Shown here one piece after another: positions 1-38,185 of a stretch of 38,185 bases of DNA (its first letter is position 1; the number at the start of each line of letters is the position of its first letter). Made by a program: the position numbers and the translations under genes. The stretch covers positions 1 to 38,185 of the forward strand of contig JAJQFO010000255.1 of NCBI GenBank assembly GCA_021201095.1. The letters are read 5' to 3'. The notes under the pieces were generated by a model that ran no database searches, was not told the origin of the DNA, and was given only the letters and a program-made list of their open reading frames with translations. The stretch comes from Lachnospiraceae bacterium. Its GTDB lineage: Bacteria > Bacillota > Clostridia > Lachnospirales > Lachnospiraceae.

Positions 1-933
1 GTATATGGAATGGATGGTCTGAAGGAGGTCGCCGTCTGCGAGACGGCTCAGATCCTGGTATCCGCAATCGTGGGTATGATTGGAATACTGCCGACGATTG
101 AGGCAATAAAGGCGGGAAAAGACATTGCTTTGGCAAATAAGGAAACACTGGTGACGGCCGGGCATCTGATTATGCCGCTGGCAAAACAGCAGGGGGTGAA
201 GATCCTGCCCGTGGACAGCGAACACAGCGCGATTTTTCAGTGCCTCAACGGAGAACGGGAATGCGGGAATTCGCACGGGGAGCTTTTTAAGATCCTGCTG
301 ACAGCGTCCGGCGGCCCATTCCGCGGCAAAAGCCGCAGGGAACTGGAGACGGTTCAGCTGGAGGATGCGCTGAGACATCCGAACTGGTCGATGGGGAAGA
401 AAATCACGATAGATTCCGCTACCATGGTCAATAAGGGACTCGAGGTGATGGAAGCCTGCTGGCTGTTTGATGTCTCTCCGGATCAGGTGCAGGTTGTTGT
501 GCAGCCGCAGAGCATTATTCACTCAATGGTGCAGTTTGCGGACGGAGCGGTCATTGCCCAGATGGGAATGCCGGATATGAAGCTGCCCATCCAGTACGCG
601 CTGTATTATCCCCAAAGACGCTATCTGGCAGGAGAACGCCTGGATTTTGCAAAGCTGGGCAGCATTACCTTTGAAAATCCGGATATGGAGACGTTCCTGG
701 GATTGAAATACGCGTTTGAAGCGGCACAAAGGGGCGGCTCGATGCCAACCGTATTGAATGCCGCCAACGAACGGGCAGTAAGCCTGTTTTTAAAAGGGAA
801 AATTGGTTTTACCCAGATTTATGAGATCATCCGCTATTGTATGGATCACCACAGGGTAATCGAGTCTCCGGATATTCAGGAGATACTGGATACGGAGAAG
901 TCTGTATATGAAATGATTGAAACAAAGTGGTAA
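1..933 (+). CDS. dxr: 1-deoxy-D-xylulose 5-phosphate reductoisomerase, 5'-truncated by window edge
   Basis: Second enzyme of the non-mevalonate (MEP) isoprenoid pathway; it rearranges and reduces DXP to 2-C-methyl-erythritol 4-phosphate with NADPH and a divalent metal, in the cytoplasm. The reading frame is open from base 1 (V-Y-G before the first ATG at 10), so about 80-90 N-terminal residues carrying most of the NADPH-binding fold are missing; 310 residues remain against roughly 380-400 for the family. Visible family motifs are LANKETLV, the metal-binding PVDSEHSAIFQ stretch, SGGPFR, NWSMGKKITIDSATMVNKG and the QSIIHS substrate loop. It abuts rseP downstream, the usual Firmicute order (uppS-cdsA-dxr-rseP), so the two are probably co-transcribed. 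The identification is firm; only the 5' end is unknown. Confidence 0.96.
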   Translation, partial: VYGMDGLKEVAVCETAQILVSAIVGMIGILPTIEAIKAGKDIALANKETLVTAGHLIMPLAKQQGVKILPVDSEHSAIFQCLNGERECGNSHGELFKILLTASGGPFRGKSRRELETVQLEDALRHPNWSMGKKITIDSATMVNKGLEVMEACWLFDVSPDQVQVVVQPQSIIHSMVQFADGAVIAQMGMPDMKLPIQYALYYPQRRYLAGERLDFAKLGSITFENPDMETFLGLKYAFEAAQRGGSMPTVLNAANERAVSLFLKGKIGFTQIYEIIRYCMDHHRVIESPDIQEILDTEKSVYEMIETKW

Positions 934-951
934 GTGAGGGCAGGTGAAAGA

Positions 952-1992
952 TTGAGTATTATTATTGCGCTGATTGTGTTCAGCCTCATTATTATCGTAC
1001 ACGAGCTGGGACATTTTCTGCTGGCGAAGATGAACGGAATCACGGTTCTGGAGTTTTCTGTCGGCATGGGGCCGCGTCTTCTGAGCCATCAGAAGGAGGG
1101 CAGCACACGATATTCGCTGAAGCTCCTGCCGTTTGGCGGCTCCTGCATGATGCTGGGCGAGGACGGCGAGGACAATGGCGAGGAGGGGTCGTTCCAGAGC
1201 AAATTTGTGGGAGCCCGCATTTCAGTCGTCGCGGCTGGCCCGATTTTTAACTTTATTCTGGCTTTTGTGCTTTCTATTTTTATTGTAGGCGCAATCGGTT
1301 ACGATCCTGCGGTTGTCCTGGGCGTGACGGAGGGATATCCGGCCGCCGAGGCGGGACTTCAGGAAGGGGATCTGATTACCCGCATGAACGGAAAACACAT
1401 CCGGCTGTACAGACAGTTTTATAATTATATTTACTTTCACAGCGGAGAGACCATAGAATTTGAATATGAGCGCGACGGTGCGACGTATACCGCAGTGATC
1501 ACCCCGGTCATGACGGATAACGGCTACAAATTTGGCATTTCCGGCAGCACTAATTACCGTTATAAGACTGGACCGATACAGACTCTGTATTACAGTGCCT
1601 ATGAGGTATGGTACTGGATTGATACGACCTTGCAGAGCCTGAATCTGCTGATTCACGGAGGCGTTTCCCTGGACGACATGTCCGGACCGGTGGGGGTTGT
1701 CAGCACGATCTCAGAAACCTATGAGGAAAGCAAATCGGACGGCGTGTATTATATCTGGCTGAACATGCTGAATATTGCAATCCTGCTGACCGCGAACCTC
1801 GGGGTTATGAATCTTTTGCCTATCCCTGCTCTGGACGGCGGACGTCTGGTATTTTTGATCATAGAGGCTGTCCGCCGGAAACGGATTTCTCCGGAGCTGG
1901 AAGGGCGGGTTCATTTAGTTGGACTGATGCTGCTGATGGTACTGATGGTGGTGATTATGTTTAATGACGTGCTGAAAATAGTGATACAATGA
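952..1992 (+). CDS. rseP: RIP metalloprotease RseP (site-2 protease family)
   Basis: Intramembrane zinc metalloprotease that cleaves anti-sigma factors and remnant signal peptides in the cytoplasmic membrane. The first membrane helix holds the HELGH zinc motif (residues 17-21 from the chosen start). A PDZ domain follows in the middle (around VLGVTEGYPAAEAGLQEGD), and the C-terminal helices hold the NLLPIPALDGGRL motif with the third metal ligand. I choose TTG at 952 because AGGTGA sits a few bases upstream. The alternative GTG at 934, directly after the dxr stop, has no convincing Shine-Dalgarno and would add six residues. About 346 residues is normal for the family. It is likely the last gene of the dxr operon, since repeats and then a terminator follow. 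Confidence 0.94.
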   Translation: MSIIIALIVFSLIIIVHELGHFLLAKMNGITVLEFSVGMGPRLLSHQKEGSTRYSLKLLPFGGSCMMLGEDGEDNGEEGSFQSKFVGARISVVAAGPIFNFILAFVLSIFIVGAIGYDPAVVLGVTEGYPAAEAGLQEGDLITRMNGKHIRLYRQFYNYIYFHSGETIEFEYERDGATYTAVITPVMTDNGYKFGISGSTNYRYKTGPIQTLYYSAYEVWYWIDTTLQSLNLLIHGGVSLDDMSGPVGVVSTISETYEESKSDGVYYIWLNMLNIAILLTANLGVMNLLPIPALDGGRLVFLIIEAVRRKRISPELEGRVHLVGLMLLMVLMVVIMFNDVLKIVIQ

Positions 1993-2235
1993 GAGCCGCG
2001 CAACTGAAAATCGCTGCGCGATTGTATATCCCGTACGAAGTGCGGAATGCCCACATCCACAATCAAAGATTGTGGACATACCACACCCCACAATCGAAGA
2101 TTGGGGAATATCCCATGCGAAGCGTGGGGGAAGCCACCCGGCGAGGGGCAAAACCTGGCGAGGGGCGCGGTACCGTTCTCGATTTGCTGCGCAAATCGGA
2201 ACATTGCCTGCGTCCATACTCACAAGCGAATATGA
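1993..2235 (+). repeat. Mosaic palindrome repeat, copy R1
   Basis: Noncoding stretch between rseP and the terminator at 2266, built of short hairpin words in series. Examples are ATCCCGTAC-GAA-GTGCGGGAT, TCCACAATC-AAA-GATTGTGGA, CCCATGC-GAA-GCGTGGG, CGATTTGC-TGC-GCAAATCG and a TACTCRCAAGCGAATA block. The same words recur, in other orders and orientations, at 10546-10766, 11522-11762, 19703-20029 and 26730-26945. Open frames crossing it are artefacts of the GC-rich palindromes. Function is unknown. Confidence 0.8.
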
Positions 2236-2265
2236 CATGAGATAAGGCAAGGCTGGGAAAACACA

Positions 2266-2303
2266 AAATCCACACCGCGGGAAAAGAACGGTGTGGATTT
2301 TTC
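2266..2303 (+). terminator. Intrinsic terminator after dxr-rseP
   Basis: An 11-bp perfect stem (AAATCCACACC at 2266-2276 with GGTGTGGATTT at 2290-2300) closes a 13-base loop and runs into a T tract. It ends the dxr-rseP transcription unit after repeat R1. Confidence 0.8.
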
Positions 2304-2425
2304 TATGCACAGAGCCGGGCAAGGTATTTTTGCGGCAGATGCCGCACCAAAAATGTGAAAGGAACATTTGCCTATATGGACTGTTTTATTTTTTTGATTA
2401 CTAATATGAGAATAGATAAAATTAT

Positions 2426-2596
2426 ATGTTGACAATTAAAGATAATATTGATACAATAATGCAGAAATATTACATGACGGAAGATCACATGGCTGTGCCT
2501 GAAATGGCAATGCTTCGCAAGGAACTGAAAGAAGGCAGAAAGGAAGCCGGAAAAGAAGGCAAAGAAATGCTTGACAACGGCGCGAAAGTAGAGTAG
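2426..2596 (+). CDS. Possible 56-codon ORF upstream of recA
   Basis: An uninterrupted frame starting MLTIKDNID encodes a charged, Lys/Glu-rich, helix-prone peptide (ELKEGRKEAGKEGKEML near the end). No Shine-Dalgarno precedes the ATG at 2426, and this start overlaps the recA promoter, so transcripts from that promoter could only use the internal ATG at 2474 (40 codons), which also lacks a clear RBS. It may be a leader peptide, a decayed gene or chance. I cannot assign a function. Confidence 0.2.
   Translation: MLTIKDNIDTIMQKYYMTEDHMAVPEMAMLRKELKEGRKEAGKEGKEMLDNGAKVE
2429..2457 (+). promoter_or_regulatory. Sigma-A promoter for recA
   Basis: TTGACA (2429-2434), a 17-bp spacer, then TACAAT (2452-2457): near-perfect sigma-A consensus. 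Transcription would start near 2464, leaving a 5' leader of about 175 nt before recA. Confidence 0.75.
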
Positions 2597-2610
2597 GATA
2601 AGCAAAGAGA

Positions 2611-2624
2611 CGAACATAAGTTCG
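2611..2624 (+). promoter_or_regulatory. LexA (SOS) box in the recA leader
   Basis: CGAACATAAGTTCG is a perfect palindrome matching the Gram-positive LexA/DinR consensus (CGAAC-N4-GTTCG). It lies just before the recA Shine-Dalgarno (AGGAGG, 2628-2633) and about 150 bp downstream of the best promoter match, so LexA would act as a roadblock, or a nearer promoter exists that I do not see. Confidence 0.8.
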
Positions 2625-2638
2625 AACAGGAGGGACAA

Positions 2639-3802
2639 ATGGCACAGGAAGACAAATTAAAGGCACTTGATGCCGCACTTACACAGATTGAAAAGCAGTT
2701 TGGCAAGGGCGCAGTGATGAAACTGGGAGATACCGGCGCCCACATGAATATTGAGACGACTCCTACCGGTTCCCTGAGTCTTGATATCGCACTTGGACTC
2801 GGCGGGATTCCGAAGGGACGTGTTGTGGAGATTTACGGACCAGAGTCCAGCGGTAAGACTACAGTGGCCCTGCATATGGTCGCTGAGGTGCAGAAGCTTG
2901 GCGGCATCGCAGGCTTCATTGATGCAGAGCATGCATTAGACCCGGTATACGCGAAAAATATCGGAGTAGATATTGATAATCTTTACATTTCTCAGCCGGA
3001 TAACGGAGAGCAGGGGCTTGAGATCACGGAGACGATGGTCCGTTCCGGCGCGGTTGACATTATTATTGTGGATTCCGTGGCAGCACTGGTTCCGAAGGCT
3101 GAGATTGAGGGAGACATGGGAGATGCCCATGTAGGACTTCAGGCCCGGCTGATGTCCCAGGCATTACGAAAGCTGACAGGCGTGATCAGCAAATCAAACT
3201 GTACCGTAATCTTTATCAATCAGCTGCGAGAGAAGGTAGGGATTATGTTTGGCAATCCTGAGACCACGACTGGCGGCCGCGCGCTGAAATTTTACTCCTC
3301 TATCCGTCTGGATGTGCGCAGGACAGAGTCCCTGAAGCAGGGCGGAGAGGTGATCGGAAACCATGTTCGTGTAAAGGTTGTAAAGAATAAGATTGCGCCG
3401 CCTTTTAAAGAGGCGGAATTTGACATCATGTTTGGACAGGGCATTTCCAGAGAAGGGGATATTCTGGACCTTGCTGCGAATAACAATATCATTAATAAAA
3501 GCGGAGCATGGTATGCTTACAATGGCAATAAGATCGGCCAGGGCCGTGAAAATGCCAAGATTTATCTGAAGGAGCATCCGGACGTGATGATGGAGGTCGA
3601 CCGCAAAGTGCGTCAGCATTACGGCCTGATTGATGCAGACGAGCCTGATACACGCACAGGTGGCAAGACAGCGGGCTCCAAAACGCGTTCTCTCAAGGAT
3701 GCTGCACCCAAAACAGATGGAAAAGAGACTCGCGGCGAGGTTTTGAGTGAGGCTCTGTCAGCATCGGACGAAGCAGCTGGTAAGAGTGAGACTGAGGCTT
3801 GA
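2639..3802 (+). CDS. recA: Recombinase RecA
   Basis: ATP-dependent DNA strand-exchange protein and co-protease for LexA self-cleavage. Walker A is GPESSGKT at residues 67-74; Walker B is the [14 protein letters not shown] segment; the NQLREKVG and [13 protein letters not shown] stretches of the DNA-binding loops are intact. The core ends near residue 330 and a Lys/Glu/Ser-rich tail brings the length to 387, somewhat longer than the usual 340-360. The ATG at 2639 has a strong AGGAGGG Shine-Dalgarno and the standard M-A-x-E-x-K N-terminus. Its leader has a LexA box, so it is SOS-induced. recX lies 71 bp downstream in the same orientation, the typical regulator pairing. Confidence 0.98.
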
Positions 3803-3873
3803 AACGGAGACTCGAAATGGTCAGTCCCTACGAGACCGATGTCAGAATGAAAGTCCAAAGCATGAATTCATAA

Positions 3874-4575
3874 ATGTCAGGCATCGCAAGTATGGAAACA
3901 GACTGCTGTGACTTTGCAGAATTCACGGGCAGGCCAGGCAGAAGGAGAGCAGCAAAAAAATATATGGAGCGGGTGTCAGAAATCAGAAAGCTCACGGGCG
4001 GCAGATATCTGGTGATTCTGGAGAACGGACGAAAATTTCCACTATACAGAAAAGAACTGAATGACTGCGGAATTGTTGAAGAAGCAGAGCTGTCGGAGAC
4101 GGTTCTGGAGAGGATCTTTCATGAGATCCTCCCGGGACGCGCCCGCCTTCGTGTTATGCATCTTCTGGAAAAAATGGACCGGACAGAGCTTCAGATTCGT
4201 GAAAAGCTGAGACAGTCCGGTTATCCGGAAGAAATTATTGATGATGCTGTTGATTACGTAAAGAATTATCATTATATCGATGACCTGCGATATGCACAAA
4301 ATTACCTGGAAACACACGCAGCAGCCAAAAGCCTTCGGCAGATGGAACAGGATTTGTATGAAAAGGGGATTTCCAAAGATCTTGTGATGCAGGCCGTATC
4401 AGAGATAGAAGTTCCGGATGAGGAAGCTCAGATCCGCGAACTGCTGAAGAAAAAGAATTACACTCCCGGACAGAATGATCGAAAAATGCAGCAGAAAATC
4501 TATGCCTTCCTGATGCGCCGGGGTTACGAGGCTTCCGCAATTTCTCGTGCAATGAAGCTGGAGGAATGGCAGTAG
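3874..4575 (+). CDS. recX: Regulatory protein RecX
   Basis: Modulator of RecA filaments. The three-helix RecX repeats are recognisable: RARLRVMHLLEKMDRTELQI, then LRQSGYPEEIIDDAVDYVK, then YIDDLRYAQNYL, and C-terminally MRRGYEASAISRAM. The position right after recA supports the call. Start choice is uncertain: ATG 3874 gives 233 residues but lacks a Shine-Dalgarno, while ATG 3964 (M-E-R-V-S-E) gives 203 residues and has AGGAG at 3943-3947, about 16 nt upstream. The first 30 residues of the longer form show no family similarity I recognise, so the true start may be internal. Confidence 0.9.
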   Translation: MSGIASMETDCCDFAEFTGRPGRRRAAKKYMERVSEIRKLTGGRYLVILENGRKFPLYRKELNDCGIVEEAELSETVLERIFHEILPGRARLRVMHLLEKMDRTELQIREKLRQSGYPEEIIDDAVDYVKNYHYIDDLRYAQNYLETHAAAKSLRQMEQDLYEKGISKDLVMQAVSEIEVPDEEAQIRELLKKKNYTPGQNDRKMQQKIYAFLMRRGYEASAISRAMKLEEWQ

Positions 4576-4612
4576 AGAACAGTTCACAAACTTTTTTGCC
4601 AGGTTTCATGAT

Positions 4613-4676
4613 CGGGCAGGAGACGGCTTGCCGACTCCTGCTTGCCCGCGTTGGCTACGTATGGCCTAAGCCATAA
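4613..4676 (+). repeat. Hairpin words related to the mosaic repeats, after recX
   Basis: GCAGGAG (4616-4622) pairs with CTCCTGC (4635-4641) around a GGCTTGCC core, followed by a second small hairpin, TATGGC-CTAA-GCCATA. The first word closely resembles the one at 19702-19725 after engB and its reverse complement near 26920-26940. Confidence 0.55.
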
Positions 4677-4698
4677 AACGTCTTTTACGGTTGTGCGC

Positions 4699-4727
4699 AA
4701 AAAAAGGGAACTGAAAATTCAGTTCCC
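4699..4727 (-). terminator. Terminator of tRNA-Arg(ACG)
   Basis: Read on the minus strand, GGGAACTGAA-TTTT-CAGTTCCC forms a strong hairpin followed by seven T residues, immediately beyond the 3' end of the minus-strand tRNA gene. Confidence 0.8.
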
Positions 4728-4740
4728 GGTTTAATTAAGC

Positions 4741-4813
4741 GTGCGCAAGAGGATTCGAACCCCCGACCTTTTGGTCCGTAGCCAAACGCTCTATCCAGCT
4801 GAGCTATGCGCAC
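4741..4813 (-). tRNA. tRNA-Arg (anticodon ACG)
   Basis: Full cloverleaf on the minus strand: acceptor GTGCGCA/TGCGCAC, D arm GCTC...GAGC, anticodon stem TTTGG/CCAAA with loop CTACGGA (anticodon ACG), and T loop TTCGAAT. CCA is not encoded. ACG is read as ICG after deamination and decodes CGU/CGC/CGA. The gene is isolated from the cluster at 8.2 kb and has its own terminator. Confidence 0.96.
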
Positions 4814-4985
4814 CTGCCTCATCAGCAAAAGCCATTATATACTTCATTCATTCATTTGTCAAACCTTTTTTTGAAAATAATTAAAAAAATTCACCTGGCT
4901 GAAGTAAAAAAGTAAATTCCACTCTGAAGGGGGAAAAGTTCACTTGCGCTGGAATGAAAAAGAAAATGAAAATATGATAAATAAA

Positions 4986-5013
4986 TTGACGATTGAGGAA
5001 ATCATGGTATAAG
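4986..5013 (+). promoter_or_regulatory. Probable sigma-A promoter for the nitroreductase
   Basis: TTGACG (4986-4991), a 16-bp spacer and TATAAG (5008-5013), about 45 bp before the chosen nitroreductase start. The 170 bp between this site and the tRNA are AT-rich with no other feature I can support. Confidence 0.6.
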
Positions 5014-5058
5014 ATAGTGTTCGGGATTTCTAAAATGCTTACAGAAAGAGGGAAGATT

Positions 5059-5655
5059 ATGAGTGCAGGATTTACAAACATGAAAGAACTTGTGATGGCC
5101 AACCGAAGCTATCGGGGCTACGATGAGAGCCGCCGGGTGACCCGGGAGGAGCTTCTGGAAATGGTGGACTGTGCCAGACTGACGGCATCAAGTGTGAACC
5201 AGCAGCCTTTGTGTTATTATCTGGCATACGAGAAAGAAGATGTGGACAGGATCCAGCCTTTGACCAAGTGGGCGAGAGGGCTGCCAGATATGGAGCTGCC
5301 GCATCCTGGTATGTGTCCGACTGCTTTTATTGTAATCTGTCAGGATAAGCGGGTTTCGGATGCTCTTTCCCGCTTTAGCCGTGATGTGGGGATTGTGGCC
5401 CAGACAATCCTGCTCTGCGCGACAGAGATGGGACTTGGGGGATGCATGATTGGAAATTTCAGTCCGGCGCAGATATCAGATGCAGCTCAGCTGCCGGAAT
5501 ACGTTGCCCCGCTGCTTGTAGTGGCAATGGGGAAGCCTGCGGAAAAAGTTGTCATGACGGAGATAGGGCCTGATGAACCGACAAATTATTATCGTGACGA
5601 AAACGATACGCATTATGTGCCAAAGCGCCGGCTGAAGGACATTGTAATCAACTGA
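5059..5655 (+). CDS. Nitroreductase family FMN oxidoreductase
   Basis: Flavin-dependent NAD(P)H oxidoreductase of the nitroreductase superfamily; the physiological substrate cannot be told from sequence. FMN phosphate-binding RSYRGYDES lies near the N-terminus, then SSVNQQPL, and the late GLGGCMIGNF loop with VVAMGKPAEK, all typical of the fold. ATG 5059 is preceded by GAGGGA, giving 198 residues, the usual size; the open frame extends upstream to 4993 but that part overlaps the promoter. It is transcribed alone: a hairpin follows at 5704 and the next gene has its own RBS. Confidence 0.88.
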   Translation: MSAGFTNMKELVMANRSYRGYDESRRVTREELLEMVDCARLTASSVNQQPLCYYLAYEKEDVDRIQPLTKWARGLPDMELPHPGMCPTAFIVICQDKRVSDALSRFSRDVGIVAQTILLCATEMGLGGCMIGNFSPAQISDAAQLPEYVAPLLVVAMGKPAEKVVMTEIGPDEPTNYYRDENDTHYVPKRRLKDIVIN

Positions 5656-5703
5656 ATGCAGACGAGAAGGCGGCATTCTGGCTGTGTACACAGATTGAGG
5701 GGT

Positions 5704-5738
5704 CAGGAAAAATGAAAGACGGTTTTCCTGAATATTTT
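5704..5738 (+). terminator. Weak terminator-like hairpin
   Basis: CAGGAAAA (5704-5711) pairs perfectly with TTTTCCTG (5723-5730), followed by an AT-rich run. It lies between the nitroreductase and the ZIP gene; the T tract is short, so termination is uncertain. Confidence 0.4.
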
Positions 5739-5811
5739 GGGAAAAGTGGACAACCTGCGTGCATATATTGGACAGATACGGTGAATGCTTAAGGAAGACG
5801 GGAGGTAGAGT

Positions 5812-6705
5812 ATGACGATTTATTTGCTGACAGGCCTGCTTCTCCCTTTTGCAGGCACCACATTGGGAGCGGCATGCGTGTTTTTCCTGAAAAACGAATT
5901 AAAAGCCGGAGTGCAGAAGACGTTGTTGGGGTTTGCCTCAGGTGTCATGGTGGCCGCCTCTGTCTGGTCACTTCTGATTCCTTCTATGGAAATGTCGGAG
6001 AGTATGGGCAGGCTTTCCTTTATTCCTGCATTGACCGGGCTTTTGGCCGGTTTTGGGTTTCTCCTTTTGATGGACATTGCGATTCCCCATTTGCATTTGG
6101 ATAGTGATCAGGCGGAAGGACCAAAATGCAAGCTGCCCAGGACGACCATGCTTTTGCTGGCGGTGACTTTACACAATATCCCGGAAGGGATGGCGGTGGG
6201 CGTGGTGTTTGCCGGAGTGCTTTCGGGAGAGGCACAGATCACGTCAGCCGGTGCTCTGGCACTTGCGATCGGGATCGCAATCCAGAATTTTCCGGAGGGA
6301 GCTGTGATCAGTCTGCCGCTGCGCGGAGGAATGTCATCATCAGAGGCGCAGAGCGGAGGACAGCAGACAGGAGAATGCTCTGAAAGGACAGATTCTGCCG
6401 GGGAGCTATCTGATGTATCCAAAGATACCAGGGGCGCCGGGACTATGAGTCGGCCGAAAGCGTTTCTGTGCGGAATGCTTTCGGGAATTGTGGAGCCGGT
6501 CGGCGCAGTGATTACGATTCTTCTGTCGCGGATCGTAATGCCGATGCTGCCGTATCTGCTTTCGTTCGCGGCCGGAGCAATGTTGTATGTGGTGGTGGAA
6601 GAGCTGATTCCGGAGTCTTCGACGGGAGAGCACAGCAATCTGGGGACGATCGGCTTTGCGGCTGGTTTTGCGCTGATGATGGTTCTGGATGTGGCGCTGG
6701 GATAG
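5812..6705 (+). CDS. ZIP family divalent metal transporter
   Basis: Inner-membrane transporter of the ZIP family, probably moving zinc or a related divalent metal into the cell. Helices span the protein; the two signature metal-site helices carry HNIPEG (121-126) and QNFPEG (158-163), and a later helix has GIVEP (around 226-229). HLHLD near residue 93 adds a possible metal-binding loop. Residues about 174-212 form a Ser/Gly/Thr-rich hydrophilic loop between helices, longer than the short turn usual in bacterial GufA/ZIP proteins. The ATG has GGGAGG upstream. No metal regulator is adjacent. The family is certain, metal specificity is not. Confidence 0.9.
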   Translation: MTIYLLTGLLLPFAGTTLGAACVFFLKNELKAGVQKTLLGFASGVMVAASVWSLLIPSMEMSESMGRLSFIPALTGLLAGFGFLLLMDIAIPHLHLDSDQAEGPKCKLPRTTMLLLAVTLHNIPEGMAVGVVFAGVLSGEAQITSAGALALAIGIAIQNFPEGAVISLPLRGGMSSSEAQSGGQQTGECSERTDSAGELSDVSKDTRGAGTMSRPKAFLCGMLSGIVEPVGAVITILLSRIVMPMLPYLLSFAAGAMLYVVVEELIPESSTGEHSNLGTIGFAAGFALMMVLDVALG

Positions 6706-6835
6706 GTTTGAAAGAATGTGGCCGCAATCCCATTAGTTTAAGATGATGGGTAATTCACCTGTGAAACGTGGATGAATTTCAAAAACCAATTATAACGAAA
6801 AATGCGCAAGACATTCAGATATAAGAGGGAATGCC

Positions 6836-8014
6836 ATGCAATATAGAAAAGACCGGGACGGCAACGAGCTGTCCATACTGGGTTATGGATGCATGAGATT
6901 TTCAAAGAACGGTAATGAGATAGACCTTGATAAGGCAGAGCAGGAGCTGATGCGCGCGATTCGAGGCGGAGTGAATTATCTGGATACCGCTTATGTGTAT
7001 CCGGGGAACGAGGAGGCGGTCGGCAAAATTCTGGAGCGAAATAAATGCCGTGACCAGGTTTATCTTGCAACAAAGCTCCCTCATTATCTGATTCGTTCTT
7101 CCCAGGGCGCGGAGAAAAGATTTCAGGAGGAGCTTACCCGTCTGCGGACAGATCATGTGGATTATTATCTGATGCATATGCTGAATGATGTAAAGACATG
7201 GGATCATCTGACTGAACTGGGGATAAAAGACTGGATACAGGAAAAGCTGAAGGACGGGCAGATCCGCCATATCGGGTTTTCCTATCATGGGAATTCGGAC
7301 AATTTTAAGCTGCTGCTGGATGCATATGACTGGGATTTTTGTCAGATCCAATACAACTATCTGGATGAATTTTCACAGGCCGGGCGATCAGGCCTGACGT
7401 ATGCAGGAGAAAAAGAAATTCCTGTTATTATTATGGAACCGTTGAGAGGCGGACGGCTGGTAAACCTTCTTCCTGAAAAAGCGCGGACATTGATCGCAGA
7501 CTCCGGACACTTTCAGACCCCGGCAGAGTTGGCGTTTCGCTGGCTATGGGACCAGCCGCAGGTGACATGCGTGCTTTCCGGGATGAACAGTATGGAAATG
7601 GTGGAGGAAAACCTGCGGATTGCGGATGCGGTCCGTGTGGGTGAGCTGACGGATCAGGATCGTCTGCTGATCGATCAGGTACGGACAGAGATTAACCGAA
7701 AAATGAAGGTGGGATGTACTGGGTGCGGCTACTGCATGCCTTGCCCAAAAGGCGTGGATATTCCGATGGCATTCCATTGCCTGAATTTGAAGCATACAGA
7801 AGGAGGACGATCAGGCAGCTGGGAGTATATACAGTCGACCGCTATGCGCCGTGAGCCATCAAGTGCTTCTATGTGTGCAGGCTGCGGCCGCTGCGAGCAG
7901 CATTGCCCTCAAAGCATTCCGGTCAGAGAAATGCTTCGGGAGGCTGCCCGGGAACTTGAGACACCAAAGTATCGGGCAATCCGGTGGGCGGTACACAAGT
8001 TTCATATTTACTAA
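6836..8014 (+). CDS. Aldo/keto reductase with C-terminal 2[4Fe-4S] ferredoxin domain
   Basis: NAD(P)H-linked oxidoreductase of the aldo/keto reductase superfamily with an iron-sulfur tail, a fusion common in Clostridia and presumed to pass electrons to or from a ferredoxin-like partner. The TIM barrel covers residues 1-280: GYGCMRF, DTAYVYPGNEE (catalytic Asp and Tyr), ATKLP (Lys), YYLMHML (His), GFSYHG, and LSGM near the cofactor phosphate site. The ferredoxin part has Cys at 294/297/300/303 and 347/350/353/357, each last Cys followed by Pro, giving two clusters. GAGGGA precedes the ATG. No operon partner is visible, and the substrate is unknown. Confidence 0.93.
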   Translation: MQYRKDRDGNELSILGYGCMRFSKNGNEIDLDKAEQELMRAIRGGVNYLDTAYVYPGNEEAVGKILERNKCRDQVYLATKLPHYLIRSSQGAEKRFQEELTRLRTDHVDYYLMHMLNDVKTWDHLTELGIKDWIQEKLKDGQIRHIGFSYHGNSDNFKLLLDAYDWDFCQIQYNYLDEFSQAGRSGLTYAGEKEIPVIIMEPLRGGRLVNLLPEKARTLIADSGHFQTPAELAFRWLWDQPQVTCVLSGMNSMEMVEENLRIADAVRVGELTDQDRLLIDQVRTEINRKMKVGCTGCGYCMPCPKGVDIPMAFHCLNLKHTEGGRSGSWEYIQSTAMRREPSSASMCAGCGRCEQHCPQSIPVREMLREAARELETPKYRAIRWAVHKFHIY

Positions 8015-8113
8015 AAAGCAGATGCTCAGAGCAACCTGTTCTGACGGCTCCTTCAAAGGCTCCTTTGGAGTGGAATTTACTTTTTCACTTTAGACAAAAA
8101 TTCAAAAAAACAG

Positions 8114-8142
8114 TTGACATTCGGGACTCTGTGTAATATAAT
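8114..8142 (+). promoter_or_regulatory. Consensus promoter of the tRNA cluster
   Basis: TTGACA (8114-8119), 17-bp spacer, TATAAT (8137-8142): perfect -35 and -10 boxes about 45 bp before tRNA-Pro, as expected for a strong stable-RNA promoter. Confidence 0.9.
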
Positions 8143-8187
8143 ACATTTCGCGTCAAGCGCCAGGGCGCCTTGATTTGTAGAGCGTTT

Positions 8188-8262
8188 CGGGGTGTGGCTC
8201 AGCTTGGCTAGAGCGCCTGGTTTGGGACCAGGAGGTCGCAGGTTCGAATCCTGTCACCCCGA
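8188..8262 (+). tRNA. tRNA-Pro (anticodon TGG)
   Basis: Acceptor CGGGGTG/CACCCCG with discriminator A, anticodon stem CCTGG/CCAGG, loop TTTGGGA giving TGG, and T loop TTCGAAT. First gene of the cluster; CCA not encoded. Confidence 0.96.
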
Positions 8263-8293
8263 TGGTGTTTCAAGGCGGCTTATGTATAGATAT

Positions 8294-8364
8294 GCGGGTG
8301 TAGTTCAATGGTAGAACACCAGCCTTCCAAGCTGGACACGTGGGTTCGATTCCCATCACCCGCT
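8294..8364 (+). tRNA. tRNA-Gly (anticodon TCC)
   Basis: Acceptor GCGGGTG/CACCCGC, D arm GTTC...GAAC, anticodon stem CCAGC/GCTGG with loop CTTCCAA (TCC), T loop TTCGATT. CCA not encoded. Confidence 0.96.
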
Positions 8365-8368
8365 TTTT

Positions 8369-8442
<74 letters not shown>

Positions 8443-8480
8443 GTCTCATATTTTGCGGAACAAAATAGTGAGTTATTATG

Positions 8481-8554
8481 GTGGGTATGGCGCAGTTGGC
8501 TAGCGCGCCAGATTGTGGCTCTGGAGGCCAAGGGTTCGAGTCCCTTTACCCACC
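8481..8554 (+). tRNA. tRNA-His (anticodon GTG)
   Basis: Acceptor GTGGGTA/TACCCAC, anticodon stem CCAGA/TCTGG, loop TTGTGGC (GTG). G at 8480 can supply the G-1 identity base pairing with the C73 discriminator at 8554. Confidence 0.96.
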
Positions 8555-8583
8555 CTTTTTCATTGTAATAATTAACCCATTTT

Positions 8584-8655
8584 TGGGCTATCGCCAAGCG
8601 GTAAGGCACAGGTCTTTGACACCTGCATTCGCCGGTTCGAATCCGGCTAGCCCAG
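8584..8655 (+). tRNA. tRNA-Gln (anticodon TTG)
   Basis: Acceptor TGGGCTA/TAGCCCA, anticodon stem CAGGT/ACCTG, loop CTTTGAC (TTG), T loop TTCGAAT. Confidence 0.96.
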
Positions 8656-8738
8656 CTTGGTTTTTTTGTGCCCAAAAGACACATGAAATCGTGAAAAATT
8701 TTGACAGATGATAGCTGTCTGTCAGGGCAATTGTCCAG

Positions 8739-8818
8739 GCGGCCATGACGGAATTGGCAGACGTGCAGGATTTAGGTTCCTGTGGGAGACCGTGCGGGTT
8801 CGACTCCCGCTGGCCGCA
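8739..8818 (+). tRNA. tRNA-Leu (anticodon TAG)
   Basis: Class II tRNA: acceptor GCGGCCA/TGGCCGC, anticodon stem CAGGA/TCCTG, loop TTTAGGT (TAG), a variable arm, and T loop TTCGACT. Last gene of the cluster. The 80 bp before it contain TTGACA at 8701 within a small inverted repeat, which may be a secondary promoter. Confidence 0.96.
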
Positions 8819-8924
8819 TTCAATAAATGATTGATTCCCGCGATACGGTTTCTCCATTTTATCTTGCAAAGAAACAAAATGGCTGAGAAGCCGTTTGCTG
8901 TTTTTAAGCGTATTTGCGGCTCAT

Positions 8925-9028
8925 ATTATGGGAAGAAAACCGCTTCCCATAATGCTCCAGAATCTGGCGATTCTGTCGCTAACTTATCGGGTGAAAGCCC
9001 GCAAGCGCGCTTTCCTTCCGATAAGTTA
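8925..9028 (+). repeat. Three-hairpin element, copy A
   Basis: A 104-bp unit of three perfect inverted repeats: ATTATGGGAAG/CTTCCCATAAT (8925-8935, 8943-8953) around an AAAACCG loop; CAGAATC/GATTCTG (8958-8964, 8969-8975) around TGGC; TAACTTATCGG/CCGATAAGTTA (8980-8990, 9018-9028). Copies B (20657-20748) and C (34670-34773) share the layout and most bases. This copy fills most of the space between tRNA-Leu and the threonine aldolase gene. Confidence 0.88.
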
Positions 9029-9071
9029 TATTATAGGAACGCAAGAAAATTAGCAGACAACGGAGGCATTT

Positions 9072-10103
9072 ATGTTATCTTTTGAGAGCGACTATACGAC
9101 CGGAGCACATCCGGCAATTCTTCGGAGACTGATGGAGACGAACCTGGAGCCTTATTCCGGGTATGGAAATGATCCCTATTGCGAGAGTGCGAAAGAGAAG
9201 ATTCGCGCCGCCTGTGGTTGTCCGGAGGCAGAAATCTGGTTTTTGGCCGGAGGGACACAGACCAACGCTATGGTGATTTCCACGATGCTGCGGGATTACG
9301 AAGGCGTGGTTGCCGCAGATACGGGACATGTGAATACGCACGAAGCTGGTGCGATCGAATACAGCGGACATAAGGTGCTGCCCATCAGACATCGGGACGG
9401 GAAAATTGACGCGGCTGATCTGAGAGAGTATCTGGCGCAGTTTTACCAGGATGGAAATCATGAACATATGGTCTTTCCGGGAATGGTTTATATCTCTCAT
9501 CCGACGGAGTACGGGACTTTGTATACAAAAAGCGAGATGGAGAGCCTTTCCGCTGTCTGCAGGGAGTATGAGATTCCTCTGTACATGGATGGCGCCCGCC
9601 TGGGATACGCTTTGATGAGCAGCCAAAGTGATATGGTTCTTCCGGATATTGCGCAGCTGTGTGATGTTTTTTACATTGGCGGGACGAAGGTCGGTGCACT
9701 TTGCGGAGAGGCGCTGGTTTTTACAAAGCATAACATGCCGAAGCATTTTCTGGCGCTGGTAAAGCAGCGAGGGGCTTTATTGGCGAAAGGGCGCCTGCTG
9801 GGCATACAGTTTGATACGCTGTTTACGGATGATCTGTACTGGAAGATCTCCAGCCACGCGATTCGTATGGCAGAAAAGCTGAAAACAGTGCTTCATGAAA
9901 AAAGCTGCAAAATTTATCTGGAATCTCCTACAAACCAGCAGTTTATCATTCTGACGGATGAAAAACTGGCCGAGCTCAGCCAAAAGGTCACTCTTAGCTT
10001 CTGGGAAAAAACTGACGAGACGCATACTGCCGTACGGCTGGCTACAAGCTGGTCTACGACGGAAGAGGATATTGAACAGCTTGGAGAATTACTTTCACGT
10101 TAG
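9072..10103 (+). CDS. Threonine aldolase family PLP enzyme
   Basis: Pyridoxal-phosphate fold-type I enzyme of the low-specificity threonine aldolase/beta-eliminating lyase family, cleaving L-threonine or allo-threonine to glycine and acetaldehyde. SYYTGAHP-like N-terminus (here SDYTTGAHP), AGGTQTN for PLP phosphate binding, DTGHVNTHE, DGARLGYAL with the Asp that binds the pyridine nitrogen, and GGTKVGAL with Lys206 as the PLP Schiff-base residue. 343 residues is the family length. Start ATG 9072 has CGGAGG upstream, and it ends in a clear terminator at 10115, so it is a single-gene unit. The stereopreference cannot be read from the sequence. Confidence 0.93.
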   Translation: MLSFESDYTTGAHPAILRRLMETNLEPYSGYGNDPYCESAKEKIRAACGCPEAEIWFLAGGTQTNAMVISTMLRDYEGVVAADTGHVNTHEAGAIEYSGHKVLPIRHRDGKIDAADLREYLAQFYQDGNHEHMVFPGMVYISHPTEYGTLYTKSEMESLSAVCREYEIPLYMDGARLGYALMSSQSDMVLPDIAQLCDVFYIGGTKVGALCGEALVFTKHNMPKHFLALVKQRGALLAKGRLLGIQFDTLFTDDLYWKISSHAIRMAEKLKTVLHEKSCKIYLESPTNQQFIILTDEKLAELSQKVTLSFWEKTDETHTAVRLATSWSTTEEDIEQLGELLSR

Positions 10104-10114
10104 AGACGGATATC

Positions 10115-10143
10115 GAAAACCCATGCAGGAAGCATGGGTTTTC
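10115..10143 (+). terminator. Terminator of the threonine aldolase gene
   Basis: GAAAACCCATGC and GCATGGGTTTTC form a perfect 12-bp stem with a five-base loop. The flanking A and T runs could make it work in both directions, serving the convergent XRE gene too. Confidence 0.8.
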
Positions 10144-10184
10144 AACATTTATGCGAACGGGCATTGACAAAAAGGCACCTTCGA

Positions 10185-10529
10185 TCAGGAGGGATATTTC
10201 TTTTTCAGGTAAATGAACTGCCATACTTCTTTTTTGCTGGCCTGAGTCAGCTCGGCGATGTGATCGAGAAACAATCTTTCGCTGGTATGCAGATGCCTGT
10301 AGTTGGCAGGAATGTCCGTCTCCTCGGTGCTGTTGATGAGATAATCGACACTGACGTGATATAATTCCGCGAGAGCAACAATGATGCTAAGCGGCGGCAC
10401 CCGCATGCCGTTTTCGTAGTTGCAGTAGGTGGAACGGCGGATGTGCAGCTGTTCGCTGATTTCCTGCTGCGTCAGATGTGACTGGCTGCGGAGTGCCCGC
10501 ATGTTTTTCAGATAGACATGTTCATTCAT
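10185..10529 (-). CDS. XRE family transcriptional regulator
   Basis: DNA-binding protein of 114 residues. The N-terminal Cro/CI-type helix-turn-helix runs over residues 9-63: LKNMRALRSQSHLTQQEISE, then the recognition helix region RRSTYCNYENGMRVPPLS and a closing VSVDYLIN. The C-terminal 45 residues (ERLFLDHIAELTQASKKEV) are helical and may mediate dimerisation. GGGGAGG precedes the ATG on the minus strand. It converges with the threonine aldolase gene. Target genes are not evident; with a mosaic repeat directly upstream, no clear operator can be defined. Confidence 0.85.
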   Translation of the reverse strand: MNEHVYLKNMRALRSQSHLTQQEISEQLHIRRSTYCNYENGMRVPPLSIIVALAELYHVSVDYLINSTEETDIPANYRHLHTSERLFLDHIAELTQASKKEVWQFIYLKKKYPS

Positions 10530-10545
10530 TTTATTTTCCTCCCCT

Positions 10546-10766
10546 TATTCCAGCGAAGCAACGAGCCAGGTAGCCGGAGCCATAAGGTATCCACCGGCAA
10601 GCCGGTCCCCCTTATGGCATAGCTTGCGCGGATCTTTGGCGGTGCTGTGTGCCAGTGGCACACGTTTAGCACCGACCGGAGCGAAGCGTAGATGTCGCGA
10701 GGGTCAAATACCCCGATGCTTGCGTCGCTGCAAATTGGTGCCCCGTATGCTTGCATCGGGGTCATT
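10546..10766. repeat. Mosaic palindrome repeat, copy R2
   Basis: Noncoding region upstream of the XRE gene with nested stems: GCCATAAGG/CCTTATGGC (10579-10587, 10610-10618) enclosing ACCGGC-AA-GCCGGT; GTGTGCC-AGT-GGCACAC (10647-10663) inside a GGTGCT/AGCACC stem; and ACCCCGATGC/GCATCGGGGT (10710-10719, 10753-10762). The GTGTGCC word is also in R4 and R5. The first 40 bases resemble 37595-37630. Confidence 0.75.
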
Positions 10767-10770
10767 GACT

Positions 10771-10971
10771 ATGAAACGAGCCGCGAATAATTTTGCACTG
10801 TGCCCTGTCAAAGGGTCAGAGGCACGCTGGCGGCAGGCGGGAGACACCAGAGAGCTGGAATACTGCCCCGCCGGATCCGTTTACAATAATATAGAAACGA
10901 ATGACCGGTTAAAAAGTTACGCACGAGGAGAAAAAAATTTAATTCATATTATTAAGATGCCTGGCTTATAG
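10771..10971 (+). CDS. Doubtful 66-codon ORF
   Basis: Open frame starting MKRAANNFALCPVKG and ending IIKMPGL. It contains two Cys-Pro pairs and a polar middle. No Shine-Dalgarno precedes the ATG, which sits at the edge of repeat R2, and I recognise no family. It is listed only because this 220-bp stretch holds nothing else. Confidence 0.2.
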   Translation: MKRAANNFALCPVKGSEARWRQAGDTRELEYCPAGSVYNNIETNDRLKSYARGEKNLIHIIKMPGL

Positions 10972-10984
10972 CATCCGGGTTATT

Positions 10985-11428
10985 TTACTGAACCTGGCTG
11001 AGAAAAGAATTCTGGTAGGAAGGATCGCGGGTGACTTCTCGGCCAAACCAGTCCGGAGGAAGGAAGGCATTTGCGGTTGCTTCATCTGGAAATTCGACCT
11101 CTGCCATCTGCAGACCGGAAAACTTTCCTTCAAAGATATCCAGTTCGATATTCAGGCCACTGCCGAAAGGTATGACATATCTTTTTTTGGTAAGGAGGTT
11201 TCCGTCTGCTTTGGGAAGCAGGTGTTCATAGGCCTCTTTTGTGAGAGGCAGGTTGTATTCTTCGCGTACCAGAAAACCTTTTCCCTTATAAGTCAGGATG
11301 TATTCTTCATCCTGCCGTCGAATGCGGACTACCGGGGAAGTACACAGATAGGCCTGCTCAATCTGATGGCAGGGATAAAGCTCCAGCTGCGGAGTTGTTT
11401 TGACAAGAAATTTTCGTTCGATTTCCAT
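10985..11428 (-). CDS. CYTH domain protein
   Basis: Member of the CYTH/triphosphate tunnel metalloenzyme superfamily, 147 residues. The defining EIERKF motif is at residues 2-7; further charged strands lining the tunnel are VVRIRRQDEEYILTYKGK, LTKKRYVIP, NIELDIFEGK and MAEVEFPDE. Such proteins hydrolyse tripolyphosphate or nucleoside triphosphates, or act as adenylate cyclases; the substrate here is open. ATG 11428 is preceded on the minus strand by GAGAGG, and matches the family start; the open frame continues upstream to 11647 only because it runs through repeat R3. It stands alone. Confidence 0.9.
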   Translation of the reverse strand: MEIERKFLVKTTPQLELYPCHQIEQAYLCTSPVVRIRRQDEEYILTYKGKGFLVREEYNLPLTKEAYEHLLPKADGNLLTKKRYVIPFGSGLNIELDIFEGKFSGLQMAEVEFPDEATANAFLPPDWFGREVTRDPSYQNSFLSQVQ

Positions 11429-11521
11429 ATGAGACCTCTCTTTCTGCGGAATTGAGCTGTCAGTCGTCGGTTTATTGACGGAATACAATAAAATCCTTCT
11501 GGCAGTTCTTTCGCACACGTA

Positions 11522-11762
11522 GTATTGTATGTCCGTATTCGCTTGCGAGTATGGACGCAGGCAATGTTCCGATTTGCGCAGCAAATCGAGAACGGTACCG
11601 CGCCCCTCGCCGGGGTGGCATCCCGCACTTCGTACGGGATATACCATCGCGCAGCGATTTTTAGTTGCGCGGCTTTCATTGTATGTCCGTACTCGCTTGC
11701 GAGTATGGACGCAGGCCGCGCCAATCGCGCAGCGATTTTTAGTTGCGCGGCTTTCATTGTAG
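11522..11762 (-). repeat. Mosaic palindrome repeat, copy R3
   Basis: Reverse-complement relative of R1: the CCCGCAC-TTC-GTACGGG hairpin, the GCGCAGCGATTTTTAGTTGCGC word (twice, near 11652 and 11729), and a GTATTCGCTTGCGAGTATGGAC word (near 11526 and 11693). The end of this copy (11690-11762) repeats two words in tandem, showing how the mosaic grows. The rest of the 713-bp gap to the DJ-1 gene is A-rich and repetitive (next entry). Confidence 0.8.
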
Positions 11763-12000
11763 AAAAGTTTAGCACATTTTTTTCAGAGAGAAAAGACAGA
11801 ATCATATTGATTTTATGTGAATCGTCTGATAAACTGTTGAAGGCTGAAATAAAAAAGGCTGGAATAACAAAGCTTAAAACAATGAAACGTTACATTAAAA
11901 TAATGAAGCTTAAAACAGCAAAGTTTATAACTAACGAGGCTTAAGCTAACGGAGTTTAAAACAACAGAACCTGAAGCTAAAAGAATTAAAACCGCAGAAT

Positions 12001-12100
12001 ACAAAGCAACAAAGCCTGGAAAAAGTTAAAGCAACGAAGCAACAAGGTCTGGAAAAAGTTAAAGCAACGAAGCAACAGGGCCTGGAAAAGTTAAAGAACA
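12001..12100 (+). repeat. 33-bp tandem repeat before the DJ-1 gene
   Basis: Units beginning CTGGAAAA at 12016, 12049 and 12082 are spaced exactly 33 bp and contain GTTAAAGCAACGAAGCAACA. The upstream 11830-12000 is a decayed relative, purine-rich with many AAAGC/AAAAC runs. Strong strand bias (A-rich on plus); no hairpin potential. Confidence 0.75.
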
Positions 12101-12141
12101 AAGCAGTGAAGACAGAAAAAACAGGAAAGGAAGGGAATAGC

Positions 12142-12696
12142 ATGACAGAAGCGTATATTTTTCTCGCGGACGGTTTTGAAGAGATTGAAGGACTGACCGT
12201 GGTGGATCTGCTGCGCAGGGCAGGAATTTCGATACAGATGGTTTCTATAACAGAGAGCAGGACAGTAAAAGGAAGCCATGGGATTGAAGTTACGGCGGAT
12301 CTGTTGTTTGACGAGATGAATACGGAATCAGCGCAGATGTTTGTGCTTCCTGGCGGGATGCCGGGGACCACGCATCTGGCAGAGCATGCGGGACTGGCAG
12401 AGCTTCTGAAGGAGCAGGCTGCTGCAGGGAAAAAGATCGCTGCCATCTGCGCGGCTCCGACCGTACTGGGAGGTCTGGGACTGCTTGAAGGACATCGGGC
12501 AGTTTGCTATCCGGGGCTTGAAAATGGCCTGACCGGGGCACATACATCAGAAAATCCAGTGGAGATCAGTGAGAATATAACGACCAGCCGCGGGATGGGA
12601 ACCGCGATCCCCTTTGGTCTGGCGCTTGTCGCACAGCTGCGGGGGCAGAAGGCTGCCGATCAGCTGGCTAAATCAATTGTTTTTTCGAAAGAATAG
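12142..12696 (+). CDS. DJ-1/PfpI family protein
   Basis: Small class I glutamine amidotransferase-like protein of 184 residues. The nucleophilic-elbow Cys103 lies in AAICAAPTVLG and the conserved acidic partner is Glu16 in GFEEIEG; DJ-1/ThiJ/YajL-like, with proposed roles in oxidative-stress protection or deglycation. VLPGGMPG and a late TSRGMGTAIPFGLAL segment complete the fold. ATG 12142 follows AAGGAAGGGA, so I drop 12 upstream residues that are encoded by the A-rich repeat zone. Followed by a terminator, so monocistronic. Confidence 0.9.
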   Translation: MTEAYIFLADGFEEIEGLTVVDLLRRAGISIQMVSITESRTVKGSHGIEVTADLLFDEMNTESAQMFVLPGGMPGTTHLAEHAGLAELLKEQAAAGKKIAAICAAPTVLGGLGLLEGHRAVCYPGLENGLTGAHTSENPVEISENITTSRGMGTAIPFGLALVAQLRGQKAADQLAKSIVFSKE

Positions 12697-12699
12697 CGC

Positions 12700-12720
12700 A
12701 AAAAAGGTCTGGCCTTTTTA
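12700..12720 (+). terminator. Short terminator after the DJ-1 gene
   Basis: AAAAAAGG and CCTTTTT flank a five-base loop; short GC stem but a good T run. Confidence 0.45.
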
Positions 12721-12729
12721 ACAGTGCTG

Positions 12730-12738
12730 TGCTATACT
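12730..12738 (+). promoter_or_regulatory. Extended -10 promoter for tig
   Basis: TGCTATACT is an extended -10 (TGN-TATACT) with no good -35 at the proper distance. Downstream, a 16-bp direct duplication (ATGACTGTAAYTCA) lies in the leader of the trigger factor gene. Confidence 0.45.
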
Positions 12739-12856
12739 AGCAAAATGACTGTAATTCAAATGACTGTAACTCAGATCTTTGAAAAATAATAATTTAAAGA
12801 AAGGAAAAGCTGCTATTGCCGGTCCGGCATGGTTTTAGCAGCGGGAACACGGGACA

Positions 12857-14269
12857 ATGGGTGTTGAAGTAGAGAAACTGGAAAATAATATGGCTAAGCT
12901 TACAATTGAGGTTCCGGCGGAAGCATTTATCGCCGAGCTTGATAAAGCATACAGAGCCCAGAGAAACCGGATCAGCGTTCCGGGCTTCCGTAAAGGAAAA
13001 GCTCCGCGCAAGATGATCCAGAAGCTTTACGGTGCGGGTGTATTCTTTGAGGACGCCGCGAACAGTGCGATCAACAGCGAATATCCGAAGGCATTGAAGG
13101 AATGTGAGGAGACAGTTGTATCCCGCCCGGAGATTGCTGTTGTTCAGATCGAAGAAGGCAAACCGTTTATTTTTACCGCGACGGTGGCGCTGAAGCCGGA
13201 AGTGACTCTTGGCGAGTATAAGGGAGTGGAGATTACCCGCACACCGGTTGAAGTTTCAGAGGCAGACGTGGATGCAGAAATTGATAAGGAACGCGAGCAG
13301 AATTCACGTGTCATTGACATTGATGACCGTCCGGTTATGGATGGCGATACAGTAAAGCTTGACTTTGAAGGATTCGTGGACGGCGAAGCGTTTGAAGGCG
13401 GCAAAGGCACAGATTACCCGCTGACCATCGGATCGGGCAGCTTTATTCCCGGATTCGAGGAGCAGCTGGTCGGTGCAGTGATCGGTGAGGAAAAGGAAGT
13501 TTCCGTTACGTTCCCGGAGAATTATCAGGCAGAGGAGCTTCGCGGAAAGGCTGCTGTATTTAAATGCACGGTAAACCAGATTACCAGAAAAGAGCTTCCG
13601 GAGCTGGACGACGATTTCGCACAGGATGTTTCAGAGTTTGATACATTAGAGGAATACAAGGACGATATCCGTTCGAAGCTTCTGGAAAAGAAGACAGAGG
13701 ATGCAAAGCGCACAAAGGAGAATAAAGCAGTAGAAAAAGCAGTGGCGAATGCACAGATCGATGTGCCTTCACCGATGATTGATGAGCAGGTGCAGAGCCA
13801 GATGGATGATTTCGCGAGCCGGATCCAGTCCCAGGGGATCACGCTTGAGCAGTATATGCAGCTTACCGGCATGACGGATGATATGCTGCGTGCACAGATC
13901 AGACCGGACGCAGAGCGCCGTATCCGGACGACCCTTGTGCTGGAAGCGGTTGTGAAGGCAGAGGCGATCGAGATCAGTGAAGAACAGATCGATGAAGAGA
14001 TTCACAGCCTTGCCAAGTCCTACAACATGGAATTTGACAAGCTGAAAGAAAACCTTGGAGAGTATGGGATCGAGCAGGTAACGCACGACCTGGAGGTTCG
14101 CGCTGCGGTTGCACTGATCACAGATGCAGCTGTTGAGGTGGATGCGCCGGAAGAAGACGATGAAGTAGAAGAAATCGCGGTCGACGGTGCTGCAGATGCG
14201 ATGGCGGCCGGCGATGCGGCTGCGGCGGCTGCGGAGGATTCGGATTCTGCGGACGCTCAGGAAGAGTAA
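12857..14269 (+). CDS. tig: Trigger factor
   Basis: Ribosome-associated chaperone and peptidyl-prolyl isomerase. The N-terminal ribosome-binding domain has the signature GFRKGKAP (43-50). The FKBP-type domain follows (VMDGDTVKLDFEGFVDGEAF and FIPGFEEQLVG), then the long helical C-terminal chaperone arms. After about residue 425 comes a low-complexity acidic/Ala-rich tail (EEDDEVEE, then DAAAAAAEDSDSAD) that makes the protein 470 residues against the usual 425-435. Start ATG 12857 gives the standard MxVxVEKLE N-terminus, with only a weak upstream RBS. It leads into clpP, clpX and lon, the classic quality-control order. Confidence 0.97.
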   Translation: MGVEVEKLENNMAKLTIEVPAEAFIAELDKAYRAQRNRISVPGFRKGKAPRKMIQKLYGAGVFFEDAANSAINSEYPKALKECEETVVSRPEIAVVQIEEGKPFIFTATVALKPEVTLGEYKGVEITRTPVEVSEADVDAEIDKEREQNSRVIDIDDRPVMDGDTVKLDFEGFVDGEAFEGGKGTDYPLTIGSGSFIPGFEEQLVGAVIGEEKEVSVTFPENYQAEELRGKAAVFKCTVNQITRKELPELDDDFAQDVSEFDTLEEYKDDIRSKLLEKKTEDAKRTKENKAVEKAVANAQIDVPSPMIDEQVQSQMDDFASRIQSQGITLEQYMQLTGMTDDMLRAQIRPDAERRIRTTLVLEAVVKAEAIEISEEQIDEEIHSLAKSYNMEFDKLKENLGEYGIEQVTHDLEVRAAVALITDAAVEVDAPEEDDEVEEIAVDGAADAMAAGDAAAAAAEDSDSADAQEE

Positions 14270-14273
14270 CAGG

Positions 14274-14418
14274 ACCTGCTGCTGACGGTCCTGAAATAGA
14301 AAGCAGCGGGACTAGCCGCTGACAGCCCTGAAATAGAAAAACAGCAGGACTAGCCGCTGATAGTCCTGGACCCTGAAATATAGAAGTGCAACAGGAACCG
14401 TTACTAACGGTTCCGGAA
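14274..14418 (+). repeat. Tandem array of four hairpins between tig and clpP
   Basis: Four units of about 34-47 bp, three of them ending in a CCTGAAATA-AGA-type spacer. Each contains its own inverted repeat with different bases: AGGACC/GGTCCT, GGGACT/AGCCC, AGGACTA/TAGTCCT, and GGAACCGTT-ACT-AACGGTTCC. The last is a perfect 9-bp stem just before the clpP Shine-Dalgarno. Confidence 0.75.
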
Positions 14419-14435
14419 TAAGGGGGATGAAAAGC

Positions 14436-15017
14436 ATGAGCTTTGTACCATATGTCATTGAACAGACGGGCAGAGGGGAACGCTCCTATGACATCTATTC
14501 GAGATTGTTAAAAGACCGGATTATTTTTCTGGGAGAAGAAGTGACGGATGTAAGCGCGAATCTGATTGTCGCACAGCTTCTTTTCCTGGAATCAGAGGAT
14601 CCGAATAAGGATATTCATCTGTACATCAACAGCCCGGGCGGATCTGTACCGGCGGGTCTGGCTATTTATGACACGATGCATTATGTAAAATGCGATGTGT
14701 CTACGATCTGCATGGGCATGGCTGCGAGCATGGGAGCATTTCTGCTTGCAGGCGGAGCAAAGGGCAAGCGCTACGCGCTGCCGAATGCAGAAATCATGAT
14801 CCATCAGCCGTCCGGCGGAGCTCAGGGGCAGGCGACGGATATTAAGATTGCCGCTGAGAGAATTCTGAAGACGAAGCAGCAGCTGAATGAAATGCTGGCT
14901 GCCAATACCGGACAGCCTCTGGAAGTGATTGCTGCTGATACAGAGAGAGACAATTTTATGAGTGCTGAGGAAGCAAAGGCCTACGGCCTGATTGACGAAG
15001 TGGTTATTTCACGGTAA
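14436..15017 (+). CDS. clpP: ATP-dependent Clp protease proteolytic subunit
   Basis: Serine peptidase that forms the tetradecameric proteolytic chamber used with ClpX. Catalytic triad Ser98 (GMAASMG), His123 (MIHQPSGG) and Asp172 (ERDNFMS) falls at the canonical numbering. I start at ATG 14436 ([10 protein letters not shown]), nine bases after AGGGGG; the in-frame ATG at 14427 touches that Shine-Dalgarno and is unlikely. 193 residues is standard. clpX follows after 120 bp. No CtsR-type operator is recognisable upstream; a hairpin array is there instead. Confidence 0.98.
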
Positions 15018-15033
15018 ATACAGCAGCTTTGAC

Positions 15034-15106
15034 TGCGCGGCTTTCATTGATCATAATTCGCCTGGCCGGGTAAGAAACTGTGCGGCTGGCCGCACCCGGC
15101 CCGCGT
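15034..15106 (+). repeat. Mosaic-repeat fragment and hairpin between clpP and clpX
   Basis: TGCGCGGCTTTCATTG (15035-15050) is the same word that ends the units of R3. It is followed by GCCGGGT...ACCCGGC enclosing TGCGGC-TGG-CCGCA, a strong composite stem. Confidence 0.55.
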
Positions 15107-15137
15107 AAATTTATCATAATAATTAAGAGGTGGAGAT

Positions 15138-16427
15138 ATGCCGGGAAAAATCATGGAGAAAGTCAGATGCTCTTTCTGCAATAAGACGGAGGATCAGGTG
15201 CGTAAGCTGATTTCCGGCCCGAACGGAGTTTATATCTGTGACGAATGCATCGATATCTGCGCGGAAATTGTGGAGGAGGAGCTCGCGGACGAATATATGG
15301 GCGATGACCCGGACGCGATCAATCTGCAGCGTCCCGCTCAGATTAAAGAATTCCTGGATGAATATGTGATCGGTCAGGATGCCGCGAAAAAGGCTCTGGC
15401 CGTGGCTGTGTACAATCATTACAAGAGGATCACGAGCGGGAGATATCTCAACGTCGAGATCCAGAAGAGCAACATTCTGATGCTCGGACCGACCGGCAGC
15501 GGCAAAACTCTGCTTGCCCAGACTCTGGCGAGACTGCTGAATGTGCCGTTTGCGATTGCGGACGCGACGTCTCTGACGGAGGCCGGATATGTCGGTGAAG
15601 ATGTGGAAAACATTCTGCTGAAGATCATCCAGGCGGCTGATTATGATATCAAAAAGGCCGAGCATGGGATCATTTATATTGATGAGATCGACAAGATTAC
15701 GAGAAAATCGGAGAATGCTTCTATTACCAGAGATGTTTCCGGCGAGGGTGTGCAGCAGGCATTGCTGAAGATTCTCGAAGGGACGGTCGCTTCTGTACCG
15801 CCGCAGGGAGGAAGAAAGCATCCGCATCAGGAGCTGATCCAGATAGATACGACGGATATTCTCTTTATCTGCGGAGGCGCGTTTGAGGGCCTTGATAAAA
15901 TCATCGAGGCGCGTATGGACCGGAAGGGGATTGGCTTTGGCTCTGAACTGACGCAGAACAGCACCCGAAATGTAGGCGAGGTTTTAAAAGAAGCCCTGCC
16001 GGAGGATTTCATTAAGTTTGGCATGATTCCTGAATTTATGGGCCGCGTGCCGGTCGTGGTTTCGCTTGACGAGCTCGACCGCGACAGCCTGATCCGCATC
16101 CTGACGGAGCCGAAGAACGCGATTGTGAAGCAGTACCAGGCACTTCTGGGACTGGACGACGTGGAGCTTTCCTTTACGCCGGAAGCGATCGAGGAGATTG
16201 CTGACCGCACGATCAAGAGAAGGACGGGAGCGCGTGGCCTGCGCGCGATCATGGAGACGGCGATGATGGATCTGATGTTCCGGATTCCGTCTGACCGCAC
16301 GATTGCCACCTGTACGGTGACAAAAGAAACGATCGAGGGCACACAGGAGCCGGAGCTGACCTTCCGCTCGCCGGAGAGCCTTCCGCGCAGAAAACGCAGG
16401 CGCGGCTTTTTTGAGGAGACGGCCTGA
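15138..16427 (+). CDS. clpX: ATP-dependent Clp protease ATP-binding subunit ClpX
   Basis: Hexameric AAA+ unfoldase that feeds substrates to ClpP. The zinc-binding domain has C11-x2-C14 and C34-x2-C37. Walker A is GPTGSGKT (117-124), Walker [10 protein letters not shown], and the pore-loop and sensor regions ([25 protein letters not shown]) are present. 429 residues, normal. ATG 15138 has AGAGGTGG upstream. It is very probably co-transcribed with clpP and precedes lon by 148 bp. Confidence 0.98.
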
Positions 16428-16518
16428 GATTCGATGTAATTTAAAAAGTCTCATATGCTGCCGCAGAGAAAGGCAGCGAGTACCAGGAACGGCTTATGCC
16501 GTTTACCATAAATATCAC

Positions 16519-16551
16519 GCGGCGCAAGAAGAAATTTTCGGATTGCGCCGC
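16519..16551 (+). repeat. Inverted repeat before lon
   Basis: GCGGCGCAA (16519-16527) and TTGCGCCGC (16543-16551) form a perfect 9-bp stem with a 15-base loop, 25 bp before the lon start. An AACGGC-TTAT-GCCGTT hairpin lies just upstream. It could attenuate between clpX and lon or bind a regulator; it matches neither CIRCE nor CtsR consensus. Confidence 0.5.
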
Positions 16552-16575
16552 ATTGACTGATAAAGAGAGAATGAT

Positions 16576-18909
16576 ATGGGAGACATCATCAGAAATCTGC
16601 CGGTGATCCCGCTGCGCGCTCTGACTGTATTTCCGTCCATGATATTAAGCTTTGATATCAGCCGGGAAAAGTCCATCCGCGCGATTGAGGGAGCAATGAC
16701 CGCAGATCAGACAATCTTTTTAGTGACGCAGAAAAACCCGGATGAAAACGATCCGGGTTTACCGTCTTTATATGAAGTCGGCGTGGCCGCGAAGATTCTG
16801 AATGTCGCGAAGCTGCCGAAAAATGTCATACGCGTGCGTGTGGAAGGGCTCACCCGTGCCCGTCTGGTTTCTGCATCAGACGAAAATGGAATCCTGTTTG
16901 CCAGGATTCAGACGATTGATGAAGTCCCGGCAGAATTGGATGCGGTCGAGGAAGAAGCTATGGCGCGGGGGCTGAAAGATCTGCTGGCACGGTACGGGCA
17001 GGTGAATCAGAAATTCGGCAAAGAGCTGCTGCGGGGACTTCAGGAGATTCGCAGCCTTGAAAAACTGATCCTGACGACCTGTGTACATCTTCCTGTACGT
17101 TATGAGGAACGGCAGAAGCTTCTGGAAACGGATGAGATGATAGAGCGCTACAATCTGCTGACTACGCTGCTCGCGCGGGAGATTGAAATTATCCAGGTAC
17201 AGAATGAGATCCAGCAGAAGGTAAAGGAGCGGGTGGACAAAAACCAGCGGGAGTATGTCCTCCGTGAGCAGATCCGCGTCATTCAGGAGGAATTGGGCGA
17301 GGACACGCTTCTCTCAGATGTGCGGCATTATCAGGAGGCCGCCGGGAAGCTTTTGGCACCGGATGCGGTCAAAGAGAAAATATGTAAGGAAGCGGAACGC
17401 CTGAAAAGCATCGGCATGAATTCCGCTGAAAATTCGGTCGTGCGCGGATACGTGGAGACGCTGCTGGAAATCCCGTGGGAGAAGGCTTCCACTGACAATC
17501 ACGACTTAAAAAACGCCCGGAAAATACTGGATCAGGATCATTACGGACTGGAGAAGGTGAAGGAGCGCGTGCTGGAGTTTCTGGCGGTGCGCTGTCTGAC
17601 GGAAAAGGGCGACAGTCCGATTATCTGTCTTGTGGGACCTCCCGGGACGGGGAAATCTTCGATCGCACAGTCGATCGCGCGTGCGCTTGATAAGAAATTT
17701 GTGCGGATCAGCCTGGGAGGCGTCCGGGACGAGGCGGAGATCCGCGGACACCGGCGCACCTATGTAGGAGCCATGCCCGGACGGATTGTGGACGGACTGC
17801 GGCAGGCCGGGGTCAAAAATCCGCTGATGCTGCTGGACGAGATCGACAAGGTGAGCAGCGACTACAAGGGGGATCCATCCTCCGCACTGCTGGAGGTGCT
17901 TGATTCTGAGCAGAACAGTCACTTCCGGGATAACTATGTCGAGCTGCCGGTCGACCTTTCAGAGATCCTTTTTATTGCTACTGCGAATGACGTGCATACG
18001 ATTCCACGTCCTCTGCTGGACCGTATGGAACTCATAGAAGTGACGAGCTATACTGCAAATGAAAAATTTCATATAGCAAAAGAGCACCTGATGAAAAAGC
18101 AGCTCTCGCACAATGGACTCAAAAAGGGACAGCTTACGATCTCCAAATCGGCGATGACGGCCATCATTGAAGGCTACACCCGGGAGGCCGGCGTCCGGCA
18201 GCTGGAGCGCAGGCTTGGAGAAATCTGCAGAAAAGCGGCCAGAGAGATTCTGGAGGATGGCGTCTCTTCTGTAAAAGTGACCGGGCGCAATCTGGAAAAA
18301 TACCTTGGAAAACGGCACAGCACGATCCTGAAGCGCAACGCAAAGAATGACATTGGCATCGTGCGCGGCCTGGCGTGGACCAGTGTGGGCGGCGACACCC
18401 TGCAGATCGAGGTAAACACCATGCCCGGCAAGGGAGAGTTCCTGCTGACCGGCCAGTTGGGCGATGTGATGAAGGAATCGGCCCGTACGGCGATCAGCTA
18501 TGTGCGTTCTCTGGGCGAGGAGTATGAAATCGATCCGGAATTCTTCACGAAGAACGATATTCACATCCACATTCCAGAGGGCGCGGTGCCCAAGGATGGC
18601 CCATCCGCCGGCATCACGATGGCGGTGGCGATCCTCTCCGCGATTACGAAAATTCCGGTCCGCGCCGATGTGGCAATGACCGGCGAAATCACGCTCCGGG
18701 GCAGGGTGCTGCCGATCGGAGGCCTCAAGGAAAAGCTGTTGGCAGCCAAACAGGCCGGTATCACGACCGTGATCGTTCCCTCGGAGAATAAGCCTGACAT
18801 CGAAGAGATTACTGCTGAAATCACAGATGGACTGAACCTTGTATACGCGGCTTCCATGCCGGATGTGCTGAAGACGGCACTTGCGGCGAACCATGCTGCA
18901 TCTGCTTAA
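16576..18909 (+). CDS. lon: Endopeptidase La (Lon protease)
   Basis: ATP-dependent protease for misfolded and regulatory proteins. The N-terminal substrate-binding domain spans roughly 1-205, followed by a coiled-coil arm. The AAA+ module has Walker A GPPGTGKS (354-361) and Walker B LMLLDEIDK. The C-terminal Ser/Lys-dyad protease domain has Ser677 in PKDGPSAGI and Lys720 in GGLKEKLLAAK. 777 residues fits LonA. Start ATG 16576 follows AGAGAG. It ends the quality-control block; an array of degenerate repeats separates it from engB. Confidence 0.98.
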   Translation: MGDIIRNLPVIPLRALTVFPSMILSFDISREKSIRAIEGAMTADQTIFLVTQKNPDENDPGLPSLYEVGVAAKILNVAKLPKNVIRVRVEGLTRARLVSASDENGILFARIQTIDEVPAELDAVEEEAMARGLKDLLARYGQVNQKFGKELLRGLQEIRSLEKLILTTCVHLPVRYEERQKLLETDEMIERYNLLTTLLAREIEIIQVQNEIQQKVKERVDKNQREYVLREQIRVIQEELGEDTLLSDVRHYQEAAGKLLAPDAVKEKICKEAERLKSIGMNSAENSVVRGYVETLLEIPWEKASTDNHDLKNARKILDQDHYGLEKVKERVLEFLAVRCLTEKGDSPIICLVGPPGTGKSSIAQSIARALDKKFVRISLGGVRDEAEIRGHRRTYVGAMPGRIVDGLRQAGVKNPLMLLDEIDKVSSDYKGDPSSALLEVLDSEQNSHFRDNYVELPVDLSEILFIATANDVHTIPRPLLDRMELIEVTSYTANEKFHIAKEHLMKKQLSHNGLKKGQLTISKSAMTAIIEGYTREAGVRQLERRLGEICRKAAREILEDGVSSVKVTGRNLEKYLGKRHSTILKRNAKNDIGIVRGLAWTSVGGDTLQIEVNTMPGKGEFLLTGQLGDVMKESARTAISYVRSLGEEYEIDPEFFTKNDIHIHIPEGAVPKDGPSAGITMAVAILSAITKIPVRADVAMTGEITLRGRVLPIGGLKEKLLAAKQAGITTVIVPSENKPDIEEITAEITDGLNLVYAASMPDVLKTALAANHAASA

Positions 18910-19085
18910 GACTGTTCTTACGGCGGCAGGTCATGTCGCTGATTCTTAAGGTGTCTATGCGGCGGAAAATTATGTAATGGGTTCTTAAAGACCGCATATT
19001 CAGTGGCAAGCTATGAAATGGGTTCTTAAGACAATATATGCGGTGACAGCCTTGTTACATTTGCATAAGACTGCAAATGCAGTAA
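18908..19085 (+). repeat. Degenerate tandem repeat between lon and engB
   Basis: About four diverged units of roughly 40 bp sharing a TTCTTAAGAC core and a TATGCGGYGR-type segment (best seen at 18980-19020 and 19018-19052, both starting ATGGGTTCTTAA). No coding signal; the open frame into engB from 19013 is noncanonical. Confidence 0.5.
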
Positions 19086-19111
19086 TTAGAATGCTGCACA
19101 GGGGAAATCAT

Positions 19112-19702
19112 ATGATTATTAAAGAAGCAAGCCTTGAGACGGTATGCGGGATTACAAGCAGACTTCCGGAAAATGATAAATGTGAGGTGGCGTTTGCCGG
19201 AAAGTCCAACGTAGGCAAATCCTCCCTGATCAACACGCTGCTGAACCGGAAATCCCTGGCCCGTACCAGCGCACAGCCGGGGAAGACGCAGACGATTAAT
19301 TTTTATAACGTCAACGATCTTCTGTATCTGGTGGATCTCCCAGGGTATGGATATGCGAAGGTTCCCCAGTCGGAAAAAGAAAAATGGGGAAAAATGATTG
19401 AACGGTATCTGCACACCTCCAGGCAGCTGAAAGCAGTTTTCCTGCTGATTGATATCCGGCACGAGCCTGGGGCCAACGACCGCACCATGTATGAGTGGAT
19501 CTGCAGCAACGGCTATGAACCCATCATACTGGCGACCAAGCTGGACAAGATCAAACGCAGCCAGGTACAACACCAGATGAAGCTTCTGCGTGAAGGCCTG
19601 AGCCTTCGCCCCGGCACGGAGATCATTCCTTTTTCCTCCCAGACACGTCAGGGACGAGACGAAACGTGGGCGGAGATTGAAAAAATCTGTTTAATCGAAT
19701 AG
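19112..19702 (+). CDS. engB: Ribosome biogenesis GTP-binding protein YihA/YsxC (EngB)
   Basis: Small essential GTPase for late 50S subunit assembly. G1 GKSNVGKS (30-37), the G2 threonine in GKTQTINFY, G3 DLPGYG, G4 TKLDK and G5-like PFSS are all intact. I start at ATG 19112 (MIIKEASLE), preceded by AGGGGA, giving 196 residues as in other Firmicutes. The upstream 33 codons to 19013 translate the tandem repeat and have no support. lon-engB adjacency is common in Firmicutes. Confidence 0.95.
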   Translation: MIIKEASLETVCGITSRLPENDKCEVAFAGKSNVGKSSLINTLLNRKSLARTSAQPGKTQTINFYNVNDLLYLVDLPGYGYAKVPQSEKEKWGKMIERYLHTSRQLKAVFLLIDIRHEPGANDRTMYEWICSNGYEPIILATKLDKIKRSQVQHQMKLLREGLSLRPGTEIIPFSSQTRQGRDETWAEIEKICLIE

Positions 19703-20029
19703 GAGGCGGCTTGCCGGCTCCTACTTGTCCGCGCGGTTGCTGTGTGCCAGTGGCACACGTTTAGCCCTCGCCGGGTAGTGCCCCAATCTCTGATTGTGGG
19801 GCGCGGGCATCCCACGCTTCGCATGGGATATTCAACGACCGAAGCGGAGCGTAGATGGGTGCGGCTTTAGCCGCAAAACACCCTCGCCGGGTGGCATCCC
19901 ACGCTTCGCATGGGATATGCCTTGCCCGGTTCTGCTTTTTAATCAGACAGGGGAGGAACCTTCTCCCCTGTCCGCTGCGCGAGCCGGGTGCGGCTTCAGC
20001 CGCAAAAATTCCTTACCCGGCTCTGCGCA
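19703..20029. repeat. Mosaic palindrome repeat, copy R4
   Basis: Noncoding region after engB. The first 150 bp are the reverse complement of R5 (26730-26945): an AGGAGGCGGCTTGCCGGCTCCT word, GTGTGCC-AGT-GGCACAC, CCCAATC-TCT-GATTGTGGGG, CCCACGC-TTC-GCATGGG and a CGACCGAAGCGGAGCGTAG word. The CCCACGC word then recurs near 19898-19915, and TGCGGCT-TTA-GCCGCA near 19860. Ends at the shared terminator of engB and rpsT. Confidence 0.8.
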
Positions 20030-20030
20030 T

Positions 20031-20085
20031 AAAAAAACCCCCCGCTGCCGATAAGAGGGTATCAACAGCGGGGGTAATTTTTGTT
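20031..20085. terminator. Bidirectional terminator between engB and rpsT
   Basis: CCCCCGCTG (20039-20047) pairs with CAGCGGGGG (20066-20074). An A7 run on the left gives a T run on the minus strand for rpsT, and TAATTTTTGTTTTT on the right serves the plus strand. Confidence 0.8.
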
Positions 20086-20177
20086 TTTACTTTTACGTGT
20101 TATAATCTGTAACCATCCGGCAACATCACGGATGTGGGGAATTGTCCCGGACAGCTGCGATTATTCTATAGGAATCA

Positions 20178-20441
20178 TTAAGCCATCGCGTTGACTGCCT
20201 TGGCCAGACGAGAGACTTTTCTCGCAGCGTTGTTCTTATGATAAACGCCTTTTGTAGCGGCCTTATCAATTGTAGATGTAGCAGCAAGAAGAGCTTCCTG
20301 GGCAGCTGCCTTGTCATTTGCAGCAACAGCCGTCTCAACCTTTTTGATCGCGGTCTTTACAGAAGACTTGATGGATTTATTTCTGTCATGTTTCTTCTGA
20401 GAAACGAGAATCCTTTTCTTCGCAGATTTAATATTAGCCAA
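20178..20441 (-). CDS. rpsT: 30S ribosomal protein S20
   Basis: Primary 16S rRNA-binding protein of the small subunit. 87 residues, Lys/Ala-rich, with the canonical [11 protein letters not shown]-terminus and helices ending in [11 protein letters not shown]. The start is TTG at 20441 (minus strand), chosen because GGGAGGTG lies six bases upstream and the protein then begins exactly as S20 does elsewhere; the ATG 24 bases further upstream would add eight unrelated residues and cover that RBS. TTG starts for S20 are well known and tied to its autoregulation. It is flanked by its own promoter and a bidirectional terminator. Confidence 0.97.
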
Positions 20442-20513
20442 TGTGAACACCTCCCAACTTTTCAAGAATACAGGTTGCTTAAAACGGACACGGTCGTTTT
20501 ACACACATGCTTT

Positions 20514-20542
20514 ATCTTAGCCCAAACAAGGGTCTCTGTCAA
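20514..20542 (-). promoter_or_regulatory. Sigma-A promoter of rpsT
   Basis: On the minus strand: TTGACA (20542-20537), 17-bp spacer, TAAGAT (20519-20514). It leaves a leader of about 65 nt in which ACGACCGTGTCCGT can fold. Confidence 0.75.
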
Positions 20543-20599
20543 GAAAAATTTTCATATCATTGACAGGAAAAGGACAAGCGTGTAAAATCAAATTATTGT

Positions 20600-20645
20600 T
20601 CACATCAGTAGAGGAAGAAGTACCGTAAAATTGTTCATGATGTGA
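20600..20645 (+). promoter_or_regulatory. Inverted repeat upstream of the sulfhydrylase gene
   Basis: TCACATCA (20600-20607) and TGATGTGA (20638-20645) are perfect 8-bp complements, both preceded by TTGTTCA-like bases. They could be paired operator half-sites or a hairpin. It lies between rpsT and copy B of the three-hairpin element. Confidence 0.35.
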
Positions 20646-20656
20646 CCTGTAGCATA

Positions 20657-20748
20657 ATTATGAGAAGAAAACCGCTTCTTATAATGCTCCAGAATCTGGC
20701 GATTCCGTCGCTAACTTATCGGGTGAAAACTCTCCTTCCGATAAGTTA
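20657..20748 (+). repeat. Three-hairpin element, copy B
   Basis: A 92-bp copy. Stem 1 is ATTATGAGAAG/CTTCTTATAAT (one G-T pair where copy C has G-C), stem 2 has one mismatch, and stem 3 TAACTTATCGG/CCGATAAGTTA (20712-20722, 20738-20748) is identical to copy A. The distal loop is 12 bases shorter than in A and C. It lies 67 bp before the sulfhydrylase start and would be in its leader. Confidence 0.88.
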
Positions 20749-20815
20749 AATCAGGGAAAACACAGCTGCGCGAGGATACCAGACAGCTGCGAAAAACAGG
20801 AAGAGAGGACTTAAA

Positions 20816-22099
20816 ATGAGCGATTACAGAATTGGCACGCGCTGCGTGCAGGGCGGCTACACACCGGGCAATGGGGAGCCGCGTCAGATCCCGATTGTGC
20901 AGTCTACGACATTTCGTTACGCGACCAGCGAGGATATGGGGAAGCTGTTTGACCTGGAGGCGAGCGGTTATTTTTATACGCGTCTGCAGAATCCGACCAA
21001 TGATCACGTGGCAGCGAAGATCACGGAGATGGAAGGCGGCACTGCCGGAATGCTGACCTCCTCCGGGCAGGCGGCAAACTTTTTCGCACTGTTTAACATC
21101 TGCGAGTGCGGCGACCATATTGTTTCTTCTTCCTCCATCTACGGAGGGACGTTTAATCTGATTTCCGTGACGATGGCCAAGATGGGGATTACGGCGACCT
21201 TTGTCAGCCCGGACGCAAGTGAGGAGGAGCTGAACGCGGCCTTTCAGCCGAATACAAAGGCGGTTTTTGGAGAGACCATCGCAAATCCGGCACTGACGGT
21301 GCTGGATATTGAAAAATTTGCAAAAGTGGCTCATGAGCATGGCGTGCCGCTGATTGTGGATAACACCTTCCCGACGCCGGTCAACTGTCGTCCGTTCGAG
21401 TGGGGAGCGGATATTGTCACACATTCGACGACAAAATACATGGACGGCCACGGAGCGGCTGTGGGCGGAGCGATTATCGATCATGGTGTCTTTGACTGGA
21501 TGGCTCACGCGGAGAAATTTCCCGGACTGTGTACACCGGATGAGAGCTACCACGGCATTACCTATGCGGAAAAGTTTGGCAAAGAAGGCGCGTTTATCAC
21601 CAAATGCACCTCTCAGCTGATGCGCGACTTCGGCTCCATACAGTCTCCGCAGAACGCATTCCTGCTGAATCTTGGACTGGAATCCCTGCATGTGCGTATG
21701 CCGAAGCACGTGGAAAACGGACAGGCTGTCGCGGAATTCCTCTATAATCACCCGAAGGTGGCGTATGTGAATTATTCCGGGCTTCCGACCGACAAATATT
21801 ATGAGATTGCACAGAAATATCTGCCGAACGGCGGCTGCGGCATCGTCTCCTTCGGCCTGAAGGGCGGCAGGGAGGCAGCATCGATCTTTATGCGCGAGCT
21901 GAAGCTGGGGGCGATCGAGACCCATGTGGCGGACGCGCGGACCTGCTGTCTGAATCCGGCGACCTCCACTCACCGCCAGATGAATGATGAGCAGCTGGCC
22001 GAGGCAGGTGTACCGGCAGAGCTGATCCGCATCAGCCTGGGGCTGGAGGACAAGGAGGATCTGATCGCGGATATCGCGAATGCATTAGATGCGATCTGA
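20816..22099 (+). CDS. metY: O-acetylhomoserine sulfhydrylase (Cys/Met metabolism PLP enzyme)
   Basis: PLP enzyme that makes homocysteine from O-acetylhomoserine and sulfide in direct methionine biosynthesis. Fold-type I gamma-family motifs: YTRLQNPTND, SSGQAANF, GGTFNL, VDNTFPTP, and HSTTKYMDGHG with Lys207 as the Schiff-base lysine; the late LNPATSTHRQM segment is also typical. 427 residues and the internal insertion after the PLP lysine (EKFPGLCTPDESYHG) fit the MetY group better than cystathionine gamma-synthase (about 380). GAGAGG precedes the ATG. A related C-S lyase lies at 25483. No SAM riboswitch or T-box is recognisable upstream. Confidence 0.93.
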   Translation: MSDYRIGTRCVQGGYTPGNGEPRQIPIVQSTTFRYATSEDMGKLFDLEASGYFYTRLQNPTNDHVAAKITEMEGGTAGMLTSSGQAANFFALFNICECGDHIVSSSSIYGGTFNLISVTMAKMGITATFVSPDASEEELNAAFQPNTKAVFGETIANPALTVLDIEKFAKVAHEHGVPLIVDNTFPTPVNCRPFEWGADIVTHSTTKYMDGHGAAVGGAIIDHGVFDWMAHAEKFPGLCTPDESYHGITYAEKFGKEGAFITKCTSQLMRDFGSIQSPQNAFLLNLGLESLHVRMPKHVENGQAVAEFLYNHPKVAYVNYSGLPTDKYYEIAQKYLPNGGCGIVSFGLKGGREAASIFMRELKLGAIETHVADARTCCLNPATSTHRQMNDEQLAEAGVPAELIRISLGLEDKEDLIADIANALDAI

Positions 22100-22139
22100 T
22101 ACCCCCCCTTAAGTGAACGGTTTTGAGATATGGTAGAAT

Positions 22140-22173
22140 AAGTGTCGGTCTTTTGGCTGGCACTTCTTTTTTT
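22140..22173 (+). terminator. Terminator of the sulfhydrylase gene
   Basis: AAGTGTCGG (22140-22148) pairs with CTGGCACTT (22157-22165) using two wobble pairs, followed by seven T residues. Confidence 0.75.
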
Positions 22174-22207
22174 CATGTCAAAAAATCTCTGGAGAGAGTG
22201 TTATTTT

Positions 22208-22227
22208 TGTACTTTGAAAACTGAATA
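22208..22227 (+). promoter_or_regulatory. rRNA-like boxA sequence in the pcfJ-like leader
   Basis: TTTGAAAACTGAAT within this site matches the boxA/spacer sequence found ahead of 23S rRNA in Firmicutes, where NusB-NusE assemble for antitermination. Here no rRNA gene follows; it stands about 200 bp before a long protein gene. The role is inferred from resemblance. Confidence 0.5.
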
Positions 22228-22334
22228 AGGAAAGAGAAACGATCACAACAGGAAAAGTGTAAGATAATGATTGTCAATATGCAAAACCAAGCTATGCATC
22301 CTAAAACGTTGCAGGACACATAACATCACAAGCG

Positions 22335-22408
22335 ATATGGAACCTGAAGTGGAGAGCCGCGCATGCAAAATCACGCTGAGGCGTGATGGCGAGGCCTGCG
22401 TTCCATGT
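22335..22408 (+). ncRNA. Candidate structured leader RNA of the pcfJ-like gene
   Basis: A 9-bp closing helix (ATATGGAAC at 22335-22343 with GTTCCATGT at 22400-22408, one wobble) encloses a 7-bp hairpin ATCACGC-TGAG-GCGTGAT (22370-22387) extended by GCC/GGC. The helix ends two bases before the AAGGAGG Shine-Dalgarno region. I recognise no known riboswitch class. It could control translation of the downstream gene. Confidence 0.45.
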
Positions 22409-22425
22409 AAAGGAGGATCGTGGAT

Positions 22426-24315
22426 ATGGATATTGTAAATAAACATCATCATATGTTTCTCAAAAAAGGGCTGGGTCTTTATTGCTCCAAGTGCGGAAAA
22501 GCCGTCATGCCGGATGAATACAGCAGGAAGCTTCATGCGTCTGCCTGCAAATTTGACGGGAGTGAAGATATTACTGCGATTATTCAGGAGGGCGCCTATT
22601 ATGCGTATTCCTTTCGGTTGGAGGATGGAAAACTGGTCTTTCTTGTTTCGAAGCTGATGCTGAGACCCCGGAACGGGGCTGAGGATCAGTTTCGCGGGAG
22701 CATCTGGAAGGAAATCTTTCGCGCTTCCTTTTCCAAAAACAGCCATGAAATTGAGGAGGAAGGTCTTTACAATGTAGATGTCTGGATGAAAAAGTTTATC
22801 GAACAGCATCACATGGCCTGTCTGCAGCCGGAGCGGGGAATTCGGGTCATTCATCAATATTTTCCGGAAATTATGTATGTGCAGAGCTTTGGGATGTTTC
22901 TGGATACCTACCGCCAGAGGGGATATTCCCGGAAGGAATATGATGTCCGCCGGGAGCTGGAAGCGCCGCTGGATGAAACCGTGTGCGAGATTATCCGTGA
23001 GAGCAGGGATGTCAATATTTTAGCGGTTACTGAATTTGAAAAAGAAGGAGAACTGTTTCTGGTGATGGATCTGGGATGGCTGCCTGCAAGGATTATTATT
23101 ACAAAGGATTTCCTGGTATCACGGGAGTCATACCTGGATCTCTCTTTTTTGGAGGGACCGGAAAAAAGCTTGTATGGCGGTCTTAAGGAGGACGGCAAAA
23201 AACTGGAGATTCTGGAATATCCATATGGCGGAATTCTGGAACGTTTTGCGGAAAAATATCCGTCTTTTATGCTTTCAGAATATGAAAAAGGCGGCGGGGA
23301 AAATCCTCTGGTACCGATGCTTTCTCCGATGTATAGTCATGCTCTGGAGCTTTTATCAAAAGCAGGCCTTGGCAAAATCTGCGGTTTCTATCGTTTATTA
23401 AAGGATCAGACCTGGTTTCATGCCCAGGAAACAGATATCCGCAGGATGCTGGGATTGCCGGTGAAGGTTTTAAAACGTCTCCAGTATCAGTCAGGGGAGG
23501 AATTTGTCCGTATGCTGCCCAGATATGCGGAGATTTATGCGAAAAAGCCGCAGTTTCTGCAGATGGAACAGTTTACCGCTGCTTATAATGATATGCTGCG
23601 ATACAACGATGTCTGTCACGACGGAAAAGGATATACCTGGCAGGGAATCAATGGCGTCGCGAAATGGTCTGATCAGGAAATCCTGCGGACACTCCGGTAT
23701 CTTTCCGGATTTTCCGGATCGGGAGCTTATGTTACGTACAGAGACTATCTGCAGATGTGCCGGCGAATTCAAAACTATCCGGACGGACGATTTCCGAAGA
23801 ATCTGAGGGTGGCACATGATCATGTGCTTCAGTTATACCAAATCCAGGAGGATGAATATCGAAACAGACAATTCATGGCGGCTGTGGCAAAAGAAGAATA
23901 CGCGCAGCTTGCCACGGATTCAGAAGAAAAATCAGAGGAGCCCTATGAGGTGCTTACACCTTCTGGTATGTGGGATCTGGTGAAAGAGTCGGAGAAGCTG
24001 CATCATTGTGTCCGTATGTACACGGAAGTGGTAACACAGGGGAGAACTTACATCTTGTTTTTGCGCCGAAGGGAAGAGCATGACAGACCATTTGCCACAA
24101 TGGAGGTCCTTCCGTCCAGGGCTGCGTCCAGCAGAAACGGCGGGAGCACGAAACCGACCCTTATTCAGCTCAAAGCCGTCAATAATACGAAGGCACCGGC
24201 GGATGCACAGAGGTTTGTCTGCCGATGGGCCAGTGAAAAAGGGGTGCGGATTGATACCAGGGACATAGACGCGAGGATTGTGGGCGGCTGCGAAGCCGCC
24301 CATCCGGCTGCGTAG
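22426..24315 (+). CDS. PcfJ-like protein
   Basis: A 629-residue protein of the PcfJ-like family, named after a gene of the conjugative plasmid pCF10 but widespread in Clostridia; the biochemical role is not known to me. The C-terminal family region carries LWDLVKESEKLHHCVRMY-type sequence with His526-His527-Cys528, followed by FLRRREEHDRPFATMEV and QLKAVNNTKAP. The N-terminus has C20-x2-C23...H37-x3-C41, a possible zinc site. ATG 22426 lies nine bases after AGGAGG; GTG at 22420 is too close. The last codons (IVGGCEAAHPAA) are encoded by a GC hairpin, GGGCGGCT-GCGA-AGCCGCCC. No conjugation genes are nearby. Confidence 0.8.
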   Translation: MDIVNKHHHMFLKKGLGLYCSKCGKAVMPDEYSRKLHASACKFDGSEDITAIIQEGAYYAYSFRLEDGKLVFLVSKLMLRPRNGAEDQFRGSIWKEIFRASFSKNSHEIEEEGLYNVDVWMKKFIEQHHMACLQPERGIRVIHQYFPEIMYVQSFGMFLDTYRQRGYSRKEYDVRRELEAPLDETVCEIIRESRDVNILAVTEFEKEGELFLVMDLGWLPARIIITKDFLVSRESYLDLSFLEGPEKSLYGGLKEDGKKLEILEYPYGGILERFAEKYPSFMLSEYEKGGGENPLVPMLSPMYSHALELLSKAGLGKICGFYRLLKDQTWFHAQETDIRRMLGLPVKVLKRLQYQSGEEFVRMLPRYAEIYAKKPQFLQMEQFTAAYNDMLRYNDVCHDGKGYTWQGINGVAKWSDQEILRTLRYLSGFSGSGAYVTYRDYLQMCRRIQNYPDGRFPKNLRVAHDHVLQLYQIQEDEYRNRQFMAAVAKEEYAQLATDSEEKSEEPYEVLTPSGMWDLVKESEKLHHCVRMYTEVVTQGRTYILFLRRREEHDRPFATMEVLPSRAASSRNGGSTKPTLIQLKAVNNTKAPADAQRFVCRWASEKGVRIDTRDIDARIVGGCEAAHPAA

Positions 24316-24432
24316 GTAAGAGAGGAAACGGATTTCATCTGATTGCGTGCAGAACCTGAGCACCTGTTGCCTGCTGCGGGGGCTCAGGCCGGATTGGACG
24401 TGCAGAGGCTGCCTTCGACTTGATTTTTTAGA

Positions 24433-24461
24433 TTGCCTAATTCTTCCAAACGTTGTATAGT
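24433..24461 (+). promoter_or_regulatory. Promoter of the DUF3737 gene
   Basis: TTGCCT (24433-24438), 17-bp spacer, TATAGT (24456-24461). A GGGGAA-A-TTCCCC palindrome lies downstream at 24551-24563, before the Shine-Dalgarno. Confidence 0.6.
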
Positions 24462-24586
24462 ATGGGGCGGGATATAGAAATACCCCACCCTCGATGCGCA
24501 GAACCAGACGAGGTATCTGGCGGCCTTATGCCGTGTTCGCGCGGGGAAGGGGGGAAATTCCCCATCTAACCTGGGAGGTAAATGTT

Positions 24587-25435
24587 TTGGAAGAAAAGAA
24601 AGAAATCTGCCAGAAGCGTCTGACTGGCGAACGCGCCCTCTTTCAGGGGCATGATCTGAAAATAAGAGACACCATTTTTGACGACGGTGAGTCGCCGCTG
24701 AAAGAGAGCCGGAACATCGAGCTGGAGGGGTGCATGTTTAAATGGAAATATCCGCTCTGGTACGCGAAAAACATTTCCGTGAAAAACTGCACCTGGTTTG
24801 AAATGGGCCGCGCCGGCGTCTGGTATACAGACCACATTACAGTAGAGGACTCCGCGATCGAGGCTCCGAAAAATTTCCGCCGCTGCAGCGACCTTACACT
24901 TCGGAATGTCTCCTTTCCGAATGCCGCTGAAACCCTGTGGAGCTGCCGGGGGGTGCGGCTGGAGCAGGTGATGGCCAAGGGAGATTATTTCGCCATGAAC
25001 TGCGAGAATATGGATGTCCGCGGCTTCACACTCTACGGCAATTACTCCTTTGACGGAGCCAGAAATGTCGAGATCCGCCATTCCCGCCTGCTCTCGAAGG
25101 ACTCCTTCTGGAACAGCGAGAACGTGACAGTGTACGACTCCTTTATTTCCGGCGAATACCTGGGCTGGAACGCGAAAAACCTGACCCTGATCGACTGCAC
25201 GGTAGAGAGCCTGCAGGGCATGTGCTACATCGACAATCTGGTGATGAAAAACTGCCGCCTGCTCAACACAACCCTGGCATTTGAATACTCGACCGTAGAC
25301 GCCGAGATCGACAGCCACATCGACAGCGTCCTGAACCCCTCAGGCGGCGTGATCCGCGCAGAATCCATCGGGGAACTGATTCTGGAGCGCGACAAGATCG
25401 ACCCGGAAAAGACGTGGATTATCTGTGCGCAATAG
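24587..25435 (+). CDS. DUF3737 family protein
   Basis: A 282-residue protein matching the DUF3737 pattern: short repeating strands with Asn/Cys ladders typical of a right-handed beta-helix (for example FDDGESPLKESRNIELEG, YAKNISVKNCTWFEMGRAG, MNCENMDVRGFTLYGNYSF and WNAKNLTLIDCTVESLQG). Its function is unknown; there is no signal peptide or catalytic motif I can name. The start is TTG 24587, eight bases after GGGAGG; the frame extends upstream to 24494 but through promoter-proximal noncoding sequence. The PatB-type gene follows 47 bp later, so they may be co-transcribed. Confidence 0.85.
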   Translation: MEEKKEICQKRLTGERALFQGHDLKIRDTIFDDGESPLKESRNIELEGCMFKWKYPLWYAKNISVKNCTWFEMGRAGVWYTDHITVEDSAIEAPKNFRRCSDLTLRNVSFPNAAETLWSCRGVRLEQVMAKGDYFAMNCENMDVRGFTLYGNYSFDGARNVEIRHSRLLSKDSFWNSENVTVYDSFISGEYLGWNAKNLTLIDCTVESLQGMCYIDNLVMKNCRLLNTTLAFEYSTVDAEIDSHIDSVLNPSGGVIRAESIGELILERDKIDPEKTWIICAQ

Positions 25436-25482
25436 TCCTGTAAAGGCGTAGCTTTCATTATATTTGACGAGGAGATCCCGAA

Positions 25483-26709
25483 ATGAAATATGATTTTGAC
25501 ACAATCATTGACCGCAGGAATACCAGTTCCCTCAAATGGAACGTAAAAGAAGAGGAGCTCCCCATGTGGGTGGCGGATATGGATTTTCAGACTGCGCCGG
25601 AGATTCGCTCGGCGATTGAGAAACGGGCTGCGCACGGGGTTTTCGGGTATACGGATATTCCGGACGCCTGGTATCAGGCATACATCGGCTGGTGGCAGAG
25701 CCGTCACAATTATACAATGGAAAAAGAGTGGCTGATTTTCTGCACAGGCATTGTTCCTGCTATTTCCAGTATGGTGCGCAAGCTGACCACGCCTGCGGAG
25801 AAGGTGCTTTTGCAGACGCCGGTTTACAACATCTTTTTTAACTCGGTTCTGAACAATGGCCGGCAGGTGCTGGAGAGTCCGCTGCGCTACGATGGGGAGC
25901 GCTATTCGATGGATTTTGCAGATCTGGAAGAGAAGCTTGCCGACCCGCAGACGACTCTGATGATTCTGTGCAACCCGCAGAATCCGTCTGGGAATATCTG
26001 GGATCGCCAGACGCTTGCCGCGGTCGGCGAGCTGTGCAAAAAGCATCATGTCACTGTGATTTCCGACGAGATTCACTGTGACCTTGTTGCCCCTGGATGC
26101 AGCTATGTGCCGTTTGCTTCTGTCTCTGAGACCTGCCGTGAGATCAGCGTGACCTGCGTGGCACCGACGAAAACATTCAACATCGCAGGCCTGCAGACGG
26201 CTGCTGTCATCGTCCCGGATCCAGTTCTGCGCCACAAGGTCTGGAGAGGGCTGAATACCGATGAAGTGGCAGAGCCGAACGCTTTTGCGGTTGACGCTGC
26301 CATAGCGGCGTTTACAGAGGGCGGACCATGGCTGGACGCTCTGCGTGAATACATCTGGAAAAATAAGGAGACCGTGAAAAACTATATTGCGGCAAATATT
26401 CCGGGAATCCGGGTTGTGGATTCGGACGCGACATACCTGATGTGGCTGGACTGCGGGACGTATTATGGAGCGAAATATGGCGTGGGAGCAGGCACCTGTG
26501 GCTTGGACGAAAAACATGGTACAGGCAATGCCGCTGACATTAATCATTTCGACCTGGCCGGATTTATCCGGGAGAAAACGGGCCTCTATCTTTCCTCTGG
26601 CAGTCAGTATGGAGGGAATGGCGCGCAGTTTTTGCGCCTGAATGTGGCCTGCCCCAACAGCGTGGTGCTCGATGGAATGAAAAGACTGGAGGCAGGGCTT
26701 CGGCATTAA
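25483..26709 (+). CDS. patB: MalY/PatB family aminotransferase (cystathionine beta-lyase type)
   Basis: PLP fold-type I enzyme of the MalY/PatB group, which cleaves C-S bonds in cystathionine or cysteine conjugates. LPMWVADMDF, FGYTDIPDAWY, PVYNIFFN, CNPQNPSGNIW, SDEIHCDL and APTKTFNIAGLQ with Lys230 as the Schiff-base lysine follow the family order. Residues about 327-352 (KYGVGAGTCGLDEKHGTGN) form an insertion not usual in MalY/PatB, where the strand after MWLDC leads almost directly to the FIREKTGLYLSSG helix. GAGGAGATC supplies the RBS. Together with the sulfhydrylase it points to active sulfur amino acid metabolism. Substrate preference is open. Confidence 0.9.
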   Translation: MKYDFDTIIDRRNTSSLKWNVKEEELPMWVADMDFQTAPEIRSAIEKRAAHGVFGYTDIPDAWYQAYIGWWQSRHNYTMEKEWLIFCTGIVPAISSMVRKLTTPAEKVLLQTPVYNIFFNSVLNNGRQVLESPLRYDGERYSMDFADLEEKLADPQTTLMILCNPQNPSGNIWDRQTLAAVGELCKKHHVTVISDEIHCDLVAPGCSYVPFASVSETCREISVTCVAPTKTFNIAGLQTAAVIVPDPVLRHKVWRGLNTDEVAEPNAFAVDAAIAAFTEGGPWLDALREYIWKNKETVKNYIAANIPGIRVVDSDATYLMWLDCGTYYGAKYGVGAGTCGLDEKHGTGNAADINHFDLAGFIREKTGLYLSSGSQYGGNGAQFLRLNVACPNSVVLDGMKRLEAGLRH

Positions 26710-26729
26710 AAGCGGTTACTATTCACGGG

Positions 26730-26945
26730 ATGGGGATGATATCTACGCTTCGCTTCGGTCGTTGAATATCCCATGCGAAGCGTGGAATGCCCGCGCCCCA
26801 CAATCAGAGATTGGGGCTTATCCCGTCCGAAGGACGAGGATGCCACCCCGGCGAGGGGGCATTATCCGGCGAGGGCTAAACGTGTGCCACTGGCACACAG
26901 CAACCGCGCGGCGAGTAGGATTCGGCAAGCCGCCTCCTACTCGAT
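26730..26945. repeat. Mosaic palindrome repeat, copy R5
   Basis: Between the convergent PatB-type gene and the minus-strand ATPase gene. Word order is the reverse complement of R4: CTACGCTTCGCTTCGGTCG, CCCATGC-GAA-GCGTGG, CCCCACAATC-AGA-GATTGGGG, GTCC-GAA-GGAC, GTGTGCC-ACT-GGCACAC (26882-26898), then a GGCAAGCCGCCTCCTACTC word. Confidence 0.8.
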
Positions 26946-26974
26946 TACATGGGACGCGTAAGGAATTTTCCAGC

Positions 26975-28390
26975 TTACGCCGGACGCGGCCCGGCGCAGC
27001 GGGTATAAATATCCTCCAGCGTCAGCAGCGTTACTTCGCTGTTTTCCGCCAGATCAAGCAGAGACTGCGTAAACCCGCCTTTGGAAAAAATATAATAATG
27101 AAATACTCCGTTTTTCCGAAAAACAGATGCATATCTGCGAAGCAGTTCCAGTTCATCCACGCCGATCTTTTCATTGCGGTATTTGCAGGAACCGATCAGA
27201 TATTCATTTCCCTCGAGCGGAATTCCCACAATATCGATCTGGATTTCTTTTCGGCTTTGGGCGTCATTTCCCCACCATTGGCCAACATCGTTCAGGACAA
27301 TAGGCAGATCCTGTTCATAAAGCAGCAGGTAGTCCCGGCACATTTTTTCAAAAATGATGCCCATATAATCAGAAAGATTACACTTTACCGCCTGTTTGTA
27401 AACGGAGCGGATCCTCCCGGCATTGATAATCGACATATTGTGAGGAACGAAACGATACCAGAACCGAAAGAAATTATCATCGATTTGGTAAATTGTCTTC
27501 TTTCCCGGCTTTTCCCCGATCGGAAATTCTTTCCTGAGAATTCCCAGATCCAGAAGAACCTTTAAATATTTTGCGCAGATCCCGGATTCCAGCCCGGATT
27601 TTGTGGCGATTTCATTTGCACGGCTTGCACCGCCGGCAATTGAGGATATCACAGAATTGTAAATAGCCGGTTCCCGGAGTTCCTGTTTCAGGAGATTTTC
27701 CGGCTCTTCAAACAGGTAGGCGGATGGATCGAACAGGTTTTCCAGAAGAGCTTCCTCCAGACTATCTTCTACCTCCAGTTTGTTTATATAATGCGGGATA
27801 CCGCCCGTGATTCCATATAGAAGTGCCTGATCTTCCGCAGACAGTTCCGGATGAAAGACTGTCATTTCTCTGTAATTTAACGCAGAAATCTTAAATTGAG
27901 CTGTGCGCCGTCCATACAATGGACTTTCATACCCCAGCACCTGATATTCCATAAAACTCATAGAAGAGCCACATAAAATCAAAAACAGCTGGCTGTTTTG
28001 CCACTTATGGTCGATTTCGTGCTGAAGGCGTGAGGAGATGGACTCTTCCGCTTTGGTGAGGTACGGATATTCATCAATGACAAATACCAGTCTTTTATTG
28101 ACGGCCAGTTCACTGATAGCGTCCAGTGCGTCAGCATAGCTGTGGTAAGTGGGTGCATTCACGGCGCCCGGATTCTGGCAGGTGTAAATAGCCTTTGATA
28201 AGGCTTCCAGGTTTTCACGGGATGATGCGTTCAGTGCAGAAAAATAGATCACAGGCTTGTCTTTACAAAACTCGTTGATCAGCGAAGTCTTGCCAACACG
28301 CCGTCTTCCGTAAATGATAATACATTCGAAATGTCCTTTTTTGTATCGCTGTTCCATTGAGAGCAGCTCTTTCTCACGGCAATAAAACAT
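26975..28390 (-). CDS. ATPase with C-terminal DUF234/nuclease-like domain
   Basis: A 471-residue ATPase of the archaeal-type/STAND-related group. Walker A is GRRRVGKTS (28-36), Walker B LVFVIDEYPYL (near 101-111), and LCGSSMSFM a sensor-like segment. A winged-helix region follows (ANEIATKSGLESGICAKYLK). The C-terminus, with FEKMCRDYL then QIDIVGIPLEGNEYLIGSCKY, matches the DUF234 pattern, which resembles a PD-(D/E)XK nuclease, although the usual E-x-K here reads S-C-K. Function is unknown; such genes are common accessory genes in Clostridia and archaea. AAGGAG precedes the ATG. It is transcribed divergently from the dehydratase operon. Confidence 0.85.
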   Translation of the reverse strand: MFYCREKELLSMEQRYKKGHFECIIIYGRRRVGKTSLINEFCKDKPVIYFSALNASSRENLEALSKAIYTCQNPGAVNAPTYHSYADALDAISELAVNKRLVFVIDEYPYLTKAEESISSRLQHEIDHKWQNSQLFLILCGSSMSFMEYQVLGYESPLYGRRTAQFKISALNYREMTVFHPELSAEDQALLYGITGGIPHYINKLEVEDSLEEALLENLFDPSAYLFEEPENLLKQELREPAIYNSVISSIAGGASRANEIATKSGLESGICAKYLKVLLDLGILRKEFPIGEKPGKKTIYQIDDNFFRFWYRFVPHNMSIINAGRIRSVYKQAVKCNLSDYMGIIFEKMCRDYLLLYEQDLPIVLNDVGQWWGNDAQSRKEIQIDIVGIPLEGNEYLIGSCKYRNEKIGVDELELLRRYASVFRKNGVFHYYIFSKGGFTQSLLDLAENSEVTLLTLEDIYTRCAGPRPA

Positions 28391-28507
28391 CTGGTACTCC
28401 TTTTTGTATAGACCATCCGTGTGGATAGCGTTCGCGACGATACGCAGGCGGCAGAGAAATCTACTGACGGCGGTCGCTGTTTTGGAAAAACAGGGGACGG
28501 AATAATT

Positions 28508-28525
28508 ACCAACTTACGAGTTGGT
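28508..28525. promoter_or_regulatory. Operator-like palindrome
   Basis: ACCAACT-TACG-AGTTGGT is a perfect 7-bp inverted repeat just downstream of the minus-strand promoter (28539-28566), where a bound repressor would block the ATPase gene. The intergenic region divides this gene from the dehydratase operon; no regulator gene is adjacent. Confidence 0.5.
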
Positions 28526-28538
28526 GTATTATGAGTTT

Positions 28539-28566
28539 ATTATAAAGAGCTTATGAAAAATGTCAA
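28539..28566 (-). promoter_or_regulatory. Promoter of the minus-strand ATPase gene
   Basis: On the minus strand: TTGACA (28566-28561), 16-bp spacer, TATAAT (28544-28539). Leader length is about 140 nt. Confidence 0.75.
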
Positions 28567-28604
28567 GCGATAAGGTGATAAGGCAGCAGAATGAAAGGAA
28601 ATGT

Positions 28605-28735
28605 CACGCCCAACAATAAAACCCACAAAAAACAACACAAATCTCCAGACAAAAACAACACAACAAACCAAAAAACAGGCACAGAACTCAAAAAAACCAT
28701 CAAAAAATTTTCAAAAACAATCAAAAAAGGTTCCC
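28605..28735 (+). other. G-poor A/C-rich tract before the dehydratase operon
   Basis: About 130 bp almost without G or T on the plus strand (runs such as ACAACACAACAAACCAAAAAAC and CAAAAAATTTTCAAAAAC). It is open in frame with pduC from 28601, but there is no RBS and the translation is Lys/Gln/Asn/Thr only, so I treat it as noncoding DNA upstream of the promoter. Confidence 0.55.
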
Positions 28736-28759
28736 AAAGCTATATATCTGTGCTACAAT
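28731..28759 (+). promoter_or_regulatory. Possible promoter of the dehydratase operon
   Basis: TACAAT (28754-28759) is a good -10, but the -35 position reads TTCCCA (28731-28736, 17-bp spacer). A poor -35 with a good -10 suggests activator dependence. No cobalamin riboswitch is visible. Confidence 0.5.
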
Positions 28760-28792
28760 GTTCGAAATAGCAGTTTTTGGGGGAATCGTAAG

Positions 28793-30457
28793 ATGAAAAG
28801 ATCAAAGAGAATCGAGGCTCTGGATCAGCGGAAGGTGAATCTGGACGGTTTTATCGATGAGTGGTCGGAAAAAGGATTCGCCGCGATGGACAGTCCTTAT
28901 GATCCGGCGCCGTCCGTCCGGGTTGAGAACGGACGGATCGTGGAGCTGGACGGAAAGAAGCGGGAGGAGTTTGACTTTATTGATCAGTTTATCGCGGATT
29001 ACGCGATGCGCGTGGATCGGGTGGAGCGCTCCATGGCGATGTCTTCCGTAGATATTGCGCGGATGATTGTGGATATTCATGTTTCCAGAGACGAAATTCT
29101 GAAGGTCGTATCCGGCATCACCCCGGCGAAGATGAAAGAGGTCATCAACGAGCTGAACGTGGTCGAGATGATGATGGGCATGCAGAAGATGCGCGCGCGC
29201 CGGGTGCCGGGAAATCAGGCACACATTACGAATTTAAAGGATGACCCGGTACAGCTGGCGGCCGATGCCGCCGAGGGAGCACTCCGAGGCTTCCGCGAGG
29301 AGGAGACGACGATGGGAGTTGCCCGCTACGCGCCCTTCAGTGCGATTGCGCTGCTGATCGGCTCACAGGTGGGCGGACGCGGCGTGCTGACGCAGTGCTC
29401 CGCAGAGGAGGCTACGGAGCTGGAGCTGGGAATTCGCGGTTTTACGACCTATGCGGAGACCCTTTCTGTGTACGGGACGGAGAAGGTATTTATCGACGGC
29501 GATGATACGCCTTATTCCAAGGCTTTCCTGAATTCCGCCTATGCCTCCCGCGGACTGAAGGTGCGTTTTACCTCAGGATCCGGCTCGGAAGCGTTGATGG
29601 GCAGCACGGAAAAGAAATCCATGCTCTATCTGGAGTGCCGCTGCCTGTATATGACGAAGGGAGCAGGCTCTCAGGGGATTCAGAACGGCTCTGTGAGCTG
29701 CATTGGTATTACAGCGAGCGTGCCGGCCGGGATTCGTGAGGTGATGGGCGAAAATCTGGTGGCGGCGCTTCTGGGACTGGAGTGCGCCTCTTCCAATGAC
29801 CAGAGCTTTTCGCATTCGGATATGCGCAGGACGGCGCGGACGATGCTTCAGTTTCTGCCGGGCACGGATTTTATCTTTTCCGGCTATGCGGCGGAGCCCA
29901 ATTATGACAATATGTTTGCCGGGTCCAATTTTGACGCGGAGGACTTTGACGATTACAACGTGATGCAGAGAGACATGCAGGTGGACGGTGGCCTGCGGCC
30001 GGTGACGGAGGAAGATGTAATCCGTGTGCGGCGCAGGGCGGCCAAAGCCGTGCAGGCAGTTTTTTCGTACCTGCATGTGGCGGAAGTGACGGACGAGCAG
30101 GTGGAGGCTGTGACCTACGCGCACGGCAGCAAGGATACGCTGGACCGGGATGTGGTAGCAGATCTGATGGGTGTGGAGGATCTGATGAAGCGCGGCATCA
30201 CGGGCGTGGATGTGGTGAAGGCGCTCGCGGAGACCGGCTATGAGGACGTGGCAGAAAGTGTCCTGAACATGCTCCGGCAGCGGGTTATCGGCGATTATAT
30301 GCAGACCGCGGCGATCCTGGATGAAGACTTCCACGTGATGAGCGGTGTAAATACGCCGAATGATTACATGGGCCCGGGGACTGGGTACCGGGTGAACGGC
30401 GCGCGTTGGGAAGAAATCAAAAAGATCCCGCACAGGATTGACCGGAATAATTTCTAA
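28793..30457 (+). CDS. pduC: B12-dependent propanediol/glycerol dehydratase, large subunit
   Basis: Catalytic alpha subunit that binds adenosylcobalamin and the diol, converting 1,2-propanediol to propanal (or glycerol to 3-hydroxypropanal) by radical chemistry. Near-full match to the family: NVVEMMMGMQKMRARR, ADAAEGALRGF, VARYAPFSAIALL, QCSAEEATELELGIRGF, SSNDQSFSHSDMRR, PNYDNMFAGSNFDAEDFDDY. 554 residues, the usual length. I start at ATG 28793 (MKRSKRIEAL, the canonical N-terminus); upstream codons come from the A/C-rich tract. Substrate preference (propanediol or glycerol) cannot be settled from sequence. First gene of a six-gene operon. Confidence 0.96.
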   Translation: MKRSKRIEALDQRKVNLDGFIDEWSEKGFAAMDSPYDPAPSVRVENGRIVELDGKKREEFDFIDQFIADYAMRVDRVERSMAMSSVDIARMIVDIHVSRDEILKVVSGITPAKMKEVINELNVVEMMMGMQKMRARRVPGNQAHITNLKDDPVQLAADAAEGALRGFREEETTMGVARYAPFSAIALLIGSQVGGRGVLTQCSAEEATELELGIRGFTTYAETLSVYGTEKVFIDGDDTPYSKAFLNSAYASRGLKVRFTSGSGSEALMGSTEKKSMLYLECRCLYMTKGAGSQGIQNGSVSCIGITASVPAGIREVMGENLVAALLGLECASSNDQSFSHSDMRRTARTMLQFLPGTDFIFSGYAAEPNYDNMFAGSNFDAEDFDDYNVMQRDMQVDGGLRPVTEEDVIRVRRRAAKAVQAVFSYLHVAEVTDEQVEAVTYAHGSKDTLDRDVVADLMGVEDLMKRGITGVDVVKALAETGYEDVAESVLNMLRQRVIGDYMQTAAILDEDFHVMSGVNTPNDYMGPGTGYRVNGARWEEIKKIPHRIDRNNF

Positions 30458-30470
30458 GGAGGACACGGAT

Positions 30471-31346
30471 ATGGAAGTAAATGAAGCACTGGTCCGGCAG
30501 ATTACGGAAGCAGTCGTCCGTGAACTCCAGACGAGGGATTACGGTGGGAAAAGTGGGACTGCTGACGGCAATGGAGCCGGAGTGGCAAGTCGAACTGTTG
30601 GCGGCAGTGGAGCCGGAGGGACAAGTGGAACAGCTGGCGGCAGTGGAACCGGGACAAAAAGCGGAATGGCTGGCGGCAGTATAGCCGCGGCAGGAAGCGA
30701 TAACGACAAAAGTGAAAATAGCAGTAATGAGAATGGCACAATCAGGAATTACTGGGGCGAAATAGTAACAACCGCCCGCCCGGATGAAAATGAAACCGCA
30801 CTTCCGAATAAAATAGATTATCATGGTTACCCGCAGGCGAAGCAGGGAACGGACCCGAAGGAGGTCGTGATCGGTGTGGGCGCTGCCTTTGGCACCGTGA
30901 TCAAACATACGATCACCGGCATCCCGGTCGACAAGGTGATCAAGGCCATTATCGCCGGGATCGAGGAGGAAGGGATGACCGCGCGGGTGGTCAAAAACCT
31001 GAAGACTTCGGACGTCTGCTTTATCGGCCTTGAGGCCGCGAAGCTGAGCGGCTCCGGCTTTGGGATCGGCCTGCAGTCGAAGGGGACGGCGGTCATTCAT
31101 CACAAGGCTCTTTATCCGCTCTCCAATCTCGAACTGTTTCCCCAGGCGCCGCAGATGACGCTGGAGACTTACTTCGCGATCGGAAAAAATGCGGCAAGGT
31201 ATGTAAAGGGTGAAAAGGTAGTGCCGGTGCCTGGCACAAATGACCCGATGGTGCGGGCGAAATACCAGGTAAAGGCGGCACTGATGCATATCCGCGAGAC
31301 AGATCAGATCTGTCCGGAGCTGAATATCATTGAATGGACGGTGTGA
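30471..31346 (+). CDS. pduD: Propanediol/glycerol dehydratase, medium subunit
   Basis: Beta subunit that forms part of the cobalamin-binding site. The conserved core starts near residue 125: EVVIGVGAAFG, GIPVDKVIKAIIAGIEEEG, LSGSGFGIGLQSKGTAVIH, PLSNLELFPQAPQMTLETY, IGKNAARYVKGE. The N-terminal helix MEVNEALVRQITEAVVRELQ resembles encapsulation peptides of microcompartment enzymes. Between them lies a tandem-repeat linker (residues 29-76) that makes the protein 291 residues against about 224 for Salmonella PduD. AAGGAGG overlaps the end of pduC, so the genes are translationally close. Confidence 0.94.
   Translation: MEVNEALVRQITEAVVRELQTRDYGGKSGTADGNGAGVASRTVGGSGAGGTSGTAGGSGTGTKSGMAGGSIAAAGSDNDKSENSSNENGTIRNYWGEIVTTARPDENETALPNKIDYHGYPQAKQGTDPKEVVIGVGAAFGTVIKHTITGIPVDKVIKAIIAGIEEEGMTARVVKNLKTSDVCFIGLEAAKLSGSGFGIGLQSKGTAVIHHKALYPLSNLELFPQAPQMTLETYFAIGKNAARYVKGEKVVPVPGTNDPMVRAKYQVKAALMHIRETDQICPELNIIEWTV
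30555..30698 (+). repeat. 36-bp tandem repeat inside pduD
   Basis: Four 12-residue units (GTADGNGAGVAS, RTVGGSGAGGTS, GTAGGSGTGTKS, GMAGGSIAAAGS) encoded by 36-bp repeats. It forms a flexible Gly/Ser/Ala linker between the targeting-like helix and the core. Confidence 0.8.
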
Positions 31347-31350
31347 GAGT

Positions 31351-31743
31351 ATGGCATATCCTTTAGGAGAGCATGAGGCGGAGCGAATCACCTCAAGAAC
31401 AGGAAAAAAGTTATCTGAGATTACGCTGGAAGAAGTCCGGAACGGCAATATCACCGCCGATGATATTAAGATTTCGCAGGAGACGCTGGCCGCGCAGGGA
31501 GCGGTGTGCAGAGAACATGACAATCCGGCCATGGATGAGAATTTCGTGCGCGCGTCGGAGATGGTAAATATTCCGGATGATGTGATCCTGAAAATGTATA
31601 ATCAGCTGCGGCCCAACCGTTCCACAAAGCTGGAGCTGGTGCAGATGGCGCAGACCCTGCTGGAGCAGTATCACGCGTCGCACTGCGCGAAGCTGGTGCT
31701 GGACGCGGCGGAGATTTATGAAAAACGAGGGATTTTACTGTAA
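31351..31743 (+). CDS. pduE: Propanediol/glycerol dehydratase, small subunit
   Basis: Gamma subunit needed for assembly of the (alpha-beta-gamma)2 enzyme. Family stretches: YPLGEHEAERITSRTGKKL, ITLEEVRNGNITADDIKIS, FVRASEMVNIPDDVIL and YNQLRPNRSTKLEL. At 130 residues it is nearer to the small subunit of glycerol dehydratases (about 141) than to PduE (about 173). The start ATG 31351 lies four bases after the pduD stop; the RBS is weak, so translational coupling is likely. After it come 183 bp with no feature I can identify. Confidence 0.93.
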   Translation: MAYPLGEHEAERITSRTGKKLSEITLEEVRNGNITADDIKISQETLAAQGAVCREHDNPAMDENFVRASEMVNIPDDVILKMYNQLRPNRSTKLELVQMAQTLLEQYHASHCAKLVLDAAEIYEKRGILL

Positions 31744-31926
31744 AGAAGTCCTTAATCGTAATAGTCATCAGGCTAATGTTTTTGATTTGCAATGGATTTG
31801 CAGTGTGAACTGGGATTAAGAGTGGTGCAGTGAAAAACATTGCGTGGCCATTTGCAGCCAAGGACCCGGCGGCATACACGGTGCCTGGCCTGCTGTTTTG
31901 TGAGAATAAAGGAACACGGTGGAAGT

Positions 31927-33936
31927 ATGGACATCAGGACGGTTGCGGGGATCGACATCGGAAATTCGACAACGGAAGTGTGCATCGGCACGTTTGACGA
32001 GAAGGGCAGACTCACCTTTCACGCCAGTGCCCGGACTCTGACGACCGGTACCAAGGGGACACCGGAAAATGTGCGTGGAATCCGCACGGCGTTGGAGATG
32101 GCGGTGGAAAAGACCGGGCCGCACCGGATTTATCCGGATGTGCTGCTGCTCAACGAGGCAGCGCCCGTGATCGGGGACACGGCCATGGAGACCATCACTG
32201 AGACCATTATTATGGAATCCTCTATGATCGGGCACAATCCATCCACTCCGGCGGGCGTCGGACAGGCAGTGGGAGAGATTATCCGCATTGATCATCTTTC
32301 CCGGGCGATTCCCGGGAAAAACTACATCGTGACGGTTCCGAAGGAGGTTTCCTACGAGACGGCAGCTTCGCAGCTGAACGCGGCATGGGACCAGATCCGG
32401 ATGACCGGGGCGATCCTGCAGCGCGACGAGGCCGTTCTGGTATACAATCGCCTGCGCCACAAGATTCCGATCCTGGATGAGGTGGCGAAGCTGGAGCAGA
32501 TTCCGGAATTCCGGATGGCCGCCATCGAGGTGGCGCCGGCGGGGCAGACGATCCGCATGCTTTCGAATCCGTATGGGATTGCGACTTTGCTGGATCTGAA
32601 CGCGGATGAGACCCGTCAGGTAATGCCGATTGCCAAGAGCCTGATCGGGAAAAGAAGCGCGGTAGTCATCCGTACGCCCGGAGGCAATGTCCGGGAGCAG
32701 ACGATCCCTGCCGGGGAAATTTACATCAGCGGGGAGCGTAAAACAAGTGTACAGATTGACGCGGGCGCGGAAAAAATCATGGAAGCTGTTCATGAGGCGG
32801 GCGTGATCACAGACGTGGACGGCCAGGAGAACAGCAACGTGGGAAATATGCTGCGGCGGATTAAAAGCGGTATGCACCGCGTTTCCGGCCAGCAGCCGGA
32901 AAACATTCGCATCACCGATATTCTGGCGGTCGATACGCTGGCTCCCGTGCGGATTTCTGGTGCGCTGGCGGACGAGACCTGTATGGAAAAAGCCGTCGGC
33001 GTGGCCGCGATGGTCAAGACCAGCCGGCTGCCGATGCAGGAGATTGCCGATCTGCTTAGCGAGGAGATGGGGATTCCCGCGCGCGTAGCCGGTGTGGAGG
33101 CAGTCATGGCTTCCATGGGAGCGCTGACGACTCCCGGGACAAAGCTTCCGCTGGCGATTCTTGATATGGGAGGCGGCTCGACAGACGCCGCACTGGTGAC
33201 GGAGGATGGCAAAGTGACAGTCACTCACCAGGCGGGAGCCGGTGAGCTGGTGACGATGCTGATTCAGACGGAGCTTGGCCTGCACAGCCGCATGACGGCA
33301 GAACGGATCAAACGTTCGCCGCTGGCAAAGGTTGAGAGTCTGTTTCATATCCGGCTGGAGAGCGGAGAAATCCGCTTTTTCGAGGAGCCTCTGGATCCGC
33401 GGCTGTTTGGGTGTGTGGTGCTGCTGGAACAGAAGAAATCGATGGACAGGGATGGAGCATATGCTGCCGGGACGAATTCCACGGGGGCATATACCGCAGG
33501 GGCGAATTCGGCAGGGGGAAACATCACAGGTATGAATTCCACTGGAGCCTATACTACAGGGACAAATTCTGCGGGAGCAGGTCAGTCTTCCCAAGAAACA
33601 TCGGATTCCTGGGAAATGGTGCGGATCGAGGAGGATCTGACACTCGAGCGCATCGCGGATGTGCGCCGCGAGGCTAAGCGAAAGGTGTTTGTGACAAATG
33701 CGCTGCGGGCGCTGGAAAGCATCGCGCCGGATCATGACCTGCGGAAGGTGCCGAATGTAGTACTGGTCGGCGGGTCTGCAGAGGATTTTGAGATTCCTGA
33801 GCTGCTTTTAGAGGAGCTTTCTAAATACCGGGTACTCTGCGGCCGTGGAAACATCCGCAAAACAGAAGGACCGCGCAATGCGGTGGCGACAGGACTGGTG
33901 ATGTCCTGGTGGGGGAATCGTCATGGAAATGAATAA
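31927..33936 (+). CDS. ddrA: Diol dehydratase reactivating factor, large subunit
   Basis: Hsp70-like ATPase that removes damaged cobalamin from the inactivated dehydratase. The actin-fold ATPase signatures are AGIDIGNSTTEV (7-18) and LDMGGGSTDAA (412-422); other family blocks are NEAAPVIGDTAMETITET, GHNPSTPAGVG and PNVVLVGGSAEDFEIP near the end. 669 residues against about 610, the excess being a repeat-encoded linker at 510-549 between VVLLEQKKSMDRD and the QSSQETSDSWEMVRI segment. The start ATG 31927 has a weak GGTGGAA RBS. It overlaps the small subunit gene by 14 bp. Confidence 0.95.
   Translation: MDIRTVAGIDIGNSTTEVCIGTFDEKGRLTFHASARTLTTGTKGTPENVRGIRTALEMAVEKTGPHRIYPDVLLLNEAAPVIGDTAMETITETIIMESSMIGHNPSTPAGVGQAVGEIIRIDHLSRAIPGKNYIVTVPKEVSYETAASQLNAAWDQIRMTGAILQRDEAVLVYNRLRHKIPILDEVAKLEQIPEFRMAAIEVAPAGQTIRMLSNPYGIATLLDLNADETRQVMPIAKSLIGKRSAVVIRTPGGNVREQTIPAGEIYISGERKTSVQIDAGAEKIMEAVHEAGVITDVDGQENSNVGNMLRRIKSGMHRVSGQQPENIRITDILAVDTLAPVRISGALADETCMEKAVGVAAMVKTSRLPMQEIADLLSEEMGIPARVAGVEAVMASMGALTTPGTKLPLAILDMGGGSTDAALVTEDGKVTVTHQAGAGELVTMLIQTELGLHSRMTAERIKRSPLAKVESLFHIRLESGEIRFFEEPLDPRLFGCVVLLEQKKSMDRDGAYAAGTNSTGAYTAGANSAGGNITGMNSTGAYTTGTNSAGAGQSSQETSDSWEMVRIEEDLTLERIADVRREAKRKVFVTNALRALESIAPDHDLRKVPNVVLVGGSAEDFEIPELLLEELSKYRVLCGRGNIRKTEGPRNAVATGLVMSWWGNRHGNE
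33454..33573 (+). repeat. 30-bp tandem repeat inside ddrA
   Basis: Four 10-residue units (GAYAAGTNST, GAYTAGANSA, GGNITGMNST, GAYTTGTNSA) from 30-bp repeats with many silent differences, each with GAATTC or AATTC in its second half. Confidence 0.85.
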
Positions 33937-34255
33937 ACCGGCTGTTCATTTGTATACAACAGACGAGCATCTGCCCTCTTTGCCTGAGATCTGCGCAGGT
34001 CTGGAAGAAGAAGGCGTGCCGTGGAAGCTGATACAAACAGAAGGAAGCGCGGAAGAGCTGGCCTGGCGTGCCGCGCAGGATTCTGTGCTGGAGACTGGAA
34101 TCGGAGTGACTAGGCAGGCTGCGGCACTGCAGATCAGCCGCGTGCCAAAGGAACGTCCGGTATTTCTCTTTGCAAATCCGACCGCAGACCAGAGCCGGGC
34201 ATTGGGAACGAACGCCGCCAGAGCGGTGAAGAAAAGACGGTTTGTAGAAACGTAG
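33923..34255 (+). CDS. ddrB: Diol dehydratase reactivating factor, small subunit
   Basis: Small partner of the reactivase that swaps with the dehydratase medium subunit during cofactor release. 110 residues with the family features PAVHLYTTDE, EICAGLEEEGVPWKLI, LAWRAAQDSVLETGIGVT and NARRAVKKRRF-like C-terminus (NAARAVKKRRF). Its start overlaps the end of ddrA by 14 bp and follows a GGGGGAA RBS, so the two are made together. An ATG two codons later (33929) is also possible. Confidence 0.93.
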   Translation: MEMNKPAVHLYTTDEHLPSLPEICAGLEEEGVPWKLIQTEGSAEELAWRAAQDSVLETGIGVTRQAAALQISRVPKERPVFLFANPTADQSRALGTNAARAVKKRRFVET

Positions 34256-34261
34256 AGGCGC

Positions 34262-34345
34262 AGAAGTGCAGAAGCGTAAAAGTGCAGAAATATAGAGAGA
34301 TAGAAGCATAAAAGTGCAGAAGTATAGAGGTATTGAAGCATAGAG
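34262..34345 (+). repeat. Tandem repeat between ddrB and pduO
   Basis: About 33-bp units with AGAAGCRTAAAAGTGCAGAA and TATAGAG, two and a half copies, purine-rich on the plus strand. It fills most of the 179-bp gap before pduO. Confidence 0.7.
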
Positions 34346-34434
34346 ACAAGGCATGCAGAACTCGTTTGAGAATGGAATCAGCAAAGAATCAGATAGTCAG
34401 GAATCACGCAGCAGACAGGGAAAGGAGTACGGCA

Positions 34435-35691
34435 GTGAAAATTTATACCAAAACAGGCGACCGAATGACGACCGGACTCCTAGACGGGACGCGGGTATCC
34501 AAGCATGATGAACGCATTCATCTTCTTGGAAACATCGACGAACTGAACAGCCAGCTCGGCGTGGTAAAGAGCCTCACGGCGGAACCGGCGCGGAAGGAAG
34601 AGCTTTCCGGCATCCAGAGAATGCTGATGAGGATCATGTCCGGAATTGCGGACGCTTCACAATCAGGAGATTATGAGAAGAAAACCGCTTCTCATAATCC
34701 TCCAGAATCTGGCGATTCTGTCGCTAACTTATCGGTTCCGAGTACGCAAGCGTCCTCTCCTTCCGATAAGTTAAACTATCAGGTGGATGCAGCTTCCATT
34801 GCGCATCTGGAGGCAGAGATTGACCGCATGGAATCTGCTTTTGAGCGGATAAAAGACTTTGTTCTGCCTGGCGGCTCCTTTTATTCCGCCCAGATTGATG
34901 TGGCGAGGACCGTGACCAGACGCTGCGAGCGCTGGTTCGCCCAGGTGGCGGAAGAATATCCCATGGATACAGAGGCAGCCCGTTACCTGAACCGTCTTTC
35001 TGATTACCTGTATGTACTGGCCCGGTATGTGGATGCTTCTGATCAGGAACAGACACAGCAGACGCCTGGAGCAGAACATTCACTTGAAGGGCAATCTTTG
35101 GGCGATTCTTTATCGATAGAGCAAAAAGACATAAAAGCCATAAAAGACACAAAAGACATAAAAGACATAAAAGATATAAAAGACGCAATAGGTGCAAAAG
35201 ATTCATCAGATAAAAAAATCGCCCTTACTGCGGAAAGAGCACAACAGGCTGTTGACCGGCTCCACAGGCAGATCAATAATTCCTGCGGGACATTCTATAC
35301 CTTCTGCGTCTGTGACGCCGAGGGAAAGCAGCTGGCGACAAACGCGCTGGCGCATTATTCAGTGGCTGTCTTTGAGGCACAGCGTTCCGCCACGAACGCG
35401 CTCCTGCGGGCTGCCAGAGCTGCTGTGGGGACAGGAGCAGATGCTGCGTCAGGGCAGACAGCAACATTCGGCTCAATCTCAACGTCAGGGCAGACCGTGT
35501 TATCTGCGCCGATAGCAGCACCAGGCCAACTGGCGGCAGCAGGATCAGCTGCGGTACCAGAAGATGGAGGAGCCGCTATATACATTCAGGGCCAGCTGAC
35601 CGGCAGCGTGGGCGTGTATGGCTCATACAAAAAAGACATAAATGAAAAAGCACAGATGCTGCTGGATTTGCTTTGTTTTACTGGAAGGTAA
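34435..35691 (+). CDS. pduO: PduO-type cob(I)alamin adenosyltransferase with C-terminal GlcG/HbpS-like domain
   Basis: Transfers the adenosyl group of ATP to cob(I)alamin, supplying the dehydratase cofactor. N-terminal PduO ATP-binding motif YTKTGDRMTTGLLDG, then RIHLLGNIDELNSQLG, LPGGSFYSAQIDVART (from residue 144) and YLNRLSDYLYVLARY (184-198). The C-terminal part, from about residue 264 (LTAERAQQAVDRLHRQ... IQGQLTGSVGVYGSY), resembles the DUF336/GlcG heme-binding domain of PduO. GTG 34435 has AAAGGAG seven bases upstream. Three insertions: the three-hairpin element (residues ~79-113), a KDI repeat (from 231), and a Ser/Gly/Ala-rich repeat near 331-380. 418 residues against 336 in Salmonella. 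Whether it is fully active is untested. Confidence 0.92.
   Translation: MKIYTKTGDRMTTGLLDGTRVSKHDERIHLLGNIDELNSQLGVVKSLTAEPARKEELSGIQRMLMRIMSGIADASQSGDYEKKTASHNPPESGDSVANLSVPSTQASSPSDKLNYQVDAASIAHLEAEIDRMESAFERIKDFVLPGGSFYSAQIDVARTVTRRCERWFAQVAEEYPMDTEAARYLNRLSDYLYVLARYVDASDQEQTQQTPGAEHSLEGQSLGDSLSIEQKDIKAIKDTKDIKDIKDIKDAIGAKDSSDKKIALTAERAQQAVDRLHRQINNSCGTFYTFCVCDAEGKQLATNALAHYSVAVFEAQRSATNALLRAARAAVGTGADAASGQTATFGSISTSGQTVLSAPIAAPGQLAAAGSAAVPEDGGAAIYIQGQLTGSVGVYGSYKKDINEKAQMLLDLLCFTGR
34670..34773 (+). repeat. Three-hairpin element, copy C, inside pduO
   Basis: A 104-bp copy with perfect stem 1 ATTATGAGAAG/CTTCTCATAAT (34670-34680, 34688-34698), stem 2 CAGAATC/GATTCTG, and stem 3 TAACTTATCGG/CCGATAAGTTA (34725-34735, 34763-34773). 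It is read without a stop as DYEKKTASHNPPESGDSV and following residues, in the loop between the second and third helices of the adenosyltransferase domain. Confidence 0.88.
35125..35187 (+). repeat. 9-bp tandem repeat (Lys-Asp-Ile) inside pduO
   Basis: AAAGACATA-type triplets of codons repeat about seven times, encoding KDIKAIKDTKDIKDIKDIKD as a charged linker between the two domains. Confidence 0.85.
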
Positions 35692-35779
35692 GAGGTGAGC
35701 CGGGCGGAACTGTAAAAAAGCGGTCATTTTGAGAGTAATCACCTGGCGTTATAGAAAAATAGATGTACTCAGGAAGAGA

Positions 35780-35805
35780 AGCCCCCGATGCAGACATTGG
35801 GGGCT
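35780..35805 (+). terminator. Hairpin after the dehydratase operon
   Basis: AGCCCCCGATG and CATTGGGGGCT form an 11-bp stem with one wobble and a four-base loop. There is no T run after it, so it may be a processing or Rho-stop hairpin instead of an intrinsic terminator. Confidence 0.45.
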
Positions 35806-35943
35806 ATTAATCTGTGCAGGAAAATCTTTTTTCGACTAGGAAGTTTTTTGATTGCTTTGAAACGGACTCTGTGGTAATCTGAAACTAAATGAAAGAATTA
35901 TCTCGATCAGGTTTTCGATGGCTGTCATGGAGGTTGTTAGCGA

Positions 35944-37527
35944 ATGGCAAAATATTTTAATGTGAACGGATTGTGCAGACCGGAAAAGCATTATATGGTT
36001 GATCTGAATTCCCGTCTGGAACAGATTAAGAGAATGGTGGACAACGGAGATTATTTTACGATCAACCGGGGAAGGCAGTATGGCAAGACAACCACGCTGA
36101 ATGCGCTTGCGGAGTATCTGGGAAAAGAGTATGAGGTGGTGAGCCTGGATTTTCAGACTATGGATGCGTTGTCGTTTGACGGTGTCCAAAATTTTGTGAC
36201 GGCGTTTGCGGAGGAATTACTGGATAGTGTAGAAACTTTTCCTGAAGGAATAGAGGCACAATTTCTGGAGTTTGCGGAAGGTACAGCCAGAATCAATTCT
36301 CTCAATGCGCTTTTCAGGGTTGTAAAGTCGTGGTGCGGGAAAATGGACAGAGGAGTGGTCCTGATTATTGATGAAGTGGACACTGCGACAAACAATCAGG
36401 TATTTCTGGACTTTCTGGCGCAGCTTCGTGCCTATTATCTGAAACGGCCGAAGATGGCAACGTTTCAATCTGTGATTCTGGCAGGGGTTTATGATATTAG
36501 GAATATCAGGAGGAAGATTCGTCCTGATGAGGAACACAAAACGAATAGTCCCTGGAATATAGCGGCCGATTTTAACGTAGCCATGAATTTCTCTGTTTCG
36601 GATATTAGCGGTATGCTGAAAGAATATGAGAAAGATTACCACACAGGAATGGACATTGAGGAGATAGCAGAGCTTTTATATGAATACACCTCCGGCTATC
36701 CGGTTCTGGTCTCACGCCTGTGCAAGCTGATGGATGAATATATTACTGGTACAGAGGAGTTCCCAAATCGGGAAAAAACATGGACAAAGGAAGGAGTTCT
36801 GGAGGCGGTACGAATTCTCTTACAGGAAAAAAATGCGCTGTTCGATTCTCTGTTCGAGAAATTGAGTCTCTATCCAGAGATGAAAGAGAGAATTCGTGCA
36901 ATATTATTTAAGGGCGATCCGGTTCCTTACAATGTGGACGACCCTGTCACAGATTTGCTCCATATGTTTGGCTTTGTAAAAGCGGAAGATGGCAGGCTTC
37001 AGATAGCTAACCGGATATTTGAGACCCGTTTATATAATTATTTTCTGATGCCCCCGGAGGTCGGGCGAGAGGAACTGTACAATTATGCGGAACAGGATAA
37101 GAATCAGTTTATCCGGAACGGCAAGCTGGATATGAAGCTTCTGCTGGAAAAGTTTGTGCTGTATTTTGATGATATATACGGAGATCAGGAACAGAAATTC
37201 ATCGAGGATGATGGACGGCGTTATTTTATGCTGTTTTTGAGGCCTGTTATCAATGGAACCGGAAACTACTACGTGGAAACGCAGACCAGAAACAGAGAGC
37301 GCACCGATCTGATTATTGATTATCGGGGTGAACAGTATATTATTGAGTTGAAGATATACCGTGGGAATGCCTGGCACGAGCGCGGAGAACAACAGTTGAT
37401 CGAATATCTGGATCATTATCATCTGAAAAGAGGGTATATGCTTAGCTTTAGCTTTAATAAAAAGAAACAGATTGGAGTGAAGGAAATTACACTGGGGGAT
37501 AAGGTGTTGGTAGAAGCGGTGGTGTGA
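35944..37527 (+). CDS. AAA-ATPase-like protein with C-terminal PD-(D/E)XK nuclease-like domain
   Basis: A 527-residue protein of a family abundant in gut Clostridia and Bacteroidetes. The N-terminal ATPase has Walker A in NRGRQYGKTT (41-50) and Walker B RGVVLIIDEVD (near 136-146). The C-terminus has a nuclease-like core: R453-T-D455 and D459, then E468-L-K470 in YIIELKIYRG, followed by the QLIEYLDHYHLKRGYML helix. This fits PD-(D/E)XK folds. The biological role is unknown; defence or mobile-element functions have been suggested for related families, but nothing here proves it. ATG 35944 follows GGAGGTTG. Confidence 0.85.
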   Translation: MAKYFNVNGLCRPEKHYMVDLNSRLEQIKRMVDNGDYFTINRGRQYGKTTTLNALAEYLGKEYEVVSLDFQTMDALSFDGVQNFVTAFAEELLDSVETFPEGIEAQFLEFAEGTARINSLNALFRVVKSWCGKMDRGVVLIIDEVDTATNNQVFLDFLAQLRAYYLKRPKMATFQSVILAGVYDIRNIRRKIRPDEEHKTNSPWNIAADFNVAMNFSVSDISGMLKEYEKDYHTGMDIEEIAELLYEYTSGYPVLVSRLCKLMDEYITGTEEFPNREKTWTKEGVLEAVRILLQEKNALFDSLFEKLSLYPEMKERIRAILFKGDPVPYNVDDPVTDLLHMFGFVKAEDGRLQIANRIFETRLYNYFLMPPEVGREELYNYAEQDKNQFIRNGKLDMKLLLEKFVLYFDDIYGDQEQKFIEDDGRRYFMLFLRPVINGTGNYYVETQTRNRERTDLIIDYRGEQYIIELKIYRGNAWHERGEQQLIEYLDHYHLKRGYMLSFSFNKKKQIGVKEITLGDKVLVEAVV

Positions 37528-37594
37528 GAACAGGTACATTAATGGCTTTCTTCTAAAGAAAAATGTAATTCCGCTGCCGGGCTTGCTTCACTGT

Positions 37595-37632
37595 ATTTAT
37601 TCCCGCAAAGCAATGAGCCAGGTAGTCAGAGT
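37595..37632 (+). repeat. Fragment similar to the start of repeat R2
   Basis: TATTCCCGCAAAGCAATGAG and the following CCAGGTAG closely resemble 10546-10572 (TATTCCAGCGAAGCAACGAG, CCAGGTAG). A decayed end of the mosaic family. Confidence 0.45.
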
Positions 37633-37702
37633 CAGTTATCGAATCACTTTTTGGCGATAATGTTGATGATCAATGTGCAACGTAGCTGCGAAGAAGTTAT
37701 AA

Positions 37703-37825
37703 ACAGGAAGAAAGGACAGATACAAGGGTGACCCGAAGCCTTATGAATTCCTCGGCGTAGCATTGAAGCAGATGAGCTACGGGGCTGTGAAACTGTCCTA
37801 TGATCCGGAGTCTCTTGTAGACTAG
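37703..37825 (+). pseudogene. Remnant of a protein gene (C-terminal fragment)
   Basis: A 40-codon frame between stops with no usable start reads like real protein (RYKGDPKPYEFLGVALKQMS, then YGAVKLSYDPESLVD and stop). I do not recognise the family. It looks like the 3' end of a gene whose 5' part was lost. Confidence 0.3.
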
Positions 37826-37858
37826 AGGATGGCAGTGAGAATACAAATTTTTTAAATT

Positions 37859-37909
37859 TATGCGTTGCGTATTTATCCGGCATATGCTAAGATAGATACG
37901 CAACGCATA
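37859..37909 (+). promoter_or_regulatory. Promoter embedded in a perfect inverted repeat
   Basis: ATGCGTTGCGTAT (37860-37872) and ATACGCAACGCAT (37896-37908) are exact 13-bp complements, extended by one more pair. Between and within them lies TTGCGT (37865-37870), a 17-bp spacer and TAAGAT (37888-37893). A repressor binding both arms would cover the -35 and the start site; the HTH gene downstream is the obvious candidate. Confidence 0.6.
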
Positions 37910-37985
37910 TTTTGTTTTCGCATACGAGGAACACCGCCGGTGGTCGGTTTCGTAGCTGATTTTAATGGAGGAAAGATGAGACGAC

Positions 37986-38185
37986 ATGGAATTAAAAAAT
38001 AGAATCAGGGAACTGCGGGAAAGTACAGGCATGAACCGAAAGGAATTTTGCGAATATTTTCAAATCCCTTATAGAACAGTTACAGACTGGGAACTGGGCA
38101 ACCGGCACGCACCAGAGTACGTGATCCGGCTGCTGGCCTATTATATTCAAGCGGAAAACATTCACAAGGAGGCAAACGAACAATG
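37986..38185 (+). CDS. Small HTH (XRE-like) regulator, cut at the window end
   Basis: Sixty-six codons are visible: MELKNRIRELRESTGMNRKE, then FCEYFQIPYRTVTDWELGNR, a Cro/CI-type helix-turn-helix with the recognition helix at YRTVTDWE. The last bases, CAATG, suggest that the stop is a TGA overlapping the ATG of a next gene at 38183, which has AAGGAGG about eight to ten bases upstream. This ATGA coupling implies a two-gene cassette, possibly toxin-antitoxin-like; the partner is outside the window. GGAGGAAAG precedes the start. Confidence 0.75.
   Translation, partial: MELKNRIRELRESTGMNRKEFCEYFQIPYRTVTDWELGNRHAPEYVIRLLAYYIQAENIHKEANEQ

Follow-up and report, generated by a model that had tools for sequence, protein, structure and literature searches.

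What is a short stretch of DNA that folds into three hairpins, stands just upstream of some genes and lies within the reading frame of another? Three copies of such a sequence are found in the window, by which we mean the whole 38,185-nucleotide stretch of Lachnospiraceae DNA that was analysed. The first-pass annotation had noticed paired base changes in stem 1 and took them to point to either a structured RNA or a transposition substrate. With a probability of about 85%, we favor the second kind of answer: a family of non-autonomous mobile DNA elements, each consisting of three abutting hairpins and adding a net 105 bp or so.

Three copies and their fold

The features on which the argument rests, all on the plus strand, are as follows.

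8925-9034, +, copy A of the three-hairpin element (fold z -8.3)
8925-8953, +, hairpin 1 of copy A, ATTATGGGAAG-AAAACCG-CTTCCCATAAT, whose pairs covary
8958-8975, +, hairpin 2 of copy A, CAGAATC-TGGC-GATTCTG, near-invariant family-wide
8980-9028, +, hairpin 3 of copy A, outer stem TAACTTATCGG/CCGATAAGTTA plus an inner stem, whose pairs covary
20657-20754, +, copy B, 5' of the gene at 20816
34670-34779, +, copy C, in frame within an adenosyltransferase gene
34333-35691, +, PduO-type cobalamin adenosyltransferase ORF (452 aa), in which copy C is an in-frame insertion of about 35 residues

The common architecture is ATTATGNGAAG-AAAACCG-CTTCNCATAAT, the constant CAGAATC hairpin given above and TAACTTATCGG...CCGATAAGTTA, one abutting the next. 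Copy A lies between tRNA-Leu (8739-8818) and a 343-aa gene starting at 9072, and its last 5 nucleotides (9030-9034) are ATTAT, a pentamer of the target type. The element proper of copy B spans about 20657-20749, followed by the target sequence ATCAG, and its hairpin 3 loop is 12 nucleotides shorter. In copy C, the element proper (about 34670-34774) is followed by a target-derived ACTAT. The in-frame position of copy C within a protein-coding gene had escaped the earlier reading.

All three copies fold well. RNA folding energies are -48.8, -30.4, and -38.5 kcal/mol for A, B, and C, respectively, and the z scores of B and C against dinucleotide-preserving shuffles are -4.9 and -7.4; for each copy, none of 200 such shuffles folds as well. 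DNA parameters give the same fold for copy A as RNA parameters, and both strands of the element fold equally well. Stem 1, 11 bp at full length (ATTATGNGAAG/CTTCNCATAAT), indeed carries the paired substitutions first noticed in its inner part, GGGAAG/CTTCCC in copy A and GAGAAG/CTTCTC in copy C, and copy B does have a single G-T pair there (20662 with 20680). Stem 3 had been called identical in all three copies, which holds for its outer 11 bp but not for the inner part of the hairpin.

A second, GC-rich palindromic repeat family is also present in the window, in both orientations, at 1984-2348, 10545-10696, 11524-11761, 19692-20040, and 26738-26947.

Pairing kept in RNA or in DNA

Do the paired changes hold when many copies are aligned? 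The covariation check proposed with the first-pass annotation was passed strongly. In 36 diverse copies, 153 pair cells were doubly changed, against 38 in shuffles, and in a larger alignment of 93 matches, which was fitted to the covariance model, the numbers were 370 against 71; both count sequences and not independent events. Standard pairs filled 94.8% of the pair cells in the 36 copies, two-sided changes occurred in 21 of 36 pairs, and sliding the pairing partner abolished the signal. The variation sits in hairpins 1 and 3, while hairpin 2 is nearly constant.

Covariation of this strength would ordinarily bring RNA to mind, but the mismatches can be asked which molecule is under selection. 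Selection on a top-strand RNA should leave more G-T than A-C mismatches, and selection on a bottom-strand RNA the reverse. The element does neither: G-T and A-C mismatches number 13 and 23 in the MAFFT alignment and 45 and 39 in the larger one, in neither case different from equality, whereas the control, tRNA acceptor stems at the same loci, gives 45 and 7 (with some register noise). By this comparison, an RNA wobble signature is absent on both strands of the element. Because G-T is no commoner than A-C, unlike in tRNA, the pairing appears to be kept at the DNA level, and the paired changes are probably best explained by upkeep there, whether the hairpin is selected as DNA or each palindrome arm serves as the template for correcting the other.

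This weighs heavily against a structured RNA (a small RNA, a leader, or an mRNA-stability element) whose fold was selected and whose copies multiplied secondarily. Such an RNA would suit the stable conserved fold, the strong covariation, and the placement of copies A and B just upstream of genes. We nevertheless consider it very improbable, given not only the mismatch counts but also the equal folding of both strands, an Rfam search of the window that returned tRNAs only and no family for the element, and the exact insertions, tandem arrays, and copies within coding sequence described below, which suggest a mobile element. The RNA half of the first suggestion is thus not supported.

A better-placed alternative does without selection altogether. 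Through template switching at replication, each arm of a palindrome would be corrected against the other, and the fold would be functionless. Template-switch correction is an established mechanism for quasi-palindromes in bacteria, and it fits the observation that variant standard pairs are nearly all Watson-Crick and two-sided (148 of 217 non-modal cells, with 13 G-T), one-sided intermediates being rare. It fits less well with hairpin 2, which stays almost invariant beside variable hairpins 1 and 3 and so suggests specific recognition, or with the persistence of the three-hairpin layout in another family with a different sequence. We see about one chance in three for it, and it is compatible with mobility, competing only over the cause of the pair covariation. 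Of the earlier proposal that selection for folding is the simplest explanation, then, the reality of the paired changes stands, but templated arm correction would produce the same pattern.

Copies, empty sites, and movement

How widespread is the element? BLAST finds 46 matches in the host genome (best E value about 1e-52), a similarity far above chance, and we count about 45 copies there; sister species hold many more. With a covariance model made from 11 copies, host matches number 43 to 57 depending on filters and threshold, the figure of 57 being taken at E values up to 1 and including some reverse-strand self matches. Matches occur in 25 of 60 relatives, and every strong one is in the same genus as the host. 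Within the genus the distribution is patchy, with about 20 copies in some species and none in others, and an order-wide search of 196 genomes found only five with a match at 1e-4, the host among them. Plasmid and phage records contained no element match, nor did viral contigs searched with the core pattern. The element thus occurs in uncultured Lachnospiraceae-like bacteria, a group to which ClpP assigns the host. The genomes are metagenome-type assemblies, and contamination of the host assembly is estimated at 5%.

The idea of a transposition substrate gains its main support from empty sites in sister species. A close relative, G062, whose sequence is about 94% identical in this region, lacks copies B and C, and further site pairs were found by searching with joined flanks.

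Copy B, empty site at G062:C166 (L290)
Copy C, empty site at G062:C166 (L233)
Host loci L016 and L002 occupied, G062 empty
G062 locus L349 occupied, host empty
One shared site occupied in G062 (L362) and G060 (L367), G001 empty

The gene for the anaerobic ribonucleotide reductase NrdD supplies another occupied/empty pair. In the clearest pair, the sequence is ATAAATAAA-ATTCC-GTGCG where the element is missing and ATAAATAAA-ATTATG...GTTAA-ATTCC-GTGCG where it is present, so that ATTATG on the left is part of the element and the pentamer on the right is part of the target. The net gain is 105 nucleotides in this pair and about 105 across pairs. The target is short and AT-rich, NATT(AT)-like, reading N-ATT-AT on the top strand and ATAAT on the bottom strand, and in the site pairs the insertions lie next to it with fixed polarity. 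An empty site could in principle record precise loss; taken together, the site pairs indicate that the element moves. The candidate pair L010/L347 was too divergent to use as an empty site.

Is the target duplicated? In 59 of 71 single copies, against 37 expected, the nucleotide just ahead of the element is found again just behind GTTA, which suggests a possible duplication of about 2 nucleotides (NA) or a matched core, although short homology could mimic duplication and the match may be partly inherited by subfamily. At sites B and C, the left target copy differs from the empty site, so the length of any duplication is uncertain. A duplication of 5 to 6 bp was rejected because the left copy at these two sites departs from the target at positions that do not vary in the element, and insertion without any duplication fits poorly with the matched flanking base. 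The idea that the end of hairpin 1 recognizes the target by base pairing was likewise set aside: copies with ACTATG at the start of hairpin 1 are still found at ATTAT. Twelve of 84 copies directly follow another copy, the tandem units having ATTAT in common.

These observations can be drawn into a mechanism that is in part provisional. The empty sites show the element landing beside its short AT-rich target (N-ATT-AT) with ATTATG...GTTA placed before it, leaving a target-derived pentamer at the right end and about 2 nucleotides (N, A) repeated on both sides. The DNA hairpins would be the substrate of a trans-acting recombinase, perhaps acting on folded single-stranded DNA, and the paired base changes would reflect palindromes maintained at the DNA level, not a role as RNA. 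The strand polarity may point to a single-stranded DNA intermediate, as may the subterminal hairpins and the upkeep of pairing in DNA.

Which enzyme might be responsible? No mobilizing enzyme or autonomous copy was found. An IS200/IS605-type Y1 (HUH) transposase might move the elements as RAYTs move REPs, cutting a folded single strand beside a short target and inserting it with fixed polarity. Subterminal hairpins without a terminal inverted repeat would be in keeping with this, as would the fixed polarity toward a short target, ATAAT when read on the bottom strand, whose motif recurs at the element's end. However, Y1_Tnp is undetected in four copy-bearing genomes (G004, G013, G027, and G030, two of them incomplete) and only partial in the host, the Y1 family does not track copy number, and element pieces occur in only 2 of 20 Y1 loci, where they do not flank the gene. 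In addition, the target does not vary with the end of hairpin 1, the GTAG tag is absent, and the bases flanking the element on its two sides match; to our knowledge, the IS200/IS605 family makes no target duplication. A Y1 enzyme therefore seems unlikely. Slightly better odds, though still doubtful ones, go to a serine or tyrosine recombinase that would integrate the element as a circle, with the exchange falling inside a short matched core (NA or NATT). The matched core base and the ATTAT shared by tandem units speak for it, and the core may be passed down within subfamilies (y=A is associated with A at position 7, p 0.006), but orthologous copies inflate that association, several cores show C/T mismatches, and no such recombinase is linked to the elements.

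Copies inside proteins, and relatives

Copy C is one of 12 copies found in frame within genes or at their ends. All 12 are in the sense orientation and all in the same reading frame.

Genic copies 1 to 4: PduO-type adenosyltransferase (copy C), OppD-like ATPase, CxxCxxCC protein, acyl-CoA dehydratase activase
Genic copies 5 and 6: AAA-ATPase/PDDEXK_9 protein, APH-like kinase (weak, below the Pfam cut-off)
Genic copies 7 to 9: topoisomerase III, exonuclease, GH36 alpha-galactosidase
Genic copies 10 to 12: anaerobic ribonucleotide reductase NrdD, sortase, ABC exporter

The survey parsed 84 distinct copies, and long ORFs run through some; the 12 cases are those backed by protein families or by a recognizable neighboring domain. 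Inspection led us to discard the sense ORFs in the other open frame (L148, L178, L181, and others), as well as L183, L185, L191, and L204, as probable shadow or upstream frames. An antisense copy near the N terminus of a RecD2 helicase, with the host frame open (L182 of G027, ORF 1362-3200), was counted separately. A CotS/APH-like kinase ORF (L172 of G021, 945-2171) carries two successive in-frame element-derived stretches.

The shared frame reads YEKKTASHNAPESGDSVANLSG...PSDKLY. Net lengths are all multiples of three, 105 nucleotides (35 codons) in 11 of the 12 and 141 (47 codons) in the other. Four copies lie near C termini, and the rest are internal or split a domain. In the gene of copy C, Pfam PF01923 covers residues 44-240 (NCBIfam TIGR00636), the insert takes up residues 120-155 of the stop-to-stop frame 34312-35688, and adenosyltransferase relatives in the PDB align as two blocks flanking it. 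The linker of this gene also holds a 9-nucleotide tandem repeat, AAAGACATA (KDI), at 35115-35213. In NrdD, the genomes G014, G013, and G010 are without the insert, residues 1-522 matching and then 556/557 onward; the 35 residues are present in G008 and G015 and absent from most relatives. Insert-free close relatives were compared for copy C and NrdD only, the other genic cases being protein-family matches.

Why always the same frame? It is also open in 53 of 72 non-genic copies, so the open frame is largely the element's own property, and the one-frame bias within genes is best read as survivorship. Genic copies would survive because they are 105 nucleotides long, open in that frame, and predicted to encode a hydrophilic peptide.

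The hairpin loops themselves accept insertions. A GC-rich module that looks related to the second repeat family of the window (CGGTCGGCGCTAAACGGACATCCACTGGATGTCCAGCGCC and variants) occupies the hairpin 3 loop of many copies and, in L208 and L211, the loop of hairpin 1. At one orthologous site, hairpin 3 holds a GC-rich palindromic module in G008 (L202) and lacks it in G021 (L168) and G060 (L365), so the module was acquired or dropped at the site itself. Another palindromic module (CAGCTGTGC...GCACATCTG...GCAGC) sits in the hairpin 2 loop of L143, L153, L204, L206, and L207, with the stem kept. Among flanks, L004 (G000:C5) and L152 (G014:C50) have the left one in common, while the right flank of L152 matches L015 (G000:C49), whose contig starts within an element; either copies have recombined or the assembly is broken there.

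Units of the same layout but different sequence, ending in TTTATATTAT, are found in two genomes of another family of the order (G175 and G199; L385, L387, and L413-L421), arrayed in tandem in G175. Though few, these copies hint at a broader element class beyond the genus. We offer as a tentative idea, somewhat less probable than its converse, a class of three-hairpin elements spanning several families of one order, moved as folded single-stranded DNA by a trans-acting enzyme, that would keep the layout ATTAT-three hairpins-ATTAT but not the sequence and would repeatedly add a 35-residue module to proteins.

How does the family relate to known repeats? No report of palindromic elements of this kind from Lachnospiraceae was found in the openly accessible literature. 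The closest likeness is to the Rickettsia palindromic elements (RPE), which are palindromic, 105 to 146 bp long, and listed with a 12-bp terminal inverted repeat and an unknown target duplication (PMC2229807, Table 1 for the inverted repeat). They sit in frame in unrelated genes (PMC2229807, PMC10969869), and similar protein-coding palindromes have been reported in Wolbachia and Methanocaldococcus jannaschii (PMC2996958). Compared by features given in reviews and not by sequence, both families are short palindromic repeats, intergenic or in frame in unrelated conserved genes, that encode no transposase. The present elements differ in having three separate abutting hairpins, a host of a different phylum, and empty sites with a defined target site. 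Their ends, ATTATGNGAAG and ...AAGTTA(N), are not mutually complementary, and since they are without the terminal inverted repeats given for RPE, we do not file them there.

REP/REPIN sequences are also short palindromes in many copies and probably non-autonomous (PMC3733652), but the present hairpins have ATTAT-like feet that bear neither a GTAG nor a CGTC tag, copy number is not tracked by any RAYT/Y1 gene, and the element consists of three hairpins bounded by a target-like pentamer. Correia/NEMIS, ERIC, RUP, and other bacterial MITEs resemble the family in being non-autonomous, hairpin forming, and about 100 to 200 bp long, and some are read through as ORFs; they carry terminal inverted repeats, and the target they duplicate is mostly TA (PMC2229807). 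Neither is true of the three-hairpin element. BOX elements have a modular build, and the likeness lies in modular repeats with a module present or absent, but we know of no sequence relation, the modules here lie within hairpin loops, and copies occur in frame in genes. BOX elements of Streptococcus pneumoniae are named in PMC2267715 and PMC10969869.

Two consequences follow from the analysis. Strong covariation in genomic repeats need not imply RNA, and comparing G-T with A-C mismatches separates RNA from DNA upkeep. Moreover, protein-coding palindromes have been puzzling ever since their description in Rickettsia. Here, one bacterial family combines many copies and empty sites in sister species with a defined target and a fixed frame, which makes the movement of such elements, the enzyme behind it, and the tolerance of host proteins for them testable.

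Follow-up and report, generated by a model that had tools for sequence, protein, structure and literature searches.

An rRNA-type boxA in the untranslated leaders of a PcfJ-like gene family of Lachnospiraceae

BoxA is a short RNA signal whose usual role is to protect the transcription of ribosomal RNA. A boxA of the kind found in ribosomal RNA operons, lying upstream of a protein-coding gene, raises the question of what it does there. Control of protein genes by boxA has been documented in gamma-proteobacteria, and we found no report of it for Clostridia in the part of the literature that was searched. The locus described here lies in a stretch of 38,185 nucleotides from a Lachnospiraceae bacterium (GenBank assembly GCA_021201095.1, contig JAJQFO010000255.1), referred to as the window. 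The original prediction for this locus was a boxA followed by a structured RNA in the leader of a pcfJ-like gene. The relevant features are as follows.

22206–22227, + strand: boxA, rRNA-type, TTTGTACTTTGAAAACTGAATA; identical to the boxA in the internal transcribed spacer (ITS) of L183 and kept in 5/5 family leaders
22228–22409, + strand: untranslated leader from boxA to the Shine-Dalgarno sequence; first half A-rich, second half GC-rich
22410–22416, + strand: Shine-Dalgarno sequence AAGGAGG, 9 nt before the ATG at 22426; AAGGAGGATC in L002 and L003
22426–24315, + strand: PcfJ-like gene, 629 amino acids, function not assigned; zinc-ribbon-like N-terminus, PcfJ domain at the C-terminus

The 629-residue protein matches the Pfam family PcfJ (PF14284) with E = 7.5e-19 over residues 437–564, in agreement with the predicted pcfJ-like identity. 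The residues of its N-terminal zinc-ribbon-like CxxC...H...C motif are invariant in the five proteins of the family. An AlphaFold2 model had a mean pLDDT of 48 and was too poor for a fold search. The full-length family comprises five loci in three genomes of a single genus: the window gene, a 95% identical protein in L002 (G042:C71), an ortholog of ~70% identity in L003 (G038:C166), and a second paralog group, L012 (G000:C104) and L011 (G042:C88), with 45–46% identity to the window protein. A scan of ~85,000 species genomes yielded no further full-length members, and no relatives were found in viral contigs. Plasmid, phage and distant chromosomal matches covered the PcfJ (C-terminal) half only, none of them being full-length. 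With its full-length relatives confined to three genomes of one genus, the gene was fairly described as a long orphan. Its surroundings are those of an ordinary chromosome, with genes for Lon, a ribosome-type GTPase, a Cys/Met-metabolism enzyme, DUF3737, an aminotransferase, and a diol dehydratase with its reactivase. At the paralog locus in G042:C88 a Cas13a gene (NF038188, E = 3.7e-166; L058:7261-11526) lies directly downstream of the PcfJ-like gene, and the same locus holds a CRISPR array (L172:6882-7585) with ten or more repeats and a period of ~73. Cas13a and CRISPR are absent beside the PcfJ-like paralog of the window's own genome.

TTTGAAAACTGAAT occurs exactly at 22213–22226 of the + strand, 213 nt upstream of ATG 22426. 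Within the 38-kb window this is the sole match with 0–1 mismatches, against a chance expectation of 0.0008. Of the three sites that the pattern TGANAACTGNATA has in the whole 4.8-Mb source genome, two fall in the leaders of the two family members encoded there; random placement would give this with a chance of ~1.6e-8, a rough figure for a pattern that was picked after the leaders had been seen. The loose pattern TTTGANAACTGNATA, counted genome-wide, was modestly more frequent than its control, with many matches in or near coding sequence.

In this small sample (five loci, three genomes, one genus) all five leaders carry the box in sense orientation, 177–236 nt before the ATG. It reads gTACTTTGAAAACTGAATAAGGAAAG in the window, gTACTTTGAAAACTGAATAAAGAAAG in L002, gCACTATGAAAACTGAATATCGAAAA in L003, gCACCATGACAACTGAATATCGATAG in L012 and gCACCATGACAACTGAATATAGATAT in L011. 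The 13-mer TGAAAACTGAATA is matched with 0–1 mismatches in the five leaders, a score equalled in 0, 0, 0, 0 and 3 of 2000 dinucleotide-preserving shuffles per leader. Reversed-motif and antisense controls gave 4–5 mismatches, and no antisense boxA copies were found in the five leaders. The box is kept between paralogs that are 45% identical in protein and whose leaders are otherwise hardly alignable. The longest common substring between leaders was uninformative, being dominated by poly-C and chance 9-mers. In the L011 leader an imperfect repeat of the box follows after 30-odd nt. No boxA was found in the upstream regions of 11 distant PcfJ-domain genes, and the box therefore follows the subfamily and not the PcfJ domain.

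A conserved stretch of this kind might also be a short upstream reading frame, as ATGAMAACTGAATATMGA reads M-K/T-T-E-Y-R in three leaders and an ATG is in register in L003, L011 and L012. In the window and in L002, however, the frame reads TTG-AAA-ACT-GAA-TAA and stops after four codons. A well-spaced Shine-Dalgarno sequence precedes it in no leader, and the nucleotide match to the rRNA boxA is far stronger than the conservation of the peptide. On these grounds we rejected the upstream reading frame, which we consider highly improbable.

Over all 22 nt, positions 22206–22227 match without a difference the boxA that precedes the 23S gene in the 16S-23S spacer of L183, a member of the same order (spacer sequence aatTTGTACTTTGAAAACTGAATAgaaaac). 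The 17-nt CTTTGAAAACTGAATAA is the 16S-leader boxA in L028, and the paralog boxes CGCACCATGACAACTGAATA (the version of L011 and L012) are close to the ITS boxA TGCACCTTGAAAACTGAATA of L185 and L197. Most of the 16S leaders compared from other genomes of the order contain C[T/A/C]TTGAAAACTgAAtA-like boxes 98–203 nt before the 16S gene. Only part of the 23S gene is assembled from the rRNA operon of the source genome itself, and the rRNA boxA sequences used here come from other genomes of the order. The element shares 17–22 identical nucleotides with individual rRNA members, in the same strand sense and at a similar distance from the gene, the closest matches lying 98–203 nt before 16S. The family boxes differ from rRNA boxes in preceding a protein gene with a Shine-Dalgarno sequence and, in 3/5 copies, in departing within the CUUU segment of the NusB/S10 site. 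This segment is intact in the window and in L002 and has 1–2 changes in L003, L011 and L012, so that the latter three copies could be weak. Judged by its sequence, the element upstream of the PcfJ-like gene is a true copy of the Lachnospirales rRNA boxA, and the predicted boxA match is borne out by the exact TTTGAAAACTGAAT, its rRNA counterparts in the order and its retention in 5/5 relatives. In G080 (L133, L136) the rRNA boxA looks different (CTTAACAATTT-like), and several leaders with pemK RNA (see below) in this genome still contain TTTGA[A/C]AACTGAATA.

The 22-nt identity with an rRNA spacer would also be expected if the box were a relic or a captured piece of such a spacer without function in the gene. 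Against this, the 45% identical paralogs with their hardly alignable leaders retain the box in the sense direction and about as far from the gene. Other rRNA-derived sequence was not seen, and the window gave no Rfam match to rRNA. We therefore regard a functionless relic as unlikely.

The second element of the original prediction was a compact fold that ends next to the Shine-Dalgarno sequence. It spans 22335–22408 and consists of a closing helix (arms 22335–22343 and 22400–22408, 9 pairs including one G-U) and an inner hairpin (22370–22376 with 22381–22387, 7 pairs, TGAG loop). The complementary arms are indeed present, and the outer arm of the closing helix ends 1 nt before AAGGAGG. The predicted minimum-energy structure, however, contains the inner hairpin and lacks the 9-bp closing helix. 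The L002 leader keeps 9/9 closing pairs and 6/7 inner pairs, but its outer arm is interrupted by 22 inserted nucleotides. In L003 only 3/9 closing pairs are kept and the inner hairpin is deleted, and the leaders of L011 and L012 form hairpins unrelated to the predicted fold. Conservation of the helices thus ends with the 95% identical allele, and the structured leader RNA fails the test that was proposed along with it.

These data also bear on the idea that the leader is a new structured, riboswitch-like cis-regulatory RNA in which boxA is incidental. A hand-picked stretch of 84 nt is more stable than its shuffles (z = -2.6), but the whole leader is not (z = 0.04), and the loss of the helices in L003 and the different hairpins in L011 and L012 speak against it as well. 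At the gathering score, Rfam returned no leader RNA for the window and only tRNAs elsewhere in it; a search of the leader up to E = 10 gave only chance matches below the gathering score. Neither the window at gathering score nor the leader up to E = 10 matched pemK RNA (RF02913). The earlier statement that no named RNA class fits agrees with this result. Downstream of boxA, the hairpins that precede the Shine-Dalgarno sequence vary from member to member, a shared RNA class is not supported, and a new structured RNA seems to us very unlikely.

Two further elements were found upstream of the box.

22102–22139, + strand: promoter-like element; C7-TTA at 22102–22111, 22 nt, TAGAAT at 22134–22139; extended form TGGTAGAAT
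22140–22173, + strand: hairpin resembling an intrinsic terminator; 11 bp at 22140–22165 with a TTTT loop, followed by T7

The promoter-like pattern, C6-8 TTW followed after ~22 nt by TAKAAT, lies upstream of the box in 5/5 loci at near-constant spacing, with the variants TAGAGT in L002 and TAAGAT in L011. Ten matches to it were found in the three whole genomes, five of them being the family loci. The pattern read backwards as a control gave 18 matches, and the element is therefore meaningful by its position and not by genome-wide enrichment. We infer that it may act as a promoter. The C tract is 7, 6, 8, 6 and 8 nt long at the five loci. Its length (window 22102–22108; also L002, L003, L011 and L012) differs even between the 95% identical alleles, and a homopolymeric C tract at a presumed promoter could be a slippage-prone switch.

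In the terminator-like hairpin 11/11 pairs are formed in the window, L002 and L003, as counted by eye, in contrast to the fold near the Shine-Dalgarno sequence; several pairs differ in L003, two of them on both sides. MAFFT misaligned L003 in this region. The hairpin probably ends the upstream Cys/Met-metabolism gene (20816–22099). Alternatively, it may belong to the leader, as a hairpin at the 5' end or as an attenuator. In L012 the promoter-like element is likewise followed by a hairpin of this kind; the upstream gene is divergent there, and the hairpin therefore belongs to the leader. In the window, L002 and L003 the stem begins immediately after TAKAAT, so that any start point assigned to the transcript is tentative.

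Based on these elements we propose, with moderate confidence, that boxA recruits NusB-S10 and thereby allows antitermination across the untranslated leader of the PcfJ-like gene. The transcript would start upstream of the box, at or near the conserved C-tract/TAKAAT promoter. Once transcribed, the nascent boxA would bind NusB-NusE(S10), which together with NusA and NusG would stay on RNA polymerase and make it resistant to Rho and to pausing. The modified polymerase could then cross the ~200 nt of untranslated leader. Expression of the PcfJ-like gene would in this way be coupled to the pool of rRNA-antitermination factors that are free. The host genome encodes NusB (L200, a 146-aa frame, PF01029 with E = 1.8e-29) and Rho (L201). 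Beyond the sequence itself, its conservation and the genes present, the model is inferred: where transcription starts, binding of NusB/S10, antitermination, and any advantage to the gene. In the window leader, the + strand showed no intrinsic terminator between the box and the gene. If antitermination is right, its opponent is therefore probably Rho; the same result counts against antitermination, as the window leader offers no intrinsic terminator downstream of the box to be overcome. For an experimental approach, boxA provides short and exact mutation targets, e.g. CTTTGAAAAC.

Precedents for boxA in protein-gene leaders are E. coli suhB and C. koseri CKO_00699, which encodes a ParE-like toxin (PMC5725501). 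These best-studied elements, where tested, repress and do not antiterminate, which is another point against antitermination. The main rival reading is accordingly that boxA represses the gene: bound Nus factors would lower translation, and Rho would then terminate transcription inside the gene. Besides the experimental precedent in E. coli and Citrobacter koseri, repression is compatible with the presence of both Rho and NusB in the host. What the family has in common with suhB and CKO_00699 is a boxA of the rRNA type in a protein-gene leader. Those boxes, however, follow the gamma-proteobacterial consensus GYTCTTTAANA, which uses the 5' CUUU part, and the published survey sought boxes at most 50 bp from the start codon, whereas the family boxes at 177–236 nt all lie beyond this limit. 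Regulation from further than 50 bp is possible, so that distance is not decisive against repression (PMC5725501). By analogy with these cases, repression may apply here, but we consider it clearly less likely than antitermination. A parallel to the proposed antitermination, cited in PMC12691694, is the rrn complex acting as antiterminator on CRISPR arrays. The rRNA antitermination machinery is likewise used there outside rRNA on a long untranslated RNA; it acts there on a non-coding array and would act here on an mRNA leader.

Many of the order-wide intergenic boxA matches lie upstream of leaders with pemK RNA (RF02913). In a dedicated search of 30 pemK RNA loci (L139–L168), boxA was found in 20/30 with 0–2 mismatches, 125–262 nt upstream, as compared with 1/30 for the reversed motif and 0/30 for the antisense control. 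The distribution is two-peaked, the remaining 10/30 having at least 4 mismatches to boxA. The Tn916-type element of pCF10 (NC_006827.2; L202:1499-1764) contains an exact boxA, TTGTTCTTTGAAAACTGAATAAAAG, ~160 nt before the pemK RNA, in a leader ahead of the excisionase and integrase (xis-int) genes. The window leader resembles the pemK RNA leaders of these mobile elements in carrying an rRNA-type boxA; it differs from them in lacking a pemK RNA and in its ordinary chromosomal surroundings. A partial literature search found no paper that links boxA to pemK RNA or to Tn916.

We tentatively suggest, as a reading somewhat less likely than not, that in Bacillota an rRNA-type boxA is an overlooked but general feature in the leaders of accessory and mobile genes. 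Placed 150–250 nt ahead of protein operons (Tn916-type xis-int, other pemK-RNA leaders and the PcfJ-like family), it might borrow the host's rRNA antitermination complex for long or untranslated regions and tie them to ribosome synthesis. If so, accessory genes in Bacillota would use the rRNA antitermination machinery, and how Tn916-type elements sustain long transcripts would become testable by point mutation.

Several minor observations concern boxA-like sequences at other loci. Near 4551 on the minus strand of L090, an exact boxA likewise precedes a pemK RNA by ~160 nt in a Tn916-type xis-int leader. Among the pemK RNA loci L139–L168, the sequence between the box and the pemK RNA also looks conserved, with GGTACGTT, GCCATGACC and GCGAGCG. 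A boxA near 1501 in L023 (G075) is located directly upstream of a gene resembling RNase Y by eye, just ahead of the Shine-Dalgarno region. Near 1500 on the minus strand of L112 (G042:C97:6749), GCACCATGAAAACTGAATATATCGC, nearly the box of the paralogs, precedes a short terminated intergenic RNA. Several copies of an intergenic repeat that includes TGACAACTGAATATCGT(A/G)C occur in L098, L105, L114 and L119 (G007, G046). Inverted boxA-like copies, (G/T)TGTACC(C/T)TGACAACTGAATAAAATACACA, were observed in L094:1016 and L100 (G038:C92:1016 and 2919), where they sit near both ends of an apparent insertion sequence with a transposase-like gene.
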